38,105 nucleotides of DNA from an uncultured Brachyspira sp. (GTDB taxonomy: Bacteria > Spirochaetota > Brachyspiria > Brachyspirales > Brachyspiraceae): the NCBI RefSeq assembly GCF_944388875.1, contig NZ_CALXKQ010000026.1:1-38105 (forward strand), in the 5' to 3' direction. How positions within the stretch are numbered: position 1 is the stretch's first letter; each line of letters opens with the position of its first letter. The notes beneath the pieces were generated by a model that was not told where the DNA came from, did no database searches, and saw nothing but the letters and a program-made list of their open reading frames with translations. Of this stretch, positions 1-38,105 are shown piece after piece. The position numbers and the translations under genes are program-made.

Positions 1-77
1 AGCAACAAGCAACAAGCAACAAGCAACAAGCAACAAGCAACAAGCAACAAGCAACAAGCAACAAGCAACAAGCAACA
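1..77. repeat. Heptanucleotide tandem repeat (AGCAACA)11
   Basis: Eleven perfect copies of AGCAACA run from the window edge to base 77, so the array may be longer outside. It lies about 90 bases before the start codon at 166 and upstream of a terminator-like hairpin, so it is probably not translated with the downstream gene. A unit of seven is not a multiple of three: if it sits in a gene to the left, copy-number slippage would shift that reading frame. Confidence 0.95.
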
Positions 78-83
78 TCACTT

Positions 84-125
84 TGCATTATTAAGTATCT
101 ATATACTTATTGCAATTTTTTTTTA
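84..125 (+). terminator. Terminator-like hairpin followed by a T tract
   Basis: TTGCA (84-88) pairs with TGCAA (111-115) and TAAGTAT with ATACTTA inside. A run of nine T follows. It probably ends transcription entering from the left, before the gene at 166. Confidence 0.55.
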
Positions 126-165
126 TATAAAAAATTATTCTGTACTTTTAAACTTGGAGTTATAA

Positions 166-2334
166 ATGGTATCTCTATTTGATAAGTTTAAAAGTTATAT
201 AAAACAAAATAATAAATTTTTTTTAATATATTTAATTGTAATATTAGTTGTACTTTTATCTTTAATATCTTTGTCTATTTTAGGGAATATTGAAAGAATA
301 GGATATCTATCAGAATTTTCTTATAATGGTGATACTTACAATTTTAAAATAAATTATTATGATAAAATATTTAAAAATAATGATATATATGGAGTTCATG
401 CATATTTTTATAATCAGCCTGAATATATAAAAAAAATAGAATATCAAAAAGAAGGAAGTCCATTTGGAATTTTATATAGTGAAAAAAATCTTTCATATGA
501 TAATAAGATAGATGTTTATTATAAATTGATAATAAAGCCCAAATTAATAATATACATACTCTTAGCTATTACCATAATACCTTTATTTTATTTTAAATTA
601 ATAAAAATAACTTATTTATTACTGATAGCATTAAATATAATTACATATTATTTATTAATAGGTTTAATACTGCCCTCATTTAATATGGTTAAACTAAGAT
701 TTAGCATCACTGATATTATATTATCGAATTTATTTTTAATAATAGCATATTATTTATACAACGAGAAAATAATACTTACTATTATGTTTTTTATTTTCCA
801 AACTTTTTCATTTTTTGTAATAGAACCCATATCTTTAACAGCACAAAATACAATATTATTATTTTCAGATATTCCAATTTTATATAAATCATTAATAGAA
901 GTTCTATCAACAAAAATGAAAACTATCACAATAATAGTTACAATTATATATTTTATTTTAATAATACTCCTTATATATTTTATAATAAAAAATATTATCA
1001 AAATGAAAAAAAATAAATCTATTATAATAATAGCATCAATATTTTTATTATCATTTTTAGTTTTTTTTAAAGATAGAGAAATAATTATTTGGAAGGTAAA
1101 TTTTTATGATAATGCTAATGAAAATGGAATTATAGATACTATTAACTATAAGATAAATTATAATAAGATTACTAATAAAAAATACTCAAAAAATGAAATT
1201 TTAGAATCATTAAATATTCTTATTGAAAAACAAAATAAAAGAGATTTTTCAAGTATATTACTGACTGATAATATAAAAGAGAAAAGAGATATATTTTTAA
1301 TATTTTTAGAATCTTTCTACGATTATTCACATTTTACCAACTTGTTTGAAAAAGATCCTTTTCCAAAAGAATATAGAGAATGGGCTAATAACTCAAGGAA
1401 AATGCCGCCGAATGCTGGAAGCGGTAGTTTTTATGCAAGACTTTCAGGTCTTACTGCATCATCCCCACTTTATCCAAAAAACCAATCTACAAAATTAACT
1501 AACACATTACCATATTTACTTATGGAAAATGGATATACTATAATTGCTTTAGAAGAAGCAAACGTTACATATAATTTAAATAATTTTTTACCTACAGTAG
1601 GTATTACAAATATACTATTTAATATCGGAGTAAATAATATAGCTTCATATTTAGATACCAATTTTAATATTTTAAATAAACCAATTTTTACTTATGGTTT
1701 TACTTATATAGGACATACAGGAACACATATAGATAATTTTTTTAACATAAGAGAAAATAATAAAAACTTTTTTAAATTTTTTAAAAATGACAATATAAAT
1801 GATTTAGTAGAAACTATGGATAATTCAGTAATGACTTCTATTGAAATATTAAAAATAAAAGATTTAATACTTAAATATTCTAAAAATGCACTTATTATTT
1901 TTAAACATGATCATTTATATCCGACTCTTAGAGGAATAATACAAAACTCTTCTATAGATGACAGCATAAAAAATAGCTTTCTATATGATAATACTCCAAC
2001 GCCTATACTTATTTGGGATGGTACTAATGGGGCATATAAAGCTCCTGATAATTTTGTACCAGAAAATATACCTATGTTTATAGCTTTAAATGCTGGCGTT
2101 ACTAATTATAAAAATAGTATTATATCTTTGCTTTATAAAGAAGAGATAAACGGATTTATAAGTACTTATCATAAATATTATAAAGTTACAAATGATACTC
2201 TAATATTGGAAAATAATATCAGTAAAGATTCTGAAATATTCAAATACGAAAATGCTCAGAGAATATTATCACAGGATATTTTTCAAGGCAAAAAGCATTA
2301 TTATGATTTAATAAAGAATATTACTAATAATTAA
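166..2334 (+). CDS. LTA-synthase-like membrane protein, alkaline phosphatase/sulfatase fold
   Basis: A 722-residue membrane protein. The first third holds several hydrophobic segments (about residues 18-40, 127-165, 175-200, 205-225, 250-275 and 285-300). From about residue 375 a soluble domain of the alkaline phosphatase/sulfatase superfamily follows and should face the periplasm. Visible motifs are IFLIFLESFYD (metal-binding Glu region as in LtaS), SGSFYARLSGL (nucleophile region), GHTGTH and IFKHDHLYP (the late Asp-His metal motif). LtaS relatives transfer phosphoglycerol to glycolipids or glycans; the substrate here is unknown. The usual nucleophile Thr is not evident in the expected motif, where Ser residues stand, so activity is uncertain. 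A GGAG Shine-Dalgarno lies about 8 bases before the ATG. It appears monocistronic. Confidence 0.8.
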   Translation: MVSLFDKFKSYIKQNNKFFLIYLIVILVVLLSLISLSILGNIERIGYLSEFSYNGDTYNFKINYYDKIFKNNDIYGVHAYFYNQPEYIKKIEYQKEGSPFGILYSEKNLSYDNKIDVYYKLIIKPKLIIYILLAITIIPLFYFKLIKITYLLLIALNIITYYLLIGLILPSFNMVKLRFSITDIILSNLFLIIAYYLYNEKIILTIMFFIFQTFSFFVIEPISLTAQNTILLFSDIPILYKSLIEVLSTKMKTITIIVTIIYFILIILLIYFIIKNIIKMKKNKSIIIIASIFLLSFLVFFKDREIIIWKVNFYDNANENGIIDTINYKINYNKITNKKYSKNEILESLNILIEKQNKRDFSSILLTDNIKEKRDIFLIFLESFYDYSHFTNLFEKDPFPKEYREWANNSRKMPPNAGSGSFYARLSGLTASSPLYPKNQSTKLTNTLPYLLMENGYTIIALEEANVTYNLNNFLPTVGITNILFNIGVNNIASYLDTNFNILNKPIFTYGFTYIGHTGTHIDNFFNIRENNKNFFKFFKNDNINDLVETMDNSVMTSIEILKIKDLILKYSKNALIIFKHDHLYPTLRGIIQNSSIDDSIKNSFLYDNTPTPILIWDGTNGAYKAPDNFVPENIPMFIALNAGVTNYKNSIISLLYKEEINGFISTYHKYYKVTNDTLILENNISKDSEIFKYENAQRILSQDIFQGKKHYYDLIKNITNN

Positions 2335-2416
2335 AATAATATTGATAAAATTGCATCAAAACTATATAATATTAAATAATTCAATTTAAAATGATAATTT
2401 TAAGGAGTTTTTTTAA

Positions 2417-3070
2417 ATGCGTTTTTTTATAGATACGGCTAATGTTGATGAAATTAGAAAAGCTAATGATATGGGGGTTATTTGCGGTGTTACTACAAAC
2501 CCATCTCTAATAGCTAAAGAGGGGAGAGATTTTAAAAAAACTATAGAAGAAATCACTACTATAGTTGACGGTCCTATATCTGGGGAAGTTAAAGCTACTA
2601 CTGAAAAAGCTGAAGATATGATAGAAGAAGCAAGAGAAATCGCTAAAATACATAAAAATATGGTAGTAAAAATTCCTATGACAGCAGAAGGATTAAAGGC
2701 AGTTAAAGTACTTTCTAAAGAAGGAATAAAAACTAATGTTACTTTAATATTTTCAGCCAATCAGGCACTTTTAGCGGCAAGAGCAGGAGCTACTTATGTT
2801 TCACCTTTTATAGGAAGGCTTGATGATATATCAATTGACGGACTTGAACTTATCAGAACAATATCTGAAATATTTGCTACTCATGCGATAGAAACAGAAA
2901 TTATTTCAGCAAGCGTACGACACCCTATACATGTTACTGAATGTGCATTGGCTGGTGCTGATATTGCTACTGTTCCTTATAGTGTAATAGTTCAGATGAC
3001 TAAACATCCATTGACTGATCAAGGTATAGAAAAATTCAAAAAAGATTATGAAGCAGTATTTGGAAAATAA
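2417..3070 (+). CDS. tal: Transaldolase, TalC/MipB type
   Basis: A 217-residue small transaldolase of the class I aldolase TIM-barrel family, cytoplasmic, moving a dihydroxyacetone unit in the non-oxidative pentose phosphate pathway. The start [21 protein letters not shown] and the Schiff-base Lys in [11 protein letters not shown] are typical. Two positions that separate true transaldolases from fructose-6-phosphate aldolases point to transaldolase: SGEVKA carries Glu where FsaA has Gln, and SPFIGR carries Phe where FsaA has Tyr. These alignments were made from memory. The length matches the family. An AAGGAG ribosome site lies about 9 bases upstream, and a strong terminator at 3091 ends the unit. 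Confidence 0.92.
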
Positions 3071-3090
3071 TTTATCATAATTTTTTTATT

Positions 3091-3127
3091 AAAAAGAGAT
3101 GTATTGTAGTTAATACTTCTCTTTTTT
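3091..3127 (+). terminator. Rho-independent terminator of tal
   Basis: AAAAAGAGA-T-GTATT pairs with AATAC-T-TCTCTTTTT around a six-base loop, and the descending arm runs into TTTTTT. It starts 20 bases after the tal stop codon. Confidence 0.9.
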
Positions 3128-3137
3128 ATTTTTTCTA

Positions 3138-3660
3138 ATACCCCACCCTTATAAATTTATAACTATATTTGAAATGACAACTTTATCTATATTGATAGCT
3201 TAAATTAAAAAAGCACACCCGCCCAAGTATTAATTATAATTAAAAATCTATTTAACGCACGGTTTAAAAAATTTAATATATAATAAAATTTAAATTACAA
3301 ACAAACTCTATACTCTTAATTTTATTCTGCGTGCGGTTATAGCAATTATTAATTTAAATAAAACTTGGGCGGTCAGCTAAAATAACAGTATAAAATAAAA
3401 AAGAAAAATAATACAAAATTACAAATAAAGCTGAAAATCTATAGGGGGGAAATGTAGGTAGATTTTAAAATTTCATTACATACCCCTCCCTTATAAATTT
3501 ATAACTATATTTGAAATGATAACTTTATCTATATTGATAGCTTAAATTAAAAAAGCACACCAGCCCAAGCATCATTTAAATTTAATACTTTACTAACTAA
3601 TTTTTAAAATACGGCCTAATTTATAATTCTAATTTTATTAAAGTTAACCGTGCGTAAATG
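3138..3660. repeat. Modular intergenic repeat, locus A (one and a half units, 342-bp period)
   Basis: This gap has no convincing gene. Bases 3138-3230 and 3480-3572 are near-identical direct repeats (about four differences in 93 bases) with an offset of 342. Each unit carries short GC-rich boxes in AT-rich DNA, in order: ATACCCC(N)CCCTTATAA (3138), CACCCGCCCAAG (3216-3227), TTAACGCACGGTT (3252-3264), CTGCGTGCGGTT (3328), CTTGGGCGG (3364-3372, inverse of the second box) and TATAGGGGGG (3440). The second unit is degenerate (CAGCCCAAG at 3561, TACGGCC at 3611, AACCGTGCG at about 3645). The same box order recurs at 22816, 34716 and 36545. Confidence 0.9.
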
Positions 3661-3689
3661 TAATCTGATATTTAAATCATATAGTAAAT

Positions 3690-3959
3690 TTAAAGCCAAG
3701 TTACAAACTGTACCGCATTTAATAGTTTTAACTGTTCTTCTCTTCTAGCAATCTCCTTTTTTACTTCAGCAATGCATTCTTCTATTTTATATTTGTTTTT
3801 TTGATATTTGAAGAGTTTATTCTGTTTTTGTTTGTCTGTCATTTTAGGAAATTTAGCTGATAATTTTTTTAAGAATATTTTATCTCTCATTAATTTTCTT
3901 TTCACATTTAGCTTAAATATAGCTAGTTCAATAGGCGATCTTAAAGGATTAATAATCAT
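3690..3959 (-). CDS. Small hypothetical protein, basic and coiled-coil-like
   Basis: An 89-residue protein I do not recognise. It is Lys/Arg-rich, has no signal peptide and is mostly predicted helix, with a heptad-like stretch YKIEECIAEVKKEIARREEQ near the C-terminus. The start is well supported: an excellent AGGAGGT ribosome site sits six to seven bases upstream of the ATG at 3959. It follows the truncated radical-SAM-like gene on the same strand after a 44-base gap and ends next to the modular repeat. The coding strand has normal base use for the region. It could be a leftover of an accessory unit; no function is proposed. Confidence 0.6.
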   Translation of the reverse strand: MIINPLRSPIELAIFKLNVKRKLMRDKIFLKKLSAKFPKMTDKQKQNKLFKYQKNKYKIEECIAEVKKEIARREEQLKLLNAVQFVTWL

Positions 3960-4003
3960 AAAATACCTCCTAGTTAGTTTAAATTAAATTTCAATATCAT
4001 TTA

Positions 4004-5074
4004 TCATATGTAACAAAATTTACAATCCAAATTACATTTATGTAAATTATTGTATATCAAATATTTAATATCATTTATCTCTAAAATATATATTTCCTCA
4101 CTCATTATATTTTTAATATCTCTTAATAATTCTATATAAAAGCAGAAATTATTTTCAAGATATAAAGATGCATTATGACTAATATCATCATATCTATTAA
4201 GCATACTTTCATCTACTCTTCCAAATAATAAAGATATAGGCTTTCCTGACAGCACATTTTTTAATATATCTAATAATGAAGGATCTAGAAGATGACCATC
4301 TTTGTGTAAACAAAAAGATCTAAGAAAAAGTACATCATCTATTATACATTTTTGCCAATATTTTGATTCTTTTATAGTTTTATTAAATGAGCTGTCTGTA
4401 TTTATCATTTCATTTATAATATTATCTGATTCTTCAAAGTTTGAAATATTTATATAATAATTAGATAAGGCTATATTAATATAAATTAAAATTTCAAGAG
4501 AAAATTCATATATATTATAAGTTAAATAGTTTTCATTTACATTATTGATTATTTCAAGATATGATTTTTTAGAATTTTGCTCTAATTTATTACTAGAATA
4601 GCCTATTAAATCTTTAACATCTTTTTGCAATTCATTTAATATATTATAGTCATCATCTGTTATAAGGTCTTTATTTATTATTCCCATTAATTTATTTATT
4701 ATGGTTATTATTTTTGACTTTTTCTCTTTTTCAGTTTGTATTAATATTTTATCTGTTTTAAGTTTATTAATTATGCACTCTAATTTTTCATTCATTTTTA
4801 AGATGAGATATTCAAATACATTGTCATATATATAATTATTTGTTTTTTCACTATCAATTAAAAGACATTTTGATTTAAATAATTTAGATGATTCACTTGA
4901 TAATATTGCTGCTTTTAATAATTCTGAAGCTCCTTTAACAATATAATTATCTTCATCTGATAAATTATTTAAATTTAAAATACTAGAATTATTTAAATTT
5001 TCAGCTAAATATTTTCTTTCTTCTTTGCTGTTTATTAAATCAAATTGTGTGTTATTAATTATATTTTCTTCCAT
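4004..5074 (-). CDS. Radical-SAM-like protein ending at its cysteine motif (probably truncated)
   Basis: A 356-residue protein, mostly helical and acidic, that I cannot place in a family. Its last residues read YNNLHKCNLDCKFCYI and then a TGA stop. CNLDCKFCY is the CxxxCxxC signature that holds the 4Fe-4S cluster of radical SAM enzymes, but there the motif begins the barrel of some 200 residues, whereas here the chain ends one residue after CY. No other frame continues the protein: all three close within about 12 codons. It is therefore either a 3'-truncated gene or a protein that uses the Cys cluster differently. AAGGT precedes the ATG at 5074. The next gene downstream (3959) shows no radical SAM features. 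Confidence 0.65.
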   Translation of the reverse strand: MEENIINNTQFDLINSKEERKYLAENLNNSSILNLNNLSDEDNYIVKGASELLKAAILSSESSKLFKSKCLLIDSEKTNNYIYDNVFEYLILKMNEKLECIINKLKTDKILIQTEKEKKSKIITIINKLMGIINKDLITDDDYNILNELQKDVKDLIGYSSNKLEQNSKKSYLEIINNVNENYLTYNIYEFSLEILIYINIALSNYYINISNFEESDNIINEMINTDSSFNKTIKESKYWQKCIIDDVLFLRSFCLHKDGHLLDPSLLDILKNVLSGKPISLLFGRVDESMLNRYDDISHNASLYLENNFCFYIELLRDIKNIMSEEIYILEINDIKYLIYNNLHKCNLDCKFCYI

Positions 5075-5167
5075 ATTTTACCTTATTTTATTGATATTTA
5101 ATATTATATACAAATAAAATTAAATATCAATAATAAATAGAATGTTTTTATATAAAAAGCAAAAAAT

Positions 5168-5199
5168 AAAGACTGTAAATAAAAATATTCACAGTCTTT
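5168..5199 (-). terminator. Terminator hairpin downstream of nrdD
   Basis: AAAGACTGT (5168-5176) pairs with ACAGTCTTT (5191-5199). On the minus strand the descending arm runs into TTTATTTTTTGC. It lies about 100 bases after the nrdD stop and only 35 bases beyond the ligA 3' remnant, so it may originally have been the ligA terminator. Confidence 0.8.
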
Positions 5200-5227
5200 A
5201 TATATTTATAATTTATTATTTTAATTA

Positions 5228-5257
5228 TTAGCCATTAGCAATCTTTATAAACTCATA
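5228..5257 (-). pseudogene. Remnant copy of the ligA 3' end
   Basis: Read on the minus strand this piece encodes EFIKIANG and stop, against EFIKIANM and stop at the end of the intact ligA (7609). Bases 5234-5255 are identical to 7615-7636 over 22 bases. It carries no start or other ligA sequence. The two copies bracket the nrdG-nrdD segment as direct repeats. Confidence 0.85.
5234..5255. repeat. 22-bp direct repeat, left copy
   Basis: ATTAGCAATC followed by TTTATAAACTCA is identical to bases 7615-7636. The segment between the copies, about 2.36 kb, contains exactly nrdD and nrdG. The arrangement resembles an insertion that regenerates the 3' end of its target gene. Confidence 0.9.
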
Positions 5258-5300
5258 AAATTATTTTTACTGAGTTTAGTATATAATAATTTTTATAAGA

Positions 5301-7019
5301 TCAAAAATTAACATTTTTATTATTAAAATAGTTTAATTTTCTATTGCAAGTTTCATTATATTTTCCATTTGTAAAATTATCCAATACCTCTAAATATCCG
5401 CTGACTCTTCTAATCCTTTTTATATTATTACCATCACAATTAGGGCATTTATCAAATATTCCAACACTATTACAATCATTACAAAAATCTAAAGGAAAAT
5501 TGAATCCTAGATAATTAGTATTATTTTCTAAAGCATAATTTACATATTCTTCCAATCCCTCGCTATTTCCAACAGGTGCTTCTCTAATCTCTATATATGT
5601 TATACATCCGCCATTAGATAATTCATGAAATTTAGATTCTTTATATATTTTATCAAAGCCAGATATTTGACTATCAACATCAACATGAAATGAATTAGTA
5701 TAATAACCTTTATCTAGGGTATGATGCTTATATATTTTAGAATCTATTTCCTGAAATCTTCCGCTGATTAATTCTCCGCTTGTGGCAAGTAATGAAAAAT
5801 TTAGATTATATTTCTTAATACATTCATCAGTATATGAACGCATAAATTTTATAAATTCATAAGCCATATTCATAGCTTCATCAGATAAATAAAATTTTTC
5901 TCCAATCAATATTTCTATAGTTTCTGATAAACCTATAAAACCTAAAGATAATGTGCCATGTTTAAAAATATCATTCAAAGGCTTATTATCTTCAAAATTT
6001 TCAACCCAAACTTGATATTGTTTATTTGATGGAAATTTATCTAACTCTAAATTAATTAATTTATTATATCTATCAATTAATATATTCGTTGCAGGAATAG
6101 CTATTGACAGCCATTTATCCTTTAATAACTCTAAATTATTATTTTTATCATAATTATCGCTGTTTATTATTTCCAAAGCCAATCTAGGTAAATTGATTGA
6201 TATATTTGCTATATTGCCCCTTCCTATAGAACCTCTATCACCATATAAATCATCAACAATTCTAGTTCTGCATCCCATTATGGATAATTTTAAAGGATCT
6301 GTTTCAGAATTCTGCTTACAATCACAAAATAAATATGTAGGTATCATTTTTTTAGCACTGCACTCTAATGCCTTTCTTAATAATGGATAATTTGGAGAAT
6401 CTTTTTCTAAATTAACACCTCTTTTTACTTTAAATACAATATTAGGCTTAAAAACATCAATCGCTGATTCATAAAATGCATCTAACAATGCATTACATAT
6501 ATTATAAGAATATTCTGTATTTGCTAAACCCACATTTAAAGTAACATAATAATTTGCAGTTCCAATTCTATCATGACAATTATTACACCAATATATTAAT
6601 TCAGATATACAATCTTTTATTAAAGAAATATTTCTTTCATTATTTTCAACATGAAGATTCTCTAATATTATTGCTGTATCTATATCAAAGTTAGCAAAAG
6701 CTTCACCTCCAGACTGTTCATTGCCTATTTTAGTTAAAATATCTTTATAATAATTAAATAATTTAATTATTTTATGTTCATTTGATAATTTATCATAATT
6801 ATGATATGGAAAATTATTATGTATATTAAAAGCAAGACAATTATATGTTAAACCATAAGCATCTAAATCATGTATATGTATATATCCTTTTCTATGAAGA
6901 TCGGATAAATTATTTGGTATAGAATCCAGTATTTCTTCTTTTTGCTGCTTTTCACCTTTTTTGAATATATAACCTATATAACTATATCTTTCTGATGCAT
7001 TTTCACTATTTCTTTTCAT
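5301..7019 (-). CDS. nrdD: Anaerobic ribonucleoside-triphosphate reductase (class III), no ATP cone
   Basis: A 572-residue glycyl-radical enzyme that makes dNTPs from NTPs without oxygen. The catalytic core is recognisable: RKGYIHIHDLDAYGLTYNC near residue 45, GCRTRI near 250, GRGNIANISINLPRLA near 265. Near the C-terminus come a zinc ribbon (CNDC...CPNC, about 507-525) and the glycyl radical motif RRVSGYLE with Gly541. The usual N-terminal ATP-cone of about 100 residues is absent: the chain starts directly with the core (NSENASERYSY), so dATP allosteric control of that type should be missing. It starts 2 bases after the nrdG stop with AAGGAG inside nrdG, so the pair is translationally coupled. 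The order nrdG then nrdD is the reverse of the usual one. Confidence 0.93.
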   Translation of the reverse strand: MKRNSENASERYSYIGYIFKKGEKQQKEEILDSIPNNLSDLHRKGYIHIHDLDAYGLTYNCLAFNIHNNFPYHNYDKLSNEHKIIKLFNYYKDILTKIGNEQSGGEAFANFDIDTAIILENLHVENNERNISLIKDCISELIYWCNNCHDRIGTANYYVTLNVGLANTEYSYNICNALLDAFYESAIDVFKPNIVFKVKRGVNLEKDSPNYPLLRKALECSAKKMIPTYLFCDCKQNSETDPLKLSIMGCRTRIVDDLYGDRGSIGRGNIANISINLPRLALEIINSDNYDKNNNLELLKDKWLSIAIPATNILIDRYNKLINLELDKFPSNKQYQVWVENFEDNKPLNDIFKHGTLSLGFIGLSETIEILIGEKFYLSDEAMNMAYEFIKFMRSYTDECIKKYNLNFSLLATSGELISGRFQEIDSKIYKHHTLDKGYYTNSFHVDVDSQISGFDKIYKESKFHELSNGGCITYIEIREAPVGNSEGLEEYVNYALENNTNYLGFNFPLDFCNDCNSVGIFDKCPNCDGNNIKRIRRVSGYLEVLDNFTNGKYNETCNRKLNYFNNKNVNF

Positions 7020-7021
7020 AT

Positions 7022-7462
7022 TTAATCTCCTTTCAAATTTATAAACTTTTGATTTAATGAGCCTATAAATGGTTCTGTAGTAGTTTTTAAACTATTATCA
7101 AAACTGCCTATTTTTACATATTTTAAATATTTTATTATATCATCTGGGATTTCATTTAAATTATGACCTGTATATAAACAAATATCCCAATCTTCTATAT
7201 ATTTTAATAATTCAGAAATAGCCTCTTTTTGTAATAAAGGTTCGCCTCCAGATATAGTTATTTTCTTATTTGAACTGTTTTTTTTTAAGATATCCGCTAA
7301 TTCTTTAATATCATATAAAGTACCTGCAGTTTCATCCCATGTTTGTTTGTTATGACAGTTATGACATCTTATATCACATCCTTGCAAAAATACTACTATT
7401 CTTATGCCAGGTCCGTCAGCTAGAGAGCCATTTAAATTTAATGAATTTATATTTATATACAT
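7022..7462 (-). CDS. nrdG: Anaerobic ribonucleotide reductase activating enzyme (radical SAM)
   Basis: A 146-residue NrdG, close to the usual 150-odd residues. It uses S-adenosylmethionine and a 4Fe-4S cluster to create the glycyl radical on NrdD. Visible features are [16 protein letters not shown], the cluster motif CDIRCHNC (about residues 30-37) with the following HNKQTWD, and the SAM-binding ISGGEPLLQ. It is the first gene of a two-gene unit with nrdD. No terminator is visible between ligA and this gene, so some transcription may read in from ligA. The upstream gap (7463-7608) holds an AT-rich palindrome that could be an operator. The ATG at 7462 has no strong ribosome site. Confidence 0.93.
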
Positions 7463-7537
7463 AAATATTAGTATATAAAAAATATATACAAATTCAATAA
7501 TTTTTACTATTAAATATAAAAATAATACAATTATTTT

Positions 7538-7553
7538 ACAAATATATATTGTT
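7538..7553. promoter_or_regulatory. Possible NrdR-like palindrome
   Basis: ACAAATATATATTGTT is a near-perfect 16-bp palindrome about 75 bases upstream of nrdG. NrdR boxes are 16-bp palindromes of the form acaCwAtATaTwGtgt. The match is partial, only one box is clear, and AT-rich DNA makes such palindromes common. Confidence 0.25.
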
Positions 7554-7608
7554 AATTTATCATAAATATAGGAAATAAATAGATTAAAAATACATAAAAA
7601 TACTTATT

Positions 7609-9609
<2,001 letters not shown>

Positions 9610-9641
9610 TTAATAAATAAAAATATTCAATTTATATAAAT

Positions 9642-9836
9642 TTATTTTTTTATTCCGTATCTTATTATTATATCTTCAAGCATTAATTTTAAAATTTGAT
9701 ATCCTTCTCCATTAATATCATTAACATTGATTTCTTTTCCTTCCTGTTTTCCATCATCTGATTTTGTAACTTCTACCAATTTGGCTTTACCATCTTTTAA
9801 TAATTCATCTACTTTAAATTTATAATCTTTATACAT
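9642..9836 (-). CDS. Small hypothetical protein upstream of ligA
   Basis: A 64-residue soluble protein, not recognised. It has a Lys/Asp/Glu-rich first half (MYKDYKFKVDELLKDGKAKLVEV) and ends LKLMLEDIIIRYGIKK. No signal peptide or membrane segment is present. GAGGT is well placed 5 bases before the ATG, and the gene lies 41 bases before ligA on the same strand, so the two probably share a transcript. It could be a small subunit or regulator of an unrelated process; the neighbour alone does not decide. Confidence 0.65.
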   Translation of the reverse strand: MYKDYKFKVDELLKDGKAKLVEVTKSDDGKQEGKEINVNDINGEGYQILKLMLEDIIIRYGIKK

Positions 9837-9939
9837 TTATACCTCATACGATTTTTTAATTATAAAAATTTATGCTCTTATTTTAATTAAAATATTTTTT
9901 TATATCAACTTTTTTTGTCAAAAAATCTGCAAAAAGACT

Positions 9940-10140
9940 AATAAAAAATTATAAGTATAATACAAATTTATTAAAAATATAATTAGTATTATACTTGTTT
10001 AAAAACTAAATTTCAGGTACTAGCTCTGTGAAGCACAGCTAATAACTGAAATTTATATATTAGAATAATGATTTATACGACATATAAATCATTATTTTAT
10101 AATTGACAAATTATGAAAATTTCATATATAATCTTGTCAA
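9940..10140. promoter_or_regulatory. Palindrome-dense gap with bidirectional promoter-like sequence
   Basis: No gene is visible. Three hairpins follow one another: AAGTATAATAC with GTATTATACTT (about 9953-10002); AAATTTCAG with CTGAAATTT enclosing CTGTG-AAG-CACAG (10011-10055); and a 14-bp stem AATAATGATTTATA with TATAAATCATTATT (10064-10096). Next, TTGACAA (10103) and TTGTCAA (10134) form an inverted pair. On the plus strand TTGACA has TATAAT 18 bases on; on the minus strand TTGACA at about 10139 could serve the 64-residue gene and ligA, which would place the first hairpins in a long 5' leader. Confidence 0.45.
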
Positions 10141-10160
10141 GTACTTTTAAAACAAGTCTT

Positions 10161-10302
10161 ATATATTACCAAATAAAAGTTTCGAACTTCTGACAACTTT
10201 AGTTGTCAGAATATTAACGTGAAAAACTTTTATATATTACCAAATAAAAGTTTCGAACTTCTGACAACTTTAGTTGTCAGAATATTAACGTGAGAAACTT
10301 TT
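10161..10302. repeat. Two tandem 71-bp copies, each a nested hairpin
   Basis: Units 10161-10231 and 10232-10302 differ at one base (GTGAAAAAC against GTGAGAAAC). Each holds a stem TTCTGACAAC with GTTGTCAGAA around a TTTA loop, enclosed by AAAAGTTT with AAACTTTT. A third truncated start (TATATATTA) continues across the argJ stop codon, which therefore lies in repeat-derived DNA. They may act as terminator or 3' stabiliser for argJ. Confidence 0.9.
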
Positions 10303-11488
10303 ATATATTATAAGAAGAATGTATTGATATGTATTCTTGAGTTAAATCAGTGAAATAGTAATAATCTTCATATTTTGTATTATAGCCCAAATCTATAGTA
10401 ATATAATTTTCTTTTTTTTCTTTGCTTATATCTTCTTTAAGTTTTTTAATATTTTGCTCTGTTTTATTAATACTTCCATTTTTGTATATCTCTATATCGT
10501 TAACATATAATGACAAATTATTAATATTAACATCTATATTACCCAAAACAGATAATATCTTTTCAAAATTAGGATTTTTAGAAAGAAACAATATTTTAAC
10601 CAAATTAGAAACAGCTATTTTCTGAGCAGCAGTAAAGGCATCCTTTTGACTTTTAGCTCTCTTCACAGAAACTATAATAGTTTTTGTGATTCCTTCACCG
10701 TCTAATATTATCATTTTAGCAAGATAAGCACATATCTCATCTAATCTATTTTTCAAATCTTTAAATAATTTTTTATTTCCTTCAGTTATGGGCTTATTAT
10801 TAAGAGCTCCATTAGCCATGATAACAGCCATATCATTTGTAGAAGTTTCTCCATCTATAGATATTCTATTAAATGTTTTATCTACAGATTCTCTAAACGC
10901 CTTATCCAAAGCATTTTTTTCAATATTTAAATCTGTAAATATAAAAAGCAAAATAGTAGCCATATTAGGATGAACTATAGAACTTCCTTTAGCAACAGCA
11001 TAAAATTTAGCAGTCTTTCCCGATACATCCAATTCCGTTGTATATATTTTATCGAATTTATCTCTAGTTTGAATAGCCCTTGCGATATTATCAAAATTAT
11101 TGTTAAAAGACTTATTTGCTTTATCGATACCATTTTTTATTTTTTTAGTATCTAATTCTACCCCTATAATACCAGTGGAAGATATTAATATATTATCTTT
11201 TTTAATATTGAATTTGTCGGATGCATATTTAACTATATCAATAACATCATCCAAGCCTTTTTTACCAGTTAAAGAATTTGCTATTTTACTGTTCACTATT
11301 AATAAATTTATTTTGTTTTTATCATTCTTTTTAGAAAAAATAATAGGAGCAGCCTGAAAAGTATTTTGAGTATATAAAGCAGATACTATACTTGGAGGAT
11401 CACTTTTTATAACAGCAAGATCATAATCATTATTTTTAAGACCGCATTTTACAGCAGCAGATGAAAACCCCAGAGGTATATCAGACAT
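10301..11488 (-). CDS. argJ: Glutamate N-acetyltransferase / amino-acid acetyltransferase
   Basis: About 395 residues. ArgJ moves acetyl from N-acetylornithine to glutamate (and may also use acetyl-CoA) in arginine biosynthesis, cytoplasmic. The self-cleavage site is visible in VHPNMATILL, between Ala177 and Thr178, giving alpha and beta chains. SIDGETSTNDMAVIMANGA is the other family signature. I place the start at the ATG at 11488 (MSDIPLGF), because GAGGAGG stands nine bases upstream and the alternative start at 11521 has none; the family begins close to this point. It overlaps the upstream zinc-ribbon gene by 8 bases, so translation is probably coupled. No other arg gene is in the window. 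Its stop codon lies in a tandem repeat. Confidence 0.92.
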   Translation of the reverse strand: MSDIPLGFSSAAVKCGLKNNDYDLAVIKSDPPSIVSALYTQNTFQAAPIIFSKKNDKNKINLLIVNSKIANSLTGKKGLDDVIDIVKYASDKFNIKKDNILISSTGIIGVELDTKKIKNGIDKANKSFNNNFDNIARAIQTRDKFDKIYTTELDVSGKTAKFYAVAKGSSIVHPNMATILLFIFTDLNIEKNALDKAFRESVDKTFNRISIDGETSTNDMAVIMANGALNNKPITEGNKKLFKDLKNRLDEICAYLAKMIILDGEGITKTIIVSVKRAKSQKDAFTAAQKIAVSNLVKILFLSKNPNFEKILSVLGNIDVNINNLSLYVNDIEIYKNGSINKTEQNIKKLKEDISKEKKENYITIDLGYNTKYEDYYYFTDLTQEYISIHSSYNI

Positions 11489-11993
11489 TAAATAAATCCT
11501 CCTCTTCAGGATCTGCATCATCTTCTACTTTTTTTATTTTCTTATTTTCATAATTTATTCTTTTACGTACAAAAAATCTAGTATTTTTTCCGCTTTGTCG
11601 CTCTTGTATAATACCAAAAGTTCCAGAACCAAGATAAACTATCTTATCCTCGTCCTCCATCTCTGAAATGTTATTATCCCTAATTTCATTTAGAATACAT
11701 TCAAAATGAGCAAGTTCTCCAGTTGCATTATGTCTTATAGCTTCTTCTATAATATAAATAGGTTCATTACAAACAGGACATATAGGTCTTTCAACATCTT
11801 CCCTCATACGTCTTTTAAGATAGCTTTTTTCATATTCCTCTATAGTTTTTTCTTGATATTTATTGTTATGATTATATTTTTTCTTATTATTATAGTTATT
11901 ATTTTTATTTTTCTTATTATTGTTATAGTTATTATTACTATAAAATTTTTTATTATTATCTTTACTAAATTTTTTGAATTTTTTTTCTGACAT
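11481..11993 (-). CDS. Hypothetical protein with Asn/Lys-rich N-terminus and zinc-ribbon-like centre
   Basis: A 170-residue protein. Residues 1-50 are low-complexity Lys/Asn (NNNYNNNKKNKNNN), strongly basic. Residues about 70-105 hold ICPVCNEPIYIIEEA and HFECIL, a CxxC...HxxC pattern that suggests one zinc site. The tail is acidic (DDADPEEEDLF). I do not know the family; a basic disordered tail with a zinc knuckle would fit nucleic-acid binding, which is inference only. AAGGTGG lies upstream of the ATG. It overlaps argJ by 8 bases and lies downstream of the Asp-rich gene, with a perfect 11-bp hairpin between them. Confidence 0.75.
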   Translation of the reverse strand: MSEKKFKKFSKDNNKKFYSNNNYNNNKKNKNNNYNNKKKYNHNNKYQEKTIEEYEKSYLKRRMREDVERPICPVCNEPIYIIEEAIRHNATGELAHFECILNEIRDNNISEMEDEDKIVYLGSGTFGIIQERQSGKNTRFFVRKRINYENKKIKKVEDDADPEEEDLFNV

Positions 11994-12009
11994 TAAACCA
12001 CCTTTTGAT

Positions 12010-12048
12010 ACAAAGCAATACTATTAAAAAACAATAATATTGCTTTGT
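12010..12048. other. Perfect 11-bp hairpin between two genes
   Basis: ACAAAGCAATA (12010-12020) pairs with TATTGCTTTGT (12038-12048) around a 17-base loop. It lies directly upstream of the ribosome site of the gene at 11993 and 12 bases after the stop of the Asp-rich gene. On the minus strand no U tract follows, so it may be an RNA-processing or 3'-stabilising hairpin and not a classical terminator. Confidence 0.6.
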
Positions 12049-12060
12049 ATAAAAAATTAA

Positions 12061-12465
12061 TTATTTATCGTCATAATCATCATCATAATCTTCATCATAA
12101 TCATCGTCATAGTCATCATCATAATCATCGTCATCATCGAAATCATCGTCAAAATCATCATCAAAGTCGTCATCAAAATCATCTATATCATCATCATCGT
12201 AGTCGTCGTCATCATCGTCGTAGTCGTCGTAGTCATCATAGTCTTCATCGTCGTAGTCATCATCATCATCATAGTCGTCGTCAAAATCATCATCATCAAA
12301 GTCCTCATCGTCATCATCATAGTCGTCATAGTCATCATCATCATCGTAATCCCCATCGCTATAATTATCACCATCTTCTTCATCATCTTTAAACCTTCTT
12401 GTTGCAAAATAACCATTATTATTTAATAATTCATCTAATAAATTCATAGATTCTAACTCTTCCAT
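12061..12465 (-). CDS. Extremely Asp-rich low-complexity protein
   Basis: A 134-residue protein. Residues 1-25 are ordinary (MEELESMNLLDELLNNNGYF), and from about 26 to the end it is almost only Asp interrupted by Tyr, Phe and a few Glu, in repeats such as DDDYDDDDDYDD and FDDDFDDDF. The predicted charge is very negative and the chain should be disordered unless it binds cations or a basic partner. The start is supported by GGAG eight bases upstream. The DNA is a GAT/GAC triplet run, so slippage would change length without shifting frame. The opposite strand shows a His-rich ORF that is only its shadow. Possible roles are DNA mimicry, metal buffering or pairing with the basic neighbour; none is shown. 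Confidence 0.75.
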   Translation of the reverse strand: MEELESMNLLDELLNNNGYFATRRFKDDEEDGDNYSDGDYDDDDDYDDYDDDDEDFDDDDFDDDYDDDDDYDDEDYDDYDDYDDDDDDYDDDDIDDFDDDFDDDFDDDFDDDDDYDDDYDDDYDEDYDDDYDDK

Positions 12466-12627
12466 TTTTATTTACTCCATAATTCGTATAATTTTTAAGT
12501 ATATTAATACATAAGTTTTTTTTGTCAAGTATATAATATAGAATTTTTATGTTTGAAAATCAGTAAATATATATATTAATTTAAATAATAGTTTTATACT
12601 CCTATATAAAATTTAATAAAACATATA

Positions 12628-13383
12628 TCATAATCTAACATCAATATTATTTTCACGAAGATACTTCTTCAATTTTTTTATTTCTATTTCTTTAAAATGA
12701 AATATAGAAGCCGCAAGCCCTGCATCTACTCCGCTTATTTGAAAAACATCCTTAAAATGCTCCATATTTCCAGCCCCTCCTGAAGCTATTAGCGGTATTG
12801 ATACATTTTTAGCGATCTCACTAAGTAATTCTATATCAAAACCATTTTTTACCCCATCAGTATCTATACTATTTATAACAAGCTCTCCAGCCCCATTTTT
12901 CTCACCATTTACAGCCCATTCAACAGCATCAATATTGGTATCTTCACGTCCGCCCTTAGCAAATACAGAATATCTTCCATTAACTCTCTTTATATCAATA
13001 GAAAGAACAACACATTGATTTCCATATTTTTCCGCCGCTTCACGTATCAAATTAGGATTCTTTATAGCTCCAGAGTTTACACTAACCTTATCAGCACCAG
13101 ATTTTAATACTATATCAAAATCTTTTATGCTGTTTATACCGCCTCCAACTGTAAGAGGAATAAATATCTCCTTTGCCACTCTTTCTAATACATTAACAAA
13201 TAAACTCCTATCCTCATAAGAAGCAGTAATATCATAAAATACAAGCTCATCAGCTAAAGAATTATTATAATATTTTGCAAGCTCTACAGGATCATCAACA
13301 TCTTTAAGTCCTTCAAAATTTGTACCCTTTACAACCCTTCCATCTCTGACATCTAAACATGGTATAATTCTTTTTGTTATCAT
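12628..13383 (-). CDS. hisF: Imidazole glycerol phosphate synthase cyclase subunit
   Basis: 251 residues of the HisF half-barrel-duplicated TIM barrel. With HisH it turns PRFAR and ammonia into imidazole glycerol phosphate and AICAR in histidine synthesis. Both catalytic Asp residues are in place: Asp11 in RIIPCLDVRDG and Asp130 in VVLSIDIKR. The phosphate-binding GGGIN and ASGGAG are also visible. I chose the ATG at 13383 over the GTG three codons upstream, because the GTG overlaps the AGGTG ribosome site and family members begin M-x-x-KRIIPCLD. No hisH or other his gene lies nearby. It is divergent from the MATE gene at 13529. Confidence 0.95.
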   Translation of the reverse strand: MITKRIIPCLDVRDGRVVKGTNFEGLKDVDDPVELAKYYNNSLADELVFYDITASYEDRSLFVNVLERVAKEIFIPLTVGGGINSIKDFDIVLKSGADKVSVNSGAIKNPNLIREAAEKYGNQCVVLSIDIKRVNGRYSVFAKGGREDTNIDAVEWAVNGEKNGAGELVINSIDTDGVKNGFDIELLSEIAKNVSIPLIASGGAGNMEHFKDVFQISGVDAGLAASIFHFKEIEIKKLKKYLRENNIDVRL

Positions 13384-13462
13384 TAAAAACACCTAATTTA
13401 ATTTATATAAAATTATACAGTAAAATAACTATTTCGTAAAGATATATTATAAAATTCCATTC

Positions 13463-13490
13463 TTGAAAAATTAATAAAATAAAATATACT
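13463..13490 (+). promoter_or_regulatory. Candidate promoter for the MATE gene
   Basis: TTGAAA (13463-13468), a 16-base spacer and TATACT (13485-13490) lie about 40 bases before the start codon at 13529. AT-rich context lowers the weight of this match. Confidence 0.4.
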
Positions 13491-13528
13491 TGAAGTATTA
13501 TTTTTGTATATGACGGCGGAATATTTAA

Positions 13529-14914
13529 ATGAATTATAATAATCAAGTAACTTCTAATCCTTTATACTATGAAAAACCATATAAGCTGCTTTTTAAATAT
13601 GCTGCTCCAAGTATAATTTCAATGCTTGTAGGTTCTTTATATAATATAGTAGATCAAATATTTATAGGACAGGGTATAGGAATAAACGGAAATGCTGCTA
13701 CAAATGTTGCTTTTCCTCTAACTATTATATGCATGTCAATAGCATTATTTCATGGATTTGGCAGTGCCTCATTCTACAGCATATTATTAGGTCAGGGAAA
13801 TAATAAAAAAGCGGCAACAATAATAGGCAATACTATAGTATCAGCACTTACATTAGGTTTTATATTCACAATTATAGTAAAGCTGTTTAATAAAAACTTT
13901 ATGATAATGTTCGGCTCTACAAAAGAAGTTCTGCCTTATGCTGTTGAATATACAAATATAACGTCATTGGGTTTTATACCTTTTATATTCTCTACTATGA
14001 TGAGCCATATAATAAGAGCTGACGGAAGTCCTCAGTATTCTATGATATCAGTACTTACAGGTGCTATTGTAAACACTATATTAGACCCTATTTTTATATT
14101 TAAATTTGATATGGGAATGTCTGGGGCAGCACTTGCAACCATAATAGGACAATTCATTTCTTTTATAATAGTTTTCAGATATTTATTCAGATTCAAACAT
14201 ATAAAATTTGAAAGAGAAAATTTTATAGTAAAGCCTAAAAATGTATTAAAAGTATTTTCTTTAGGCTCATCATCAGGCTTTAATCAATTAGCTATGATGG
14301 CAGTACAAATTACTATGAATAATGTTCTAAGCTATTATGGAAGCAATTCCATATACGGAGGCAATATACCTTTGGCAGTTGCTGGTATCATTGCTAAAAT
14401 TAATATGCTTGTAATGGCTTTTATAATAGGATCATCTCAGGGAAGTCAGCCTATAATAGGATTTAATTATGGGGCAAAAAATTATGACAGAGTTATAAGT
14501 ACTTACAGACTTACCATAACAATAACTACGATAATGGCTTTCACAGCATTTATATTATTCCAAACATTCCCAAGGCAGATTGTAGGGATATTTGGGGATG
14601 GAAGCGATTTGTATTTCCGCTTTGCCGAAGAGTATATGAGAATATATATGGCTCTTATGGTAATAAACGGCATTCAGCCTGTAACTGGAACATTTTTTAC
14701 TTCATTAGGAAAGGCTTTTAAAGGGGCATTTATATCCATGACAAGACAGATAATATTTTTACTTCCTCTTATAATAATACTTCCTAGAATACTCGGTATA
14801 GACGGAGTAATGTATGCAGGTCCTGTTGCTGACGGAGCTGCTTTAATTGTTACAGTTATAATGGTAAGCCATGAAATAAAAAATTTAAAAAGATTAAAAG
14901 AAAGTAATTTATAA
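13529..14914 (+). CDS. MATE family multidrug/cation efflux transporter
   Basis: A 461-residue inner membrane protein with about 12 hydrophobic segments, the size of MATE exporters, which expel cationic compounds in exchange for Na+ or H+. Family features are LFKYAAPSIISMLVGSLYNIVDQIFIGQG at the N-terminus, the matching second-half segment GSSQGSQPIIGFNYGAKNY (about 310), and ALGKAF-type FTSLGKAFKGAF near 395. It looks closest to the DinF/VmrA-like branch, judged by eye. It is a single gene, divergent from hisF and convergent with the aminotransferase operon, with a shared terminator 5 bases after the stop. The substrate cannot be read from sequence. Confidence 0.9.
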   Translation: MNYNNQVTSNPLYYEKPYKLLFKYAAPSIISMLVGSLYNIVDQIFIGQGIGINGNAATNVAFPLTIICMSIALFHGFGSASFYSILLGQGNNKKAATIIGNTIVSALTLGFIFTIIVKLFNKNFMIMFGSTKEVLPYAVEYTNITSLGFIPFIFSTMMSHIIRADGSPQYSMISVLTGAIVNTILDPIFIFKFDMGMSGAALATIIGQFISFIIVFRYLFRFKHIKFERENFIVKPKNVLKVFSLGSSSGFNQLAMMAVQITMNNVLSYYGSNSIYGGNIPLAVAGIIAKINMLVMAFIIGSSQGSQPIIGFNYGAKNYDRVISTYRLTITITTIMAFTAFILFQTFPRQIVGIFGDGSDLYFRFAEEYMRIYMALMVINGIQPVTGTFFTSLGKAFKGAFISMTRQIIFLLPLIIILPRILGIDGVMYAGPVADGAALIVTVIMVSHEIKNLKRLKESNL

Positions 14915-14918
14915 TAAA

Positions 14919-14953
14919 AAACAGCACAGAGAGTATTAATCCCTATGCTGTTT
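14919..14953. terminator. Hairpin between convergent genes
   Basis: AAACAGCA (14919-14926) pairs with TGCTGTTT (14946-14953). It lies between the convergent stops at 14914 and 14974 and could serve both. The flanks hold A and T runs on either side. Confidence 0.7.
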
Positions 14954-14973
14954 GTAATTCCAATTTAAGAATA

Positions 14974-16140
14974 TTATTTTTTTAATTTAGCCTTAGCATC
15001 AGCAAGTCTGTCTAAAGCCTGTTTAACAGTATCTTCTTTTTTAGAAAAATGGAAGCGTATCAAGTTATTAGTAGGCTCTTTAAAGAAAGATGAACCAGGA
15101 ACAGCACCTACTCCTACTTTTTTAGCTAAATCATAGCAGAAGTCCATATCGCTGTCATAACCAAATTCGCTTATATCTACCATAACATAATAAGCACCCT
15201 GAGGCTCTGTAAATTTGAAATCCAAATTTCTTAAACCGTCTAAAAACATATCTCTCATCTTGGTATACTTTTCCTGCAATTCATCATAATAGGAATAAGG
15301 AAGTTTTAACCCCTCAACAGCAGCCTCCTGCAATGGAGCAGCAGCACCCACAGTAAGAAAGTCATGTATCTTTTTAGCAGCATCTACAACATGCTTAGGT
15401 CCTATTATATATCCAAGTCTCCAGCCCGTAATATGATAAGTTTTTGAAAGCGAACTGCAGCATACAGTTCTATCGAACATATCAGGTAATGATGACATAT
15501 AAATATGCTTATAAGGCTTATATACAATATGCTCATATACCTCATCAGTAATAACATAAGCATCATATTTTTTAGCCAAAGAAGCAATTATCTCCAATTC
15601 CTCCCTAGTAAAAACCTTTCCTGAAGGATTGGAAGGATTGCATAAAATCAAAGCCTTAGCATTTTGTTTGAATGCATCCTCTAACTCATTAGCATCAAAA
15701 TTAAAATCAGGCTGTCTTAACGGCACAAATATAGGATCAGCACCAGAAAGTATAGCATCAATGGCATAATTCTCATAATAAGGAGAAAATACTACAACCT
15801 TATCTCTAGGATTGCAAACCGCCATCATGGCAGCCATCATAGCCTCAGTGCTTCCGCATGTAACTACAACATTGTCAGTTGAATTAATATTATTCAATCC
15901 CATAAAATGCTTCTGTTTTTCTATTAAAGCATCTCTGAACTTCTGAGAACCCCAAGTAACCGCATATTGATGAGGTCCTTCATTAGCAACTTCTATCAAT
16001 CTGTCCGTTATAACTTTAGGCGGATCAAAATCAGGAAAACCCTGAGACAAATTGACAGCATCATACTCTATACATACTCTTGTCATTCTTCTTATGACAG
16101 AGTCTAAAAATATTTTTGTTCTTTCACTTAAATCTCTCAT
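14974..16140 (-). CDS. PLP-dependent class I/II aminotransferase, possibly methionine-active
   Basis: A 388-residue fold-type I aminotransferase, cytoplasmic. The PLP Lys233 sits in SSLSKTYHITGWRLGY. Asn171 region NPSNPSGK, the cofactor Asp199 in ITDEVYE and the substrate carboxylate Arg in LIRFHFS are present. The N-terminal NLSQGFPDFDPP is typical of the kynurenine/glutamine/methionine aminotransferase branch (KAT, YbdL), which uses bulky or sulfur amino acids. It is the last gene of the metNI operon, 34 bases after a metQ gene, which supports action on the imported amino acid: for methionine the product would be 4-methylthio-2-oxobutyrate. The substrate is inferred from context. Confidence 0.85.
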   Translation of the reverse strand: MRDLSERTKIFLDSVIRRMTRVCIEYDAVNLSQGFPDFDPPKVITDRLIEVANEGPHQYAVTWGSQKFRDALIEKQKHFMGLNNINSTDNVVVTCGSTEAMMAAMMAVCNPRDKVVVFSPYYENYAIDAILSGADPIFVPLRQPDFNFDANELEDAFKQNAKALILCNPSNPSGKVFTREELEIIASLAKKYDAYVITDEVYEHIVYKPYKHIYMSSLPDMFDRTVCCSSLSKTYHITGWRLGYIIGPKHVVDAAKKIHDFLTVGAAAPLQEAAVEGLKLPYSYYDELQEKYTKMRDMFLDGLRNLDFKFTEPQGAYYVMVDISEFGYDSDMDFCYDLAKKVGVGAVPGSSFFKEPTNNLIRFHFSKKEDTVKQALDRLADAKAKLKK

Positions 16141-16174
16141 ATAATTAACCCAGCATTAATATTATTTATTTTAT

Positions 16175-16987
16175 TTATTTCCAAGCAGGAAGATAAGAAC
16201 CTAAAAAGTTTTCGTTATAAACTTTCTCTACTATATCAGATTGATAAGCAGCTACAACTTTTTTATATAATTCATTATCTTTATCTTTAGTTCTTGCAGC
16301 TATTAAATTAACAAAAGATTTTCCGCTGTAAATAGAAGGATCATCTTTAAATATATAATCAGAACCAGGATTAAGTCCAAAATCTATAGCGTAGTTTCCA
16401 TTTATAACAGCACAAGCAACATCTGGAAGAACACCGTAAATAGCACCAGCATCCATTTCTACTATATTAAGGTTAAGAGGATTTTCTATTATATCGCTTA
16501 CAGAAGGAGTATCTCCTGCTTCTGGTCTTACTTTAATAAGTCCTGCAGCCTGTAATACTTTTAAAGCTCTTCCTCCGTTTGAAGGATCATTAGGTATTGC
16601 AACTTTATCGCCGTTTTTAACCTGACTTACATCTGTAATATTAGTAGAGTAAATATTCATAGCAGATATATAAGTATCAGCAATGGCTGTTAAATCATAG
16701 CCTTTATTTGATACTTCATCATTAAAGTATGCATAATGCTGAAAAGCGTTTAGGTCTATTTCACCGTCATTTAAAGCCTGATTAGGTATAGTGTAATCAG
16801 AAAAAGATACTAACTCAACTTTTATTCCCTCTTCTGCTAATTTTTCTACTATAGGATTCCAAATCTGATAATCAGATTCTCCAGCAAAACCAACCTTTAC
16901 AACCTGCATATCATTATTCTTGGCATTGCCGCCGCATGATAATATCAATGATGATAATATCAAAATAGATAGTAAAATTTTTTTCAT
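16175..16987 (-). CDS. metQ: MetQ/NlpA family substrate-binding lipoprotein (paralog 1)
   Basis: A 270-residue lipoprotein with signal MKKILLSILILSSLILSC and the lipidated Cys18. It is a type II periplasmic-binding-protein fold of the NlpA family that delivers methionine or related amino acids to MetNI. Family signatures are ALNDGEIDLNAFQHYAYF, IPNDPSNGGRALKVLQAAGLI and the end GSYLPAWK. Length equals that of known MetQ. It is the last of four tandem paralogs and is closest to paralog 2. A GGAG ribosome site lies upstream of the ATG. The ligand may differ from that of its sisters. Confidence 0.9.
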   Translation of the reverse strand: MKKILLSILILSSLILSCGGNAKNNDMQVVKVGFAGESDYQIWNPIVEKLAEEGIKVELVSFSDYTIPNQALNDGEIDLNAFQHYAYFNDEVSNKGYDLTAIADTYISAMNIYSTNITDVSQVKNGDKVAIPNDPSNGGRALKVLQAAGLIKVRPEAGDTPSVSDIIENPLNLNIVEMDAGAIYGVLPDVACAVINGNYAIDFGLNPGSDYIFKDDPSIYSGKSFVNLIAARTKDKDNELYKKVVAAYQSDIVEKVYNENFLGSYLPAWK

Positions 16988-17012
16988 TGTTTTTCTCCTT
17001 AAAATTAATTAT

Positions 17013-17816
17013 TTATTTCCATGTAGGTAAATAAGCACCTTTAAAATCTTCAGCATATACCTTCTCAACTTCAGCAGACTGATAAGCCTCTACAATTTTT
17101 TTGTATAATTCATTATCCTTATCCTGTGTTCTGCATGCTATCAAATTATAAAAAGAATTTCCTTCATAAATAGAAGGATCATCCCTAAATATATAATCAG
17201 CTCCAGGATTAAATCCGAAATCTATAGCATAGTTGCAGTTAATAACCGCACAAGCAACATCTGGAAGAAGGCTGTATATACTTCCTGCATCCACTTCTAC
17301 TAACTCTATATTAAGCGGATTTTCTATTATATCATTAATACTTGGAGAATCTCCTGCTTCTGGTTTTACTTTAATAAGTCCTGCAGCCTCTAATACCTTC
17401 AAAGCTCTTCCGCCATTTGCAGGATCATTAGGTATGGCTATTTTATCGCCGTTTTTTACTTGACTTACATTGGTTATATTTTTTGAATATATATTCATAG
17501 CCGAAATAAAAGTAGTGCCTATTGCCGTTAAATCATAGCCTCTTGTTTTTAATTCATTATTGAAATAAGCAAAGTGCTGAAAGGCATTTAAATCTATTTC
17601 CCCATCATTCAATGCCTGATTAGGAAGAGTATAATCTGCAAAAGAGATTAATTCTACTGTAATACCTTCTTTAGCAAGTTTTTCAATAACAGGCTTCCAT
17701 ATAGTTCTGTCTGACTCCCCTACATGTCCTATTTTTACTACAGTGTTTTTCTGTGAGTTACCCGAACATGATATAAAAATCAATACGGATATAAAAATTA
17801 ATAATATTTTTTTCAT
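17013..17816 (-). CDS. metQ: MetQ/NlpA family substrate-binding lipoprotein (paralog 2)
   Basis: About 267 residues, signal MKKILLIFISVLIFISC with Cys17 as the lipid anchor. I moved the start from 17831 to the ATG at 17816, since GGAG lies nine bases before it and the longer form adds five residues that spoil the signal peptide. ALNDGEIDLNAFQHFAYF and IPNDPANGGRALKVLEAAGLI match paralog 1 closely, and it ends GAYLPTWK. It is 25 bases upstream of paralog 1. The gap before it (17817-17957) has no terminator but holds a 12-base direct repeat, AATCATCTATAA, about 48 bases apart, so an internal promoter is possible. Confidence 0.9.
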   Translation of the reverse strand: MKKILLIFISVLIFISCSGNSQKNTVVKIGHVGESDRTIWKPVIEKLAKEGITVELISFADYTLPNQALNDGEIDLNAFQHFAYFNNELKTRGYDLTAIGTTFISAMNIYSKNITNVSQVKNGDKIAIPNDPANGGRALKVLEAAGLIKVKPEAGDSPSINDIIENPLNIELVEVDAGSIYSLLPDVACAVINCNYAIDFGFNPGADYIFRDDPSIYEGNSFYNLIACRTQDKDNELYKKIVEAYQSAEVEKVYAEDFKGAYLPTWK

Positions 17817-17957
17817 GTTGATTTTCTCCATCTTTTATTTTTTATAATTAATCATCTATAATATAAACTTTACAATTTCACTTAAATGAATATAATGAAA
17901 TCATCTATAAAATAGAAGTTTTTTTAATTCAGATATAATCAAAAACGTTTAAATAAA

Positions 17958-18767
17958 TTAATAATCAGCCATAATAAGACCATTCAATTTATTTTCATTT
18001 ATTTTATTCCTAATTTTTTCTTTATAGCTTTCAGATATACGTATATAAAGCTCATTAAACTCATCCTCATCTCTTGAAACTATTAAATTAACATAAGTAT
18101 CTGAAGCATATTTACTTGGATCATCATAATATATAATATTTTCATTATCAAAATCATGAGAATAACTATAATTTACAAAAGCAGCATCAACACTGTCCAT
18201 AATAGAATATATTTTGCTTCCTTCAGTAAGTATAAAATCTAAATGAAGATGGTTCTCTCTTATATCATCAAGTTTATAATTATACATATTATTATCATTT
18301 ATTTCTTTTAATCTTACAAAACCAATAGAGTCTAATATTTTTAAAGCTCTGGATAAATTAACACTTGATTTAGGAACAGCTATCTTAGCCCCCATAGATA
18401 TCTGACCTATATTTGTGAATACCCTTGAATACATATTCATACGGGCTATATAAGTCTTAGAAATAATAGATAAGTTATATCCGTATCTGTTAGTTTCATC
18501 TACAAAAAAAGCATAATTTTGAAAAACATTTAAATCTATATCTCTATTATCTAATGCACTATTTAAATACTGATAATCAGAAAAATAAACCGTTTCTAAA
18601 ATAACATTATTTTTTAGAAAGTCATCCTTCATAGAATCCCATATTTCATAATCATATTCTCCTACATGTCCTATCTTAACAATAATTTCATCATCATTTT
18701 TATCGTTATTACTGCATGAAAATAATAATATGGTTAATAAAATCAATATTAAACTATTTCGTATCAT
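17958..18767 (-). CDS. Divergent MetQ/NlpA-like lipoprotein (paralog 3)
   Basis: About 269 residues with signal MIRNSLILILLTILLFSC and Cys18. It is clearly related to the other three (KIGHVGEYDYEIWDSM; DLNVFQNYAFF), but the loop that is IPNDPSNGGRALKVL in the sisters is here VPKSSVNLSRALKIL, and the otherwise constant DVACAVIN has become DAAFVNY. These positions line the ligand site in the family, so the ligand is probably different or binding is lost. The start at 18767 is preferred to the GTG at 18785, which lies inside the end of paralog 4; the ribosome site is weak. Confidence 0.82.
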   Translation of the reverse strand: MIRNSLILILLTILLFSCSNNDKNDDEIIVKIGHVGEYDYEIWDSMKDDFLKNNVILETVYFSDYQYLNSALDNRDIDLNVFQNYAFFVDETNRYGYNLSIISKTYIARMNMYSRVFTNIGQISMGAKIAVPKSSVNLSRALKILDSIGFVRLKEINDNNMYNYKLDDIRENHLHLDFILTEGSKIYSIMDSVDAAFVNYSYSHDFDNENIIYYDDPSKYASDTYVNLIVSRDEDEFNELYIRISESYKEKIRNKINENKLNGLIMADY

Positions 18768-18778
18768 AAAAAACTCAA

Positions 18779-19576
18779 TCACCAAACGGCTATATAAGCA
18801 CCTTTAAAATCTTTATTATAAATATTTTTAACCTCTTCTGACTGATAAGCCTTAACTATTTTTTTATATATTTCATTATCCTTATCTTCTGTTCTTGCAG
18901 CTATTATATTAATATAATTTTTGTCAGCATAATTTGAAGGATTATCTTTAAATATTGAGTCCTCATCAGGATTAAGACCAAAATTCAAAGCAAAATTGCA
19001 GTTAATAACAGCACAGGCAACATCAGGAAGCAGACTATATATGCTTCCAGCATCAACTTCAACAATTTCAATATTCAAAGGATTTTCTGATATATCTATT
19101 AACTCTGGATTTGCAATGCTTTTATCCTTAAGTTTTATCAAACCAGCAGACTCTAATACCTTTAAAGCTCTTCCTCCGTTTGAAGGATCATTAGGTATTG
19201 CAATTTTATCTCCTTCTTTAATCTCATTAATATTAGTAATATTTTGAGAATATATATTCATAGCAGCTAAGCATGTATCAGCTATAGCGGTTAATTTGTA
19301 GCCTTTAGTTTCTACCTCATTATTAAAAAAAGCATAATGCTGAAAATTATTTAAATCTATTTCCCCATCATTTAAAGCCTGATTAGGAAGCAGATAATCA
19401 GCAAAAGATATTAATTCTATTTGTATATTTTCATTTGAAACCTGACTCATAACCTCTTCCCAAATAACCCTATCAGATTCTCCAATATACCCTACTTTCA
19501 CAATATTTGTATTTTTGCCGCTGTTTGAACAAGAAAACAAAAATATAAAACTAAGAAATAAAATAATTTTTTTCAT
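18779..19576 (-). CDS. metQ: MetQ/NlpA family substrate-binding lipoprotein (paralog 4)
   Basis: 265 residues with signal MKKIILFLSFIFLFSC and Cys16. The conserved ALNDGEIDLNNFQHYAFF, IPNDPSNGGRALKVLESAGLI and DVACAVINCNFALNFGLNP are intact, so it should be a working methionine-type binding protein anchored to the periplasmic face. It is the first of the four metQ genes and follows the dehydrogenase gene by 26 bases. The ribosome site is weak (GGGATG), so translation may depend on coupling to the gene before it. Confidence 0.9.
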   Translation of the reverse strand: MKKIILFLSFIFLFSCSNSGKNTNIVKVGYIGESDRVIWEEVMSQVSNENIQIELISFADYLLPNQALNDGEIDLNNFQHYAFFNNEVETKGYKLTAIADTCLAAMNIYSQNITNINEIKEGDKIAIPNDPSNGGRALKVLESAGLIKLKDKSIANPELIDISENPLNIEIVEVDAGSIYSLLPDVACAVINCNFALNFGLNPDEDSIFKDNPSNYADKNYINIIAARTEDKDNEIYKKIVKAYQSEEVKNIYNKDFKGAYIAVW

Positions 19577-19602
19577 AATAAGAACATCCCAATAATATTA
19601 AA

Positions 19603-20559
19603 TTACATTTTCAAAGCCAATTCATAATTCTTTTTCATAACAGCACAGGATTCATCAAATAATTTTTTCTCATCATCATTCATTTTAAGCTCTATTATCT
19701 CTTCAACCCCATTATTTCCTAAAACAGCAGGTACTGAAGCATAAACATCATTTTGTCCGTATTCTCCATTTAAATATACTGAAACAGGCAAAACTCTATG
19801 CTCATCGCAAAGTATAGCACGTGCAACTTCAGCCAAAGAAGCTCCTATCCCAAACTCTGTAGAACCTTTTCCTCCTAATACATCCCATCCGCCTCTTCTT
19901 CCTTTCGCAGCAAGTTCATTTAAATCTAATTTAGAATATTTTTCATTCTCTTTCATAAGCTCAAATAAAGGCTTTCCTGCTATAGTTACTGTTGACCAAG
20001 CTACCATCTGACTTTCTCCATGCTCTCCCAAAGAATAAGCATATATAGACCTTTGATCCACATTAATAGCCTCAGATATTGCTCTTCTTAATCTGGCAGA
20101 ATCTAATGTTGTACTTGTAGATATTATTCTTTTTGCATCATAATTTAATTTGTTTTGAAGATAATGAGTAATAACATCAGCTGGATTTGATATATTAATT
20201 ATTATACCATTAAATTTAGTTTTTTTAATATTATCGATAACATCCTTCATAACTTCTATAGTAGCACCCAAAGTATCCATTCTAGTTTGATTCATATTAG
20301 GCAATGGTCCTGCACATACCACCATTATATCAGCATCATCTATATCACTGTAGTTTCCAGATTTTACCTCTACTCTATGAGGAAGATAAACAGAAGCATC
20401 AAAAATATCCAAAGCCTGAGAAAATGCTTTTTTTGTGTCTATATCAATATAAACTATCTCTTCTGCCAAACCCTGAGAGGCTAAAGCATATCCTGCATGA
20501 GAACCAACATGTCCTGCTCCTATTAATACTACTTTTCTTCTTTTTATTGAATTATTCAT
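19603..20559 (-). CDS. L-2-hydroxyacid dehydrogenase of the lactate/malate dehydrogenase family
   Basis: A 318-residue NAD-dependent dehydrogenase. The NAD site GAGHVG with Asp in VYIDID, the catalytic pair Asp/Arg in LDSARLR and the proton donor His in GEHGESQ are all present, with Arg109 in NQTRMD. At the specificity position (102 in dogfish LDH numbering) I read Asn in PLPNMNQTR, not Gln (lactate) or Arg (malate). The substrate is therefore probably a different 2-oxo acid, as in L-2-hydroxyisocaproate dehydrogenase. Lying between metI and metQ genes and cotranscribed with an aminotransferase, it could reduce the 2-oxo acid made from imported methionine. AAGGAAAC precedes the ATG. Confidence 0.85.
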   Translation of the reverse strand: MNNSIKRRKVVLIGAGHVGSHAGYALASQGLAEEIVYIDIDTKKAFSQALDIFDASVYLPHRVEVKSGNYSDIDDADIMVVCAGPLPNMNQTRMDTLGATIEVMKDVIDNIKKTKFNGIIINISNPADVITHYLQNKLNYDAKRIISTSTTLDSARLRRAISEAINVDQRSIYAYSLGEHGESQMVAWSTVTIAGKPLFELMKENEKYSKLDLNELAAKGRRGGWDVLGGKGSTEFGIGASLAEVARAILCDEHRVLPVSVYLNGEYGQNDVYASVPAVLGNNGVEEIIELKMNDDEKKLFDESCAVMKKNYELALKM

Positions 20560-20590
20560 AATTAGTTTCCTTTACCATATTTTTTATCTA

Positions 20591-21271
20591 TTAATGTGTA
20601 GCCTTTTTTACTACAAGGTTTCCAATAGCCTGTATTATACCAACCAATATAACAAGAAGTATTACAGATACATATATAATATCTAATTTGTTTCTATAAT
20701 ATCCAGATTGTATAGCATAAGTACCAAGTCCGCCTGCACCTACAGCACCAGCCATAGCAGTAAGTCCTATTAAACTGATAGCAGTTATTGTAGTTCCCCT
20801 AGCTATAGGAGCTATACTCTCTTTTAAATATACCCTAAATATTATACCTATAGGGGATGAACCCATAGATTGTGCTGCTTCCACCAATCCGTAATTAACC
20901 TCAGACAATGCACTTTCAATCTGCCTTGCAAAAAATGGCACTGTACCAAATATTAACGGTATAATAGCTCCTTTCACTCCTATTGCAGTACCCATTATAA
21001 ACCTTGTAAGAGGAACCAACATAGCAAGCAAAATAATAAATGGTATTGCCCTAAAGAAGTTAATTACCTTGCTTAAAACTTCATACACCAGCAAATTTTC
21101 CATTATTCCGAATCTTTTTGTTACTATTAATAATACTCCCAAAAAACCGCCTATAAAAAACGATATTATACCCGAATAAAAAAGCATAATAAATGTCTGT
21201 ATTATACTTTGATAAAGTCTTGGCAAATCAGCCATTACATTAGGCATTAATTTATTTAGTATTTCCAGCAT
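20591..21271 (-). CDS. metI: Methionine ABC transporter permease
   Basis: A 226-residue inner membrane permease with five to six hydrophobic segments, the usual MetI size. The coupling loop motif EAAQSMGSSPIGIIFRVYLKESI (the EAA motif) that contacts MetN is clear near residues 130-152, and AISLIGLTAMAGAVGAGGLG is typical of MetI. It forms the channel for methionine uptake. It overlaps the end of metN by 20 bases, with GAGGT eight bases before the ATG, so expression should be coupled. Confidence 0.94.
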   Translation of the reverse strand: MLEILNKLMPNVMADLPRLYQSIIQTFIMLFYSGIISFFIGGFLGVLLIVTKRFGIMENLLVYEVLSKVINFFRAIPFIILLAMLVPLTRFIMGTAIGVKGAIIPLIFGTVPFFARQIESALSEVNYGLVEAAQSMGSSPIGIIFRVYLKESIAPIARGTTITAISLIGLTAMAGAVGAGGLGTYAIQSGYYRNKLDIIYVSVILLVILVGIIQAIGNLVVKKATH

Positions 21272-22304
21272 CAGATATCACCTCTATATCAACATTTTGT
21301 TCTTTTAAAAAATCTATAGCTTTTGTTATTCCGCCTTTATCTCTTTCATGCATTATAACAACAAGTCCCCCAATAAGACTATTATCTATAAGTTCAATAT
21401 CACCGAATATTATATTAGCATCCACATTGAATTCTCTTGAAACACGGGATACTAAAGCCTCAGCAACACTTTCCTTTTTATACTTAAGTCTTACTATACA
21501 CTCTCCGTTTCTTAATTTTGTTATATTATTTCCCTCTTCAACAAGGGTATAAATTTTAGATATATTTGAAGTAGTATCTATAAACTCCTGTGTTATTTTA
21601 TTTTTAGGGTTTGAAAATACTTCAAATATGTCGCCTTCTTCTATTAAATTCCCCTTATTCATAACAGCAACTCTATTACAAAGCTCTTTAACAACGTTCA
21701 TCTCATGTGTTATTACAACTATAGTAATTCCCAAATTTTCATTCAGCTTTTTTAAAAGCTTCAAAATAGAAGAAGTTGTCTGAGGATCCAAAGCACTTGT
21801 AGCTTCATCGCATAAAAGTATCTGAGGATCATTAGCCAATGCCCTTGCAATAGCAACTCTCTGTTTTTGTCCGCCGCTTAATTGAGATGGATAAACATAA
21901 GCCTTATCTTTTATATCAACTAATTCTAAAAGAGATATAACTTTCTTCTCTATTTCTTCATTTGAAAGACCTCTGTATCTTAAAGGATAAGCAACATTTT
22001 TAAATACTGTTCTTGAAGCAAATAAATTGAACTGCTGAAATATCATTCCTATTTTTTTTCTCTTTTGTCTTAATTCTTTTTGCGGCAATGATGTCAGCTC
22101 TACACCATCTAAATAAACTTTACCTGATGTAGGTCTTTCTAATAAATTTATGCATCTTACAAGAGTGGATTTGCCGGCCCCTGAAAAGCCTATTATTCCA
22201 TATATCTCTCCTTTGCCTATTTTAAGAGATACATCATTAACAGCATTAAGCTGCTTATTTTTAGCAGTTTTAAATACCTTATTCACATTCTCTAAAACTA
22301 TCAT
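21252..22304 (-). CDS. metN: Methionine ABC transporter ATP-binding protein
   Basis: A 350-residue ATPase, full length for MetN. Walker A GFSGAGKST at about 39-47, signature LSGGQKQRVAIARAL near 142, Walker B ILLCDEAT and the switch His in VITHEMNVV are present. From about 265 a NIL domain follows (VRLKYKKESVAEALVSRVSREFNV), which in other MetN proteins binds methionine and blocks transport when the cell is replete. It is the first structural gene of the operon. AGGAT lies 6 bases before the ATG. A terminator and a Met/Cys-rich leader ORF lie upstream (22385-22520), so transcription into it should be attenuated. Confidence 0.96.
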   Translation of the reverse strand: MIVLENVNKVFKTAKNKQLNAVNDVSLKIGKGEIYGIIGFSGAGKSTLVRCINLLERPTSGKVYLDGVELTSLPQKELRQKRKKIGMIFQQFNLFASRTVFKNVAYPLRYRGLSNEEIEKKVISLLELVDIKDKAYVYPSQLSGGQKQRVAIARALANDPQILLCDEATSALDPQTTSSILKLLKKLNENLGITIVVITHEMNVVKELCNRVAVMNKGNLIEEGDIFEVFSNPKNKITQEFIDTTSNISKIYTLVEEGNNITKLRNGECIVRLKYKKESVAEALVSRVSREFNVDANIIFGDIELIDNSLIGGLVVIMHERDKGGITKAIDFLKEQNVDIEVISDAGNTK

Positions 22305-22384
22305 TAACTATCCTAATACATTTTTCAATAAAAACTATATTCACACATTATTATATATATAAAAATATATCTGTAAACTATAAA

Positions 22385-22418
22385 TTTAAAATAAAAAAGC
22401 CGCCAATACTTGACGGCT
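22385..22418 (-). terminator. Attenuator terminator before metN
   Basis: On the minus strand AGCCGTC (22418-22412) pairs with GGCGGCT (22404-22398), with one G-U pair, around AAGTATT. TTTTTTATTTT follows. It lies 24 bases after the stop codon of the leader ORF and about 80 bases before metN, the place expected of a leader attenuator. Confidence 0.85.
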
Positions 22419-22459
22419 GGAAATTACAAAATAAAAAATAAATTATACCCTACAGCCGT
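22413..22459 (-). promoter_or_regulatory. Antiterminator pairing in the met leader
   Basis: ACGGCTG (22459-22453), inside the last codons of the leader ORF, is fully complementary to CAGCCGT (22419-22413), which is also the ascending arm of the terminator. The two structures exclude each other. A ribosome that reaches the leader stop would cover the first segment and let the terminator form; one stalled earlier would leave it free. Confidence 0.75.
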
Positions 22460-22520
22460 ATCCATCACACATCATAGTCATTTGCATTGAATTGCAGCAC
22501 ATATAATTTAAAACAATCAT
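22443..22520 (-). CDS. Met/Cys-rich leader peptide of the metNI operon
   Basis: A 25-codon ORF reading MIVLNY, then MCCNSMQMTMMC, then DGYGCRV and TAA. Six codons are Met (1, 7, 12, 14, 16, 17) and four Cys (8, 9, 18, 23), far above normal use, and they precede the antiterminator segment at codons 21-23. A GTGAG sequence lies 5 bases before the ATG at 22520; codon 7 is an alternative start. A promoter ends about 35 bases upstream. In known leader peptides (trp, his, thr, ilv) runs of regulatory codons stall the ribosome when the charged tRNA is scarce. Here the signal would be Met and/or Cys. No SAM riboswitch or T-box is visible. I know of no described example in spirochaetes. Confidence 0.72.
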   Translation of the reverse strand: MIVLNYMCCNSMQMTMMCDGYGCRV

Positions 22521-22561
22521 TAATCTCACTTATAAAATCCTAAAACCTTTAATTGTATTCA

Positions 22562-22589
22562 ATGATACACTATTATAAATAATTGTCAA
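22562..22589 (-). promoter_or_regulatory. Promoter of the metNI operon leader
   Basis: On the minus strand TTGACA (22589-22584), a 16-base spacer and TATCAT (22567-22562). The predicted transcription start at about 22555 gives a 35-base leader before the leader ORF. The -35 box is a perfect match. Confidence 0.65.
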
Positions 22590-22815
22590 TATTAATTAAA
22601 AAATATTTTCTTAAGGGGTATAAGTTTCTAGATATTTTTCAATATAAAAAATTAAAAGCTAAAAAATATTTTAATCTAATAAGCATCAATATACACTTTT
22701 TTATTATTAGCTTAAAAATATAATACTACATGAACTAATGTAACAGAATATACACATGTTTTTATAATAATCATAGCTTGTTTTTAAATCAATTATAAAT
22801 ATTTTATAATTTTTA

Positions 22816-23246
22816 TTAACGCACGGTAAAAAAAATTAATAATATAATAAAATTTGAATTGAAATAGATTTATATTTTTCATTCTACTCTGCGTGCGGTG
22901 AATAAAGCTAAAATTTAAATAACGCTTGGGCGGGCAGTTAAAATAACAGAATAAAATAAAAAAGAAAATAACATTAAAAAAACAAAAATAATTGAAAATC
23001 TAAAGGGTGGGAGAATGTAAGTAAATTAAAAAATAATTACATACCCCGCCCTTTATTCTTTTTTACTAAATTAGAAATCTTTATTTTAATTATATTTAAT
23101 ATGTATATATAAATTTAACACCCGCCCAAGTTTTGGTTAGATTTTCAAATTTTCATTAACGCACGGTTAATAAAGTTTGTTAATATAAAAAAATTTGAAT
23201 TGCAAATAGATTTATATTTTTAATTATATTCTGCGTGCGTTAATTG
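22816..23246. repeat. Modular intergenic repeat, locus B (340-bp period)
   Basis: Box order: TTAACGCACGGT (22816-22827), CTGCGTGCGGT (22889), GCTTGGGCGGG (about 22924), CTAAAGGGTGGGAGAATGTAAG (about 23001), TACATACCCCGCCCTTT (about 23039), CACCCGCCCAAG (23119-23130), TTAACGCACGGTT (23156) and CTGCGTGCG (23231). The first box recurs 340 bases on, matching the period at locus A. The pair AAAGGGTGGG...CCCCGCCCTTT forms a hairpin. The rest of 22600-22815 shows nothing I can name. Confidence 0.88.
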
Positions 23247-23330
23247 AATCAAATGCATCTAATACATCTTGTTATAAATAATAATTATTATATAATAAAT
23301 ATTATTAATAATATAAAGGATTTTACTATT

Positions 23331-23708
23331 ATGAATAAAAAAATAATAATACTTTTTTCAATTATATTTTCTTTTTTTGTATTAAGCTGCAATAATTCAA
23401 GCGATGCCTACACATCTGCAAGCCAAATTCCTGAAGAGGTAAAAGAAAGCAGAGGATTAAGTAATTATATAGGTGATTGGAATGTTAAATTTGCAAATAA
23501 TGATAGCTTTGTAATTAAAATAAACTCAGAAGATGATATAGTATATAATAATTTAAAAGTTTCATCTATAAAAGATTTGGGAAATGATAATTATAAGATT
23601 ACTATAGAAGCTGACAAGGTATTTTCTTCTGTATTAAAATTTAAGTCCAATAAAGACGGCACTATTGAAGATGATAATAGTGGTATTGGGATTATATCAA
23701 AAAAATAA
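23331..23708 (+). CDS. Small lipoprotein (paralog a)
   Basis: About 125 residues. The signal MNKKIIILFSIIFSFFVLSC places the lipidated Cys at 20. I start at 23331, with AAAGGA upstream; the longer reading frame from 23244 adds a stretch made of repeat DNA. The mature part contains YIGDWNVKFANNDSF, IKDLGNDNYKITIE and LKFKSNKDGTI, and looks like a small beta-rich domain. It is paralogous to the next gene (GTWDVVL; IKDLGSDKYSMDV; LTFSSKNSGTI). The family is not recognised. It begins just after repeat locus B, which probably holds or adjoins its promoter. Confidence 0.75.
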   Translation: MNKKIIILFSIIFSFFVLSCNNSSDAYTSASQIPEEVKESRGLSNYIGDWNVKFANNDSFVIKINSEDDIVYNNLKVSSIKDLGNDNYKITIEADKVFSSVLKFKSNKDGTIEDDNSGIGIISKK

Positions 23709-23768
23709 TATGCTAATTTTTATTTTTTGTTATATTTAGTAAACATATATTTAATAAGGAAAATGAGT

Positions 23769-24146
23769 ATGTATAAAAAAATAATAACAATGATTTCAAT
23801 TTTGTTTATATTAAGCTTAATTACATTAGGCTGCAGTGGTAAGAATAATTCAACTAGCCCTATTTCAAAAAATGAAGGTATAAAGAAACATGCTGGAACT
23901 TGGGATGTTGTATTAACTGATGAACCTGATTATGGATATAGTATTCTTATAGGTACAGACGGAAGCGTAGTTTTAATGGATTATAATGCTTATGCTTATA
24001 ATATAAAAGATTTAGGCAGCGATAAATATTCAATGGATGTGTTTTCTGGTACATATTTTACTATAACTCTTACATTTTCATCTAAAAATAGCGGAACTAT
24101 ATCAGATAGTTTGCTTGGAGAAGGAACTATAACCAAAAGAAATTAA
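23769..24146 (+). CDS. Small lipoprotein (paralog b)
   Basis: About 126 residues with signal MYKKIITMISILFILSLITLGC and Cys22. AAGGA lies eight bases before the ATG at 23769; the upstream in-frame ATG at 23763 is too close to it. The mature chain (HAGTWDVVLTDEPDYGYSIL, GTDGSVVLMDYNAY, IKDLGSDKYSMDV, GTISDSLLGEGTI) aligns over most of its length with paralog a, so the pair arose by tandem duplication and then diverged. Function unknown; probably an outer or inner membrane-anchored small domain. Confidence 0.75.
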   Translation: MYKKIITMISILFILSLITLGCSGKNNSTSPISKNEGIKKHAGTWDVVLTDEPDYGYSILIGTDGSVVLMDYNAYAYNIKDLGSDKYSMDVFSGTYFTITLTFSSKNSGTISDSLLGEGTITKRN

Positions 24147-24148
24147 TA

Positions 24149-24202
24149 ATTAAAACTGCTGGCTTATGATATTCTGATATTATAATCCAGCGATTTTAAT
24201 TA
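24149..24202. terminator. Bidirectional terminator between convergent genes
   Basis: AATTAAAA-CT-GCTGG (24149-24163) pairs with CCAGC-GA-TTTTAATT (24188-24202) with one symmetric internal loop. It overlaps the last bases of the membrane protein gene at 24196 and follows the lipoprotein stop by three bases. Confidence 0.65.
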
Positions 24203-24990
24203 TTTTCTTCTTCTTCGTCTTCATCATCTTCTTCAATTTGAGCATTATTGACGAAATCCCTGTTTAGAAAAAATAGAGCTATTATAATTTTAAAATAAGT
24301 ATCAAATATATATAGAGATATTGAAGATAAGAAATAGTATAGTATACCTTCTTTTGTATCTATAGGTGCTGATGGAAAAGTTATTAAAAATACAATTTTA
24401 AACATGAATATAAAAGAAAGTATGAATAGTGCTTTAAAGAAATTATATTTAACTAAATTGTATGAATATTTTAAGGCATCTATCCCCCAAGTATGTCTTA
24501 AAGCACAAATATTTTGAATAAACATAAATAATACTGCCAATATTATAGCTGGTATTATGAAGAATGCCAAACCAAAAAATATTAGAATACTGAATATAAA
24601 TAGTGTAGCTAATGTTGGAATAATTAATTTAAAACTCTTAATAATAGCCCAAGAGGCTGTTTTTCTTTTTCTATAAATTAATCCTTCTACAAGAAGTGAT
24701 ATTGCAATCACAGATATAGTATCTAAAATAATAGATAAAGCAGTATTTATATAAAAGCCTGCATTAACTTCATTTTTGAACCAATTAACAAGTCCTTCTA
24801 TAGTCTGTACTTTATTAGGATCAAATACGGCAGGTGGGAAATGTATAGTAGTTAATATTAAAGGCATACCGCATATAAGTCCTACTATAATAAAATTAAT
24901 GAAATTGACTCTAAAAAGCGAAAAAGAAATTGTGAATATGTCTAATGTTTCTAAATCATTTTTCTCTAATCTTCTTCTTAATGAAAACAT
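24196..24990 (-). CDS. Integral membrane protein with acidic tail
   Basis: A 264-residue protein with about six membrane segments (near residues 33-50, 78-100, 120-150, 150-165, 185-205 and 225-245). It has a basic start MFSLRRRLEKND and ends EEDDEDEEEENN. The pattern recalls the DUF975/YciC-like group of membrane proteins of unknown role, but I am not sure of the family. AAGGAAG lies before the ATG. It stands 57 bases after the restriction endonuclease gene reading the same way is passed (25048), so it might be cotranscribed with it, although no functional link is evident. Confidence 0.7.
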   Translation of the reverse strand: MFSLRRRLEKNDLETLDIFTISFSLFRVNFINFIIVGLICGMPLILTTIHFPPAVFDPNKVQTIEGLVNWFKNEVNAGFYINTALSIILDTISVIAISLLVEGLIYRKRKTASWAIIKSFKLIIPTLATLFIFSILIFFGLAFFIIPAIILAVLFMFIQNICALRHTWGIDALKYSYNLVKYNFFKALFILSFIFMFKIVFLITFPSAPIDTKEGILYYFLSSISLYIFDTYFKIIIALFFLNRDFVNNAQIEEDDEDEEEENN

Positions 24991-25047
24991 AAACTTCCTT
25001 ATAAAATTAAAATGTACTTTTTATTATCGTATATATATAATTAATTA

Positions 25048-25854
25048 TTATTTTATACTCATAACTTTTTTATATAAATTATCAAACATTTCTATCACTT
25101 CTTTACTTTCTGATAATTTTTGTAAATAATTATCCACATCATCATATCTTATTGATAAAAACTCATCAAAAAACTGTTTGCCTCTTCGTATATTTGTATT
25201 TTCTGGTATATAAATATTTCCTTTCATTCTTTTATTATTAAAAAAGAATAGTATAGGTACAATTTCTTTTGTTTTAAGCTCATTTATAAGATAGGCAAAA
25301 GTTTTTATAAATTTTCTATTTATATCAACAAATTTACCTGTGTCATGATCATCATTATATTTAATTTCAAGATAATAAATAATATTAGTTTCTTTATCTT
25401 CAAAAAGCAAATCTATATCATGTTTAAATGAATTATTTATATTTTCTTTATTATTTTTTATATCATTTATAATTTCTTTTTGCAATTTTTTAAATATAGC
25501 CTCTAGCTGTTTATCAGTATTTGAAGCAGTTTGACATCTGGTTATATAATTATCTATTCTAGCTTCATTTGACTTGGAAATAGAAAACTTATTGCTTTTT
25601 TTGCCGCTATATTTATCTATAATTTTATATTTTTTTTCATTTGATATAATTATTTTCATAAGCTCTTCAATAAAATTACCAAATTGTATATTCATACTTT
25701 GAAGTAAGCCTCCGAATATTCTATATCTTTTTGGTATAAAATGTATTTTAACATTATGTTTTTCATTTAATTCAATTATTTTATTATCTGAAGCAGAATA
25801 ATTTATAATATTATATACAGCCTGATTTATGATATTTTTTATATTATCATTCAT
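25048..25854 (-). CDS. Type II restriction endonuclease, HinfI/TdeIII-like
   Basis: About 268 residues. A PD-(D/E)xK nuclease core is visible: HDIDLLFEDKETNIIYYLEIKYN supplies Asp and the ExK pair around residues 150-172. RIFGGLLQSMNIQFGNFIEELM near residue 50 is the most family-like stretch and recalls TdeIII/HinfI-type enzymes, from memory. I place the start at 25854 (MNDNIKN), because GGAG lies six bases before it; the alternative TTG overlaps that site. It overlaps the methylase gene by 8 bases (ATGAATGA), so it is made after its protecting methylase. The recognition site is inferred from the methylase as GANTC. Confidence 0.78.
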   Translation of the reverse strand: MNDNIKNIINQAVYNIINYSASDNKIIELNEKHNVKIHFIPKRYRIFGGLLQSMNIQFGNFIEELMKIIISNEKKYKIIDKYSGKKSNKFSISKSNEARIDNYITRCQTASNTDKQLEAIFKKLQKEIINDIKNNKENINNSFKHDIDLLFEDKETNIIYYLEIKYNDDHDTGKFVDINRKFIKTFAYLINELKTKEIVPILFFFNNKRMKGNIYIPENTNIRRGKQFFDEFLSIRYDDVDNYLQKLSESKEVIEMFDNLYKKVMSIK

Positions 25855-26929
25855 TATTATCTCCAATATAAATATATCTTAATTCATCTATAGATATAAA
25901 TTTATCATTATAATATGTATAAAAATAATTCCAGCCATTATATTTAGATAGATTCTGAAGTTTTGCACTCATTTGATGTATAGAAAAATTTCCAAGTTCA
26001 TTTTCTACATTTCCATTTTCATTTAATTTACAGACTTTATCTCCTTTTTTGCTGTATAAAGTCTGATTAGCTTTCAAATATCCTTTTTCAATAAGATTCT
26101 TTATAGGCACTTTAGGAGGCTTCACTTCATAATCAAGATTGATTAAATCTGTCATCTCTATATCTGTATTTTTTATACGTTCTTTGGCATAGTAAATATA
26201 TTTATCATCTCTTTCTATTCCTATATAATTTCTTGAAAGTCTTTTAGCAACAGCTCCCGTAGTACCAGTTCCAAAAAAAGGATCCAAAACTATATCATTA
26301 GGTTTTGAAGAAGAAAGTATTACTTTAAATAAAAGTTCTTCTGGTTTTTGTGTAGAATGTACTTTGTTTCCATCTTTATCTTTTAATCTTTCTTTGCCTG
26401 TACATAGAGATATATTCCATACACTTTTATCCTGCTTATCATTATTTAAATGTTTCATCGTTTTATAATTAAAAGTATATTTAGTATTTTTATTTTTTCC
26501 GCACCAAATTAAAGTTTCATGTGCATTGCAGAATCTAGTCCCTGCGAAATTAGGTACTGGATTTGTTTTGCTCCATATTATATCATTGAGTATCCAAAAA
26601 CCTAAATCCTGCATTATTTTACCTATTCTGAATATATTTTGAAATGAACCTATAACCCAAATACTGCCTGTAATTTTTAATATTCTTCTGCATTCTTTTA
26701 ACCAATTTATAGAAAAATTATCATAGTCTTCAAAGCTATTAAATTTATCCCATTCATCATCAACACCGCTGAATTTAGTTCCGTTAGTTCTTAAGAGTTC
26801 TCCTTCCGTCTGCATATAATACGGAGGATCAGCAAATATTAAATCTATACTGCTATCTGGTATATTTTTTAACTCTTCTAATGCATCGCCTTTTATAATC
26901 GTATTTTTTATATCTTCAATAATATACAT
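25847..26929 (-). CDS. Adenine-N6 DNA methyltransferase, M.HinfI-like (GANTC)
   Basis: A 360-residue methylase of the beta class: the catalytic DPPY (residues 34-37) precedes the SAM-binding DPFFGTGTTGAVAKRL near 215. Large parts match what I remember of M.HinfI, for example FADPPYYMQTEGELLRTNG, FSGVDDEWDKF, GSIWVIGSFQNI, NPVPNFAGTRFCNAHET and KPPKVPIKNLIE, together with the C-terminal extension (SIHQMSAK...NGWNYFY). That points to methylation of the adenine in GANTC. It acts in the cytoplasm on the chromosome and protects it from the partner nuclease at 25854. AAGG lies about ten bases upstream of the ATG. Confidence 0.92.
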   Translation of the reverse strand: MYIIEDIKNTIIKGDALEELKNIPDSSIDLIFADPPYYMQTEGELLRTNGTKFSGVDDEWDKFNSFEDYDNFSINWLKECRRILKITGSIWVIGSFQNIFRIGKIMQDLGFWILNDIIWSKTNPVPNFAGTRFCNAHETLIWCGKNKNTKYTFNYKTMKHLNNDKQDKSVWNISLCTGKERLKDKDGNKVHSTQKPEELLFKVILSSSKPNDIVLDPFFGTGTTGAVAKRLSRNYIGIERDDKYIYYAKERIKNTDIEMTDLINLDYEVKPPKVPIKNLIEKGYLKANQTLYSKKGDKVCKLNENGNVENELGNFSIHQMSAKLQNLSKYNGWNYFYTYYNDKFISIDELRYIYIGDNNE

Positions 26930-27023
26930 TAATAAAAAACCTTGAAAATTAAAGATAATATAGACATTGTAACCTATAGTAAATAAAATTACAAATTTAT
27001 TTACTATTATATAAATATATAAA

Positions 27024-27055
27024 AAGACTAGACCTTTAATTAAAAGCCTAGTCTT
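27024..27055 (-). terminator. Terminator of the epimerase gene
   Basis: On the minus strand AAGACTAG (27055-27048) pairs with CTAGTCTT (27031-27024), followed by TTTATATAT. It lies 27 bases after the stop codon of the gene at 27082. Confidence 0.8.
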
Positions 27056-27081
27056 AAATTAACTAATTATATTTTTAGTTA

Positions 27082-28263
27082 TTATTTTGCATTAATAGCA
27101 TCTATTATTTCAACACATTTCATGTACATTCTAGGTATATGGAAAGGACCTTTATACATATTTCCTTTTAAGTCTGTAGAAACTCTTCCATCTCTATGAA
27201 GATATCCGAACCATTCGCCGTATTCTGTATCAATAAATTTTTTAGTATATTCTTTTACTGTGTCATGCTTTTCTAAATATTTATTGTCTTTAGTGAAGTA
27301 GTAGCAGTATAAAGCAGCAATAGCAGCTTCAGTTTGAGGCCACCAGAATTTCATGTCATGATGATATTCACTTTTAGGTTTTCCAAGTACGTCCATATAC
27401 TGAATAATACCGCCGTACTCTTTATCCCAGCCCCATTCCCACATCCAGTCAAATATTTTTAGTCCTAGGGCTTTTAATTTTTCATCATGTCCTCTTTCTA
27501 TAGACTCTCTTAATATAAACCAAGATGATTCTATAGCATGACCTGGATTTAATAGTCTTCCTTCAAAATGATCCTGCAAAGTACCGTCCGGACTGCATTG
27601 TTCCAATACTGCTTTTTTCTCTTCATATAAAAATAACTGAATATTAGATAAAAGATTATCTATATATTTATTGTAATAATCTTTATTTTCTGGGTCGGCT
27701 TTTCTTAATTCCTGAACAGTGGCAAGCATTATCATAGGAGGTCCGAAAGCTATAGTAGGTCTGTTAATAGCATTGAATTTTGGTATAAGCATCCCTTCTT
27801 TTTGATATCTGTCTATATTATCAAGTATTTCCCTAGCCTTTTTAGCATAGCTTTTATCTCCGCTGGCTCTTGAATATGCCGCCATAGCTATAAGACAGAA
27901 TGTTTCTGAATAGTAGTATCTTAATCTTTTTATGATTGCTTTACCATCTTCAGTAACTCTGAAAAACATCCTTCCATCGCCTTCTTTATCAAAACAATAT
28001 TTTTCCAAAAAGTCTATTCCCAATTTTGCAGCTTCTAAATATTCTGCTTTCTTTTCAAAGTCAGCATAAAGCGTAGATAATACCCAAGCAAATCTTCCCT
28101 GAAACCATACTGATTTGTCTGTTTCTATTAAATTCCCCTTTCTGTCTAAAGCAGTGTAGTATCCTCCATGCTTTTTATCAAGTCCGTTTTTAAGCCAAAA
28201 TGGTATAATATTATCTTTCAGCATGTGAAGATATTCATTTTTTATTTCATTTAAATTGCTCAT
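27082..28263 (-). CDS. N-acylglucosamine 2-epimerase (AGE/RnBP family)
   Basis: A 393-residue protein with the alpha6/alpha6 barrel of the AGE family, which interconverts N-acetylglucosamine and N-acetylmannosamine or acts on related sugars. Typical stretches are the start LKDNIIPFWLKNGLDKKHGGYYTALDR, WFQGRFAWVLSTLY, the conserved His in LLNPGHAIESSW (about 240) and KFWWPQTEAAIAALY near 310. Length matches the family. AAGGAA lies upstream of the ATG. No sialic-acid or GlcNAc genes adjoin it, and cellobiose or mannose 2-epimerase is an alternative within the same fold. Confidence 0.88.
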   Translation of the reverse strand: MSNLNEIKNEYLHMLKDNIIPFWLKNGLDKKHGGYYTALDRKGNLIETDKSVWFQGRFAWVLSTLYADFEKKAEYLEAAKLGIDFLEKYCFDKEGDGRMFFRVTEDGKAIIKRLRYYYSETFCLIAMAAYSRASGDKSYAKKAREILDNIDRYQKEGMLIPKFNAINRPTIAFGPPMIMLATVQELRKADPENKDYYNKYIDNLLSNIQLFLYEEKKAVLEQCSPDGTLQDHFEGRLLNPGHAIESSWFILRESIERGHDEKLKALGLKIFDWMWEWGWDKEYGGIIQYMDVLGKPKSEYHHDMKFWWPQTEAAIAALYCYYFTKDNKYLEKHDTVKEYTKKFIDTEYGEWFGYLHRDGRVSTDLKGNMYKGPFHIPRMYMKCVEIIDAINAK

Positions 28264-28369
28264 AAAAATTCCTTATATTTATTAAAAATAATATGTTAAT
28301 ATTAACAGATTGATATCATAAAAGCAATAATTTAAAAAAATTTTTATTCGGTTTAATTTTGCATAAGTA

Positions 28370-28398
28370 TTGACTATTTTTTAGAACATATATATAAT
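28370..28398 (+). promoter_or_regulatory. Promoter of the DUF1858/DUF438 gene
   Basis: TTGACT (28370-28375), a 17-base spacer and TATAAT (28393-28398), 33 bases before the start codon at 28431, with AAAGGAG between. It is among the best sigma-70-type matches in the window. Confidence 0.75.
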
Positions 28399-28430
28399 AT
28401 GTTAGAATATTCAAACAAAAAGGAGAATAT

Positions 28431-29282
28431 ATGATAACTTTGGAATTAATTAATATAAACGATACAGTATATAATATATGTAATAAATATCCTCAAATTA
28501 AAGATATACTATCTTCTTTAGGATTTGATAAGATAACCAATCCTATAATGTTTAATACTGCAGCTAAGATAATGACTTTGGAGAAAGCTATTAAATTTAA
28601 GAATATTGATTTTAATACAGCAAAGCATAAATTTAATGAATACGGATTTGATTTTTCTATAGAGGATAATAAAAGTAGAAATGATATATTAAAGTCATTG
28701 ATAATAAAGCTGCATGGTGGAGAAAATATAGATTTAATAAAAAGAGAGTTTGAGGAGAAGTTAGTAAAAGTGGATGCTTCTGAAGTTCATAATGCAATGC
28801 ATGAATTAGTTGATAACGGTATGAGTATAGATGAAGCCAAACGCTTTTTTTATATACGTACTTTGCTTTTGAAAGATGCTATGGATAATTCTAATATTGA
28901 GAATGATTATGAGGTTTTAGAATTATTCAAAAAAGAAAATAGATATATAGAAAATTTAATTGAAAACTCTTCATATTCTAAACTTTATGATAAACTTAAT
29001 GAGCATTATTCAAAAAAAGAAAGTTTATTTTTTACAGCTTTAAAGAAATACGGAAATGATGAGCCTTCAAAAGTTATGTCTAAAGTAGATAAGGATATTT
29101 TAAATGAATTAAAGAGTATAATAAATAGTGATGATTTAGATAATATAGAAATCAAGATGAAAGAGTTTAAGAATAATATTTATGATATGATATTTAAAGA
29201 AGAAAACATTATGCTTCCTCTTTGTGTTTCAGTTTTCTCAAAAGAAGATTTTGATAAGATAATTAAATATTATAAAAATTGA
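28431..29282 (+). CDS. DUF1858-DUF438-hemerythrin-like protein
   Basis: A 283-residue soluble protein. Residues 1-75 look like DUF1858 (ININDTVYNICNKYPQIKDILSSLGFD). Residues about 85-145 look like DUF438 (LIIKLHGGENIDLIKREFEEKL, HNAMHELVDNGMSIDEA). The rest resembles a hemerythrin/HHE bundle (LNEHYSKKESLFFTALKKYG and EENIMLPLC), which can carry a di-iron centre. DUF438 normally has a Cys-Asp-x-His at the point where this protein reads FFYIRTLL, so a metal or redox ligand seems to be missing. Relatives are tied to nitric oxide or oxygen sensing in anaerobes; that role here is inference. It is monocistronic with a strong promoter and terminator. Confidence 0.72.
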   Translation: MITLELININDTVYNICNKYPQIKDILSSLGFDKITNPIMFNTAAKIMTLEKAIKFKNIDFNTAKHKFNEYGFDFSIEDNKSRNDILKSLIIKLHGGENIDLIKREFEEKLVKVDASEVHNAMHELVDNGMSIDEAKRFFYIRTLLLKDAMDNSNIENDYEVLELFKKENRYIENLIENSSYSKLYDKLNEHYSKKESLFFTALKKYGNDEPSKVMSKVDKDILNELKSIINSDDLDNIEIKMKEFKNNIYDMIFKEENIMLPLCVSVFSKEDFDKIIKYYKN

Positions 29283-29311
29283 TAACCGAATACCCTAAGA
29301 TATAATTTTTT

Positions 29312-29348
29312 AGAATAGTTAATATTATATTATAATATTAACTATTCT
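29312..29348. terminator. Long perfect hairpin terminator
   Basis: AGAATAGTTAATATTATA and its exact reverse complement are separated by one base (29312-29348), followed by TTTTTTAT. It lies 30 bases after the gene ending at 29282. Confidence 0.85.
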
Positions 29349-29426
29349 TTTTTATGTAAAATTATATTTAATTGACTAAAAAGATATATATTATATAATT
29401 TGTATTATAATAAATAGAGATAGTTT

Positions 29427-29813
29427 ATGAAAGATTATGATAAAAAAGAAAATTATATAGAAATAAAAGAAGATGATGTAGAAATACTTGGAGAAGACGG
29501 AGTATATAGAAAATATAAAACATATAAAGATTATGCAAATAAAAAAGAAAAGAAATCATTTTTATATTGGATTCCTTTTATATTGGCATTGATTTATACT
29601 TTATCTCCTATTGATTTAATTCCAGACATTATACCAATAGGGAAGCTGGATGATATATTACTTCTAGGCATAACATTTTATTACGGCATAAAAAAGGCAA
29701 ATTTTTCTTATAATCCTATAATAAATGTTATAATAAAAAATATAATATTGTCTATAAGCATTACAGGATTTGTTATGATGATTATAATATATTGTTTATC
29801 AGTATTTTTTTAG
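29427..29813 (+). CDS. DUF1232 (YkvA-like) membrane protein
   Basis: A 128-residue protein. A charged N-terminal 50 residues is followed by the DUF1232 signature FIPFILALIYTLSPIDLIPDIIPIGKLDDILLLG (about 50-85) and a final hydrophobic segment (105-126). The SPIDLIPD element is the hallmark of the family, whose role is unknown. The ribosome site is weak (AGAGAT). It is followed after 9 bases by the next gene on the same strand, with AGGAG right behind its stop, so the two are probably one operon. Confidence 0.85.
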   Translation: MKDYDKKENYIEIKEDDVEILGEDGVYRKYKTYKDYANKKEKKSFLYWIPFILALIYTLSPIDLIPDIIPIGKLDDILLLGITFYYGIKKANFSYNPIINVIIKNIILSISITGFVMMIIIYCLSVFF

Positions 29814-29822
29814 GAGTTTTTT

Positions 29823-30230
29823 ATGGATAGAATATCATCAAACCGTATAACTAAATTAGAAGATAATGAAATATTTGTATTTGGAAGCAATACGCAAGGT
29901 GCACATGGCGGCGGAGCTGCAAGGACGGCAATGAATTGGGGGGCTGTTTACGGACAGGCATTCGGACTTCAGGGTAAAACTTTTGCTATACCTACTATTG
30001 ATTATACAAAAAGCGGAAAGATGGCAGTATCAGAGATAAAAAAGTATGTTGATAAGTTTTTGGCTTTTGCTTTGGAGCATAAGGATAAAAAATTTCTAGT
30101 AACTGAGATAGGATGCGGCATAGCGGGATTTAAAATCGAAGAGATGGCAGAGCTTTTTAGAGAGGCTCTTAAAGATGAATATGATAATGTTTATTTGCCT
30201 GAGAGATTTGTAAATTATCTTAAGTCTTGA
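29823..30230 (+). CDS. Small FVFGSN/HGGGAA family protein (phage-associated, uncharacterised)
   Basis: A 135-residue cytoplasmic protein. EIFVFGSNTQGAHGGGAARTAMNWGAVYGQ at about 17-46, FAIPTIDYT and the central VTEIGCGIAGFKIEEMAELF define a widespread family often found in phages and anaerobes. The glycine-rich loop after the first strand suggests a nucleotide- or ADP-ribose-like ligand, as in macro-type folds; this is inference from pattern. AGGAG lies immediately after the upstream stop, and the gene is probably cotranscribed with the DUF1232 gene. No terminator lies between them; one is found at 30372. Confidence 0.75.
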   Translation: MDRISSNRITKLEDNEIFVFGSNTQGAHGGGAARTAMNWGAVYGQAFGLQGKTFAIPTIDYTKSGKMAVSEIKKYVDKFLAFALEHKDKKFLVTEIGCGIAGFKIEEMAELFREALKDEYDNVYLPERFVNYLKS

Positions 30231-30371
30231 TATTATAACTTTATATATTAATTTTCATTTCTGAAGAGAATAAGTTTAAAAAATTATAAATTATTTTTAA
30301 AATCAGAAAATATACAATGAATTTCATCAGCAATATTTTTTCTTTTTGAATAGTCTGAATGAGCTAATGAT

Positions 30372-30406
30372 AAAGAGTATTTACTCTATTTAAATAAATA
30401 CTCTTT
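30372..30406. terminator. Terminator hairpin between convergent genes
   Basis: AAAGAGTATTTA (30372-30383) pairs with TAAATACTCTTT (30395-30406), with T-rich sequence on the plus side. It may serve both the gene ending at 30230 and the small gene ending at 30406. Bases 30231-30371 hold no gene I can support. Confidence 0.7.
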
Positions 30407-30657
30407 TATCGTTTTATATAGTTGTCTAAAATATACTCTAACTCATTTTGCATATTCTGTATAATTGATATATCTTCAACAGATAAAACAAATTCGTTAA
30501 TATTTTTTAAAACAAAATCCAAACTAGATTTCAAATAAGATATTTCAGTCATCCCTTTCAATGATTTAGCATTTTCCATATTATATCTTAAATCAAAACT
30601 CTTTTTATCATTTTTATATAAATCTATAAAGTATCTTATATCTTCTTTAGTCATCAT
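30406..30657 (-). CDS. Small acidic helical protein, immunity-like
   Basis: About 83 residues starting MMTKEDIRYFIDLYKNDKKSF. I chose 30657 because GAGG lies five bases upstream; the longer frame from 30699 runs through the FQFP repeat segment and has no ribosome site. The protein is all-helical by eye, acidic and soluble, and matches no family I know. It is one of a run of tiny same-strand genes that resembles an immunity-gene array, but no toxin gene is in the window, so that label is a guess. Confidence 0.6.
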   Translation of the reverse strand: MMTKEDIRYFIDLYKNDKKSFDLRYNMENAKSLKGMTEISYLKSSLDFVLKNINEFVLSVEDISIIQNMQNELEYILDNYIKR

Positions 30658-30667
30658 ATTTACCTCT

Positions 30668-30739
30668 CTAAGTGGGAATTGAAACCTTTTTAAACTCATC
30701 TAAACTATCTTTATATTCATTTGTTTTTAATATTATCAT
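30668..30739 (-). pseudogene. N-terminal fragment of an IKTKEY-type small gene
   Basis: A 23-codon frame MIILKTNEYKDSLDEFKK then VSIPT and stop. Its start resembles the beginning of the intact genes at 30993 (MIIKTKEYLNLVKK) and 31720 (MKIKTKEFLNMVKK). It overlaps the previous stop as ATGA and ends in the shared segment TGGGAATTGAAACC (30673-30686, plus strand). It looks like a broken copy cut at a recombination joint. Confidence 0.5.
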
Positions 30740-30993
30740 TTTATTCTATATGCCTTTTCAATAGATTTCATTGTAGCTTGTCCTCTTTCATTGAATTCTA
30801 TATTAGAAAAATCAACTTCAGGATTATAATTTAAATGATTAATTGTCAATATTTTTAATAAATTTAATGGTAATTCATCAAATTTATAACCATTCGTGAT
30901 ATCTTCTTCAGTATAACCTTTATTAAATTCATTTTCAAAATTCTCTCTAGCTTTTTTAACTAAATTTAAATATTCTTTAGTTTTAATTATCAT
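30736..30993 (-). CDS. Small protein, IKTKE[YF]LN family, copy 1
   Basis: 85 residues, acidic: MIIKTKEYLNLVKKAREN, then ITNGYKFDELPLNLLKILTINHL and a C-terminal FNERGQATMKSIEKAYRIK. It has a strong AAGGAG site before the ATG. It shares its first 15 residues and its exact length with the gene at 31720 and less elsewhere, the pattern of conserved start and variable body seen in rapidly evolving small-gene arrays. Function unknown. Confidence 0.65.
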   Translation of the reverse strand: MIIKTKEYLNLVKKARENFENEFNKGYTEEDITNGYKFDELPLNLLKILTINHLNYNPEVDFSNIEFNERGQATMKSIEKAYRIK

Positions 30994-31048
30994 AAATTAC
31001 TCCTTTATTTCTATTCTTTTGGTAAATTCATTCTTGATTTATTTGTTA

Positions 31049-31144
31049 TTAATTTTTCTTTAACAATTCGTTAAAGAGTTTAATATCAATATTATTTTCT
31101 ATACATAATTTATCTAATATCTCATTTATTATTTTAATACCCAT
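31049..31144 (-). CDS. 31-residue small ORF overlapping its upstream neighbour
   Basis: MGIKIINEILDKLCIENNID followed by IKLFNELLKKN and TAA, a likely amphipathic helix. GGAG stands six bases before the ATG, inside the last codons of the gene at 31134-31397, with an 11-base overlap. The good ribosome site is the only support; it could also be the start of a decayed gene. Confidence 0.4.
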   Translation of the reverse strand: MGIKIINEILDKLCIENNIDIKLFNELLKKN

Positions 31145-31397
31145 CTTTTACTCCATTAATTTCGATTAAATTATCTGGAGGTACAAAATCATCTGGTTTC
31201 ATTAATTTTCTATGTTCATTAATCTTTTTACTTTTTATTTTTGTTAAATTAGCATTCATTACAATTAATTGAATATACTTAATAGTTTCTACAATTTCTT
31301 CGTTATTTTTACAAATAGGATATAAAACTTTTGCTTCTTCACCATTAGTAAATACTTTTATATCTTCTAAATGTTTTCGTCCCCCCTGCACCAGCAC
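31134..31397 (-). CDS. Small hypothetical protein, probably 5'-truncated
   Basis: Up to 87 codons. The body (KHLEDIKVFTNGEEAKVLYPICKNNEEIVETIKYI) looks like real coding sequence in local base use, but the start is not credible: the only upstream start codons are GTG codons inside a GC-rich island (31374-31447), with no ribosome site. The junction is at CAGGGGGGACGAAAAC, which resembles CAGGGTACGAAAAC upstream of the gene at 31720. The most likely reading is an older gene whose 5' end was replaced by the island, so it may not be made as a normal protein. Confidence 0.45.
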   Translation of the reverse strand: MLVQGGRKHLEDIKVFTNGEEAKVLYPICKNNEEIVETIKYIQLIVMNANLTKIKSKKINEHRKLMKPDDFVPPDNLIEINGVKDGY

Positions 31398-31447
31398 CTA
31401 CTTGGTCAGTGAAGCTGCCCCACAAGATGGAGGATTCCGTGAATAAG
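31374..31447. other. GC-rich island 1 in the small-gene cluster
   Basis: About 74 bases with far higher GC than the flanks. On the minus strand one frame reads FTESSILWGSFTDQVGAGAGGTKTF, so it could be a coding fragment from another gene. It shares GCAGGG..ACGAAAAC with island 2. Confidence 0.7.
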
Positions 31448-31462
31448 TTTAAAAACAGTCAT

Positions 31463-31720
31463 TTAATAATTCCTTTTTAATAAATTTGTTATATCAATAC
31501 CATTTTCTGTAAATTTAATATCATCAGTATTACTAGTATTAACATCGTCAATTTCATCCAATAATTCTTTTATTTCTTCATAAGAACATTCATCAAAAGT
31601 AAGTCTAGAATTTGTATAAGATTTTTCATCATATTTTAATTTTAAATTTTTACAAATTTTTTTATAATGATTTCTTAATTTTTTAACCATATTTAAAAAT
31701 TCTTTAGTTTTAATTTTCAT
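31463..31720 (-). CDS. Small protein, IKTKE[YF]LN family, copy 2
   Basis: 85 residues: MKIKTKEFLNMVKKLRNHYKK, a middle with many Asp/Glu (ELLDEIDDVNTSNTDDIKF) and the end TENGIDITNLLKRNY. AAGGAG lies seven bases before the ATG. It pairs with the gene at 30993 in length and N-terminus; the C-terminal thirds also share a faint pattern (FNERGQ against FTENGI). No family is recognised. GC-rich island 2 lies just upstream and may replace its old promoter. Confidence 0.65.
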   Translation of the reverse strand: MKIKTKEFLNMVKKLRNHYKKICKNLKLKYDEKSYTNSRLTFDECSYEEIKELLDEIDDVNTSNTDDIKFTENGIDITNLLKRNY

Positions 31721-31751
31721 GGTTATTCTCCTTTTCTATATTTCATCAAAA

Positions 31752-31850
31752 GTTTTCGTACCCTGCCGAAGGCACATATCGTGTGAGCCGTTAGGCGAAG
31801 TACTTACTCGCAACCGAAGGAAATAGACGATTGGGAATTGAAACCCCTAA
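31752..31850. other. GC-rich island 2 with short hairpins
   Basis: About 100 bases, GC-rich against very AT-rich flanks. It is packed with small hairpins (GCC-GAA-GGC, CAC-ATATCG-TGTG, GCC-GTTA-GGC, GCGA-AGTACTTAC-TCGC). On the minus strand one frame is open through it (GFQFPIVYFLRLRVSTSPNG onward to GTKTFDEI). It ends with TGGGAATTGAAACC (31832-31845), identical to 30673-30686. Confidence 0.7.
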
Positions 31851-31938
31851 ATCGTTTGTAAATTAGCTTTACAACTAAGTGTTTTTGTATTAGTTTCTAT
31901 ATATATACATTTTATTTTATATATAAATATCATCTAGA

Positions 31939-31964
31939 TGTGTAAGTTTTTTTACTTTTACACA
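31939..31964. other. Short hairpin in a gene-free stretch
   Basis: TGTGTAA (31939-31945) pairs with TTACACA (31958-31964) around a T-rich loop. Between 31851 and 32087 I see no gene; the sequence is AT-rich and probably holds the promoter of the small-gene cluster. Confidence 0.4.
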
Positions 31965-32087
31965 GCTATATAATTATCAAGCATTTTCTATGTAGTTTTC
32001 AGAAATTCTCTTCCCATGCGAAAATCGATATTTAAAAGAACTTTATGAATATAGTATAATATATTTTACATATTTTTGCAAATATAT

Positions 32088-32125
32088 AAAAAAGCCCATA
32101 GAGTTATATTTCTACGGACTTTTTT
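32088..32125 (-). terminator. Terminator of the fliK-flgD unit
   Basis: On the minus strand AAAAAAGTCCGTAGA pairs fully with TCTATGGGCTTTTTT if two G-U pairs are allowed. It lies 38 bases after the flgD stop codon. On the plus strand the same stem has mismatches, which fixes its direction. Confidence 0.8.
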
Positions 32126-32162
32126 ATCAACAACTTTATTTCTTTATTATTAATTATACAAT

Positions 32163-32960
32163 TTATCTTTTTACTGCTTTATTTCCGCCTTCTTTACTAT
32201 TCATCAAAGCCTCTTCAGCTTTCATCATACCGACTGTTTTTTCTGTTTTATTTAAGCTGGCATTATCTACTTCAGAAACATTGCTTTGGGTTGCTGTATT
32301 AATTTCTGATTCATAAGCAGCTTTTAGCTCCCCGAATTCATTATTAGCATTATCGCCATTTTCATCATCTGCGGAAGGTCTTGTAATGATTCTTGCTTTA
32401 TCTGCCAAAGAAGATTCAAACATTTTAGCAGCTTCATCTTCGCTTTGTGCTTCTCTCACCTGAGAAACTGCAGCAGCCTCAGAAGCCATTAAATCTCCTT
32501 TTGAATGTACTATCATTACATCTTCTGGACGTACTGTTATAAGTCCGCTTTCTGTTCTAACTGCAAGAGCAACTCCGGTATCATTTTCCATTACCATTTC
32601 TACTGGTCCTAAGAATCTGTTGCCTGCTTCATCCATTACTTCTACGCTTTTTCCTAGCATAGAATATCCTGTCTGACCTGAATAAAAAGTTTTCATTGAT
32701 TCTAGGTTTTTATTTACTTCTGTCATTTGTTCTACAGAAGAGAATTGTGCAAGCTGAGCTATCATATCTCTGTTATCCATTGGCGACAATGGGTCCTGAT
32801 GGCTCATTTGTACTGTAAGGAGTTTTAAAAATGCATCCTTTCCCAAGGAGTTTTGAGTAGGATCTCTTTGGAAATTATGCTGCAAATTGAAAGCTCCAAC
32901 TTCCTGTTTTAATATTTTTATCTCTTTATCTGTCATTTTTAAAGCATCTGCTGATATCAT
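32163..32960 (-). CDS. flgD: Flagellar hook assembly scaffold FlgD
   Basis: About 265 residues. FlgD caps the growing hook and is lost when the hook is complete; in spirochaetes it works in the periplasm. The conserved N-terminal part is clear: LGKDAFLKLLTVQMSHQDPLSPMDNRDMIAQLAQFSSVEQM (about residues 40-80). A beta-rich middle follows (MLGKSVEVMDEAGNRFLGPVEM), then an Asn/Ala-rich tail that is probably disordered. I use the ATG at 32960, eight bases after AAGGAG; the GTG three codons earlier is too close. It lies 18 bases after fliK, so the two form an operon that ends here; flgE, often next, is absent. Confidence 0.92.
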   Translation of the reverse strand: MISADALKMTDKEIKILKQEVGAFNLQHNFQRDPTQNSLGKDAFLKLLTVQMSHQDPLSPMDNRDMIAQLAQFSSVEQMTEVNKNLESMKTFYSGQTGYSMLGKSVEVMDEAGNRFLGPVEMVMENDTGVALAVRTESGLITVRPEDVMIVHSKGDLMASEAAAVSQVREAQSEDEAAKMFESSLADKARIITRPSADDENGDNANNEFGELKAAYESEINTATQSNVSEVDNASLNKTEKTVGMMKAEEALMNSKEGGNKAVKR

Positions 32961-32978
32961 CCTTATCACTCCTTATAA

Positions 32979-34538
32979 TTAAATAAGTAAATTCAATTTT
33001 CTTTCTGGAACTATATATGTTTTTATATCGGCATTTACTTCTTCTACATTCTCATTATTTTCAAAACCGAATCTAGTTCCATTATTGTTTAACTCTTCTC
33101 CAAATTCTCCGTTATTAGGCATATCCTGTCTTAACATTACATCAAAACCTTCTATATTAATACCTATTTCATTTAACGAAGAGATAACAGTATCCAAGTT
33201 CTTAGTGAATATATCTTTTACTTCGGCGTTATCCACAAATATTTTTCCTACTAAATTATCGCCGTCCATATTGATTTTTAATCTTACTTTACCTAAATGT
33301 TCAGGATTAAGCGTCATTAAAACTTCGCTTTTTCCATTAGTTACGGCAACCTGTGCTTTTTCTACAAGTTTTCCCATTAGGTCTTGGAATCTTATTATGC
33401 TGTCGGATAGGTTAGGGCTGTTATGCGTTTTGGATACATTATTATAATGATTATATCCTTTTAAATTAGCACCCTCTGCAGAATCTTTCATGTTAATTAT
33501 AGTTAGTTCTGCTCCTTTATCATCTGATATAGTGTTGTTAATAGAACTTCCTGTACTGCTTTTATTTTCTGTATTATCCTTATTATATCTGTCTGCATAT
33601 TTATTTTCTGCATCGATATCTAGAGAAACTTCTGCCATTTTTGTATTATCATTTTTAAGAACAGCATCAGTATTATTAATTTCAGTTTTTAATGCTGTTT
33701 TTATTTCTTTAATAGAATCTTTTTCTATATCTTTTATTTTTATATCATCTTTTACAGTATTCTCATCAGCATTAACTTTTTTATCTTCCTTACTATTTTC
33801 ATCTTTAGAATCTATCATATTTTTTAATTCTTCTAATGATTCTATTAACTCGGATAATTCTTTTTTATCATCCTCATCCAATTCTTCTGCATTAAGAGAT
33901 TCTATTTCTTTTTTAATGTTTTCAATATCTTCATTTTTGATATTTTCTTTTTTATCTTCTTTAGATACTAGTTTATCTCTATTTATGTTTTCTTTTATAT
34001 CAATTTTTTTATCTGAATCGGTTTTTATATCAACATTTTTTAGAACTTGCTTAGCTTTTTCTTTTGCTGCTGCCAATTTATCTTTTTCAGAAGTATTTTC
34101 TTTAACCTCCTTGCTTTTTTCCTCATTATTATTTTCATTAACAGCTTCATTTTTTTCAGATTCGGAAGTCTTTTTATTATCTTCTGTATTTTCTGCTTTT
34201 CTTTCTTTTACTTCAGAAGTATTTTCTGATTTTTCTTTTACATTATCAGAGCTTTTTTCTGTATTAACACTATTATTATCATCAGAGTATGATTTTTCTT
34301 CTGCCTGAGCGGAATAATCATTATAATTGTTATTATATTCTTTATAATCATTTTCAGTATTATTATTGATTACTTTATTTGAAACGCTTTGAGAATATAG
34401 TTCTTGGCTTTGATTTTCATTAAGCATTTTAGCAAAAGAATCATCATAATTGTAATTATTTAAGCTGTAAGCATTATTATTGTTAGATGAAACATTATTA
34501 TCAGCAAAAGATAATAAGTTGCCTAATCCGTTTATCAT
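32979..34538 (-). CDS. fliK: Flagellar hook-length control protein FliK
   Basis: 519 residues. FliK measures hook length and switches the export apparatus to filament substrates. Residues 1-370 are low-complexity Asn/Lys/Glu/Ser, as expected for the extended ruler part. The C-terminal hook domain (about 385-480) is recognisable: KSEVLMTLNPEHLGKVRLKINMDGDNLVGKIFVDNAEVKDIF and LNEIGINIEGFDVML. The start has TTAGGAAG upstream. It is first in the fliK-flgD unit. A long Ser-rich frame on the opposite strand is only the shadow of the Glu/Lys-rich region. Confidence 0.9.
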   Translation of the reverse strand: MINGLGNLLSFADNNVSSNNNNAYSLNNYNYDDSFAKMLNENQSQELYSQSVSNKVINNNTENDYKEYNNNYNDYSAQAEEKSYSDDNNSVNTEKSSDNVKEKSENTSEVKERKAENTEDNKKTSESEKNEAVNENNNEEKSKEVKENTSEKDKLAAAKEKAKQVLKNVDIKTDSDKKIDIKENINRDKLVSKEDKKENIKNEDIENIKKEIESLNAEELDEDDKKELSELIESLEELKNMIDSKDENSKEDKKVNADENTVKDDIKIKDIEKDSIKEIKTALKTEINNTDAVLKNDNTKMAEVSLDIDAENKYADRYNKDNTENKSSTGSSINNTISDDKGAELTIINMKDSAEGANLKGYNHYNNVSKTHNSPNLSDSIIRFQDLMGKLVEKAQVAVTNGKSEVLMTLNPEHLGKVRLKINMDGDNLVGKIFVDNAEVKDIFTKNLDTVISSLNEIGINIEGFDVMLRQDMPNNGEFGEELNNNGTRFGFENNENVEEVNADIKTYIVPERKLNLLI

Positions 34539-34715
34539 AATTTACTTCCTAATAGTTATTTTATTGCTATATTAATATTCGGAAGTATAAAAATTTACTT
34601 TATAAAAAATATGTATTATGTTTACAAAAAAATATATTTTAAGGATTTATTTCTTTATAATTTATGCTTATTTTTTAAAAAAATTTGTTTAACTATAAAA
34701 ATATTGGTATGTAAT

Positions 34716-35052
34716 TATATTTTATAATTTACTTACATTTTCCCGCCCTTTAGGTTTTTAATCTAATTTGTGATTTTTATATTATTTTTTCTTTTTAGTT
34801 TTTTTAGATGCAGCATTGCCCACCCAAGCTTTTTTAAAATTTTATGCTTTACTCACCGCACGCAGAATAATATTAGAAATATATATTTATTTTGCAATTC
34901 AAATTTTGTTTTATTAAAAAATTTATTTACCGTGCGTTAATTAAAATTTTAAACCTAATCAAAACTTGGGCGGGGGTGCTTTTTTTATTAAGCAGCAAAA
35001 TTAATTAGTATGCGATTTTTGTAAAATCTGTAAATTTAAAAGGGCGGGGAAT
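34716..35052. repeat. Modular intergenic repeat, locus C (reverse orientation)
   Basis: The same boxes as at loci A and B on the opposite strand: TTTACTTACATTTTCCCGCCCTTTA (about 34728), CACCCAAG (34822), ACCGCACGCAG (about 34856), ACCGTGCGTTAA (about 34930), CTTGGGCGGGGGTGC (about 34965) and AAAGGGCGGGGAATTAG (35038-35054). It lies between fliK and the MATE gene. Bases 34539-34715 show nothing beyond a possible fliK promoter region. Confidence 0.88.
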
Positions 35053-35153
35053 TAGAATAAATTTTATTTTATATTATTATTTGATGCTTGAAATAAACAA
35101 TATATGTAATATAATATACTGCTTTCGATTAAATTAGATATGGAAATTAAACT

Positions 35154-36527
35154 ATGAATAATAATAATGATAAAAAAATAGAAGTATTTGAGAATTATCC
35201 TGTATACAAGGCATTAATAACATTAGCACTTCCCACAATTTTTGGTATGATGGTGAATGTATTTTATAATATGGTTGATACTTTTTTTGTAGGTAAGACT
35301 AATGATCCAAATCAGGTTGCAGCAGTATCATTAACTATGCCCATATATCTTTTGCTTATGGCTTTTGGTGCTATATACGGTATAGGAGGTGCATCTTATA
35401 TTTCAAGGAGTTTAGGAGCTAAAAATTATGAAAAGGCTAAGCAGACTTCTTCATTTGCTTTTTTTGCAAGCGTAGCTACAGGTTTAGTATGCATGTCTGT
35501 ATTTTTAATATTTATGAAACAGATACTTAAATTATCAGGTGCAAGCATTCATACATATCAATTTGCTAAGGATTATTTAATGATAGTGGCATTTGGAGCT
35601 ATTTTTGTTATTTCGCAGATGTCTATGGGGCAGATAGTGCGTTCAGAAGGGGCATCAAAAGAGGCTATGATAGGCATGATATTAGGCACTGTTATAAATA
35701 TAATACTAGACCCTATAATGATACTTTATATGAAGATGGGAGTTGCAGGTGCTGCTTGGGCTACAATTATAGGAAATGCATGCTCTACGTTCTATTATAT
35801 TTGGCATATAGCTAAAAAAAGTACTTTCCTATCTATAAGGTTAAAAGATTTTTCTATACATTCTGATATATTAAAAAATGTTTTTGCCATAGGGCTTCCC
35901 GTATTTATCAATAATGTGCTTATAAGCTGTGCTAATATATTAATAAATAATTTTGCTTCTGGGTATAATGATAATGTTGTTGCTGGTCTTGGAGTATCTC
36001 AGAGGATATTTATGCTTGTTATTTTAGTTTTTATAGGACTTGCTCAAGGTATACAGCCTTTTATAGGATATAATTTTGCGGCTAAGAACTATAAAAGAAT
36101 GAATGCTTCTATAAAACTTTCATGCTTAATTAGTTTTATATTGGGATGCATATTTTTATCATCAGCATTTTTATTTGCTAGTCATTTTATAAGAATATTT
36201 ATTGATAATGATGAGGTTGTAGAATATGGCGTTAAATTTTTAATAGCAAGTTATTCCATATCTCCCATAATAGGTTTTCAATTTGTTTTCATGTCTACAT
36301 TTCAGGCTTTAGGAAAGGCAATTCCTTCTCTTATACTTTCATTAAGCAGGCAGGGTATAGCATTTGTTCCTGCAATAGTTATAGGAACAAAATTTTTCGG
36401 CATCAATGGTATAATATGGGCTCAGCCTATAGCTGATATTGTATCTATAATATTAGCTAGCATAATGTACATATATATTTATAAAACTATGAAAAAGAAG
36501 CATGCTTTAGAAAATGGTAATATCTAA
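35154..36527 (+). CDS. MATE family efflux transporter (second copy)
   Basis: A 457-residue membrane protein with about 12 membrane segments. Family features are VYKALITLALPTIFGMMVNVFYNMVDTFFVGKT at the start, GLAQGIQPFIGYNFAAKNYKRM near 295 and FQALGKAIPSLILSLSRQG near 385. It resembles the MATE protein at 13529 in layout but is clearly a separate subfamily member, and both are probably drug/cation antiporters. The ribosome site is weak (GGAAATT). The gene stands alone, with locus C of the modular repeat about 100 bases before it and locus D right after it, both in the same orientation. The substrate is unknown. Confidence 0.9.
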   Translation: MNNNNDKKIEVFENYPVYKALITLALPTIFGMMVNVFYNMVDTFFVGKTNDPNQVAAVSLTMPIYLLLMAFGAIYGIGGASYISRSLGAKNYEKAKQTSSFAFFASVATGLVCMSVFLIFMKQILKLSGASIHTYQFAKDYLMIVAFGAIFVISQMSMGQIVRSEGASKEAMIGMILGTVINIILDPIMILYMKMGVAGAAWATIIGNACSTFYYIWHIAKKSTFLSIRLKDFSIHSDILKNVFAIGLPVFINNVLISCANILINNFASGYNDNVVAGLGVSQRIFMLVILVFIGLAQGIQPFIGYNFAAKNYKRMNASIKLSCLISFILGCIFLSSAFLFASHFIRIFIDNDEVVEYGVKFLIASYSISPIIGFQFVFMSTFQALGKAIPSLILSLSRQGIAFVPAIVIGTKFFGINGIIWAQPIADIVSIILASIMYIYIYKTMKKKHALENGNI

Positions 36528-36544
36528 ATTTCAAATTTAAAAAC

Positions 36545-36787
36545 AGATTGGGCGGGCATGCTTTTTTTATTGTATCTAGAAAAATATTAAAGTTATAGAG
36601 TGTTGCTTAAAGCAGTAAATTTATAAGGGCGGGGTATGTAATTAATTTTTTAAAATTTACTTACATTTTCCATCCCTCTATATTTTTAATTTCATTTGTA
36701 ATTTTTATATTATTTTCTTTTCAGATAAAATTACACCCAAGTTTTATTTAAATTTTTAGCTTTATTCACTGCACGCAGAACCAGTTT
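36545..36787. repeat. Modular intergenic repeat, locus D (reverse orientation)
   Basis: Boxes in order: GATTGGGCGGGCATGC (about 36546), AAGGGCGGGGTATGTAA (about 36627), TTTACTTACATTTTCCATCCCTC (about 36656), ACACCCAAG (about 36733) and CTGCACGCAGAA (about 36770). It is a permuted single unit in the same orientation as locus C. The remaining stretch up to 36880 is AT-rich with no feature I can name. Confidence 0.85.
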
Positions 36788-36882
36788 TTTATATAAACGA
36801 ATTAATTTATAAAGTAACATAATTTAATAAATAAGAATCTATTAACCGTAAAAGATAGTTTACATAATTTTGTTAAAATAAA

Positions 36883-36906
36883 AGGCTGACTTTTTTAAGC
36901 CAGCCT
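36883..36906 (-). terminator. Terminator of the surface protein gene
   Basis: On the minus strand AGGCTGGCTT pairs with AAGTCAGCCT (one G-U pair) around AAAA, followed by TTTATTTT. It starts 24 bases after the stop codon at 36930. Confidence 0.85.
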
Positions 36907-36929
36907 ATAAAGAAATTGATTAATTTCAA

Positions 36930-38105
36930 TTATTGAGCAGTATCTCCGCCAAGTGAAGGCAAGTACCAAGTGATACCAGTAGTAGTTTCAAATAATACTG
37001 GAGCTAAATCAGCATTAGCAGCAGCAGTACCTTGTCCTGTAACATTGCCATTAACATCCATCTCGAAGTACCATTCTAAGTCTTCAACAGGAGTTACATA
37101 CATTTCTGCATAAGCACCCCATGTTAAAGCATGAACAGCAGACTCTACAGCAGGATTAGTTGCTGTAGCTTTAGTTTTAGAATATGAATAAGCATAACCT
37201 AAAGAAGGTTCAAAGTATAAAGAAACTATATCGCTGCTAGCTGCTAAAGATAATACAGGTTTAATTTTGATAGTATAAGGTTTAACAGAATAAATACTTC
37301 CTGCTGATGTATCTTCATAAGCACCTATACTATTATAAGTGTTAGCTATTGTGCCATAACTGTCTATTAAGCTTCCTTTTAGAGCTGTAGCATAATCTAT
37401 TCTAATATAAGGATTAACTGTTACATTTCCTATTTGAGTATTCAAGAAGTATAATCTTAACTGTAAATGCAAATCTTCAGAAACGTATTTAGATACTCCT
37501 CTAGTAAATGCATCTGTTTCAGCTGTCCAATTTCTGTAAGAAGCGTATACTCTTATAGCATTGAAAGCATCTATTCCAGTATAGTATCTTAATTCCATTT
37601 GATTGAAGCCTATGCCTGTAAATTTTAGTTTATGATTTACCCAGCCTGGATCAGTTTGAAATTGATATTTATCACTATCTGTCATAGCTATCTGTATAGG
37701 CACAGCTAATCTTAAATTGTTATTTAAGGCATTAAAAACAACTACAGGAGTATGTACTTGAATAAATCTGTCAATATAAGTAAAGTTGTATCCTACACCG
37801 ATACCGAAAGCATCAGAAGTGTATGCTATACCAGCAGATACTGTAGGGTTAAAAGAAACGGATTCGCTATTATATGTGCCGCCATTATCTATTATAGACC
37901 CCATCCATCCTGTATCAGCTCTGAAGCCGAAAGTACCTTTGATTGTACCGTTGCCTAAAGTGAATCCTAACTGATCCATTCTAGCTCTAAATTGGTTTCC
38001 GTCAGTAAGGAACCCAATCCAGTCATCACCGTCTACACCGTACATACCGAATGCTGAAACTGTTGTAATTAATAAAGAACCTATTACAGCAGCTAGGAAC
38101 TTTAC
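36930..38105 (-). CDS. Variable surface protein (Vsp-like) outer membrane protein, 5' end outside the window
   Basis: At least 391 codons; the frame stays open to the window edge. The last 20 codons visible (KFLAAVIGSLLITTVSAFG after one Val) form the end of a signal peptide, so the gene starts only a few codons beyond 38105 and the mature protein begins near MYGVDGDDW. The mature chain is rich in alternating aromatic and polar residues (IGVGYNFTYIDRF, LHLQLRLYFLN, LYFEPSLGYAYSYS) as in outer membrane beta-barrels. GNQFRARMDQLGFTLGNGTIKGTFGFRA recalls the Brachyspira 39-kDa Vsp proteins, from memory. A terminator follows. Related vsp genes often lie in tandem, so a neighbour may lie beyond the edge. 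Confidence 0.8.
   Translation of the reverse strand, partial: VKFLAAVIGSLLITTVSAFGMYGVDGDDWIGFLTDGNQFRARMDQLGFTLGNGTIKGTFGFRADTGWMGSIIDNGGTYNSESVSFNPTVSAGIAYTSDAFGIGVGYNFTYIDRFIQVHTPVVVFNALNNNLRLAVPIQIAMTDSDKYQFQTDPGWVNHKLKFTGIGFNQMELRYYTGIDAFNAIRVYASYRNWTAETDAFTRGVSKYVSEDLHLQLRLYFLNTQIGNVTVNPYIRIDYATALKGSLIDSYGTIANTYNSIGAYEDTSAGSIYSVKPYTIKIKPVLSLAASSDIVSLYFEPSLGYAYSYSKTKATATNPAVESAVHALTWGAYAEMYVTPVEDLEWYFEMDVNGNVTGQGTAAANADLAPVLFETTTGITWYLPSLGGDTAQ

What the first reader, a model, noticed from the sequence alone, without database searches (positions are those of the whole stretch)
22385..22589. Met/Cys leader-peptide attenuator in front of metNI-metQ operon
Seen directly: a promoter, then a 25-codon ORF with six Met and four Cys codons, then a terminator with U tract. 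A 7-base segment inside the last leader codons (ACGGCTG, 22459-22453) is exactly complementary to the ascending arm of the terminator. The two hairpins exclude each other, and the ribosome position on the Met/Cys codons would choose between them, as in the classical trp and his leaders. Downstream lies the methionine transporter operon. Known Met control uses SAM riboswitches, T-boxes or MetJ; I know of no leader-peptide attenuator of this kind in spirochaetes.
Basis: partly seen in the sequence, partly recalled or inferred. Interest (0 to 1): 0.9.

Follow-up and report, generated by a model that had tools for sequence, protein, structure and literature searches.

The report
Methionine-sensing leader peptide switch in Brachyspira
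In front of methionine-uptake and methionine-making genes, intestinal spirochaetes carry a tiny methionine-rich reading frame followed by an RNA on/off switch, which probably lets the ribosome itself report a methionine shortage; this type of switch is classical for tryptophan or histidine, but I found no report of one for methionine.

Summary
On the minus strand at 22589-22393 there is a promoter, a Met-rich leader ORF, an anti-terminator segment and an intrinsic terminator, in front of metNI. A homologous leader is found in 24 of 26 Brachyspira genomes: 27 intact copies, 22 before metYX, 2 before metX and 3 before metNI, so always before a methionine gene. The two remaining genomes have no intact metY. 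One of them (G018) keeps a metY pseudogene, and its leader has lost both the anti-terminator and the terminator. None of 33 metY upstream regions from outside Brachyspiraceae has a Met-rich ORF. No SAM-I riboswitch or T-box was found in 26 genomes.

The best explanation is ribosome-mediated transcription attenuation sensing Met codons. The last Met codon upstream lies 15-20 nt before the invariant GGCTG in every copy, and the stop codon 7-12 nt after its start.

Mechanism is inferred; there are no RNA data.

The parts
22562..22589 (-). Promoter P1 of the leader: TTGACA-16 nt-TATCAT
   Evidence: Consensus 11/12. Similar TTGAMA...TATAMT sequences stand before the other leaders (read).
22538..22541 (-). 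Shine-Dalgarno AGGA, 8 nt before the GTG start
   Evidence: Sequence; AGGA is kept in the two sister metN leaders.
22443..22529 (-).
   Evidence: The MQM block ATGCAAATG is present in 26 of 27 homologues (G017 keeps ATGCAA only).
22472..22489 (-). Met control codons ATG CAA ATG ACT ATG ATG (M Q M T M M); the last ATG starts 15 nt before GGCTG
   Evidence: spacing 15 (17 copies), 17 (5), 18 (2), 20 (3) nt.
22453..22459 (-). Anti-terminator 5' arm ACGGCTG, inside the last leader codons
   Evidence: GGCTG is present in all 27 intact copies but in different reading frames; it is lost in the G018 pseudogene.
22425..22447 (-). Inner anti-terminator stem UAUAA (22447-22443) with UUGUA (22429-22425)
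   Evidence: 88% of cells paired; one-sided changes only.
22413..22419 (-). Shared arm CAGCCGT: 3' arm of the anti-terminator; its AGCCGT part is also the ascending arm of the terminator
22393..22418 (-). Intrinsic terminator AGCCGTCAAGTATTGGCGGCT followed by TTTTT
   Evidence: minimum free energy -12.4 kcal/mol; conserved in 27 copies.
22350..22377 (-). Promoter P2 (TTTACA-16-TATAAT), the ancestral metN promoter, downstream of the terminator
   Evidence: TTGACAGATAT...TATAAT-like promoter before metN in nearly all other Brachyspira species.
21252..22304 (-). metN, methionine ABC transporter ATPase with NIL domain
   Evidence: TIGR02314 is the best model although below its cut-off; PF00005 and PF09383.
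20591..21271 (-). metI, permease
   Evidence: NF008049, just below cut-off; PF00528.
18779..19576 (-). metQ-like lipoprotein (first of four)
   Evidence: PF03180.

Best explanation
It is a ribosome-mediated transcription attenuator that senses charged tRNA-Met. RNA polymerase starts at P1 and a ribosome starts the 28-codon leader. When methionine is plentiful the ribosome runs to the stop codon and covers ACGGCUG, so the shared arm CAGCCGU is free to form the terminator and transcription stops near 22393. When charged Met-tRNA is short the ribosome stalls on the Met codons (MQM..MM). Its leading edge then ends just before ACGGCUG, this segment pairs with CAGCCGU as soon as that is transcribed, the terminator cannot form, and metNI is transcribed from P1. 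Shown here: the anatomy, its conservation, its exclusive link to methionine genes, its decay with metY, and the spacing. Inferred: the stalling, the switching and the signal. In this clade the module is a duplicate of the genus-wide metYX leader, placed in front of an older metN promoter (P2), so it adds a methionine-regulated layer on top of P2.
For: (1) There are 27 homologous leaders in 24 of 26 Brachyspira genomes, all before metYX, metX or metNI. (2) The last Met codon upstream lies 15-20 nt before GGCTG in all 27, and the stop codon begins 7-12 nt after the start of GGCTG: the geometry expected if a stalled ribosome frees GGCTG and a terminating one covers it. (3) GGCTG is invariant as RNA but its reading frame changes (frame 0 in 19 copies, frame 2 in 8), so the RNA, not the peptide, is kept there; indels before MQM are multiples of 3 in the alignment. 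(4) In G018 metY is a pseudogene, and its leader has lost GGCTG, the shared arm and the terminator; G019 has neither metY nor leader. (5) No Met-rich ORF was found in 33 metY upstream regions of other phyla. (6) No SAM-I riboswitch or T-box in 26 genomes, with the positive controls ringing, and no Rfam match at gathering score in the window. (7) When the transcript ends at the shared arm and the ribosome is placed at the last Met codon, the anti-terminator is the minimum-energy fold in 27 of 27; with the ribosome at the stop codon the terminator is the fold in 27 of 27. (8) Chance control in 400 kb: no comparable candidate. (9) The three genomes with the metN leader form one clade in the MetN tree (support 97/87).
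Against: There are no transcript or ribosome data. No base pair shows a compensatory double change: the arms are almost invariant, so structure is supported by conservation and not by covariation. At equilibrium the completed RNA prefers the terminator in 22 of 27 copies, the window's own included, even with the ribosome at the last Met codon, so the anti-terminator must win kinetically. P2 allows metN expression that ignores the switch. The peptide is also conserved outside the Met codons (M/L-x-C-L-MQM), and a conserved Cys is present in 25 of 27.
Confidence: 0.87

Rival explanations
1. Nascent-peptide arrest: the leader peptide (xCLMQM) arrests the ribosome in response to methionine, SAM or another small molecule, as TnaC does with tryptophan, and arrest rather than codon hunger sets the switch.
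For: Residues other than Met are conserved between metY and metN leaders (N, C, Q).
Against: Spacing inside the peptide varies (CLMQM against CNSMQM). The metX leaders of G001/G003 share only MQM with the others (..FSMMQMRF..), and G017 has lost the second Met of MQM. Arrest by a methionine surplus would give the wrong sign for uptake and synthesis genes.
Confidence: 0.06
2. The leader senses cysteine, or cysteine and methionine together.
For: A Cys codon lies upstream of MQM in 25 of 27 leaders; stalling there would also free the anti-terminator. Cysteine and sulfide are close to the MetY reaction.
Against: The Cys codon inside the anti-terminator disappears in the 8 frame-shifted copies. G001/G003 have no other Cys codon. 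The position that fits the ribosome footprint, about 15 nt from GGCTG, is Met in nearly all copies. All target genes are methionine genes.
Confidence: 0.05
3. An ordinary terminator and a spurious Met-rich ORF with no regulatory link.
For: A terminator alone is common; the complementarity is only 7 bases.
Against: Conserved in 27 copies at methionine genes only, decays with metY, and absent from the 400-kb control sample.
Confidence: 0.02

Closest known systems
Classical leader-peptide attenuators (trp, his, leu, thr, phe leaders; Rfam Trp_leader, His_leader and others)
   Same: Short ORF rich in the amino acid of the downstream pathway, an anti-terminator segment in its last codons, a shared arm, an intrinsic terminator, and the distance between control codons and anti-terminator.
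   Different: The codons are Met. No sequence or Rfam match to known leaders. Found in a spirochaete. A protector (1:2) hairpin is predicted in only about half of the copies.
Candidate Cys leader peptides of Actinobacteria (PMC1262725)
   Same: A sulfur-amino-acid leader peptide before sulfur assimilation genes.
   Different: Runs of Cys near the stop codon and no terminator hairpin in that report, against Met codons, an anti-terminator and a terminator here. That paper reports no RNA element before actinobacterial methionine operons.
S-box (SAM-I) riboswitch and T-box at met genes of Firmicutes
   Same: Transcription-termination control of metY/metX/metNIQ-type genes.
   Different: They bind SAM or tRNA directly; neither family is found in the 26 Brachyspira genomes.
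His leader peptides in Bacilli (Naville and Gautheret 2010, PMC2965389)
   Same: Leader peptides outside Proteobacteria and Actinobacteria, probably arising independently.
   Different: Another amino acid and another phylum; the main text mentions no spirochaete or metN/metY case.

Membership tests
Ribosome-mediated transcription attenuator (leader-peptide type) | Short ORF with clustered codons for the amino acid of the regulated pathway | tested here: met
   Three to six Met codons per leader of 21-30 codons, all before met genes.
Ribosome-mediated transcription attenuator (leader-peptide type) | Intrinsic terminator between leader and first gene | tested here: met
Ribosome-mediated transcription attenuator (leader-peptide type) | Mutually exclusive anti-terminator whose 5' arm lies where ribosome position decides | tested here: met
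   Pairing conserved in 27 copies; spacing 15-20 nt from the last Met codon upstream; arm within reach of a ribosome at the stop codon.
Ribosome-mediated transcription attenuator (leader-peptide type) | Support of the alternative pairing by covariation | tested here: inconclusive
   Arms nearly invariant; one-sided changes only.
Ribosome-mediated transcription attenuator (leader-peptide type) | Protector (1:2) hairpin giving termination without translation | tested here: inconclusive
   Predicted in about half of the copies, the window included; not conserved.
Ribosome-mediated transcription attenuator (leader-peptide type) | Read-through depends on charged tRNA of the sensed amino acid | not testable with these tools
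   Needs RNA or reporter data.
SAM-I riboswitch | Match to RF00162 | tested here: not met
   0 of 26 genomes; positive controls ring.
T-box | Match to RF00230 | tested here: not met
   0 of 26 genomes; positive controls ring.
MetJ regulation | MetJ repressor and met boxes | not tested
   Not searched.

The most novel reading that the evidence does not exclude
A methionine-specific family of ribosome-mediated attenuators, the genus-wide control of methionine synthesis in Brachyspira, copied once onto the methionine transporter operon. It would replace SAM riboswitch, T-box and MetJ, and a basal lineage (G001/G003) may have evolved a second Met-codon leader with a different RNA switch at its divergent metY.
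Probability: 0.8. Interest if true: 0.66.

Novelty: new variant of a known kind. Interest (0 to 1): 0.62.

Why it matters
Leader-peptide attenuation is a textbook mechanism, but I found no methionine-specific example in the searched literature, and none in spirochaetes. Methionine is a special case because its tRNA synthetase also charges the initiator tRNA, so starvation affects initiation and elongation of the leader together. The system makes it testable how a codon-hunger switch works for that amino acid. It also supplies a likely main control of methionine synthesis in a genus of intestinal bacteria in which neither SAM-I riboswitch nor T-box was found, and a clear case of a regulatory module being duplicated onto a second operon.

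Tried and rejected
Rfam scan of the window and of the metY loci: no relevant match (an rseX match at E 0.31 is below its gathering score and taken as chance). SAM-I and T-box in the genus: none. Covariation as proof of the anti-terminator: not available, arms invariant. Search for the module in 296 Spirochaetota genomes: only Brachyspira; one weak hit in another family (G194, E 0.006) is a plain terminator after a gene. Weak extra hits within Brachyspira: the two I read (G000:C1, G000:C6) are plain terminators after genes and the rest (E 0.2-1) were not read. Met-rich leaders before metY in near relatives outside the genus: none convincing (the Met-containing frame in L167 reads like a ThiS-type protein). 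Third-codon-position excess as proof of coding was modest (132/54/182 changes at positions 1/2/3; 83 synonymous against 198 non-synonymous codon differences) and is not used as main evidence. Literature searches for a methionine leader attenuator found none; the library holds open-licence papers only.

Full report
What is there. On the minus strand the window reads: promoter TTGACA-16-TATCAT (22589-22562), AGGA (22541-22538), a leader ORF, ACGGCTG (22459-22453), CAGCCGT (22419-22413), and a terminator with a six-T tract (22418-22393), then metN at 22304. A GTG three codons earlier is better placed behind AGGA (8 nt, against 17 for the ATG), and both the GTG and the AGGA are kept in the two sister copies, so I take the leader as VRLMIVLNYMCCNSMQMTMMCDGYGCRV, 22529-22443. 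Downstream are metN and metI, an L-lactate-dehydrogenase-family gene, four MetQ-type lipoproteins and a class I/II aminotransferase.

More than chance. A scan of 400 kb of the same genome, both strands, found 31 terminators and 24 short-ORF/terminator pairs. None had five or more Met and none had a 6-base complementarity between ORF end and terminator arm. The same scan on the window returns this site with 7 bases.

Homologues. A DNA search and a pattern search of 26 Brachyspira genomes found 27 intact leaders in 24 genomes. The reversed control pattern hits none. In the window's genome a second copy lies before metY and metX. In all, 22 copies precede metY (O-acetylhomoserine sulfhydrylase), 2 precede metX (G001, G003) and 3 precede metN. 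A covariance model finds no further strong site in the genus, and none elsewhere in the phylum apart from one weak plain terminator. The window's genome is a sister of B. alvinipulli (MetN 92% identical; tree).

Natural experiment. G018 and G019 lack an intact metY. In G018 a metY pseudogene with stops remains, and its leader still reads MKAIIIMNRMQMPMLNK*, but GGCTG has become AACTA, the shared arm AGCCGTC has become ATCCATC, and the terminator is gone. The RNA switch is therefore kept only where it has a gene to control. Upstream regions of 33 metY genes from outside Brachyspiraceae contain no Met-rich ORF, while the three Brachyspira controls in the same scan do.

What is constrained. In the alignment GGCTG, AGCCGTC, and both halves of the terminator are invariant or nearly so. 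The frame in which GGCTG is read is not: 19 copies read it as (D/Y)GC and 8 read it in another frame, ending ..MMAV or ..TAA. Before MQM the aligned indels are multiples of three. So the ORF is kept in frame up to its Met block, and after it the RNA is kept whatever it encodes. This removes the Cys codon inside the anti-terminator as a sensor. Another Cys codon, upstream of MQM, is kept in 25 of 27; a contribution of cysteine cannot be excluded.

Geometry. The first base of the last Met codon upstream lies 15 nt before GGCTG in 17 copies, 17 in 5, 18 in 2 and 20 in 3. The last three copies also have two AUG codons that run into GGCTG. The stop codon starts 7-12 nt after the first base of GGCTG. 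From general knowledge of the bacterial ribosome footprint, about 12 nt ahead of the A-site codon, a ribosome waiting at the last Met codon leaves GGCTG free and one at the stop codon covers it. Folding with these masks gives the anti-terminator in 27 of 27 when the transcript ends at the shared arm and the ribosome is at the last Met codon, and the terminator in 27 of 27 when the ribosome is at the stop codon. Weak points: in the complete RNA the terminator is the minimum-energy state in 22 of 27 copies even with the stalled ribosome, so the anti-terminator must act kinetically, and there are no double compensatory changes. The anti-terminator of the two sister metN leaders is the more stable state even without a ribosome.

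Origin at metN. In nearly all other species metN has only a TTGACAGATAT...TATAAT-like promoter directly upstream. In the window this promoter survives as TTTACA-16-TATAAT at 22377-22350, downstream of the terminator. The three genomes with a metN leader form one clade (support 97/87). The simplest history is one duplication of the metY leader with its promoter to a place upstream of the old metN promoter. Attenuation then governs only transcripts from P1.

Other controls. Neither the SAM-I riboswitch nor the T-box is found in any of the 26 genomes while positive-control genomes ring. MetJ was not tested.

Known or new. The mechanism is that of classical leader-peptide attenuators. The amino acid and the phylum are new as far as the searched open-licence literature shows. 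A survey of Actinobacteria found Cys leaders but no RNA element at methionine operons (PMC1262725). A survey of attenuators noted leader peptides only in Proteobacteria and Actinobacteria before adding Bacilli (PMC2965389). A 5'UTR-based methionine feedback in Xanthomonas (PMC6230763) is described there as mainly translational.

Verdict. Observation confirmed. Interpretation supported with corrections: Met rather than Cys, GTG start, metYX as the main target, P2 bypass. Mechanism inferred, confidence 0.87.

Noticed in passing
L165 and L164 (G001 and G003, upstream of a divergent metY): A second Met-rich leader, MIKNLFNLSNIASCKFYFSFAFSMMMRVVAR* / MSSFISLNLLNNASCVFSFSLSMMMRVCAR*, ending in a conserved GCGCG hairpin but without a clear U-tract terminator. 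It may be an independent Met-codon switch of another kind.
   Followed up: partly
L157:550-1021 (G018:C19): metY pseudogene preceded by a decayed copy of the leader.
   Followed up: yes
window 14974-20559, minus strand: The metNI gene cluster also carries an L-lactate-dehydrogenase-family gene, four MetQ-type lipoproteins and an aminotransferase with methionine-aminotransferase models among its better matches; a possible route from 2-hydroxy or 2-oxo analogues to methionine.
   Followed up: partly
window 12061-12465, minus strand: ORF for a protein made largely of Asp repeats.
   Followed up: no
window 22350-22377, minus strand: Second metN promoter directly behind the terminator, ancestral in the genus; tandem promoters with only one attenuated.
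   Followed up: yes
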